Shown: piece after piece, positions 1 through 64,000 of the stretch
Layout of the letters: each line of letters begins with the position of its first letter
Position numbering within the stretch: position 1 is the stretch's first letter
Source: Sycon ciliatum
Lineage: Eukaryota > Porifera > Calcarea > Leucosolenida > Sycettidae
Direction of reading: 5' to 3'
DNA: 64,000 nucleotides
Assembly: GCF_964019385.1 (NCBI RefSeq)
Contig: NC_088643.1
Coordinates: forward strand, 49,301,315 to 49,365,314
Position numbers and translations under genes: made by a program
Notes under the pieces: model-generated
What the model saw: the letters and a program-made list of their open reading frames with translations, nothing else
Database searches by the model: none
What the model was told of the DNA's origin: nothing

Positions 1-53
1 TCACAGCGACACTGTGGAAAACAAGCGGTCATTGCAATGCGTGTGTAACTCAC

Positions 54-3000
54 CACCAGCGTTTCGTGGCCATACAGCATGGAGCGGCGTTTCTGTGACC
101 AGTACCACGTGCCGGCCAAGATGGATATACAGATCACCACAACAGGCAACAGAATAGCCAGGACAATGAGTGTCATTGATGAGCTGCCGCTTTCCGTCTC
201 GGATGTTGTCTCCATTGGTCCTGTAGCAATGCGTAACAAGAAATACGAGAAGCAACATGTAGTCAAATAGCCGTTTCAGAGAAAGAAGTTTCAACAAAGC
301 TATGAATAATGCAATTGATGCCGACACAAAGTCATGATATACGAATATAATGAAAAATGTATAGAAGATTCAGAAATGTTATCGCTCAAATTTTTCTTCC
401 ACACGGTTCTCACACTATGATGACAATACAATCACCCTTGCACCCTTGTTTAATTGTAGTCGCTTTCCAGACGAAGTAAATGGTCTTTTGTATGCCGGAC
501 GATGGAGGTTTCCGAGCAGGCATTGGAGCCACTGGAAAGGGTCTTCTACCACAAGCTGATACCGGCCATTACTCCAAATGACTCTACAAGACGCCTTTTT
601 GCATTGCCTTGTCGCCTGGGTAGTCTCGTGGTCTTTGTAACCTTGAATCAAGACCAATTTTGAGCATATATTCTGATTTGCTTCCCGTATGTACAATTCT
701 ATGTAGATTCACTAATGGCCATCGAAGAAAAGCGTTTCTGAATCCGCTATACATATTTCATTTCATCGGTTTATCATGGTATTATGTTGGCATCAATTGT
801 ATTATTCATAGCTTAATACGTAGTCAGAAAATCTTATAAGGAGCCATCCGCAAATACCGATGTTTGTATCAAGACGGTATTTGTTATTTCTCCCCAGACC
901 CCTCAAACCGTACATACACTATTATGCAGGGAATCAACATTAGTGGCACTGATGATATCTCCTCTTGAAACGTGACAAAACACCGACTCCACATCCCCGG
1001 TACATCTACTAGGTTTACACCGTGACAGATTGATGAAACTCACAAAGTTTTTGTTTCTGGAGGAAGTACATGTGTATAAAGAAGGTTTTAGGACAGTGAC
1101 CTTCTCCCACACTCAGCACTGCCTCCTTTTTACGCCATGGAGCAGTGCTTCACACACCACACCCCCAGCGACCTAGGAGCGTAGCATGTAACGATTTTGA
1201 TCTGAGAGGGTGAAGTCACATGCAATGTCCAAGGGACATGTACGCACAGTGTTTGAAGTGAGCGGGCGGGGTGTTCACAACATCACATATCAAATACCTC
1301 AACCACTCACGCTCCAAAACCTTGTGTGTAGCACTGCAGCGGCACTCGACGTAATACCTCCCAGTAGGATGGACTTCCGATCCTGACACTTGAAATGACC
1401 TCCCATGTGCAATTATATAGCATGGCCATTAAACTGGAGGAGAGCTCAGGTCGATCTCACAGTGTGAGACAGGTTCATAGCATTTAGCACAGTTTCCCAG
1501 CAACAAACTAACGCCCCGGCGCTAGGCTGACGGTGGCTGCCACAGCCAATGTGTCGCAAGTCACATAGTCTGGCCCATGCCGAGTCTGGCCCATGCCGGG
1601 AGGGAGAAGTCACATAGTTTGGCCCATGCCGGGACACAGTCACATAGTTTGGCCCATGCCGGGAGGGACAGATGCACGCTACTAGTTGTACTGCTAACTT
1701 AGTCAGCCGTGGCTGAAAAATACAAGGTCATGAAATTCAGAACAAACGCTCTCAAAATCGAGGCACCCTCCCTTCCATATGTCTCTTTATCTGCCCGGCG
1801 AGCGATCAATATTCTGTAGAAGTTTGACAGGTCGATATTTGCTGGCATAGTCTACCTTCCTGCTTGTCTTAAAGTTTATTATGCTGCTAGCAGTACACAC
1901 AACCTTGACATCAAGTCACTACTAGTACACTACGGTGGCCGCAATCAGTGCCAGGTTGCCCCCCCCCCCCATGCAGTCCACTTTCGGGCATGTTTCCATC
2001 TAGCTTACAAAACATTTCAACCAATCCACCCAGAGCTTTCAAACTGAGAGTCAAGCCGTGTAGCTAGCAGACGTGCTGCTTTCCTTTAATTAACATTCCA
2101 GCGGCCATATCTTCACCTAAGCACAGGTTGTTGTCATGCCTACCCGTCACACCACCAGGATGACTCTCTCCTACTATTGTTCTAGTAACTTGCTATTTCC
2201 ACCTATACTGTATTGTTAAAAACAATAACCATTAATGTACATGTATGTATATGTTTTGGTTTGGCAACCAGCACTGGGACTCTGGTTCTGATTACTGAAT
2301 CAGGCATATCCCAACTGGCAGCCTGAAGACCTGGATTTCAAGATGTTAGCTAGTACTAGTAGTGTCACTGGTTACGGGGCACCAGTGCATGTACTAAGTG
2401 GGGCAGGACATGCACAGGCAGTTGTTGGGAAGAATACTACAATTATTATTATCCCTGGCATTATTGACAGGTCTGGGCTGGTTCCGGTCAGGCTCTTTGC
2501 ACTGGGCAGAGTTCGCTGCAGAGACTGGAGCTGTACACCACCTGCAAACACCTGCCGCTTTGCACTTGACAAGGTACTCTTCAGCACACTGCAGACAACA
2601 GGGGGGCTTGTAAGTGCATGTCTACAGTCATGTATTTCCTCTCAGACAAGAGCATCAGATCTGGGCACTACAAGTATACCATAGCACCACCACCACCACC
2701 ACTACTGCACTAGATGTACATGTAGTAGCACTTGTACAGTGCCCGCAGTGGTGATAGCTAACTACATTTCCACTTCTACCCATAATGTGGCCATGCTGTC
2801 CAGAGTGAGTAGCCCCCCCCCCCCCCTCAAGCAATACACTACTGAGTCAGTACTGAGTAGTATAGGGGCATGCTTGGCCGAGTTAGAACAATAGAAGCAA
2901 GCTGCATTGAGTCAGCTGTACAGGACTGATAGCAGTGATAGCAGTGATAGCACTGATAGCAGTGATAGCAGTGGTAATAGCCATGTCCCCAGTACACTCC

Positions 3001-4854
3001 TCTCTACTGTCACCAGTCTCTGCGCACAAGTAGAGCATAGCAACTGTTAGTGCTACTACTGCTACTGCTAGTAGTTGTAGCCATTGCTATACATGTACTG
3101 CTATATAGATAGATAAACAACCCACGGCTAATGCATGCCTTCTCCTACCAAGTTCTAGCACTATCCAGGAAACTATGAAAATTCTCTGTATCCTTGTGCC
3201 CTCTCAGACTTGTCAAAATTCTAATGCACATTTTGCTTCCTTTGCATGACAGGGCCACTTGATTTTATGGATAGGAGTATTCTTCCGTTTAGCTTCCATC
3301 TGACCATGTGCGGTACGACCATGTGCTCAATCGCCTGACGTCGTTCTGTCCATTCGGCAGCTCAGTGCAGACCTGTAACGCTTCATTGCATTTTGATCCA
3401 ATCACACCGATACCTCAGGGTGCTATAACTGCATTAGCACCTGGCACACCATACAACAATACACGACGGTCTGAGGCCAGGCCAAGCCGGGGGGGGGGGG
3501 GGGGGGGGGGGGGATATTATCATCAGATTCATCACACGGCATGTACCACCCCATGGCCCACACAATGGCTGGTGTGCAGTACTAGTACTACTACTAGTGC
3601 TACTACCTTGTCAACCATGTCTGCCTAGTTTGTAGTTGCCCCCTGTCAGCCGCACCTAGAAGGTGTGAACAATCTACTTGTGACACTTTCTCACTTTCCC
3701 AAGTCCCATCATCGCGGCAGTGATGATGCACACTCAGTCACACTCACAGTCTGCAAGTACCTTACTGTAGAAGCCATGATTCTAATGAGGTGCATATCAT
3801 AACGATTGCCTAAAATTGACTGGTTTACGTGTACCAAAGGTAACTATTCTCACTCATTCTCAACGCTCAATAGCAACAGTATTTGTATCGATTTCACGGT
3901 ACAACGATCAGGCTAAAGACAGATTTCTCCTCGTTAAAAAAACTCGTTAGAATTCAGTAGCACTTCGTTATATATGGCTTTTACAGTAGCTCCTCTAGCT
4001 AAGCGGCAGCATCATCACCAGGGTGCACTGCATGTTTACTGCACTAGAACTATCACTACAGTCTACCATACCCGTAATCTCTCTCTCACTTCTAAGGCAC
4101 TGTACTTATTTCACAAATGTTCGGTGCACTTTTATTTTCGGTCCTTGCGGCGTGTTTGCTTCATATCTAAAATTTCAATACACCAAACAACACTAACACC
4201 TATAATCCGAAACGGAACCGTGCTTCTCTGTACCTAAAATTTCTGCTCACCTAACCAGTGGCCTTTTGCCCTCATACCGAAAATATTGGGCACCTAAAAT
4301 TTCTGAAATTGGAGTAGTCACAGTGAGATAGGTTGCTTGAATTGGCCCAGGCAGATTGCCACAAGTCTAGTTCCCCACATTGATACATCATACAATAATA
4401 ACATTTTTAAGGTGGCTCGCGCCTATTTCAAAAAAATTAACGATTGCTCTGAAAATTTGGTGGGCGGTTGCTCTTAAGTAGTGTATGCAAATGGCGAAAT
4501 AAAAAAAACGGGGTCTCAATGCTAACTTTTGACATATAGGCGATGACAATTTCACTAAATTGTCAAATTTGTACAGGATTTGTGATGTATAGCAGATGGG
4601 TATTTCACCAAGAATCTGATTTACAATCTTCCTCATGTTTTGGTTATTGAATGTACTAAACGTGTACATGTCAATGAGAAAATAAAAAAACACATGCTTC
4701 AATGTTCAATTTCGCCATATAGGTGCAGAATGCCTTTTGATAAGTTTGCTTCGCTACATGTACATGCACAACTACATATCCCATGTACATGTACATATAC
4801 ATCTACCCTTCTCTACTAGCCCACCCCAACCCTGCAATACACATAGACACACGT

Positions 4855-4944
<90 letters not shown>

Positions 4945-5622
4945 ATACACCCACATATATACACACACGTGCGGGCAAACTTTGTCACCTTTTTGACAAC
5001 GTGCTTGCAAATCTAGCTGCTGTGTAATACTAGCCCAGGCCCGGTCCGGACGGAAAGAAAAAAGACTATATTCTCCAAGACTCACTGTAGCAAATACTCT
5101 TGTGGGGCGTGACACAACATACAACCCACCATCCACATGGTGGTCGTTTGATGGCTACAACCTGTGTACAATGTGTATTTTCCAAAAATGCTGGGTCATA
5201 AGATGAAACTGGCCTGGAAAATATGGATAACTGTTTTATCTCTACCATGATTTGTAGCAATTTGTAGTGGAGGTGTTGTGGGTGGTGTGGTGTACAGTGC
5301 ATGGCCATAACTTTCCAAAGTAATCTTTCTTCTTTCAAAAAGAAGACCCAAGGCCAAAATTGCAGTCTCTAGTTGGACTTGGTGCAAACAGATCTTCAGA
5401 CTTCACTGGCCTCTTGACTTGCCAGACAGCTGACCAAGCACATGACAGCCTTGACCACAAGTCAACTGCACAACCAAATAAATTTAATTGATTAATATGA
5501 CAGTGTGCTGTGTTGCTGGCAACAGCTTGGTGCACAACGGGGCTGCAGTTGCTACTCCACAGGGACCACACAACTAGTAGTGTTGTGCAAACATTGCACT
5601 GGAGCAGCAGCAGCATCAGCAT

Positions 5623-5660
<38 letters not shown>

Positions 5661-7439
5661 GCTAGTGTTTGTGGAGTAGCTCATTATTTTCCCTGCTGTG
5701 CTTAGTATTATTACAGTTCTGACGCAGACTTTACTAGTAGGTCTTCAAATGTCCCAAAAGCAAAGGGTTAGTATACAACTATCAAACACTGAACAACAAT
5801 ATGCAGCACTTCTGCCTTTGGGATTCATTTTAGGAGGCAGAATACAGTTACCAAAATGTGCTGGGCCGGCATGGGGTCTGCCAAGAAGCGCAACACAGCT
5901 GCAGCCCAGACTGGCAGACAGGCTGCGATGGGATAAATCCCTGAAACGATACTGGCAACGACACTCTCCATTTCAATCTAATAATATTCTTCGGATGTGC
6001 CTCACTGACTGAAGCCTGCGCAGCACCAGGTATTTCCCTGACCAAGGCAAGGGGAGCCGCGACAGAAGTACCACACCACGGCTGTTACTACTGTAGTGAT
6101 ACTGATAGTACTGTTACTACCGGTAGTGTTAGTCAGCGCAGGCAGGCAAGAAAACTGTAGACTACGGGTTGACACGAGGCTGAGACGCAGCAGACAGCAG
6201 CCAGCGAAGTCTAGGCTTCTCTATCTGGCCACGGACGGAAGGATAAGGATGGCCGCACGCCACAAGATTGACCAAAAATGTGACGAGAATTCGCGACTCG
6301 CAAGGGCCAGAGAGAGGAATAGATCGAGAATGCAACAAGGCCAAGGGTTGTAAATCGACTCTGAGCCCGGTGTTGCAGCGACTTCAGATGTCCGCTACAC
6401 GTGGTGTAGACATAGACAGCCACTCATTCAAGAAATGGTATCAATTTTACATACTCTAAGACAAGAATAAGAAATCTGAATAGTCTATTGTTCTGTTTCC
6501 AGGACGCATCGATATTATCAGTAAATATTACTACTGTTCCGGGCGCAAATAGTTTGGGCAGAACTAGAACAAGATTGAACGCGGATTTTGTACAAACTTG
6601 CGTAACCGTATCAGGAATTATGTGACTTCATGCGCTATATCCAAGTCTCCGCACTCACCTGGAGAAGATGTGAAAGTCAGTGTCGTAATTCCCGGCTTAA
6701 CACTGGGTGGATGTCCAACTATTCGGCCACCATTGCAGAAGTCGCTGCTGTGGCAGCAGCAATAGTGCAGCGAATCGTTGCTGTGCGCCAGCTGAGTATC
6801 ATGACTAAAGTTGCACTGGTGTCCCGTGCACAAATTTAGGCCATGGCCGAAGATGCAACCCGACGCGACCAAGAACCGCTCATTGCTATCAGCGAACAGT
6901 CTGTACAAGGAGAAGCACTGGTGCCTGTTTGGATCGGGTTCTTCCTCAATAAATTCTGGGGGCAAAGAACAGTACTCGATGCTCTCATTCGTGCTCAGAC
7001 CGCACGAAATGTTCTTTTGAGAATCACGAACATCAACTGAAAAGTTGGCCAATACTTGTGTAGCTTCCAAGTCTCCGATCTTGTGCCCGCAATGAGGGCC
7101 GAAGTAGTGGCACGACTGCACGTAGAACGCTTGAGAAGAGGGCACACAAGCCAGGAGAAGCACTGGTGCTGAGGACATACACGCACACACATGCATACGA
7201 GCGCGCAGAACAGCAGCCAGAGGAACACACCAACGACATCAGAGCGCCACTGGTACAGAGAAAACCGACAACAATAATAATCATGCAATGATCGAAGCTT
7301 TTCGTGAAAAGCACTTCCAGATTCGCTATGAACTTGACACAAAACCTCAAAAAGCGTACCATGAGCGGACAATATCCACATCGCCTGTGCATATGTGCCA
7401 TAGGCAGTACTCACCAAGAAAGAGCAGAAGACGATGCAT
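54..7439 (-). CDS. TGF-beta superfamily receptor (type II-like), 5' exons only
   Basis: Three exons on the minus strand, with matching phases: 7439-7415 (start, phase 1), 7168-6659 and 220-54, each bordered by GT and AG. Together they encode about 234 residues. Residues 1-24 form a hydrophobic signal peptide that is split by intron 1. The ectodomain has twelve cysteines and ends in the CCC-x4-C-N pattern (YCCCHSSDFCN) typical of activin/BMP/TGF-beta receptors, with five possible N-glycosylation sites. The spacing of the last cysteines (GC-x8-C-x3-C before the CCC) is closest to ActRII/BMPR2. The third exon carries a Ser/Thr-rich stalk, a transmembrane segment near residues 195-218 and a WYWSQKRR stop-transfer end. 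The receptor would bind a TGF-beta-family ligand at the cell surface and signal through a Ser/Thr kinase, which must lie left of the window. Intron 2 is 6.4 kb and full of repeats. The type II assignment is an inference; type I cannot be excluded without the GS/kinase part. Confidence 0.85.
1562..1672. repeat. Minisatellite in receptor intron 2
   Basis: Four imperfect direct copies of a unit containing TTTGGCCCATGCCGGGA or a variant of it, separated by short GTCACATAG spacers. No gene lies on either strand here. Confidence 0.7.
2926..2974. repeat. 9-bp tandem repeat (GATAGCAGT)n
   Basis: Five or so copies of a GATAGCAGT unit in a row, one with an AC for AG change, inside intron 2 of the receptor gene. 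Confidence 0.7.
4105..4314. mobile_element. TA-flanked MITE, copy 1 (TTTCGGTG family)
   Basis: A 210-bp sequence with imperfect inverted ends (left ATTTCACAAATGTTCGGTG, right CACCTAAAATTTCTGAAAT) and a TA on both sides. A close relative lies at 18448-18655, sharing most of its length. TA duplication and short inverted ends fit a Tc1/mariner-type non-autonomous element. Confidence 0.6.
4857..4940. repeat. (CA)n microsatellite
   Basis: About 40 CA units with one interruption. It creates false His/Thr and Cys/Val open frames on both strands. Confidence 0.95.
5602..5661. repeat. CAG/CAT trinucleotide repeat
   Basis: A run of CAG with a few CAT units in receptor intron 2. The alanine-rich open frame across it has no other coding signs. 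Confidence 0.85.
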
Positions 7440-8036
7440 TTTCCAAAACAGAGAAAGACAACAGTTACTGATACTACTGTCACGAGCAAACGATCGAACG
7501 GAACTAGATGCGACCAACTCCACCTGAATAGCTACAACAGGCTAACACTAGACGTCTAGACTCTAGTGAGTAGACAACCTCCTACGATCTCATCCTTCCA
7601 GCTGCTAGTGCTAGCACACACGAGCGCTGCTCGCTGAAAGAACCAGAAAAGCGAAATGATAGCACTAGCGCTCATGGACAGCAAAAAACACACATAAATC
7701 ATCATCTCTCTCTCTACAACTAGTACTGTACTACTAGACGTAGTACTCGACTCTAGTCTCCCTCTCCACTACAATCTCTACAGTACAGTATACAGTCTAC
7801 ACAGTAGACCTACAGAAGTACTAGTAGTAGTAGTAGTAGTAGATCTACTCAGTAGTACTAGTAGCAGTGGTAGTGCCAATTAAATGGCAATGGTTCACGT
7901 TCACTTCGCTGAGCTGATGTCGCAGTGATGACATGACTCACGCAGAGTAGGCTACATCTCAGTATCTGTCGTAGATCTACTACTACGTAGACCTACTGAC
8001 TAGTAATCATGGTAATACTAGTCCAGAGTAAATCAG

Positions 8037-8356
8037 ACCGTATTATCTCTAATATAAGCACAGTCTCCAATATGGCAATAATAGCACGTCTCCAATAATA
8101 GAACACCTTGGGGCGGCATTCAAAAAACAAAGTGCTCAGTCTCCATTATAAGCACACTGTGTAAATTCATTATCTATACCGGCGAAAAAAAACCCTGAAA
8201 TGTGTGTGTCTGACATGAATTTGGAATGGAAACATGCCTCTGAAATGAGGTTGAAATAATAATGGAACAGTCTCCAATAAAGGAACGTCTCCATCGCACG
8301 GGGTGGAGGTACATTGAAAAAATAAAGGACCGTGCTTATATTAGAGATAATACGGT
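8037..8356. mobile_element. MITE with 25-bp perfect inverted ends
   Basis: Positions 8037-8061 (ACCGTATTATCTCTAATATA and five more bases) are the exact reverse complement of 8332-8356. The 320-bp interior holds short copies of a CAGTCTCCAATA motif and no coding frame. No clear target duplication remains. Confidence 0.8.
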
Positions 8357-8403
8357 ATCTGAAATCATGACTCTTTATCTACACCTTTCATTTTTGGCTT
8401 CAT

Positions 8404-9960
8404 GGGTCCAGCGGATAATGCCGGCATTACATGTATATTCGGCAATACGACTATCCGAGCATCAGAGCATTATGTAGAAAGGAACAAAACGAGCATTATG
8501 TGAGGTTTGAGCGGCATAACAAGTTTCATAGTGGATAATATCGGGATATCCCAGGTTTTTGGCAACAATCGGCTACAATCATGATCATGAGATGCTGCCT
8601 GATGCTGCCTGATGATTGGTTTTTGCCATGAAACTCTGAGTAACAACGAAACAGCCCTATTTTACTCCTTTTGTGTACCTCTTGCGTACTACGCTCCGCC
8701 CATTCAGGGCATTTGAGCACCATGCATTGTACCGGCGCATGACTTTGTGATTGTGTAGACCTGGTAGACACGTAACACATTTAGCACTAACGCTACAGTC
8801 ATAACTATTGCTACATATAAAATTAAAAACGTTATGATTGTAGCGATGTGGTCAGGTAAATGTATCTTTACAAGCCTGCGAAGCATGCCCAACCGAGGCC
8901 GATCAGTCAAGTGACACAAATCCGGAGAAATTATTTACGAGGTTTCTTTCACTTTTTGAATAATGGAGAGCTATGGAGGAGACATACGCGAAGTGAATAT
9001 CAAACAGACGAAGACGGGTTTGCTCGTTGTGCCAGAGGCTCTGGCGATAGCATGCCATCTCTAGCGATACTGAAGTAGACACTGATGCATTGCTAAATTT
9101 GGACCAGGATGAAGGAGCGGCTATAAACAGAAAAAGCTCGTTCCAAAAGACCTGCCTTTGCCGGTCCAGCTCAGGAGGCTAGAAAAGAACTAGAATTTCT
9201 CATGGACTCAGTACCAAGTCGATGGCTCAGCAGCGCCTCTGTTACTTTCCTGATGAAGCACGTACAGTTAGTTGTGGACGGTTGTGATGCCAGGCCTACA
9301 GTCAAATGCTATCAGAGAGGAAGAGTATTGTGGCAAGCCATATGTCTACACACCATCTCAAGGAGAAGATGAGAGCCGTGACAAGCAAAGGATGTAGAGT
9401 GGCAAAATAACTTCTGACCACGTGTTTTCAGGATTTCAGCAAATGGGAGGGCTCTCCATCTGAGATCGGATCTAAGGAGCTGGCCTCACGTCTGGTGTTT
9501 CAGATGAAGACATTATTCACAGAGTGAACGCAGTGACAGCTTGTCTGCAGCAGGAATACTATTTGCCAAGATGGACTTCATCCCAACAATGAATGACTAC
9601 CTGCAATAATGGTTTCATCTCTCACTACACAGTGGATAATTAGGGGAAAGATTTGATACACCGACTATTCTGCCACAACCCTGCATCAAAGTTGGAATGG
9701 AGAGCAGTCAATGGAGAAGTGATCATGTCTTATAGTGCTAAGAAGTGTTGGAGCTCGTGAGAGATAAGGTGGCAGCTGAGGCAGATCGACGATATGCATA
9801 ATTTCCTGGAAGTTTGACAATGTGCAGACTTTCTTCCATTTTTGTCCCAAACCAAGAGCATTATATCCCTTGCTGAAGCATTATAATCAGCATTATAAGG
9901 CAGTTTTTGGAGCATTATGGTTAGCATTATACGAACATTTTCGGAGCATCCGCTGGACCC
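8404..9960. mobile_element. Decayed DNA transposon of about 1.56 kb
   Basis: The ends read GGGTCCAGCGGAT at the left and its reverse complement ATCCGCTGGACCC at the right, and subterminal GAGCATTAT motifs recur at both sides. The sequence TTCATG occurs next to both ends and may be the remains of a target duplication. The interior contains only short broken frames, so the transposase, if it had one, is lost. The same end sequence recurs at 60974-61152. Confidence 0.5.
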
Positions 9961-10368
9961 TATTCATGAAGTCAGTAAATAAGGCCGAGCATGCACTACG
10001 CCCTGCAGGCCTGATGCATGATACTTGATAGATACATGTAGACTGTGCCACAGTGAAAACTGCACTCACTGCAGTGTGGGTCTGTCTTAGCAGCATTTAA
10101 TATTAGTATTTATTACCATTGATTACATACAGCATGCATTTCTGGCAGCAAAGAGCCTACAAACTACTTACCATCGACTGAGACATGTCGACAGTGTGTC
10201 ATGAGTAGATCTACCACTGCCAGTCCCGGTGTGTAAACATGGTAAAATATTTGACTGCTTAGATAGCGATAATCAATGGGAGTCAATACTAAGCTAGAGA
10301 GTGATAATAATACGTATCACTCTCTTAGTCCAAAAACGAAGGTACATGTACATGTAGGTATAAATAGA

Positions 10369-11041
10369 ATAAACACCTCTGTCTTGTGTTTATGGGAATA
10401 AACACTGTCTATAAAAACCTCGGCTGTGCCTCGGTTTTACAGCAGTGTTTATATTCCCTTATACCCAGGTCATATTAACCCCCACTAATTCCTGTGACCT
10501 GTAACTGGGGAATATACCTGTACAAGTATCTCCATATTCACCACACACATGTACATGTACTTTGCTATATTACCCAGTTAGAGGTGTTGTAACTTTTAAC
10601 CTCGGCTGCGCCTCGATTTTTATAGCAGTGTCTATATTCCCATAAACACTACGACATCGGCGTTTGTTCTATACATAAACACTGCGACATCGGTGTTTAT
10701 TCTACACATATTTCACTCCTTAGCCTAAGGCCTAGGGCTACATGTATATTGACTGCTTATATTTGGCTGCTTATGGGTGGCGCAGTTGAACGATGCCTAG
10801 AGTATGACCACTGTTCTTTTTCCCCGGGTTGTGCAACAATGACACAATTCGAGCAGCATGCAGGTATCGTTCTGGAATTTTAAATACGGACTGTTTGTCA
10901 TGATAAATCTAATATTGACTTCGTACTTGGTCAGTATAGGAAATAAAAACCTAGTAAAAGACCTCGGCTTCGCCTCGATCTTTTACTCGGCTTCGCCTCG
11001 GTCTTTTACTCGGCTTTTATTTCCTATAATGCTATATTGAC
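10369..11041. repeat. Cluster of CTCGGC foldback palindromes
   Basis: Three related hairpins. Each is centred on CCTCGGCTGYGCCTCGG or CTCGGCTTCGCCTCG and flanked by complementary arms such as GGGAATAAACACTG and CAGTGTTTATATTCCC. The third (10931-11040) nests two centres between ATAGGAAATAAAA and TTTTATTTCCTAT. No coding signal. Confidence 0.7.
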
Positions 11042-11639
11042 CTAGTAGTACTCAGTCAACATTGGATACGTAGTGCCAGGCCCTAGTACGTGTATATACA
11101 TGTGCATGTAGATGCTGTTTTGATGTACATGTAGATCTGCAATACAATCATGTTTGTTCAGTGACAGTACATCATGTAGATCTACAATGACCCACTGCCT
11201 GGCGCCGTGCATGGGAGAAGATCTATACCCAGTCTTCATGCGAATCATGCATGGTCTTCCAAGCCATGATGCATGATCTTCAGACTGAGCCGCGCAAAAA
11301 TGACTGTTGTCATCAAGTTATTATGACATGAACATACTGTGCCAGTCTTCTGAAGTCAAAATCACTGTGTTGACAAACGTGGAAGTGACAGCATGTGTGA
11401 CAGTGCAGACCACCAGAGATGTTTACAAGTAGACAAGGACGTCATTATTGCGTGTATTGTGCCTGAAGTTATGGAGTTGTGTTGATGTATTGGTCTTGCG
11501 TCATGTGACTTGAACCCCTGCTGCAACTGTCATGTCCTGATATCAGAGTATGCATGACCCTGTATAGTCACATGACAGAGAGAAGCCTGCTTCAGGTTCT
11601 ACACATCATTGTTTGACAATTCTGCACTGGCATAGTTCG

Positions 11640-12028
11640 TGCCAGAACTCTCTGGGTGTGATTGTTGTACCAGTCCTTTAAATGGGGTTCGGCGATTCCG
11701 ACATACTCTGTTCCGTCCGGAATCTTCATTCACTGTCGCTTTTGCATACTATACTATAGAGCTTGCCACCGGGCAATCACCATTGAGAGGGCACTGTGTT
11801 GTGTTGCGGTAGTTGCACGCCTTAGCAGGAGGTTGTGACTGGCCTGTTGCCGTTGCAAGAGCGCTCATGTCGTTGGCGTTGATAATGTGTCCGACGTTTT
11901 GCGGCATGGAACAATGCCTCCACTCGGCTCCGGTTGAATATTTTGTGTAGTGCCGAGCCCTTCAGGAAGTGTTTATCGATGAGATGCAGGGCTCTTCTGG
12001 GGACCCCGTAATCATGCAGGTAATGCAC
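11640..12028 (-). mobile_element. Penelope-like element fragment with GIY-YIG remnant
   Basis: Read on the minus strand, 12028-11822 begins with a stretch containing DKHFLKGSALHKIFNRS. Further frames, after breaks, give a Cys-containing CPLNGDCP motif and then a GTEYVGIAEP block near 11710-11670. This order (HKIFNR linker, CNCR-type cysteine motif, then YVG) is the passage from reverse transcriptase to GIY-YIG endonuclease in Penelope-like retroelements. Stops and frameshifts show it is dead. The reverse transcriptase is not recognisable upstream. Confidence 0.6.
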
Positions 12029-12084
12029 ACAGGCTGAAGAGCAGAATGAAACGCTCTAAAGTATGCTACACTAACAAACACCAG

Positions 12085-12759
12085 TTATTTGTACATGTTG
12101 TCACGATAGAGGCAGGGAAAGTCGTTGATGCAGCTCCTTGCTAATGATGGAGAAAAGCTAAGCTGATAAGTATGTACACATATCCGCACTTCGACACCAG
12201 CAGCACTGATAGAGTCTTGTTGATAGAGAAACAGAGCTAGTGTGTTCAGCTTCTCGATCATGCCTAGAATAACCCGAACTGCGGCGTTGTCGCTGCATTG
12301 GACTGATAGGCTGGAACATTTGTGATGCCTGAGAGACCACCCAGTGCTGTGTTTCGTGTGAGTTTTTAAACGGGAGTCAGATTCCAGATGCACTTTGGAT
12401 TGGCTCATTTCGAATCCGGGGCGTGCCTTGTCATGGTTTCCAGAGTTATCTCTATTTAGAGTGACCGCTTTCTTCTGTTTCCTTCCATTCTTCCAAATAC
12501 TCCAGTCTTCCGAGTATCTGCTAGCGTTACCTTCGAGGGTACTGCCATACACTGGTTCCTGAAGTACTGGTACTTGCAATACAATAAACACTGTCGACAC
12601 TGTTGACATGCCCTGTCTTGGCTGTTCGGGTTCAATGCAGGAAGTCCAACAGTCCTCAGATTCTTCTCTGTGTTCATGAATGATTTCCAGTCCGAGGTGA
12701 GGTGCTCGTGTACACTCTTCCATTTTGTCATCGGTTCCGGGCCAATCCGGGGTCAGCAT
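12085..12759 (-). CDS. Unrecognised open frame
   Basis: A stop-free stretch of 224 codons on the minus strand between the Penelope-like fragment and the secreted-protein gene. I do not recognise any domain. It has no signal peptide or transmembrane run and is moderately Ser-rich. Its length is somewhat above chance for this base composition, but there is no clear start context and no splice partner. It may be an eroded transposon gene. Confidence 0.2.
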   Translation of the reverse strand: MLTPDWPGTDDKMEECTRAPHLGLEIIHEHREESEDCWTSCIEPEQPRQGMSTVSTVFIVLQVPVLQEPVYGSTLEGNASRYSEDWSIWKNGRKQKKAVTLNRDNSGNHDKARPGFEMSQSKVHLESDSRLKTHTKHSTGWSLRHHKCSSLSVQCSDNAAVRVILGMIEKLNTLALFLYQQDSISAAGVEVRICVHTYQLSFSPSLARSCINDFPCLYRDNMYK

Positions 12760-14063
12760 CTGCCATCATGGTGGCCCATCTCTGAACACTCCCATCATCC
12801 GTCCACTCAGCTCGTCACAGTTTACTCTCAGGAACAGCTCTCAGTACATCACCATGATCACTACTACTTTGAAATAATAATTATAGTACTGCTGCATGTC
12901 GCCATGCTCATTATCCCTAACCTTGGAAGCATCACAACTTCACAAGGACACAACGAGAGCAAAGGCTCCGATGAGCTCGCACATCTCCGCATCCTCCTGC
13001 CCGCTGTCGAAGAGTTTCCGGTTCCTTTTTGCACACAACGATCGGGTTTTCCCTGAGTGGAAAATGATTGCGTGGCCTCAGCGTGGCGTAGTTTCGGCAA
13101 TCGCGGTCCTTGCGTGGAGATTGGATTCACCGTCAACATGGTCAAGAGCCGTGACTTTTGACAGTACTTGTACCAATTGGCCAAACGAACAAGGGTTCGC
13201 AGCAACAGCAAAACTGAGAAATAGAACCACCATAGAAAGATACCGATTTCAGGAAGTGATAGATCGATGCAAGCCCAACACAAAAATAGTAAGATTCAAG
13301 GACGTATTGTATTGTAGGTGCATAGTCTCCGCGCTCATATCTGGGTGCCTGATTTTTCGGGAAATCGGTATCATTCCATGATCGATCCAGTTAGTGCGTC
13401 TTCATTTACTTCTCTCCGATTCCTGGCTGGAGTTAGTTGGCAGTCGATTATCACCCTACTACACTAGTAGTACAGTCATAATCATTAGCTCTAGCACGAC
13501 GCCTAGTGCGATGTGATTAGGATTAATTTTGATGTACGAGGAGATCTACGAGTTTAGTCAGTAGGTAAAGTATGTAGTTAGTTTGCGGTGATCCCCATCG
13601 TTCATCATGGTTCATGGTGATGTGCAAAGTGTGGCTTTCACACCGCTTTTCTGCCGTTCTGTAGACGGTAGACTGAACAGAAGCGACGTCGTACTAGTGC
13701 AGTAGTGCTCACACTCACAGTGCAGGCACCTTGACCTGACCGGACGTTCTGAAGTTCTGTGCCAAGTATTAGTTAGTTTCTGATCCTCGCGATTGCGCCT
13801 CTCAAGTGAGGAGGGTGACACCGGAAATGGCGGGAGGGATCAGTCAATATGCAGAGACTGAGAGAAGGAGAGCTTCACAGGTTGTGGCGCTAGTGGTCCT
13901 CGCACGCCCTCGCTCCGATTTGCGCCGTTTCGGAACGCTTATGAGGCTCTCCGTTTCGCCGTCCATGCACAGTTTACGGAAGACTCTCGACGCGCTGCTG
14001 GCCGGGATAGCTGCAACTGCTAGCTCTTCACTTATCTCCATTCCAGTTTCGAAAATCGTCAAG

Positions 14064-17000
14064 ATGAAGGGAGCCGTTTACTTTCTGCTCGCCGCTCTCC
14101 TGCTGTGCAGATGCAAGGCAACGGACGGTAAGCAGAAATAATAATTGTCTCTTCGTGTGCTCGGACATTTTATACTAGGCCGTGTGGGGAGGTAGTTTCA
14201 GCCGCGTGCCGGGGGAGAAAGAAACTACTGAATGTTTGGCCTCTGGTTTGGGAGGTAGTGTGGGTAGCATCATTTCGGGTCGTGAAGATTTGGGAGATGA
14301 GGGGACTGCCAAGGGACCTGATGCACCGAAAAGTAACTGAGCTCAAGAGTGAGGCGTAGGCTGAGTGGGTGGAGGTTGTGACAACGCAAAATGGGCTCAA
14401 CGTCAGCACGGGAAGGGTAGGCAAATACAATACGAACAGCTCGGCGACTCAGTCCTAGAAGCATATCGTATTCTGCAGCGTGTAATGAATCATTCGGAAC
14501 TCTAATTTGCTCTAATTTGCTAATTAGATTTGCTGTGTGACCCCGAGAAGAACGCTCGGCGGGCCTAACTGTCCAGGTTGTCTCTGCCTCGCCTAAAAAG
14601 CACCTAGCTTCTTATTAATGTCATCACGGAGGTGGGAGATATGGGGTCGGAAGGTCGGGTGCTCATCGATGTGGAGCCCAAGATACTTACATGTGGGTGA
14701 CGGGGTGATGACTGACAGTCGTGTCGCACAGCACTGATGCTGTCACCGGAATTGAGTCACTGGCACGATGGATGATTAGGAGTTCGGTTTTCTTTGGGTT
14801 TACCAGAAGGCCACGACCATCAAAATATGATTTTAAGAGCGGCGGCAGTGCCACTGCCTACAAGACTAGGATTAGTGTATGTACTGTAAGAGTCTCAGTG
14901 ACCCGGCTGATTGCTAGATCATTCACGGTGGTGCCGCGTAGCTGCTCGTTGCACTGCTGCATTTCTCGTCACGAGTGTCTGTACTGATGAATGATGATCA
15001 AGGCTGTGCTATGACTGTTATGGGGTAGATCAATGACAACTGCTCCTGACCTGTGTTGTTGTTGTGCAGTTGCAGAGCATCATGATGTGAAGAGTGCCCT
15101 TCTCGGCAAGGAAGACAGCCTTATTGAGCGTGTCCGCATCCATGACAACGAGAATGCGGAAGAAGATGCGGCAAAGCAGCTCGGCGAGAGAGGTGAGTAG
15201 AGCCAAAAAAACAGACGCAAGTTGTCATGCTGATGACTGAGGATACCTTACATTCTCAGAACGGAAAACCCAGTCCTTTTCTGTATGCCAATCTCTCGTG
15301 ACATGGTCACCGAGTAACGAGTTGAAAGCTCCCTGTCCTCAAGGTGTAGGTAATGCCAGAATGTGGGCTAACAAAATCCCAACAAATCCCAAGATGTGTA
15401 GGACATACATTGTATATATTGCACCAGGAATCCTACAGATTGGCACATGAAATTGTGCAGTGCCATGGGGGCAGGTTCTTATTGGGGATCAGTGTCTCGA
15501 CTGTGCTCCTCCCTATTCTGAGGTATACTTTGACCCGTTGGGATCTGTTTCCCAACCATGGACCGTCCACGTATAGTATAATGAGCATGTTGAGTATTCT
15601 GCTGCGTTTATATTAGGGCTGAAAGGAATATTCGAATTATTCGAATATTCGAAATGTGCAGATCGGAAAAAGAATATTCTTCGTTAGAGTAGAATAAGAA
15701 TGTTCGTAAATGTACAGAAACTCGTCTTCTTGATATCGAACAGGTTTATTTGGTGCAGAAAGTGGGTGAGATTGCCACCTTCCATGTGTTGTCATCAGCA
15801 AGACAAACGATAACATTGTCCATTTCAAATGTCCCTCCTGTAATTGGGGTATACGCCAGTTGATGATCTATGGTTACCATGGATACAACTAGGTATCCAT
15901 GGATATTGTATGGTTTAGAATATTCGGAATATTCTTCGTTTCACACGTATTAGGAAAGAGAATATTCGTTCGCTTCATTGAGCATTCGTTTCAGCCCTAG
16001 TTTATATGCACAAGGAAAAATGGTACTTCAGCAGCAGTTATAACCATGCACCCAAGTATTGGGGACAATCAGCTGTTTCCCCACGTGTATCAGGAATCAT
16101 TTTTGGACATTCTGCTCTCTGGTTTGGATTCACGATTGCGTAGTGGGCCTACTAGTGGCACATCATCAAACATCATATAACATGAGAGCAAAACCCTAGT
16201 ATTCGGTTGTGTTTGCCCATTTGGGCAAAAAAATGTGCAGAAAGTGATACACCAATCGCATCATTCTCAGTGGGTGCCTCAGCAGAGTACAATATCTGTT
16301 CTCATTGCCGTTTTGGATCTCCCCTCTCAACGTTTATTCTCTCCAGATTCTGAGAAAGACATTCCGCTGACCGATTTCATTGACAATGAAGATGAGTATG
16401 AGCGTCGCTCACCGGGCGCATTCCAATTCCAGTCCGCTTACACCGAGAATGAAGGACAACTAGGCCAAGGTATGTGTGAATATCTGTCTAGCTACACTGC
16501 ATGTGTGTGGTTTTAACATGTGCTGCTGAAGTACCGTTTTCATGGTCCATATATAATTCACATGTGAACTGTGAACCTGAAGACGTCACAGTGACAGTGC
16601 ATGTTGGTTTGCATAGCAACACCCGGCATCATCCTGTATATCACACAAAGCTTCCAAGTGCACCCTCAGTGGCACATTCAATTTTTCTCACCCTGCTCAT
16701 TTACAGCCACTTAATTGGCACCACCCGAAGCTGCGTTCGTCTCCCCCTAGCTAGGTCTACCCTATTCGTAAATTCCCCTTTCTTTTCCTCCTACTCCACG
16801 TGGCTCCAGCTGCCTCCCAGTGTTAGACAAGCTCCAGATATGCCCAAATTCCGTACCCTCGTCAGACAGCACTTCAGTATCTCCCAGTAAACAAAATCAT
16901 AGTCACCACTTCCGCTACATAGCTCGCTGAGCATACCATTGCTTTGTAAGTTGCTAATCCCTTCCCCCTTTGTGTACGTGCTCTTCATTTTCTTTTTTCT

Positions 17001-18962
17001 CTTCTTCCGTGGTTGGTCTCACCCTCTCCTCAATTCAATTGGCTATCTTGACGTGCCACAATGTGCAGAAATAAATAAACAATGTACGTAGTACCCCAAT
17101 GTAGCCAATCAGCTTGTGTGTTCCAGACACTTTTCGTATGCACCGCATACAATTATCGAGTTCATCTCGGGGGCGTCGGAGGTATTTTAGGGTGGTACGA
17201 CCAGCCAGCTGAAGCACAATTTACTTGTAGGGTTGGGGTGGTTCCTCTGAAACTTTCGTATATTCTGTTGCTTTGTATGCTACTATGTACTTGTACATGT
17301 AGCTGACGAGGAGGACTCCATGTCTATGTCCCAGTTTCAAGACAACGAGCTGGTTGCAGAGCGCTTGCATGAAAACCAAGACCAGGACCGACAGTCCGAG
17401 TCGGAGTGTAAGTAGAATGCCACCTGCTGTCTATGAAGGGAGACTGTCACGGGTGCAATCACACATGTACACTGTAGCGGGTCGACAAGCAGCAGCTCCA
17501 TCCCTCGCATTAGCATTGTATTCGTTGTTAGCCTTGTTCGACCACTAGCCGTTTAGTTGCGAGTCATCTGCTACCTACAACCCTGGCATATCACTTACAA
17601 TGGCTGCTCAAATATTATGATGGTGTCAAATGTGCATCTCTCTACCGTCAATAGCTCTGGTGCAAGAAGATAATGACATGAGCATCGCAGAGTTCCAGGA
17701 CGATGAGATCGAGCGCGAAGCTGAAATGAAGGCCGCCAACAAGGACGTGAATGCTGAACAAGCAGGTGAGCAACGTCGTGTCGTAAAAACTACCATGACT
17801 GCTTTTGTCATAACTATGGCCCCACGTTGGCACACGTGGAAAACTCCTAATGGAAACCCCCCAAATTATGTCCCCTTTTGAACAAACGTGTAGGAGTTCC
17901 ACAGGCCAAATGCGACGGCTGCACACTATTGCGACAGTTCACTCTTCCATTATGTTCCTAGAAACACTAGAATTGGTTCTTATTCCCGGCGATTATCTTC
18001 TGCAGATGAATCTGATCGCTCTCAGTCAATTGACGAACTAGAGCAACTTGTCGATGCTGGTAAGTTAAAGTGCGTGTAGTACTGCTGGGCACAAAGCCCA
18101 ATTCTTCCAAAATCAATACGTAGAATCCGCTTACGCAGAAAATGTGTGCATGGGATTCCTACGGATAAAAGCAAGGCATAATTCGAATTTCACTGTACTG
18201 CAACAAGACGGCAACGTCTGTAGGGCCTTCCCTATCAAAATAATAAATTCTACTACTACTACTACTACAGTTCAGTATCGTGCTTACTGCTGCTTTGTGT
18301 CACCTGAATTTCTGTGCTGGCTTGCTTCTTGGGGTCCTGATCGCTGTACTCCTTCCTACAATCTACATATACACAACAAACAACACATGCACAGCACAGA
18401 GATAGGATCAGACTAGCTTTTTAAAAAGATTCCACTACTTCGAAGTACTGTAATTTCACAAATTTTCGGTGTACTTTTATTTTCGGTACTTTCGGTGTGT
18501 CTGTTGCACACCTAAAATTTCAATACACCGAACAAACACTATCGCACATAATCCAATAGGGAATTGCTTCTCTGTACCGAAAATTTCTGTTCACCTAACC
18601 TAGCCAGTTGCCCTCATACCGAAAATATTGAGCACCGAAAATTTCTGAAATTGAGTACTCGTACGTGAAAAAATGATCTATTAAAATAAGGCTCTTTGCG
18701 CTAATCCCCGTCCATATTGAAGGCTAATATGATGTACTTGTCGAACCCCTTTTTGTAGGTTCCGTGCTTTGTATCGACTGTATTTTTTGCTGTGCCAACA
18801 CTCTTTGCGCTAATCCCCGTCCATATGGAGGGCTAATATGATGTACTTGTCGAACCCCTTTTTTGTAGGTTTTGACTTTGTATCGGCTGTATTTTTTTGC
18901 TGTGCCAACACTCCTTGTTCTGCTTTGCTACTTCCTCTGCAGCTTTCGACAAGGATTGGTGA
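14064..18962 (+). CDS. Secreted acidic protein with repeated exons, unrecognised family
   Basis: Seven exons: 14064-14127, 15070-15192, 16347-16469, 17303-17407, 17655-17765, 18006-18059, 18943-18962. All have GT-AG borders and all six introns are phase 1, giving 199 residues and a TGA stop. The start was chosen because it opens a clean signal peptide (MKGAVYFLLAALLLCRC), although the frame is open further upstream. The mature part is acidic, with no transmembrane segment and no cysteine outside the signal peptide. Exons 3-5 each carry a version of one motif: PLTDFIDNEDEYE, SMSQFQDNELVAE and SIAEFQDDEIERE. This looks like growth by duplication of symmetric exons. I do not recognise the family and assign no function; a secreted disordered or matrix protein, or a precursor, are possibilities. 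It is tail-to-tail with the Sec24 gene. Confidence 0.75.
15614..15999. mobile_element. hAT-type MITE, 8-bp duplication GTTTATAT
   Basis: The ends are TAGGGCTGAAA and TTTCAGCCCTA. The 8-bp GTTTATAT is present at 15606-15613 and again at 16000-16007. The interior is rich in GAATATTCG palindromes. It sits in intron 2 of the secreted-protein gene. Confidence 0.9.
18448..18655. mobile_element. TA-flanked MITE, copy 2 (TTTCGGTG family)
   Basis: Related along its length to 4105-4314. The inverted ends are CTGTAATTTCACAAATTTTC and GAAAATTTCTGAAATTGAG, with TA on each side. It lies in intron 6 of the secreted-protein gene. Confidence 0.7.
18692..18910 (+). repeat. Tandem 109-bp duplication before the last exon
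   Basis: Two copies (18692-18800, 18801-18910) that start CTCTTTGCGCTAATCCCC and end TGCTGTGCCAACA, with a few differences. The following bases, CTCCTTG, begin a third copy that merges into the polypyrimidine tract and AG of exon 7 of the secreted-protein gene. Confidence 0.85.
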
Positions 18963-19447
18963 TATTTACTCATTTGTTGAGTTGCGCTGACTGTTCTGCA
19001 ATGCCTATTGCCACTCTTTTACAGTATTTTCATCTAATTGCACACACATTGCTACTATTCGTATACTATTATACCATATACGCATAGTTCAACTTTTTTG
19101 CTTTTGAATGCAGGACTGTATAAAAGGGAAACAATGCCATTTGACCAAGGGAGTAGTGTGTTTGACAGATACCATTGGACCAAGAGAGGTAGACCAAGGG
19201 AGGTAGTCACAATTGCTGGACCAATACTTATTCAGGCCAGCCAGAATACTAAATGGTTCTTTTTCCCCAATTGAATTGGCCTTGCTGGACCAGCGGAGTA
19301 TTTATTGTGCTACCAGCAAAACACCAACATTTGCTTTTGAAACACCGAAACACAAAACAAAAATGGTGGATTAGCTTGATCATCCTGATTGAAACTCCAC
19401 ACGGCTGGTTAAATTAAACATGTCAAAAATCCATACCAATTTTGTAC

Positions 19448-19453
19448 AATAAA
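19448..19453 (+). terminator. Candidate polyadenylation signal AATAAA
   Basis: The first good AATAAA downstream of the secreted-protein stop at 18962, about 490 bases on. Only the hexamer supports it. Confidence 0.25.
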
Positions 19454-19956
19454 TTTAAAGAAAATTCAGCATAGCTTGTGCTGCTACTATATATATAAAT
19501 TCTAGAAAGGCAGCAGCTCTAGGACAGCGGAGGGTAGCAGTGGTGTGGTAGCGGTGGTGGCGATAAAACGACATAATACATATGGGTAAATTAAAGTGCA
19601 GAGGATGCACTCAATGCAAAACGCTGATGACTAAAAACGAAGGATAATGTTGACCAAATAGCACATAACGAACGAGGCACAAGAGAATTTGCAAGGCGAG
19701 ATGATGATTAATTAGTTAGAGGCTGGTTGGCGGTAAGGACAGAGATAGGTGCAAACAATCAATATAAATTCGGGAAGTCAACGAATTTATGCATTGGTAA
19801 ATTTATGCGTCAAACATAAAAAAAGGATACAAATAAAAACTGAGACAACTTGCCACAGCATAGTTAGAAAATAGAGCGATATATCTTACAGACAGCAGAA
19901 TGAAAAGGCAATAGCGGTGATAGCTTAACTGAGGCAAGAGCAAATGAAGCTAAGCT

Positions 19957-37013
<17,057 letters not shown>

Positions 37014-38052
37014 GTTCAAACAAAAACTAACTAAGTTTCAAAGCAAAGTATAACGATTGTGTATGTTTGTGAACTGATGATGAAGCTCCAAGATCGAAGA
37101 CTTGTCAATCAATTTTCAAGTTGTTTGTACGAAATTTTTTTGACGTTGCATTCTTTGTGCGTGTGAAATCCGCTGCCTGTGACAGGCGCCATTTTGTTTT
37201 ATGCCACGCACGCAATCTCGTTCCCAGACCGCAAACTAACAAACGCCGCTCGCTAGCAAAGCCAGAAAGCGGCGCCCTGCAAATAGGATCTAGCCTTCTA
37301 GGAGTCGTAATAAAGGGGAGATCCCAGCCTGCAACCAGCCAGACGTAGAATCTACGAGGCTTTCCCCAAATCAAGCAAATCTTTTTTCGCTAAGCTCAAA
37401 AAATACATCAGATTTGGCTGCAAAATCAGCTGATCGTTCGATAATCGGCTGAAAATTTGGAATACATGTATATTGGAAAATCGCCGGGCAAAAAGAATTG
37501 TTGGCATATTGCCTATTGGCTTCAAAATTGGTGAAATATTGCCTTGGAAGATTTGGTAGATTTTCGGCGATTCTCAAAGGAATAGGCCTCGACCAAAATG
37601 CTTGCGCATATTTCCGCTTATTTTTGTGAGACAGTTCATAATGGCATATTGAGCGACAAAGGGAATATTGGAATGAAGGCAGCATATAATTCAAATATTC
37701 TGAAGAAAATGAGGACAAAACATTCATATTATGGACAAAATGTGTTCAGAAATGCCTTTTATGGATGAATTTGGAATGGTTGAAGCTTTGCTACTGTGAC
37801 ATTTCCCCATGGATGAACACTATTTTATTTATTTATTTATTGCAACATCTCAAGACTCGACGGAAACACCGGCCAATATTACGAGAGTGGGTGATTGCCA
37901 ACCGCTACGGTTGCTGGGGAGACACCCCAGCCATACTATTCCGCATGTGTTTTGATTTGCACCATTATTCGGGTATAAGCATGATAGCCGTGAAGCCTAG
38001 CCGTGAAGCCAATGAATATTCCAAGGTTGAAATTTTACAGAAATGATCTACA

Positions 38053-38354
38053 CGTTCACACTTGCCACGTGATCGTTGCCACGGTTTGAGCCAATCAGAG
38101 CGCTCACAGGCAGGGCATGAACCTCTGATCATACCCTGCCATTCAGGCCCTAGGGCTTGAATGGCACCGAGAGGTACATGTAAGTCTCTCCATGTGTGAG
38201 TATACCCATCACGTGATCATTCATGTTCTCCTAGCTACGGTGCCATTCAAGCCCTAGGGCCTGAATGGCAGGGCATGATCAGAGGTTCATGCCCTGCCTG
38301 TGAGCGCTCTGATTGGCTCAAACCGTGGCAACGATCACGTGGCAAGTGTGAACG
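38053..38354. mobile_element. Foldback element with 118-bp arms
   Basis: 38053-38170 and 38237-38354 are inverted copies that differ at about one base, around a spacer of 66 bp. The arms contain CACGTGATCGTTGCCACGG and TGAGCCAATCAGAGCGC, and an inner palindrome CCATTCAGGCCCTAGGGC. One arm recurs in diverged form near 55568-55650, so it is a dispersed family. Confidence 0.85.
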
Positions 38355-38800
38355 TTGATTCAGGCCCGAGAGCGGCCCAAGGCCGAAGGCCGCGGGCCGC
38401 TCGAGGCTATACTTCTGCTTATGTCGAGCATATTTTGGCATATCTTTTTGCATATCTTGCTAAGCCTTTGGCATAGTATGGACGTTTTCCCTGATATTCG
38501 ACGAGCATATTAAATATGCTCTTTTTTAGCATATTTGGTCGAGGGCCTCGAGGCCTACAAAGGAACCCTCCAAAATCGGCAAAAAGCTTAGCAATTGTTC
38601 GATAATTCTCGTTTTCAGCTGGCCGACTTGGGGATTTTACTATTAACGATCTTCCTCAGTAATGGCTAATGTTTCTTTGAGAGGCGGACAAAGGGCACAA
38701 GTCACACGACCTCAACGCATTAGTACTACAAGACGAAGTAGAGAGCTCGAGCGGTCATGCTTGCAGCAACATCATTCGTTCGTAAACGTACTTTGCAACA

Positions 38801-39000
38801 NNNNNNNNNNNNNNNNNNNNNNNNNNNNNNNNNNNNNNNNNNNNNNNNNNNNNNNNNNNNNNNNNNNNNNNNNNNNNNNNNNNNNNNNNNNNNNNNNNNN
38901 NNNNNNNNNNNNNNNNNNNNNNNNNNNNNNNNNNNNNNNNNNNNNNNNNNNNNNNNNNNNNNNNNNNNNNNNNNNNNNNNNNNNNNNNNNNNNNNNNNNN
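38801..39000. other. Assembly gap (200 N)
   Basis: Exactly 200 N, a usual placeholder length. It lies where the 3' exons of the FASTK-like gene are expected. Confidence 1.
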
Positions 39001-39714
39001 ACTCGTATTTTAGCTCTTTTTCTGGAATGGATGCTGCTCTGCGCCCCTTGGTGAACATTTCCTGCGCTCGTGGAGCAGCTGAAAAGGACCACTGGTATGT
39101 GTGGTTCCTGGTTTGAAAGTGGAGAGTCGACTTTTGTGCCTTGAAAAAGGAGTAGAGAGCGATTAAGGTACGTCTGTGGCTTATTTTTGAGTGCTCCTCG
39201 TACATTTTTGATCATGATAGGAATTCTCAGACCAAAGTCAGACCAAAGTCAGCGCGATGATGGCCGTAGAGTTTTCTTGTGGATTTTTTAGTTGTTTCAT
39301 CTCGTATCTATGTCAGTATCGTGATGGTGAAGTGGAGAGGGTGATTTTCTTCCTCTAGGCTTCGTTCGGCCGACTTTGCTTCGTCCTCGTTGAAAAGTGA
39401 TCCTGAAAAAAAGGTCGATTCGCAAAATTATGTTGATTTTCAATGTACGTGATGACATGCGATTGCTGGCTATGGGGATAAAGAGACCATGTGCATAATG
39501 AAAAAGAGCGTACAAAGTACAAAATGTGCACAAACCTATGGAACGAAATGGACATTCCACTGTTCTTAGACTTGCCAAGCACAAAAAAGCAATATTGAAA
39601 GCGCCCATTTGGCCATAAAATGTGTACGAATGATATCACAAAGAAATGCCACTGTGCACCGGGTCTAAAGGATATTCTCGTTGGGCAGACCGACCTGCCG
39701 CTGAGTGAGCTTAC

Positions 39715-42700
39715 CTTGTCGGCTTCAACGTTCTGCTCAAGACCATCCAGCACAGCATGACAGGCTTGAGTGACAATGTTCTAAGAGGAGAATGGATTAG
39801 ATCATGAATACTCGGTACTTAGTACTGTTGTGGCTGGTATCTCAAGTACTGCAGTACACTAGCACAACTAAGGCATGCGCTATTCGGCCGCCCACGTGCA
39901 CAAACTGCCCAAGGAGTTGATAATATATTCAGTTCACTTAGCACTCTTTGCACTAAGTTTTGAAATACTTTGGTGACTGGAAGGAGAAGAAGCACTGGCA
40001 AGCTTTTCCAAAGACCTTTACTTGCATGTTGTGTTTCATGTCGCTTCTTGCTATCTATGTGTCACAACCCTGCTGAAAATACCAATACCAACGTGAACAC
40101 CCTAGTCACTCAACCAACCTGGAAGGCTCTGTCTGGCGTTCTGCCGTGCGATGATTCCGACACAATGTAGAGAATACTGAGACGTTGATTCCAGTCCGTA
40201 GTGGCCTGAACACGATCTAGATATGGCTGAGGAGGAAATGCATGGTAAGCAGAAAGAATCACATTTACATGCCTTAGGGCACTGCAACTACCACCGGTAT
40301 ATGCAAACACTATAACTCCTAACTCCTAACTCATATGTAACTCATCGTATAGTATTTGTATTTACGGATTCACCACAGGCCTTAGCCTAAATCGAGGGAG
40401 TCTCCGTACATCACTGATATCATGTGCCCATTTACACTGTGCTGTGCCCGTGTTATTTGAGGCGTCTTCCTTTGCTTCTTGTTGTTGTTGTTGTAGTTGT
40501 TGTATTTGGCATTGTTAATTGCTTCTTGTCTGATCTCTGCTCCTCCTCCTTCTTCTTCTCTCTCACTGACGTCCTCTTTGTCACAGTTCTGAAAGTGTCC
40601 TCCAAATCTGACTTGTTCTTGTGGTAAAATTGTGAGTCCAGGCACTGAGAGGCAAGTAGAAGGCACCAGGCATATGCACACTTAGCGAGTAAGGTCAGGT
40701 TGCATCACAGACAGGTGGGGGTGAAAGTTCAAGCTGCACCATAGTTTGATGAATGCACCTAGCCATAGTCAACAGCATATTCGCAGCCCATTGCACGAAT
40801 AGTACATGTGGCGATTTGATCGTCCAGCAATGTGTGCTTCAGAGGTTCCTCGGACTGGCTATAACATGCTATGTGCAGAGGGTCAGTCGTACACTTACAT
40901 ACAGAATGTCAAGAGGTACATTATTGTGGGCCAGGGCGCACATCATGGAGCTGATCTCGGCATCTGATAGCTCATGGAACCTCCTCCTGCACTCTGGCAT
41001 AAGGAATGCAGAAAGTGCTGGTCTAAAGTTTAGTTTCAGTGTTGGTAAGCAGGCAGAGAGCAACGTTTTCCTGACATAGAACACAGTACAGAGATCGAAA
41101 AATGGCACCACAATGCTGTTAAATGTCGGCTGCAAAGTCACTGAAGAGCAAACTACTTCAAATTCAAGCACTATTAGTTCAATCTCAATTCAAGGTTCAG
41201 CTGAAATCGCATACCTTCGCAAGCTGGCCTCCATTTCTGCTACGTAATTATCTATCGTTGCAAACATTGCCCGCATTACCTGCCTTACGGTATTCAGACC
41301 TAGAGTTCCACGTACTGTCGATACAGAAATAACCGAACTTTTCAAACCTGGCCAAAATGGCTCATACAGTAAAACCTGTCTAAGGCGACCACTCGAGGGA
41401 CGAGAAAAAGTGGTCGCCGTGGCCAGGTGGTCTTCTTATCCAGGTTCACGTGACCATATCCACATGTGATACATACATCATTTTGATCAGTGTATCACAG
41501 TGCACACCCCTATGCTACTCTATCACGACTCATGTGCCTGGGGTCATCAGACCTGTCAAGTGTCGTGCATGCACCATGCACATCTACACTTCCCGCACTG
41601 ATTTGTAGATCTACCATGCATGGTGCACCATGCAATGCATACATTTTCATGTACGAGCACTGTGCAACGCGGTCGCGTTGAGCGAGTGGTCGCCTTATCC
41701 GAGCTGTTTTGAATGTGAATGCGTCCGTGACAAGGAAAAGTGGTCGCCATATCCGAGTGGTCGCCATTACAGGTTTTACTGTAGCTGAGCTATTTCTGTA
41801 TGGACGTTCTTGCACCTACTGTAAAACCGGGAATTTTCGGTGTTGTAATATTTTCAGTATTTCCCAAAATCAACGGTTCAGTGGCGCGAAGATTTCGGTA
41901 AACCAGTTTTCCAGATCCAAAAATGCATTTTGCACACTGTGTGGCTTGGCATGGTTAAGAATCTAAGGTAAAATTTACCTGTACCGAAGTTACCGAAAAT
42001 AGATCTCGACCGAAATTTTCCAGTTTTACAGTACGTTTTGAGGTCTAGATTCCTCCAAAAAGCGGATGGAAATTAGGAAAGTTGTTTCGCCAGCTTTTGT
42101 GAATAGACTTGCTAGCCCAAAACCAATTTCGCCATGACAAAAAATCATGCATTGAGTCCAGTAATTTGGCCTAAATCGGGGTTAAAACAAGCTCAATTAT
42201 CTCGGAACGGACTGCAGACCTGCCCTGAATGTCTGTAAGCAATAGCTATAGTCCATTGCAAAAACATTGACAATCAGGTTTTGGTCTTAAAAAGTATGAA
42301 GATAAGGGGAAACCCGAAAACAAAGTACATAGAATGGCTAGTTAGGGCATTGCAAATCGTTCTGTAAAGGCTTCGGAACAATTGGACCAGCCGTTAAGGA
42401 GTTAAAAGGATTTCGGCCAGGTTTCTGGCCTTTTCCCCTGGTGTAGACAAGTAATGATTAAAAGGATGCCCACATAGCAGTATCCCCTTATCCCCTTAGG
42501 CAGTGCCGTGACGACTCACTTCTCTTGAGACCCCAGTGCCGCTTCCAATGCTTTCAAGCCGCTGGACATCCCCGGGTATTCCAGAACGCTGAGCAACTGG
42601 CAGAACTCATCAGCACTCAGGGAAGCGGCGCGAGGAAATGTTGATTGCGCCACAAATGCAGCAACGTTGTAGTGCAGCATCTGCCAAAAAATACAGAACA

Positions 42701-45700
42701 GAAAATGGCATACAAAGTGGCTTTGATATCCCATTTCGGACCTCCAAAACCTCAGCCTCAAAATGGTGCAAACATGTCGAGAGAAAGTACGATTTTTGAG
42801 AGCACCCGATCCTCACCTTGAAAACTTTCAAGCACTGCAGAAGGTCTATCAGCTGAGTATTGGAGAGATAGGCAATGTCCTCGACTATGCACCGCACTAC
42901 ACTTGTGTAGAAGTTTGGGTGCAGATAAGGCGGCGACAGTCTATCATCCTGAGAGAGGATCTGTTAGCAACAGGTCAACCGCATGTCCATGTGTGAGAAA
43001 GAGAAAGAGAGAGAGAAATAATAGTGAACTCTTATGTAAAGGTGAGTCCCATGCCCGACCAATACGCAATACATGTGTAGTATATCAAAATGCTCGAAAT
43101 TAGTGACTGTGCCAAGAAACGGAATGTAGTGAATCTCTCGTACACATAAAAACATAAAGAATGCAAAAAAATGGACTGCATTATCCAGGTGTACGTCTCC
43201 CCCGGGTACGCACTATGTAACTCCGTACGTACTGACGTGGACATTGAAGTCTGATGGGACGACCGGGGCTGGCGCCCTTACTGCCTTAGCGCATCCATGC
43301 ACTGTAGTTTACGCACACGCTGTCAACATGGACCAGCAGTGCTAACGTCTGCAAGGCCAGCACCCAGTGTAAACATGGACCAGCAGTGCTAACGTCTGCA
43401 AGGCCAGCACCCAGTGTAAACATGGACCAGCAGTGCTCACGGCGGCTGCAAGGCCAGCACCCAGTGGCCGCTTGACTTCTCAACGGATTTCAATGTCCAC
43501 AACAGTACATACATAGCAGGCCCGCCAGAAGGAGGGGGGGGGGGGGGGGGTGAAGTTGGTTCGGTTTGAGGGGTCCAGGGATCTCCCGCGGGAATTTTTT
43601 GGAAAAATCCGGTCAGAAATAGAAGAATTTGGCCTTTTCACAAGTTTTCAGAGCCCACTGCAGGGAATAATTGTGTATGGATATCAATGTATAATGTATG
43701 GCTTACTATTTTTAACGTTATGGGAGCTTGTACAAATGTATGCATGGTCGATAACACATGTACAATTTTTTCTCCCCGGTTTTAGACGAATCCTAGGGGG
43801 TGACCTGAGCCAGAGTTGGTCCGGTGACAACCGGACCAACCGGACCGGTTCCGGCAGCCCTGCATTGCTAGCATGCTGCTCAATGAAATCCGATCGAGCG
43901 AGTCAACTTCACGCCCCTGAACCAGCGAACATCACAGTGCTAGCTGGACTAGGGCTGCTCAGTGCCTGGCAGCGTGCACTTGACTCACGCGATCGGATGT
44001 CATTGAGCAGCACTGCACTGCACAGAGTGCGCCATTCTTGTGTATGCTCGCCGGCGGAAAACTGACCTTTGCAGACAGGAGAATCTTCTCTGCGGAGAGC
44101 GATGGCGCGCACAACGACAGGAAGTAGTGCAATGATGACCGGAGGCTGGCAGCTTCATTCGGAATACATGGCAACACGCGCAGGAAGTTCTGCAAGCAGG
44201 AAAACACCCACGGCTCCGGAATGGCCATTGATATGCGATTCGCAAGCACAGGTACCAACCCTGCTGCCAGTTCCGTGTAACAAGACACCTGTGAAAGAAT
44301 TGGAAAAAAATGGCAAACAGTCTCTGTGGAGCGGCTTACATGGCACAACCTTCCCAAACACTTGAAGAATAGTTACACAGAAGCCCCTAACAGTGTCAAG
44401 CACCAGTACATGTATCTACTATATCTACTGGTACCAGGTAAGTCCCCCCCCCCCCCTCTCTCCCCTGCCTTCTTCACTTCTCTCCCCTCCCCATTTCTCC
44501 CCTTTCATTTCACTCCCCGGGCTTGCTACGCTTCCGTTTTCAATAATAAGCCGCACACGGGCATTGCTAGTGTTGTGAAAATGATGTGTTGTTTTCCTGT
44601 GTGATGGCATTCCCCAAACTGTCTCGTCTAGTCGCGTGCATGTGTGATATGAGCATGCGCGACTTTGTAGTCGAGAGTCCTTTTGTGAGTCTTCTTGTTC
44701 GTCCTTTTGAGTGTTGTCTCGATTTCCGTAATGTCAATATAAATAATGTAATACAAACCAGTCTTGTCCTTGGTGTCCTGCGTCCCGGGGAACGGAATGG
44801 CTGTGATTCCGTTACAACGTGGTGCCGAAACCCGGGACGCAGAGGATGAGTAAGTTTGTCATGAGTCTGTTCGTCGTCGTCAACAAATAATAGTAAGCGT
44901 GGGGATGGAGGTGATCAAGAGAGATGAGGAGCTGGTGGAAGCGGAAGACGACGCGGAGAGGAGGCAGAGAAGGTGGTGGACCGGCAGAAGCTGGGGACTG
45001 GAGCCTGGGACGGCAAGTACCGCATGGAGCGTGTGGCCGTGGCTCGCCAGAGGCCAGTGGATGAGTCTGGCATCACCGACTGTGTGTCGTCCTTTGTTGC
45101 TCGTCTTGTTGTTGTCTTGCTCGCTTAATTGTCTGATCATGTTTCTCTCGCGGTTCAGTTCGTTGCTGTGTTGTTGAGTTTGGTTGTCGGTATGTTGCTC
45201 TTCTCGTCGTTCTGTTCTGCATTAATTTGCTGCTATTTGTTGGAGCTTTGGCTCTCGTGTTTCGGTTGGCCTTGTGTGCCTGAGTTTAGAGCGTCGGCTC
45301 TTGTGTTTTTTGGTTTGGCCCTGTGGTGCGGCTTGGTTGAGAGCGTCGGCTCTTGTGTCTTGGTTTGGCCCTGTGTCGTGGCCCAGTTTTGTTGTGCTAC
45401 AATTTAAGCTTTTGGTCGGTTTTGGTTTTTCTGTTTTGCTGTGGTTCCTTTTGCTGTTGTGCATGTGGAACGTGGTGTCGGTTTATTATTTTGTGGAATG
45501 TCATCAAGGGGGCAGGTGTTGTGAAAATGATGTGTTGTTTTCCTGTGTGATGGCATTCCCCAAACTGTCTCGTGTAGTCGCGTGCATGTGTGATATGAGC
45601 ATGCGCGACTTTGTAGTCGAGAGTCCTTTTGTGAGTCTTCTTGTTCGTCCTTTTGAGTGTTGTCTCGATTTCCGTAATGTCAATATAAATAATGTAATAC

Positions 45701-48700
45701 AAACCAGTCTTGTCCTTGGTGTCCTGCGTCCCGGGGAACGGAATGGCTGTGATTCCGTTACACTAGAGTAGACTGTAAAACGGTCACGGTGCAAAAGAAC
45801 AAAATGGCTTTGCTTTTTATTTCAATTTCCACGGTGTTTCGCTTTCAAGAGATCCCCATGCACAGTACACATCTTTCAAGAGATCCCCATGCACAGTACA
45901 CATCTTTCAAGAGATCCCCATGCACAGTACACATCTTTCAAGAGATCCCCATGCACAGTACACATCTTTCAAGAGATCCCCATGCACAGTACACATCTTT
46001 CAAGAGATCCCCACATGCAGTACACGTACGGTCTCTCTGACGGGCCAAAGCTGATGCAAAAGCTCTGTCAGTGTGTGGAGACCCGAACCAGTCACTGCAG
46101 AGTCCAACGGCAGTACAAACGAGAGAACAGAGCCAAGTTTCAGCAGGTTTGCATGGTCGTCAAGGGACATTAGAGATAGAAGTGCCATAGATGTGTTGAC
46201 TATGTCGGCTGGCAGCATTGACGAGGCGAACTGGTCAACTCTGCCCAGTACACGTGTTGTTGCGGATGCTTTGCGAATCTGCACCATGAGCATACAGTCA
46301 TACACACACATACCCACACATACAAACATACATACATAGTATTACAATCAGGCCACCTAGAATTAATTCGTTGTTTCGGGTCACTTCACTCATCCGTACC
46401 AGGGTCGGTTGGTCGGGTTTATTTTTTATTTTATTTTTTACTTTAGTTGCGGGCATGTGCATACATGTACAACTGTGCATATCGAATAGCTTTTCTCCAT
46501 CAAGCCAGTCGATCAAATCTGGCTGTAGTCGATCCAGCGTAGCCATTGTCCCATCAGATCCAGGTCCCCTCCAGGACCAGATCTTGGCCTCGCTGGCAAA
46601 CGAGTCTGACGAGCAGCTTGACAACTTCTGTCAATGAGCGACGCAGTGGCGGAGCTGATGCTGTTTCAGGACCGATTGCGAATCGGAGATAGAAGACAAT
46701 GTCGTCACCAAGTGCTGCATCCTGTCGGCTGCTTCTGAGGTCGATGTCTGAACTGCTATATTTTGGGTCGCGTGTGTACATAGTGCGAATCGGAGATAAA
46801 AGACAATGTCGTCACCAAGTGCTGCATCCTGTCGGCTGCTTCATGCTTCTGAGGTCGATGTCTGAACTGCTATATTTTGGGTCGCGTGTGTACATAGTTA
46901 GTCTAGTCATGCACGTTTGGATGTATTAAAAAAAATTGCGGTCGGGTGAAAAAAGACGGTCGGTCGGGTGACCCGAAACAACGAATTAATTCTGGGTGGC
47001 CTCATACACATCCATACATACATCCATACATCCAAACATACACATACATACAATACAATACAATAATGCCCATCCGTAGATGATGGCAGATCCTGAAAGG
47101 ACCGATAGTGCACATACACACACGTACACATGAACGCACACCAACACGCGCGCGCACACACACGCACGCACACACACACACGTGCGCACGCGCGCGCACA
47201 TGCACACACATGCCCATTGCTGAAGCGAGGATAGCGAACAAGCTATGTTTGACTTAGCAATCTGTGCTGGTATTACACCGTTTAGCAGCTTGTAAGGCTC
47301 AATAATTTACCCCGCTAATCAGCTAATCAGTTGAGCCTGGTCTCCACCAATGCAGGACTGTATGTGTAAAATTACTCGCAGCACTCACGTGCACACACAT
47401 TCCAACTATTTGTGATCTCTACAGCAAACGGCTTTACGACTGACCTGCGCATTCGCCAGGGCGTGCGCCAAGCTGCACATCTGATTGCAGTTCAGCATGT
47501 CCATACGCGTCTCCACAAATAGGAAAACTTTGTTACATGTGTCCTGAACATTCTCACACCATGGTATGAGGCTATACAGTCTGGACAGAGCACACATGAT
47601 CTGCAAATGAAAGTCACACAAGACAGAGCACACATGATCTGCAAATGAAAGTCACACAAGACAGAGCACACATGATCTGCAAATGAAAGTCACACAAGAC
47701 AGAGCACACATGATCTGCAAATGAAAGTCACACAAGGTCATACAACATGCTCACTAGTTCTACTCAATCATGCAACATTCACATTTCCTCCATTTACCAT
47801 GCTGCATACTCACCGGATCATGTGATAATTATTGTCATATTATTAGGCCAAAACAAAAAATAGGCTTGTTTCCGGTCGGCAACCCCTCAAAAGGGAGACT
47901 CGGTCGGCCGGAATGAAACTTTTTTTGGATACTTTTTTTGGTTCCTCAATCGTTGTGGTATTGATGGACAAAAGCACCTACATATGTACATTGTACATAT
48001 ATCATGGAAAGGATCAATGTCAAAGTTGACTGACTCACTGTTCTTGTACAGCATGTGGTGTATTCCTGTTTTCGTACATCCTGAGAAATCAAGCAAACAG
48101 TTCGAGTCCGTCCAGCTCCGTTGTTCTAGCTCGTATCGACCCCGGAGTTTTTCGAGCCGACAGCTGAGAATCTCTGCTACCTTGTAGGTGTTTCGATTGT
48201 GGAATTCGGTTGAGATTTGACTGAGTTATGACTCGTTGAGTGCACTTGCACACATTGCATTGCCACCGTTTGTATACATTTGGGACCAAAAAAAGTTTCA
48301 GAATTTGGGAAAAAGTGGCCCGGTCGGGCGACCGGAAACAAGGTCATTATTTGTTTTGGCCTTATAAGCATCACTGCAGAATAGTGTCACTACGAATTAG
48401 CGATTGCCCATATGTGAAAAGCGTTTCGACAAGACATTCATTATTCATAGTCACATTGTCATGGAGAGTGGTGATACATGAAATACGACCCCTGGAACTG
48501 AGCACGCATTTGCTCTGACTCACACAAATAGTAATGTTACCCTGACGACATGAACCTTTGAACCAATGACTTTTGAATATATGACCTCTGAACCTATATT
48601 TGACCTTTGGACATCTGACCTTTGAACCTATTATCTTTGAATCTCTAACCTTTGAACCAATGGCCTTTGAATGTACGACCTGTAATCAGCACTTGAAGTG

Positions 48701-50117
48701 CTACAGGTTGCATTTCAAGAATACACTCACATGCATGTATACATTTATGTACATGTCACATTACTTACTGGTAGAGTGACAGCTATGTCCACCTTGCTGC
48801 TCGCCAGATTCTGGAATTTCTTGCAAATTGCAGAAACACTCGTGTTCCACTGACGCAAACACACATACAGCATTCAGAAGACGGAATCAAACCAATGGGA
48901 ATAGGAATCAATCTGCCCACCATCCGAGGAGAGCTCAATTCATGAATCCCGAAGAGTTGAACACGCGAAAAGCAAACACACACAAACATAAGCAGGAGCA
49001 GTTAGTAAGGGTCTTGTAGCCCTTGTATACCCGATTATCAGACATAGAGTCCATCTGCTGATCGCATGTGTAGAGAAACTCTCAGTCACAAAAACTAGCA
49101 TACTGCTCCTGCTGCCGTTTGCCGCTACAGTGCAAAGTTTGCGTGCCTCTAGTGAATATCAAGAACATGACCACATGACATGTCCGCGTACAGCAGGAAA
49201 GGAGGCAGCAAGGGTGCCATCAATCCTGTGTGACACAGTTTCATTCATCTCTGCATAGTGAATACCATGCTGTCAAGGCATGCACATAATATGCGACACA
49301 GCTATCCATACCAGGCATCCATAGACGTGACACCGCCTATCCACAGAACGTTACGTCGCAAATCACAATAGAAGACAGAACATTCCAAGCAACAAAACAC
49401 AATAATTATCATGCACAGCCAGTGAGGATAGCAAACTCACAGTTTCGGCCTCCGGTCCCTCTTTTAAAGTCAGGAGCTGCTGCGCGGAACACTGGGTCAG
49501 AGCATCTGTGATGGCCTCTGCCGCAGCGACATCATCCATTGAATACTTGCCGCTGGCTAGCTCTGCTGCTATATCAATGGCTTGCTGCAGTGGTGATACA
49601 CCCTGTATTGACTGGGTATAGGCGTTTTGCCAATCCGGACGCCTGTCGCCATTCTGCCAGTTCGATGGGTCGTGGTTGTCCGCGGCACTATGTACAGACC
49701 GTACTTTGCTAACATGCTTGCTATGGTTACGAGATGCTGCTATATGGTTATGGATGCCAAGGTCACTGGTGGAGATATCCAAGGTTGGTGTAGTGGGTGC
49801 GCATCCGGGAACCGGCAAGAAGGGATTATGCCGCCTCAGCAGTTTGCTCATTTCCAGAGTCCAGTGCTTCGCGATGCGACCGAGTACATACTTGAACGCA
49901 TCCTCATCCTTTCTCCGCACACTCAGTGCTAGGCGCCGTAGCCTGTTCGACACGGACGATGTGTACGGCCTAGGACTGCTAAATTGTAACCGTTCACTCG
50001 ACGTAGTCGCATGATGCGTGGAGTTCTCTGATCCCGGAATTACAGCAGTACCTGATGTCCTTCGAGACAGCACCGGGCCAATTGCAGTCAAGCGGCCACC
50101 CGCTTTATAACAGATAC
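39715..50117 (-). CDS. FASTK-like helical-repeat protein, probably mitochondrial; both ends unresolved
   Basis: Ten exons with compatible phases: 50117-49441, 48849-48769, 47600-47445, 46278-46030, 44288-44067, 42948-42817, 42680-42520, 41070-40899, 40226-40119, 39780-39715, about 675 residues. The N-terminal part is basic and Ser/Thr-rich, as in mitochondrial presequences. The rest is a chain of helix-rich segments such as NQMCSLAHALANAQ, EISSMMCALAHNN and NTQLIDLLQCLKVF, which resemble the repeats of FAST-kinase-domain proteins that bind mitochondrial RNA. The RAP domain expected at the C-terminus is not seen and would fall in or near the N gap. The first ATG is also not found: exon 50117 opens in phase 2 after an AG, so an upstream exon is missing or is non-coding. 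The family call rests on pattern only; another helical-repeat protein is possible. Exon calling is firmer than naming. Confidence 0.6.
41367..41781. mobile_element. TA-flanked MITE with CAGTAAAACCTGT ends
   Basis: The left end CAGTAAAACCTGTCTAAGGC and the right end (reverse complement CAGTAAAACCTGTAATGGC) continue into matching GACCACTCG. TA at 41365-41366 and 41782-41783. The interior repeats the GTGGTCGCC motif. It lies in an intron of the FASTK-like gene. Confidence 0.85.
41819..42031. mobile_element. TA-flanked MITE with CTGTAAAAC ends
   Basis: The ends CTGTAAAACCGGGAATTTTC and GAAATTTTCCAGTTTTACAG are inverted copies with a few mismatches, with TA on both sides. Only 37 bases separate it from the preceding MITE. 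Confidence 0.78.
43325..43465. repeat. 47-bp tandem repeat, three copies
   Basis: Unit AACATGGACCAGCAGTGCT and on to CAGCACCCAGTGTA, starting at 43325, 43372 and 43419. The third copy is altered in the middle. Confidence 0.9.
44571..45762 (+). mobile_element. Terminal-repeat retrotransposon in miniature (TRIM), apparently intact
   Basis: Two 246-bp long terminal repeats, 44571-44816 and 45517-45762, begin TGTTGTGAAAATGATG, end GTTACA and differ at one base (C/G). CTAG flanks both sides (44567-44570, 45763-45766). Three bases after the left repeat stands a primer-binding site, TGGTGCCGAAACCCGGGA (44820-44837). A purine tract AAGGGGGCAGG ends right at the right repeat. The 700-bp interior has no gag or pol frame. 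A TATAAATAA at 44738-44746 may start transcription. It sits in an intron of the FASTK-like gene, on the opposite strand. It must depend on an autonomous partner, and the near-identical repeats suggest a recent insertion. Confidence 0.93.
45843..46028. repeat. 31-bp tandem repeat, six copies
   Basis: Unit TTTCAAGAGATCCCCATGCA with CAGTACACATC, five near-identical copies plus one altered copy that abuts the donor of FASTK-like exon 4 (46030). The bases of that donor, GTACGT, derive from the altered copy. Confidence 0.95.
46351..47001. mobile_element. PIF/Harbinger-like MITE, TCA duplication
   Basis: Inverted ends of about 33 bp (GGCCACCTAGAATTAATTCG and onward, one mismatch), with TCA on both sides. 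The interior holds a tandem duplication of about 110 bp (46677-46895). An open frame across it looks coding but belongs to no exon. Confidence 0.82.
47584..47735. repeat. 38-bp tandem repeat that copies a splice acceptor
   Basis: Four copies starting at 47584, 47622, 47660 and 47698. Each carries, on the minus strand, CTTTCATTTGCAG followed by the first 17 bases of FASTK-like exon 3. The first copy is the real exon edge (47600). Confidence 0.92.
47846..48361. mobile_element. PIF/Harbinger-like MITE, TTA duplication
   Basis: The inverted ends GGCCAAAACAAA and TTTGTTTTGGCC continue with CTTGTTTCCGGTCG and its complement. TTA lies on both sides (47843-47845, 48362-48364). The interior has about 110 bp in common with 28690-28800. 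Confidence 0.82.
48545..48690. repeat. Degenerate repeat of TGACCTTTGAACC
   Basis: Eight or nine imperfect copies of a unit of about 15-17 bases, such as TGACCTTTGAACCTAT, in an intron of the FASTK-like gene. Confidence 0.8.
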
Positions 50118-50325
50118 CTGCACAGAAGAGCAGATACGTTAAAAATAGAAGTAAATTATCGTGTCCGTTCCCGAAGAGAACTCACGACGGCCGCTAAGAC
50201 CCGGCAAACCCTAGCAGCAGATACGTAATCATCGAATGCTGGGTTAATATCGAGTTTAACGCGAACCGTGAATTTATTTTTATTTTTATCAATCGATGAT
50301 TACGTACAAGGCGGTTTCTCTCTAA

Positions 50326-50969
50326 GGGGTCGTCCGCAATTATCGAAAGTTTTTTCCAATCCGTAGTAGCTTCGAAAGTGGGTGGGTGGGTCAAGGCCAG
50401 TTACGGATTGAAAAACTTCCGAAATGACACGTGCGCGTGCCACGTGTACGTCTACGTGTAGCCCCTGTTTTCCACGCGCGGCTGCGCGCGAACTGTCTAC
50501 TACAAATATTTTTGTAGTTCTGGCAGTTTCTGCGCCCCCGCGCGCGCTTCCTTGGCTGCTCCTGGGCCAGTGATCATAAAGTTCGGCGCATTCGACGGCG
50601 AGTCGACACTTTCTATTTTTGAGTTTCACTGTCTCCTTCGTCCAGAGTACCGTCTTCCATGCACTCCTTTGAAGTCCTTCCGTCTAGCGCTGGCGCTGAC
50701 GACTGTTATTGACTATGTCCAGACAGGCGACGTTGTTTGGAAAGGTGGTGAAGAAGCAGCCCTTTTTCAAAACCGCTGGTGACTCTGACATGATGTTACT
50801 ATGACTCATGGACCAGCACTGATTGAGTTTGTTCCATACATGTATGTGTTGGGTTGTGTGTCCATCAATAATATTTTATTACGGACTGGGGGGGGGTGGG
50901 TGGGTGGGTGAGGAAAAATTTGAAGCTACTACGGATTGGAAAAAACTTTCGATAATTGCGGACGACCCC
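50326..50969. mobile_element. PIF/Harbinger-like MITE with 48-bp perfect ends
   Basis: The left end GGGGTCGTCCGCAATTATCG continues as an exact inverted copy of the right end for about 48 bases. TAA is present at 50323-50325 and 50970-50972. It has a G-rich subterminal tract (GGGTGGGTGGG) and a 76-codon frame without known domain. It lies about 200 bp upstream of the first FASTK-like exon found. Confidence 0.9.
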
Positions 50970-51247
50970 TAAGCTGGTTGTGTTTCTCAACACAATTGTA
51001 TAGCCGGTGGCAACGCGGATTTTAAATTTTAATACAACATGAACGAATGTGGCCTGCGGGCATAATTTTTCACTTTAGAAAGTTAACAACTTCATCATGA
51101 ACATACAAACGGTCTCTTTTTATTCACCCAAATGGAGTTGCCCGGAATAATGGCAAGGCTGCCCAATTTACGAAATGCCATTTGGTGAATTTTCAGTCCA
51201 GTTTTGGAGGTGAGGTTTTGTCAAAATTGCTGGATATTCTGTGAGAA

Positions 51248-51733
51248 TGGGTGATTTTAAGAGTGATGGTGATGGTAATGGCATAGATGACATCGATAAC
51301 GTTCATCAGAACCACAGAGAAGACGCTATTCCTCAAGTTGTAAAGCTAGCGAGGCGCAACAGGATCTGCAATGACCGAAAGTGTCGGTGCAAGTGCACAG
51401 ACGTTTGTTCCACAGGCTGATCTGGAGATGTATGGATGCCTCGGTATATGCATTGTGAAAGAGTTGCAGCCATCGCCAAGACCATCACGGAGGTGGAGGG
51501 ATCAGTTCCCATTTATGCCGGATAACCCTACCTCCACCCTGGAGATGCAACGTCGGCATGCACCTTGCACATGTTTCGGGTGTTTCCGTGTTTTGGTGAA
51601 GAAAATAGATGTCTTTCATGCTGACTGTTTTCTTTTCGCTCTTTGTGGATGGCATATGTCCATGTTGTTCGTGTTTGTGTATATCATGCTGCCAACAATT
51701 CACCAACATGTAGGATCAGGTGTGCCGGATTAA
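51248..51733 (+). pseudogene. Broken open frames, unrecognised
   Basis: A 57-codon frame from 51248 (MGDFKSDGDGNGIDD, then a Cys/Arg-rich CNDRKCRCKC end) overlaps a 120-codon frame at 51371-51733 that has a hydrophobic end. Together they look like one interrupted coding sequence with cysteine pairs. No family is recognised; an old transposase is the simplest guess. Confidence 0.25.
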
Positions 51734-51808
51734 GAGGTAGGAAATTGGTGTTGTGCGTTGTGCTTCCGCATTGACACAAGCACACATGGCCACAGAAAAT
51801 TCTACCTA

Positions 51809-52203
51809 CAGTCCATTCAGAAAAAAATGAACTTCTAGCTTTTGGCCATAAATGGGTCAAACGTTGAGTTTTTTTAGAATTTTTTTCTGCAATCCCATAT
51901 GGAATCCTCTTCCAATTATGTTTCTGAAGTTTTTTTGTCCAAAAAGCAAGCCATAGCAAGAATAGGATTTCGGCCAGGTTTTGCCCCAAAAGCACTGAAT
52001 TGGGAAAAACCATCAAAATCCAGGCCGTTTGACCCCGCCTGCAACAGTGCATTCTGTGGTTCGAACCCCAGTTCAGGCACCCTTTTTGGACCCTTTTCAA
52101 ATTTCAAAGTTCGCAGCACTGCACTGTGTACGATGAAATCACGAAAAATCGCCAAATACGGGAGCTCGCCAGAGCCAGGACCCATTTTTTTATGAATGGA
52201 CTG
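51809..52203. mobile_element. TA-flanked MITE with CAGTCCATTCA ends
   Basis: The ends CAGTCCATTCAGAAAAAAAT and ATTTTTTTATGAATGGACTG are inverted copies with one indel, and TA is on both sides. 395 bp long, no gene. Confidence 0.85.
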
Positions 52204-54165
52204 TACATGTACATGTACCCTCAAAAAAAGATCAAGAGTACATAACAACTGCATTCAGTGCTGCCCCAGCAGAAGTTCAAGTCGATGTAGTTTTTATGAG
52301 CGGCAATGCTCTTCGCCCGAGTGTTTGCGGCGTTTGTACTGGATGCCAACATACCACATGTGTTTCCTTACACCAATTTATGTAGGATCAAAATATTAAT
52401 GGGGATTTGTCCAGCGCAGCTCCAGGACACGTCTGATAATACATGTACAACGCGCATCGCATCGTAAAAAATGACGTCAACTTGAAATTCTGTTGGGAAA
52501 GCACCCATTGTGAAGTTGCTGCGTGATACTCTTACTAGTATGACTCTATCAGAAACTTTACTGCTTGCATACCCGCGTGCACACTTGTACATCAATGCCT
52601 AGGACACAATTATACTGTAGTACCTCAAAAGTGAAATTTACTTTGCAATAAAGATTGGAATAATATCGGGATTACATTTTGGTTATTATTTTGCCCCCTG
52701 GATCATGAACAGCATCGAACAATTTCACACATACCTTCATAGCAGGCTGAATTTCTCGAAAGCCATCTCGGCATGACTGTAATAGCTGCTAATCTAACCT
52801 CATTTTGGTTAGTCGTATGTCGTGAACATAGTCATCATGGTCATTGGCCAAGGAATCATAGTTACAGACTACGTAACAAGTACATAGTGCATAGTGCGAG
52901 CGCGCCCATGGCCCATGCATATGCCCTGAGAATGCGTAGATCTACCCCAGTAAAAATATTTCGCTCACGTGGCGGCAATCGACGATTCTGTGCTACAATC
53001 CTACATACTAGCAAAGCATGCATGCAGCATGCTCGGGTTTTGAACACACGTACGTGATCACGGGTCAAAAAGCGGAAAAAGTCTGTAGTCTTGTGAAGTA
53101 ATTATTATTTTTAGTTGTGTACATAGTCTAGAACTAGAACATACCCACATGACTCTACACTCAGACGAGACTACAGTCGTCTACTACATCATGTACATGA
53201 CCGGCAGAAGAGGACAGAGACAGCCGGCTAGCCTACAGCGCGGATGATTTTGACCTTCTCCGCGGTCACACATGAAAACAGAAAAGCTTGCACCGCTTTT
53301 GCGGATGCGGAAAGCGGAACTACCGCAGCCGCTTTGGCGGACCACACGATGCAGCGGTCACACATACATGTAGACTACTGTGCTCCTCAGCTCAACGCTC
53401 CGCTTTGGCGGAGAGAATGCAAATGCAGCACGTCCTATGAAATTTTAGAAACACAGGCTGCATCTTTTTCAGATGTTGCTGTAGCCTTTCAGCCGCCCTT
53501 TGCTCTGTCGACGATGGACCACCTGATGTCGTACTCTTCACCCTGGTCCTGCAGTGCCCACATGGGCCACAATACAACTTACAAGTGCTTCGACAGCTAC
53601 GTGCTTTTGCAGTACTTTTCGTATCTTATGAGTCATAGTCGTGAGGTGGTTGCCATAATTATACATAACATGTACATGTAGCGCATCTTGAACGGTGTCT
53701 CGCAAAGCCAGAACGGGTCGAAGTAGATCTACTAATACGCGAAGGACTAAAGGGACCGTCACTTAATTTTTGCCGACTACCCGCCAAAAAAATCTTTTCG
53801 TTTCACGTGTCAGACACGTCCGCGAGCGCGTCCGACTCGCGCGCGCGCGCCCGCGCTACCTTTCACGTCAGGCAATCTGTTCACGCCACATGGCTGGATC
53901 GCGTACATGCAAACATGATTGAAGACTTGCAAAATCAATTTTTTTCCAAGTCCAGGTGCTAGGCGCTAGGCCTAGGCAGTACTACTATAGTACTAATGCC
54001 TAATGCCCAGGCAGCTGACTTTATTTTCGGAGAAACACTACTCATTGTAGTAAAAAGTAACAATGAATAGCGATATCATCTAGGAAGGATCGCTACCCTA
54101 ACGCGAAGGAAAGGCCTTGCGCGGCTGCTCTACGAAGTGTTGAAGAAAGACTCATCAAAGTTAGT

Positions 54166-55130
54166 TGGTGGACGAACAACTCGCTGGCGCCGGAAAACTT
54201 GGCCCCCAACGAGTCGATGGTGTTTGGTGAATCATCAAGCATAATGTCTTGTAGCAGTGTTCACCGAGGAAGGAGAACGCTCTAGTCGCTGCTGTTGTCC
54301 GTTCCATCCACGCTGGGCGTTAGCTGCACCGCGCCTATTGTGTTTTAGTATTCCATGGACACACATTAGCATTCAGAGCGATTGTGGAGCCACAATTTAC
54401 TTCACACAGCGTTGTATTGTCCACGAGCGCAAACTTCATTATCAGCAGTAACTGTTACTCTTCATCCTACATGTAGACTTGGAGTATACACGGCCTTGTC
54501 ACGACAGCGACAGCTCTACAGAGTGTTCAAGTGAGAAACATTAATTTCTATTGTTGGTGGATGAATAAATGGCTGGTTCCGAAAAAACGCGGCCTGCACC
54601 GATGGTGTTTGGTGGATCATCAAACATGGTGACCAGCAGTGTTCACCGAGGAAGGAGAATGCACTCGCCACCACTCCGATTCATCCAAGTGGGCGTTAGC
54701 TGCGCCGCGCCTATTGTGTTTTAGTATTCCATGGACGCACACTAGCGTTCTCAGCGATTGTGGAGCCACAACATATCTTCATGCGGCGTTGGACTGTCCA
54801 AGAGCAGAAACGTCAGCAGTGACCCATCATCATACATGTAGATTTGGAGCATACACACCATGCGCCAATGGGCCTTGGCACAACAGCGGCAGCTCTACGG
54901 AGTGTTCAAGTGAGAAACATTTGTTTCGACTTATGGTGGACGAACAAATCGTCGGTGCCGTAAAACGTGGCCTGCGCCGATGGTGCTTGAAACATCAAAC
55001 ATGGTATGTGGTGACTGTCAGTGTTGATCGAGGAAGGAGAACACTCAGGCCGTCGACCGTTCATCCTTTTCGTTAGCTGCACTAAGTCTATTGTGTCCTT
55101 GTATTCCATGGGCACACAATCATGAAGCAT
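54166..55130. repeat. Tandem units of about 385 bp in the left arm
   Basis: Units start at 54166, 54555 and 54934. Each has a TGGTGGACGAACAA-like start, GTTCACCGAGGAAGGAGAA, GCGCCTATTGTGTTTTAGTA and GTGTTCAAGTGAGAAACAT. The third unit is the most diverged and runs past the point where the arms stop matching. Open frames starting MFTEEGE in each unit are products of the repeat, not genes. Confidence 0.8.
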
Positions 55131-55810
55131 GGCGTCTGAGCTGTGTTCACAGAGCGGGGAGATGCTCTTGCTGCTATCTTATCTGTCCTGTGTATTCCCA
55201 AGTGCCGAAGGCTTACAACGATGGTGTTGGACAAGTCAGATAAAATAGAGTCAACGTAAGTACGCATGTGTACTCTTACTGACTGAAACATAAGTGGGGT
55301 GTAAGAGCTAATTCAAATGGTGTCGTGACATTCTCATGTACGAGGTTAGTGTGTAGTACTTGTTACGTACTGAATTCTGTGACTTTGTTTTGTCTCCATA
55401 TACTGCATGCATTCACGTTTCACAGTTATCAGTTTGACCCTGAGTTCATGTCTGTTATCCCGTGTCTCCTCTACTTATTTTTGTTTCCACACGGTTCATG
55501 GTGTAGCGCTGCACGTGTTCCGTCAGTTTGAACTTCAGCATAAATCGCAACTACTTGTACTTTCAGACATGTCACGTGATTGTTGCCAGGGTTTGAGCCA
55601 ATCAGAGCGTTTACAGGCAGGGCCTGAACCCCTGATCATGCCTTGCCTGCCAGCTGTACTACGATATTATATGTCACGTACCCGCGCGCGCACGGTTCTC
55701 CTGCGCTTGGGCTTGCTTTCCCTTGGTAGTTGGAAGTCAGTGGCTGTTTTAGTACTCTTAGATTATGTACAGAAAGTGGTGGACATCACGCAACTGCAGT
55801 ATAAATTAAA

Positions 55811-55921
55811 GGGTGGTTGTCAACTGACAACCGCATAATTTTTCGACATAATTAATAAAAGAATTTTCATCTAAAGAGTGGAAAGCAACTAAATAGAGCG
55901 GTTGTCGGTTGACAACCCCCC
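55811..55921. repeat. Small hairpin element in the spacer
   Basis: GGGTGGTTGTCAACTGACAA and TTGTCGGTTGACAACCCCCC form inverted ends around an AT-rich centre, 111 bp in all. Confidence 0.65.
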
Positions 55922-56089
55922 CTTTTATTTAGATTATGTATCTGAAGTAAACACAACGTAGAAATATCACAATTGTCTCTTGTGTATTATATCCGTCTGA
56001 TGTCACCAGATCGTCACACGGTGCTGTGACCAAGATACGGATCATGCCGAACGCTGATTCAACTGGACGAATCGCGAGGCTTTTCAGAT

Positions 56090-57190
56090 GCAGGGACACA
56101 ATGGAAACTGAATGACTTCAGAACAGCACTGAAGCGTTATGTTATCATGCAAGACGCCTTTCTGCGCCGCACAAACACAGGCGGTACTACAGCAGAAAAT
56201 GTCACTCACTATTCTGCAGGTGCACTGGTGACAGGCGCATGCAAGTTCACCAGAAGGAAGCGGTCTGATGTTAACTGGAATGCCAGCAGTATGAGAGGGT
56301 GTGCATTCTGCGGCGGATCTCACCTGGACAAGAGCTGCGCGAAATACGCAACAGTAGCACAGCGGAAAGAATAACTGATTGAACAGAAGCGTTGCTTTGT
56401 GTGTTTGCGCACAGGGCACCGGTCAACTCAGTGCAAGGCCACCCGCAAGTGTAATGTGTGTTCTCGCATGGGTCACCAATCAGAGTCACCATCATGTCAC
56501 GATCTGCCCTGAATCTCAACAGAAATCTGACAGCAGTACCAACATAGTAGCTGACCAGCCTGTGGCTGACAAGGTACCAGCATCTAGCGCAACAGCAGCT
56601 AGTGCAGCATCAACCAGTATCGCCATTGACCGTAAGATAGTCAGTCGTCTTGATCGGTGCAGATTTCCTCTGGGAGTCTTGACGGGGAGCACCAGAGGAC
56701 TTCCGCCAGGACTACAGTTTCTGCCTACCACAGTCGGTTTTGTGGTGACTGGCCAAACACGTCACTCCAAGCACTCAGCTACGCCGATGAGCAGCCATGC
56801 CAGCTATCGTTTCTCTAACTGATGCAACTTCCGACTCCTGCACCATCATCCCAGATCTGTGGGACCTAGACTGTGTTGACATCCAGGATTCAGGCAATCT
56901 TACTAACAACGACCTAGCCATTAGGCAATTCATCATTGTTCTACGATTTTGCCTGCCACCAATCGTCATGACCTGCGATACTGAGAAGGCCATTTTACAA
57001 ATCAGTGCCAACCCAGCATACAGAGATGCAACACGATTTCTGTGGTTCGCCAACTCCGACAGTCCATCAGTCACCCCATCCAGCCTGTTCACGCTCATAA
57101 GCAGTCCATTTCTGCTTGGCGCGTCTATACAGCATCATTTGCCACAGCAAGATGACAAAACAGCTAGCAGTGGCTATTGGTGAGAACATT
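56090..57190 (+). pseudogene. BEL/Pao retrotransposon remnants (gag zinc knuckles, RT piece)
   Basis: Three pieces in order on the plus strand. About 56130-56520 encodes the end of a Gag with cysteine/histidine knuckles (AFCGGSHLDKSCAKY, CFVCLRTGHRSTQC, CNVCSRMGHQSESPSC), with an in-frame TAA at 56372 between the first two. About 56840-56930 encodes a LWDLDCVDIQD block like the region before the BEL/Pao reverse transcriptase. About 56975-57150 encodes RT-like blocks (RDATRFLWF, ISSPFLLGASIQHHL). Large internal deletions and stops show it is dead. No flanking long terminal repeats were found. Confidence 0.75.
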
Positions 57191-57935
57191 TTCTGCTGTG
57201 CCATTGGAGTGTGCACTATACACGAACCCTGCTCTTTTGTTGGCACCGCCTATGTAACTTACTGCATAGGGTGCAAGGTGACCGTTGTCGGTTTACATGT
57301 ACTCCAGTTATTACACCGTGCATGCACTGAGTCTGTGCTGCACTGTGCATCCATAGGTGTTCGTTTGCGGTAGCGCAAGGTTGATGGATTGTTTTGTCCG
57401 CTGCTATTCGAAGCTCTCGGAGTCGGAAGCGTTACCTCTGTTTCCCCTGTTCCTCCCTGCGCGGAGTCTGTAGTTCTGGCTTGCAGTCGCTGTTACATGC
57501 ATGTTGGCAGTTGCATGTGTTTTGGTTTTCAGTTGTCTTCATTTGTTTTGTGTGGACGACAGTTCAATATTCTAGCAGTTGTTGCACTTCCTACATTCCG
57601 TAGTTATCTGCGGTTGGTGTTCGAGAGAGCAAACTGTGTTCTTCTCCAGAGTGGAGTAAACCATTCGCTTGTGTCTGAGGAAAACCCTGTGTGTTGACGA
57701 AGAGGTTGACTTGGCTGTAGAGTGAAAGTACCACATGGTCACATGGTCCACAAAATCTTAGAACTAACTTAGGGTCTTCTGGCGTATGGTATGATTATAT
57801 GAGCAGCATGAGAGTGAAGTAAAAGACTATTAGCTCAAACATTCAGTCTTTCAAGAGTAGGTGTTTCATCACGGAATAGGTTCTGCAGTTCACTTACACA
57901 CTGCAACAATGGACCAGCAGTGTCTGCAGGGAGTT

Positions 57936-58437
57936 TCATAATCTGTTCATTGCAGAGTCCACTATGCTATGATTCAAGTTTGCCCTTAGCATGGCCTTGT
58001 CATGAGGGTGCCACATCCGTGGAAAGGCAACATGCCGGCTAATCTCCCTGAGAAGTTGAGTGGTTATCAGCAGGCGATGACGCTGTGTCGATGATGACCT
58101 GTTGATGACCGACAGGAACCTTGCGAGGAGAGTCATTGGGCCCGACGGGTAGGTAAAGCCAACTTCCACATGAAGTTTGCGGATGGCCGACATGTAGACA
58201 TGGACAGATCGGGGCTGAAAAGTTCTGAACAACTCGGCAGCAAAATAACACATAAAGTAAAAAGTCATCACCTGGCAATGGATTCCAGTTATGCCCTTGG
58301 CAGAACTGGAAGTAACGGGTATCGGCGGAAAAATATTTCCGGCTGGTGCCAGTGCTGCTAGCTGCAGCACGGAGTCCGGCAACTGAGAGTTGGCAAGACT
58401 GGCTAATCTGGCTCAGCTGCTGCTTCCGGAGCCCTCG
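57936..58437 (-). pseudogene. Truncated tyrosine recombinase (DIRS/Crypton-like N-terminal domain)
   Basis: On the minus strand, just inside the right arm, a frame with the SAM-like N-terminal pattern of DIRS/Ngaro/Crypton recombinases is split over two reading frames with a shift near 58260. The first part contains RYFQFCQGHNWNPLPGDD. The second contains SVHVYMSAIRKLHVEVGF, RHRLLITTQLLREI and WHPHDKAMLRA. The catalytic C-terminal half with the Arg, His and Tyr residues is missing, and the frame ends at 57936. It may once have moved the element or a relative. Confidence 0.7.
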
Positions 58438-59779
58438 ATGGTTCAAACACCATCGGCGCAGGCCACGTTTTACGGCACCGACGATTTGTTCGTCCACCAT
58501 AAGTCGAAACAAATGTTTCTCACTTGAACACTCCGTAGAGCTGCCGCTGTTGTGCCAAGGCCCATTGGCGCATGGTGTGTATGCTCCAAATCTACATGTA
58601 TGATGATGGGTCACTGCTGACGTTTCTGCTCTTGGACAGTCCAACGCCGCATGAAGATATGTTGTGGCTCCACAATCGCTGAGAACGCTAGTGTGCGTCC
58701 ATGGAATACTAAAACACAATAGGCGCGGCGCAGCTAACGCCCACTTGGATGAATCGGAGTGGTGGCGAGTGCATTCTCCTTCCTCGGTGAACACTGCTGG
58801 TCACCATGTTTGATGATCCACCAAACACCATCGGTGCAGGCCGCGTTTTTTCGGAACCAGCCATTTATTCATCCACCAACAATAGAAATTAATGTTTCTC
58901 ACTTGAACACTCTGTAGAGCTGTCGCTGTCGTGACAAGGCCGTGTATACTCCAAGTCTACATGTAGGATGAAGAGTAACAGTTACTGCTGATAATGAAGT
59001 TTGCGCTCGTGGACAAAACAACGCTGTGTGAAGTAAATTGTGGCTCCACAATCGCTCTGAATGCTAATGTGTGTCCATGGAATACTAAAACACAATAGGC
59101 GCGGTGCAGCTAACGCCCAACGTGGATGAAACGGACAACAGCAGCGACTAGAGCGTTCTCCTTCCTCGGTGAACACTGCTACAAGACAATCATTATGCTT
59201 GATGATTCACCAAACACCATCGACTCGTTGGGGGCCAAGTTTTCCGGCGCCAGCGAGTTGTTCGTCCACCAACTAACTTTGATGAGTCTTTCTTCAACAC
59301 TTCGTAGAGCAGCCGCGCAAGGCCTTTCCTTCGCGTTAGGGTAGCGATCCTTCCTAGATGATATCGCTATTCATTGTTACTTTTTACTACAATGAGTAAT
59401 GTTTCTCCGAAAATAAAGTCAGCTGCCTGGGCAAGCGCATTAGGCATTAGTACTGCCTCAGTGCCTAGCCTCAGCCCTAGGCCTAGACGCTAGGCAGCGC
59501 CTGGACTTGTAAAAATATTGATTTTGCAAGTCTTCAATCATGTTTGCATGTACGTATGCGCTATCCAGCCATGTGGCGTGAACAGATTGCTTGACGTGAA
59601 AGGTAGCGCGGGCCGGCGAGCGCGAGTCGACAAGTCGTACGATCGTACGCGCTCGCGGACGTGTCTGACACGTGAAACGAAAAGATTTTTTTGGCGGGTA
59701 GTCGGCAAAAATTAAGTGACGGTCCCTTTACTACTTTAGGCTTTAGTCCTTCGCTACTAATACTGCTTCTGGTCACCAT

Positions 59780-60126
59780 GGTCACCTAGCTCTGAGCCGT
59801 GACGTTCGCTTGGTACTGAGACCACACTTTCCTGCAAACACCGCCGTTACCAAGGTTACACCGGCCGTCCAGACGACCAGAGCAGAGGGCAAGAGGGTTT
59901 AGCTCGGCAGTTGCATTCCTCTACTGCCTACTGGTTTTCGCACGTCGGCCGGGGCCAGCACTTTCTGGTTGTGCCCCTTGATTAGGCAGGCCATATCGGG
60001 CATACACGAGTAGGTGGCCTTGACCGTATTTTTGTTGAAATTTTTACTAAGAGGTGACCATGGTGACGATGCCGGGAAGTGCTTTCGGACCAGCGTCAGG
60101 AACCTCTGGCCGATACTGGTAGACAC
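59780..60126 (-). mobile_element. Penelope-like element fragment
   Basis: On the minus strand the frame 60126-59899 contains KNFNKNTVKATYSCMPDM and IKGHNQKVL. A shifted frame then gives ECNCRAKPSCPL. This is the linker before the endonuclease of Penelope-like elements and matches the type of fragment at 11640-12028. The rest is lost. Confidence 0.55.
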
Positions 60127-60359
60127 GGATTTGCTGAATGACGGGTTGTACTACCAGATTATGTTTCTCTTTCTCTCTCTCGGCTCTTCTTTGCCTGGCC
60201 GCCGCCAGCACCTGCCTGCCGCCACCAGGGCCTGCCTGCCTGCCCGCTGTCACTGTAACTTGACTGTCACCCCTCCTTCTCTCCCTCCTTTTTTCACCTC
60301 CCATGTAATAACCGACACCATCCACACCATGTCTCCCTAACTTTGCAGATATATTCCCA

Positions 60360-60450
60360 GTAAGCCATGAACGGAGACTCCCTCGACTTACATGTATAAC
60401 TTAGTCCTCGGCCTTTGGGCATGGGGAATCCATAAATAAATAAATAAATG
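60360..60450 (+). mobile_element. Retroelement 3' tail ending in (TAAA)n
   Basis: CCTCGGCCTTTGGGCATGGG followed by AATCCATAAATAAATAAATAAATG resembles the 3' end of a non-LTR retrotransposon with a short tail repeat. No coding part is attached. Confidence 0.4.
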
Positions 60451-60478
60451 TGTGGATTCACAGGAAGTGTGAGTTACG

Positions 60479-60614
60479 AAGTCTGAAGAAAATGTTGAAC
60501 GGTCTCTGCTGGGATGACGACTACACCATAGCTCAGTGGTTAGAGCATCGTTAGCTACAAGCGAGGGTCCCTGGTTCGAGTCCTGGTGGTGACAGTCAAT
60601 TTTTCTTCAGACTT
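60479..60614 (+). mobile_element. tRNA-like sequence within a 14-bp perfect inverted repeat
   Basis: 60522-60593 has the internal promoter boxes TAGCTCAGTGGTTAGAGCA (A box) and GGTTCGAGTCC (B box), a paired anticodon stem (TCGTT/AGCGA) and a paired T stem with one mismatch. The first two acceptor pairs fail and position 33 of the loop is G instead of T, so it is not a working tRNA. AAGTCTGAAGAAAA (60479-60492) and TTTTCTTCAGACTT (60601-60614) enclose it. Confidence 0.6.
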
Positions 60615-60973
60615 TTCCCGTTTGTGTCTTTTTAAAACTAGTCAAAAATAAAAACTAACGTATCACTTGAAATGTCACACTAATGTCGCGCTTTTGCCAC
60701 CTTTGCGCGCTATGCCACCTGCTTTTTCGCGCTTTGCTCACTTTGCGCGCCCTGCAGGCCTGTTTTAAGCTACCTAGTGTAATCTACCTGCGCTTCTCAT
60801 GGGTATAAATTAAATATCATTTGGACCCAGATGATGTACTAGTACAAGTTAGTTATCAGTTGTCTGAGGATTGCCTCTAATAGCTTTGCTTTGACTACGT
60901 GCATGAAACGCAGCGTTACAGCAATGACCTAGCCGGCTGTCTCTGTTCTCTTCTGCCTTTGTGGTAATGCTTA

Positions 60974-61152
60974 GGGTCCAGCGGATTCTGCCGGCAGAAA
61001 AATTGGCAGAATTCGGTACTTTTTCTGGTAAGTTTCATGCATGTTTGGTATGTGGATAAAGAAATGGAGCAGAATTCGAGGAATTGCCCGCCATAAGGTT
61101 TGTATGGTTCTGCCAATTTTACTGCTTTTCGAGCAGAATCCGCCGGTCCCTA
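60974..61152. mobile_element. MITE with AGGGTCCAGCGGATTCTGC ends
   Basis: The left AGGGTCCAGCGGATTCTGCC and the right GCAGAATCCGCCGGTCCCT are inverted copies with one mismatch, 179 bp in all. The ends match those of the decayed element at 8404-9960, so they may be a non-autonomous and a longer member of one family. Confidence 0.7.
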
Positions 61153-61383
61153 CAATGCTCCATCCTTGTGTTGTTGAGCACTCTAGGCAATCTGGGAACT
61201 CTCGCTATTGTGACACTGTATTATTATTATTGCTTGTGCACGGACTGCATGCATGTACATGCAAGTACCTCCTACTGTAGCTCCTTACGTAGTGTGAGGC
61301 TATGATTTTTTTTAAACTATTTTCATCTACTAGTATTTTGTATTGAGCGCTTTCGGGTGTCATTATTTTGTTAGACATGTCAC

Positions 61384-61869
61384 ATAGTTAGCATTTTACC
61401 GTTCACGCTAACTAATTACTTCGACCGTAGATCTACGTCGGCCTGTACCGTTTTGTGTGTGTTTTCAAGACACTTGACTGGTTAGCATTTCGGTTTCTGA
61501 GTCCAAATTCTGACACAACGATCGACTTGTGACGTAACCCTAGTTGGAATCTTACCGTTTCGCTCTCCCGCTTAACAGAGCTTTCTATCGTCGAAACGGT
61601 ACTAAACCGACGGTATTTTGGGTGTAGGGTACGAGTACAGTTGGATTTAGCGCGAACGGTAAAATGCTAACCAGGTCTTGTGCGTAGTGGTTGCGACTTC
61701 GGCGATGATTTGTAAGAAAGGGTTTGCTCCCCGTCAAGTGTCAAGTACAGTCGGCGGAATAGCGCGAGCTCCGGTGTGGGGAGCAAACCCTTTCTTACAT
61801 GTCTTGTGCGCACACAAAAAAACGGTAGTGGCCGACCGTCGAGAATAGCGTGAACGGTAAAATGCTAAC
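61384..61869. mobile_element. Element with GTTAGCATTTTACCGTTC ends and 8-bp CATGTCAC flanks
   Basis: The left end GTTAGCATTTTACCGTTCAC and the right end GTGAACGGTAAAATGCTAAC are inverted copies. CATGTCAC stands at 61376-61383 and 61870-61877. A second copy of the right end occurs at about 61648-61671. Within it, 61711-61798 is a hairpin with GTAAGAAAGGGTTTGCTCCC arms. Confidence 0.6.
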
Positions 61870-61901
61870 CATGTCACCACCAAGCAAGTTAGTTTACTTT
61901 T

Positions 61902-62261
61902 GATGATTTGTAAGAAAGGGTTCGCTCCCCTCACCGGAGCTCGCGCTATTCCGCCGACTTGACACTTGACTGCCATCGGACTCACGACTGCCATGCCATC
62001 CAGAGAACACGAGAAGTCCATCGAACTTTCGACTCGGCAAACCTGCAAAACAGCCTACTCAAGCTCAACTGATGAGGGGTGAATTCCCCGAAACACTGTG
62101 TATTGAGCAGGGAGTGGTGCTTTCTTGCAGGTTTGCCGAGTCGAAGGTTCGATGGACTTCTCGTGTTCTCTGGATGGCAGTCGTGAGTCAGTCAAGTGTC
62201 AAGTCGGCGGAATAGCGCGAGCTCCGGTGTGGGGAGCGAACCCTTTCTTACACAAATCATC
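61902..62261. repeat. Inverted repeat with arms of about 140 bp
   Basis: 61902-62048 and 62125-62261 are inverted copies with small indels. They carry GTAAGAAAGGGTTCGCTCCC, GCTCGCGCTATTCCGCCGAC and GGCAAACCTGCAA. The spacer of about 76 bp is not repeated. The outer part of the arm is shared with the hairpin at 61711-61798. Confidence 0.8.
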
Positions 62262-62303
62262 GCGGAAGTCGCAACCACTATTTCCGACGGTACTTTTGAT
62301 AGT

Positions 62304-62692
62304 AGGGAGGTTCTGCTATACTATACGTGAAACGTAGAGAAATCACGTAGAGAGCAGGTGTCTGGGTTAGAGTCTACGGCTTCGCGTGTTTTGGGTCCAG
62401 ATTTCTACGCGGAGATGGGGTTCTCTACGTTGTGGCATACGCAGAGAAAATGCGTACGGATTTGCTGGGTATCGATCAGGGAGTCGTAAAATATTTTTAC
62501 GACTCCCTGATATCGATCAACTGCATGCAGAAAACTGCCAAATATGGAAGGGGAAATTCCCAGTACACATTCCACGTGACTTCTCTAGGTGAAACGTAGA
62601 GCAGAACAGCATTTCTTTACGTTACGGGAACGCGAAGAAAGTTCGCGTGATTCTTTGCGTCGCGTTCCCAAAACGTAGAGCAGAACCTCCCT
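62304..62692. mobile_element. Element with AGGGAGGTTCTGCT ends
   Basis: AGGGAGGTTCTGCT (62304-62317) and AGCAGAACCTCCCT (62679-62692) are exact inverted ends of a 389-bp sequence. Its middle holds a hairpin, TCAGGGAGTCGTAAA and its complement (62476-62510). ACGTAGAG motifs recur near both ends. Confidence 0.7.
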
Positions 62693-63315
62693 GATGTTTA
62701 GCTTATTCACGGAGAAGGTGGAGAGCCCGAACTAAAAAAAACCTGTAGAGAGTTGTACAGACCCGGGTTCGTACGACTCCCATACCCAGGCCCAGGTCGA
62801 TCTGCAGCTGCAGCAGTCTGTCCCGTACGGTCATGAACACCGTATACGGTAATTGTCACATGGTGCGTCTTTTCACTCACAGTGGCCAGTGCCATGGGGG
62901 CAGTGGCACCGAATCTACCGATGATCTGTTTTCTGTTGCGTATACGGTACCGTACTGGACAGCAGTGCGTACCACGTGTGCACTGCGTGCGTACAGTTTG
63001 GCGTGATTATATTAGCAGGCTTGTGCCAGACCAGGAAAAGTGATCGACCATACACACACACATTGCATGTGTGTTCCTATTCCTGCCGCCAGGACTGGAG
63101 TGCTAATCTCGACGGAGCGGAGGCTAATCCGAACCGTGCCAAACGAAGAAAGCAGCAGTTTGTTTGCATGTTCGCGTTGAATTGCGGCTACCAAATTGTG
63201 CTGCGAAGCACCAATCAGGAGCTGGTTTGCAGACAGAGAAACTGCTTCCAGGAAGGATTATACAAGCCACCCCACCTTCGTTGGTGTTCCGTAAGCTAGA
63301 CCAAATCATAGTCAC

Positions 63316-64000
63316 ATGGCTACTAGCATCATCTGTAAGCCCCAGGAGGAAGACATGACATCTGAAGTGGCGATGCAGCCAGCCAACGCTGTCAGTCCGT
63401 CATCAGAGCATCCAGGAACACCAACACTCGAATTGACACCAGCCACAACATTGATGACGACGCCAATCACGAAGACGACGACAACGATGACGACAACAAC
63501 GACTACAACGACCACAGTGAAGATGGACAAGATCAGAAGCGAGTGGCAAAAGCTTCTTCAAATGTTCGCGTCCAAGACATCGGTCGACAACCTTCTTGTC
63601 ATGGGGGACATCTTCAAACTCTATGCGCAGAAGGAGAGTGTGCGCTTGGCTGATCTCGTGACACATTGCTTCAATCAGCTTCGCCGTGCTGCCTCTAAGG
63701 TGCGATTTGAGTTCGACATTGCCAGAGGAACCAACGGGCTACCATTCACTACCGACCTAGACTGCAAACAACGCTCGAAGGCAACCAAACACTGCGCTCT
63801 GGACAACACAGGCACGGAGGCGGCATCGACATACCCGGAAATGGACGCCGTTCTGGCGGAGACAATGGTAGCAGCACCCAGTGAAGCAGTTCTAAGACGA
63901 TTCAAACGCTGGAGAACTATAGTGGCCAAGTTCGGACATGGCGCATCGCCAAGGTTGGTGACGGGCATGACTCGCACCGTGGTCAGGTGGTGCGAGCGTA
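63316..64000 (+). CDS. Unrecognised protein, 5' part, runs off the right edge
   Basis: From the ATG at 63316 the frame stays open for 228 codons to the window edge, well beyond chance. Residues 1-45 are Ser/Thr/Pro-rich. About residues 46-72 are almost all Thr from ACG/ACA codons. Then comes a helical, charged part (KMDKIRSEWQKLLQMFA, LADLVTHCFNQLRRAASKV, AVLRRFKRWRTIVAKFG). There is no signal peptide or transmembrane segment. I do not recognise the family. The start is the first ATG after an in-frame stop region and is uncertain. The same part of the opposite strand has shorter frames, which I take as shadows. Confidence 0.55.
   Translation, partial: MATSIICKPQEEDMTSEVAMQPANAVSPSSEHPGTPTLELTPATTLMTTPITKTTTTMTTTTTTTTTVKMDKIRSEWQKLLQMFASKTSVDNLLVMGDIFKLYAQKESVRLADLVTHCFNQLRRAASKVRFEFDIARGTNGLPFTTDLDCKQRSKATKHCALDNTGTEAASTYPEMDAVLAETMVAAPSEAVLRRFKRWRTIVAKFGHGASPRLVTGMTRTVVRWCER

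Follow-up and report, generated by a model that had tools for sequence, protein, structure and literature searches.

The 64,000-nt stretch of Sycon ciliatum DNA analysed here (the window; NC_088643.1, positions 49,301,315 to 49,365,314) contains a 6,016-bp element that we regard, with high confidence, as one copy of a foldback-type DNA transposon family whose members are moved in trans. The family is young, non-autonomous and present in many copies. Its 14-bp ends read GCGAAGGACTAAAG, and the exact limits of the element are 53739-59754; a preliminary description of the window had the right end correct, while its left limit (53738) lay one base outside the true start. That description had also read the structure as foldback-like, non-autonomous and composite, with a captured BEL piece, and on all these points it agrees with our results. 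Its proposal that the family is recombinase-linked did not hold, as shown below. The features of the element are given in the table.

Features of the foldback element and its flanks (positions in the window)
Feature	Positions	Strand	Remarks
Left target-site duplication	53730..53738	.	9 bp, TACTAATAC
Left arm	53739..55003	+	terminal GCGAAGGACTAAAG; outside portion unique, inside portion made of ~377-bp units
Tandem-unit marker	54318..55118	+	48-nt core, three copies, spacing 376-377 nt
Spacer common to the family	55004..58436	.	
BEL/Pao Gag zinc-knuckle remnant	56300..56503	+	broken frame; read by eye
BEL/Pao reverse-transcriptase remnant	56850..57060	+	internal deletion; by eye and tblastn
Ngaro-like tyrosine-recombinase fragment	57981..58433	-	no catalytic domain; 3 bp from arm
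Right arm	58437..59754	-	inverted copy of left arm
Right target-site duplication	59755..59763	.	9 bp, TACTAATAC

The two inverted arms of about 1.3 kb, already noted in the preliminary description, were recovered by direct pairing of 53731-54996 with 58437-59747, in blocks of 752 nt (99% identity), 243 nt (100%) and 105, 71 and 59 nt (92-95%). In the right arm, the terminal 14 bp is set off from the remainder by 15 extra bases. Tandem units are present within the arms as had been described; their period is 376-379 nt, close to the earlier figure of about 385 bp, and units are ~77% identical to one another. The third copy of the 48-nt core falls barely within the spacer, past the left arm, and the arms are absent from the Tandem Repeats Finder listing. 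Thus the window element has the long inverted arms with internal tandem units of a foldback element. Arm length differs among the copies, from ~2.4 kb in L017/L018 down to a whole copy of 273 bp (L042), and the copies are dispersed and carry target-site duplications.

A search of the genome with the arm gave other near-full-length matches of 92-97% identity (40 of 516 candidates scored). The spacer was matched in all 19 other fetched copies, two of which (L014 and L015) represent one duplicated locus, and 15 aligned spacers were 96.6-99.8% identical. Compared with the commonest form (~3,960 nt when trimmed for alignment), the spacer of the window element (3,400 nt) falls short by about 0.55 kb. 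We examined 18 end pairs of the family for duplications and found an exact 9-bp duplication in 10 and an exact 10-bp duplication in 2; two further pairs had 8/9 identities only, and in the remaining four the duplication was absent or displaced. No exact duplication occurred among 702 control mispairings of 27 pairs. Outside the 18 pairs stand L014 and L015 (altered ends; 8/9 and exact 9), L016 (both terminal motifs missing), L025 and L027 (right end not intact), and L019, L021, L022 and L024 (fetched stretch shows no right end). The preliminary description had recommended a search for empty sites, and this was fruitful: L020 and L042 are inserted in one host repeat, each giving the empty site of the other, and the 9-bp duplications give the exact ends. 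A chance origin of the structure is excluded because of the copy number and the duplications. The family might instead be a product of assembly or segmental duplication, or of independent nested insertions at a single locus, as the duplicated L014/L015 locus and the rearranged copies L028 and L017/L018 could suggest. We consider this extremely improbable, given the distinct flanks and distinct duplications in 12 of the 18 pairs, the recurrence of the composite in 19 further copies, and the empty sites. Copies L017/L018 have a 60-bp repeat at their flanks in place of a duplication.

Next to the right arm lies a frame of 158 aa (57936-58412, minus strand), which the preliminary description had called a recombinase. 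This frame alone gave zero Pfam matches at E ≤ 1, and direct comparison of the window frames with Pfam, PHROGs and PDB gave no useful match. The same genome contains an intact 344-aa recombinase located in a Ngaro-like retrotransposon, and its frame was found at 23 places (among 150 scored of 633 candidates). The window fragment corresponds to nt 52-513 of this 1,032-nt frame, with 85.6% DNA identity to L029/L056; the protein alignment (67% identity) spans residues 30-171 of 344. These intact relatives confirm the recombinase identity of the 158-aa frame. In the recombinase of L029, PF00589 covers residues 165-324. The catalytic part (nt 514-1049 of the recombinase frame) was missing in all 22 stretches examined, so that an intact recombinase between the same arms was seen in none of them. 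The fragment, the first and non-catalytic half of the enzyme, is a captured piece of a Ngaro-like retrotransposon. The break points at nt 52 and 513 recur in 20 of the 22 stretches; in L016 the fragment spans nt 163-513, and the fetched stretch of L019 ends short. Because all 19 other copies match the spacer and the same break points recur in 20/22, the recombinase piece was present in the founder and is not a later landing, contrary to the possibility raised earlier that it merely landed here. The 273-bp copy L042 does have arm ends without the recombinase piece, so that the refuting test set out in the preliminary description gave a mixed outcome: the spacer is matched in all 19 other fetched copies.

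A recombinase-driven foldback or DIRS-like element, in which the tyrosine recombinase mobilizes the arms, would accord with a fragment that adjoins the arm and was already in the family founder. Nevertheless, we judge it very unlikely: the catalytic part is missing and the duplications are of 9 bp, and therefore the element is not recombinase-driven. The recombinase as mobilizing enzyme was rejected on these grounds. DIRS/Ngaro elements are not known to make a target duplication, and split repeats were seen in the separate Ngaro-like copies L029 and L056, as split direct repeats. Foldback arms or ends were found in none of the three Ngaro-like copies fetched (L029, L030 and L056; 3 of the 23 places). 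Cryptons, too, are not known to have long inverted ends; the window element has long arms and a recombinase without its catalytic part. DIRS/Ngaro elements are described as having split terminal repeats, direct or inverted, along with internal copies, and Cryptons as having the recombinase as sole enzyme (PMC4157794). By the same source, Ngaro-like retrotransposons, the source of the recombinase fragment, comprise a reverse transcriptase, a recombinase and split direct repeats when whole, whereas the foldback element holds a truncated, deleted piece only. The landing of a whole separate DIRS/Ngaro copy was likewise rejected, since the element contains no more than a deleted fragment and the spacer is common to 19 other copies. 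Titles and abstract openings yielded no report linking foldback elements with a tyrosine recombinase.

The Gag knuckles and reverse-transcriptase blocks that had been noted on the opposite (plus) strand were read again by eye. The former we take to be a zinc knuckle from its motif. In tblastn against the single 7.6-kb stretch of L057, a BEL/Pao copy from this genome (Peptidase_A17, 147.6 bits), the knuckle frame alone gave a weak match (E = 0.05) and the reverse-transcriptase remnant matched at E = 2e-6. The window element holds broken Gag and RT pieces only; intact LTRs belong to L057, a separate BEL copy. The composite spacer, with its dead Ngaro-like recombinase and dead BEL fragments, already existed in the founder and multiplied together with the arms. 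Those captured parts of the spacer that were identified have relatives in the genome that are themselves transposable elements.

The 9-bp duplications point to a DDE-type transposase behind the element, and duplications of 8-10 bp, mostly 9 bp, are those of a Mutator-like element (MULE). The trans-acting transposase is, somewhat more probably than any other, Mutator-like; the reading of the element as a non-autonomous foldback copy is far surer than this assignment. There are 41 matches to MULE domains over the cut-off in the genome, none of which lies inside the end pairs of family B (0/15) or family C (0/24), the nearest being 19 kb from an end. The end listing for the window's own family covered most of contig C1. 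No transposase-bearing copy was found. By eye, none was seen among frames of at least 62 aa in L059 and the right part of L060, among frames of at least 130 aa in the rest, or in L080 of family C; the interior of L079, also of family C, reads N. Ten of 32 matches to variant ends (pattern with CC) were fetched, ~1.3 kb each, and in seven of these the frames of at least 90 aa, viewed by eye, showed nothing transposase-like. Accordingly, a non-MULE transposase (Merlin, P-like or an undescribed family with 8-10-bp duplications) for the same non-autonomous transposon is a serious though less favoured alternative, in keeping with the lack of MULE domains between the paired ends listed for families B and C and with the terminal GCGAAGGAC, which matched no known superfamily in this analysis. 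Against it, MULE domains do occur in the genome, and foldback arms combined with 9-bp duplications have been reported for MULE-type foldbacks, namely Tm1 (PMC3169594) and, by inference, Tetris (PMC4079207).

For the foldback family moved in trans, we propose that a cut-and-paste DDE transposase would recognize the ends, possibly together with sites repeated within the arms, and would move whatever DNA stands between two such ends. Before amplification, repair or template switching between two ends would have brought in the retrotransposon pieces. The arms would lengthen, shorten and swap through unequal exchange and conversion, as a copy with ~2.4-kb arms suggests.

Several known systems resemble this family. 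Tm1 Mutator/Foldback elements of root-knot nematodes share composite tandem-unit arms, mostly 9-bp (8-10) duplications, and non-autonomous copies with unrelated interiors, but their units are mostly 14 bp rather than ~377 bp, the cargo here is much larger, and Tm1 has a transposase-bearing copy (FLYWCH and MULE), of which no counterpart was found in the window family (PMC3169594). Galileo of Drosophila has arms of up to ~1.2 kb, some with ~210-bp tandem repeats, which lengthen by drawing in sequence from the interior, as do those of L017/L018, and short two-arm copies like L042; it belongs to the P-superfamily, whereas the window family has 9-10-bp duplications and no transposase was found (PMC3573991). 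Tetris of Drosophila virilis is likewise a non-coding foldback with tandem-repeat arms and 8-10-bp duplications, for which an autonomous copy was not found and a MULE was inferred; it has three structurally complete copies, in contrast to the many young copies with dead two-retrotransposon cargo here (PMC4079207). Animal Pack-TIRs, including Ssk-FB4, also hold foreign sequence between transposon ends and, in multi-copy cases, were amplified by transposition; they are defined on non-TE sequence and the median capture is 224 bp, whereas the cargo here is ~4 kb, a good share of it TE debris, and in many copies (PMC8277862). Across the 100 animal genomes surveyed there, 370 Pack-TIRs were reported; multi-copy cases were few, and no Pack-MULE was among them (PMC8277862). 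The present family is a clear case of foldback formation and growth, by capture of dead retrotransposon pieces and then amplification, with copies young enough for each of the steps to be read.

The most interesting part of the result is that a common end bounds differing cargoes. Across the genome, 401 occurrences of the 14-bp end were counted (control 2). In addition to the window family, it delimits a non-coding family with long arms and elements of 10-21 kb, and 9-bp duplications are found at ends of this type in the other families as well. There is an even chance, in our estimate, that a single putative transposase recognizes GCGAAGGACTAAAG and mobilizes three or more unrelated types of DNA, namely foldback elements with dead retrotransposon cargo, non-coding long-arm elements and lipase-gene elements. 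A hormone-sensitive-lipase-like exon was found in 13 of 15 of the 10-21-kb elements (family B), in which the gene consists of separate exons. A candidate for its cellular homologue lies near C2:20353508. The exon tested is stop-free at 20 of 23 places, and elsewhere in the genome its closest match reaches no more than 57% identity. On this reading, a whole intron-containing metabolic gene may thus be carried along, and kept, as the cargo of a transposon. The end shared with the lipase-exon elements makes whole-gene amplification by animal transposons testable.

The inverted-repeat element of the preliminary description is real, and its limits are now sharper. Its arms pair in inverted orientation (53731-54996 with 58437-59747) in blocks with 92-100% complementarity, and both contain repeat units spaced 376-379 nt, with approximately 77% identity among units. 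With up to two mismatches allowed, the terminal motif occurs at two sites in the window, which are the two ends of the element. The proposal of a composite foldback with a captured BEL piece holds, and the element is a member of a new foldback family (family A) carrying a dead cargo from two retrotransposons.

Coordinates of the features (window positions unless a contig or stretch is named)
Feature	Position	Strand	Remarks
Whole element	53739-59754		6,016 bp; termini GCGAAGGACTAAAG / CTTTAGTCCTTCGC
Target-site duplication	both sides of element		9 bp, TACTAATAC
Recombinase fragment, end	58433		3 bp between fragment and arm
Arm, start	58437
tRNA-like gene	60522-60594	+	ARAGORN anticodon CTA; Rfam tRNA, 35.4 bits
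End-to-end elements, contig C1	5638065/5638084, 26725672/26725691, 31844812/31844831, 46011701/46011720
End-to-end elements, stretch L041	156-162

Searches of the sponge's own genome covered 313 contigs totaling 538 Mb. With an arm as probe, they yielded 516 first-look candidates, of which 40 were scored; apart from the left arm of the window copy itself, the near-full-length matches were 92-97% identical. The window spacer was matched in all 19 other copies examined, with deletions in some; two of these (L014 and L015) represent one duplicated locus, so that at most 18 separate insertions underlie the matches. Because 15 aligned spacers showed 96.6-99.8% pairwise identity, family A is young. 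The two arms of one copy were 0.968-1.000 identical in 11 copies, approximately as similar as arms of different copies. Probes of the recombinase and BEL pieces gave 180 and 136 candidates, respectively, and for each the main matches among the 40 scored were 96-100% identical.

On the + strand of the spacer, frames read by eye contain what we take to be BEL Gag knuckles and split reverse transcriptase (RT) blocks. The RT frame matched a BEL/Pao copy on contig C8 (tblastn, E = 2e-6, that one stretch being searched), which has LTRs of 498 bp with 99.8% identity and a Peptidase_A17 domain (147.6 bits). The knuckle frame alone gave E = 0.05 against this copy, and a joint tblastx gave 1e-9 with one arm match counted in. 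The same BEL/Pao copy adjoins a truncated, older foldback copy (L057/L058, C8 approximately 4532567-4538838), the arm of which is about 85-90% identical to family A. The recognized cargo makes up part of the spacer; approximately 55004-56000 and 57300-57900 lie outside both retrotransposon pieces.

The preliminary description had also linked the foldback family to a recombinase. This link falls, because the catalytic part is absent in 22 of 22 stretches (the window, L009-L028 and the older copy L057) and intact Ngaro-like relatives occur without arms; likewise, no intact recombinase was found between the same arms among these stretches. The 158-aa window frame had no Pfam match at E ≤ 1. At least 23 genome places beyond its own family (150 scored of 633 candidates) carry a 344-aa frame with 63-72% identity to it, the match being free of stops in 20 of the 23. 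The window frame aligns with residues 30-171 of the 344-aa recombinase at 67% identity, and the Pfam catalytic match of the latter spans residues 165-324. In 20 of the 22 stretches, the fragment DNA extends from nt 52 to nt 513 of the 1,032-nt frame; the exceptions are L016, which starts at 163, and L019, whose stretch stops short. Where sequence beyond the fragment is present, the match restarts at nt 1050 or later, past the stop, and nt 514-1049 are missing from all 22. Since they are common to the stretches examined, the break points and the catalytic loss are older than the spread. In many family A copies, the frame is also broken by a stop. The recombinase piece is captured debris, unable to act. 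Among the relatives, L029 is an Ngaro-like retrotransposon with an RT (PF00078, 46.9 bits), a recombinase (PF00589, 31.6 bits; cut-off 27.1), split direct repeats (A1-B1-A2-B2) and a 405-aa frame without a Pfam match. It is 98.5% identical to L030 across 4.67 kb and is resembled by a third copy, L056; the three represent a young Ngaro-like family. Neither foldback arms nor ends were found in 8 kb of any of them (0/3).

Among 18 family A end pairs, some placed in the family by end sequence alone, exact duplications of 9 bp (10 pairs) or 10 bp (2) were found, together with 8 of 9 identities (2) and an absent or displaced duplication (4); control mispairings of ends gave an exact duplication in 0 of 702. 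Outside the 18 are L014/L015, a duplicated locus whose ends are altered (8 of 9 and exact 9), L016, which lacks the terminal motif, L025 and L027, whose right ends are not intact, and four copies in which no right end was found in the stretch examined. One host repeat is occupied in two of its copies, by L020 and by the 273-bp L042, at positions that differ by 10 bp, and each locus shows the other's unoccupied site with the duplicated bases single, one substitution allowed. Because of these duplications and empty sites, and because tyrosine recombinases are not known to make such duplications, the insertion pattern of family A is that of a DDE-type transposase. By eye, L031/L032 (family A) and L073 (family C) have the same 14 flanking bases, GTCGCGTGACATTT, and seem to sit at neighboring sites of one host repeat.

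The exact 14-bp end occurs 401 times in the genome versus 2 in the reversed control, and longer forms of it mark further families. Family C (...GGGACCC; 92 ends, control 0) forms 24 end pairs within 25 kb, some of them in L069-L080, and 22 of the 24 span 2.5-8.3 kb; exact 9-bp duplications flank 4 of 5 pairs tested. In two copies examined whole, the arms measure approximately 375 and 745 nt; the interior of L080, where readable, looks non-coding. Family B (...GGGACGC; 42 ends, control 0) forms 15 pairs of 10.2-20.8 kb, including L059/L060 (C1:65833350-65846238); four pairs tested gave an exact 9-bp duplication in two, 8 of 9 in one and none in one. Inside 13 of the 15 pairs is a lipase-like exon (Abhydrolase_3, 94.5 bits); among solved structures, its best match is hormone-sensitive lipase (E = 1.8e-38). 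The exon occurs at 23 genome places with 81-100% identity, 20 without a stop, and identity drops to 57% at the next best place. A second Abhydrolase_3 match (24.0 bits, below the cut-off of 25) and reading by eye suggest that further exons and introns of this gene may be present. Of all the findings, this wider shared-end system with its lipase-gene cargo most deserves follow-up.

The best reading is that a putative transposase acting in trans would move any DNA between two 14-bp ends. Tm1 is of MULE type and combines 9-bp duplications with a foldback form (PMC3169594), and Tetris was inferred by its authors to be of MULE type (PMC4079207); family A resembles both in its 9-bp duplication and foldback form. 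By this analogy, a MULE-type transposase is the slightly favored candidate for family A; we infer rather than assign this type because none of the 41 MULE domain matches over the cut-off in the genome lies inside the 39 family B and C end pairs. Gap filling or fork switching, the capture models proposed for Pack-TIRs (PMC8277862), might apply to family A.

In L017/L018 (C1:30757-41533), the arms are approximately 2.4 kb, enlarged by spacer sequence including the recombinase piece, which is similar to the arm extension by recruitment of inner sequence described for Galileo (PMC3573991). This copy is flanked by a 60-bp direct repeat, not a 9-bp duplication, and 54 bp of the repeat occur once more further right. 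At least five loci carry two adjoining elements whose facing termini are separated by exactly 5 bp, as if a composite had moved as one unit. The foldback copy in L019 harbors a nested retrotransposon of LINE type at 2453-6732, which has a poly-A tail and a 977-aa endonuclease-RT frame. Elsewhere in the window, the tRNA-like gene may be a tRNA-derived repeat, and a frame at 6618-7238 (-) contains a cysteine-rich stretch that, judged by eye, resembles the extracellular domain of a TGF-beta/activin type II receptor.
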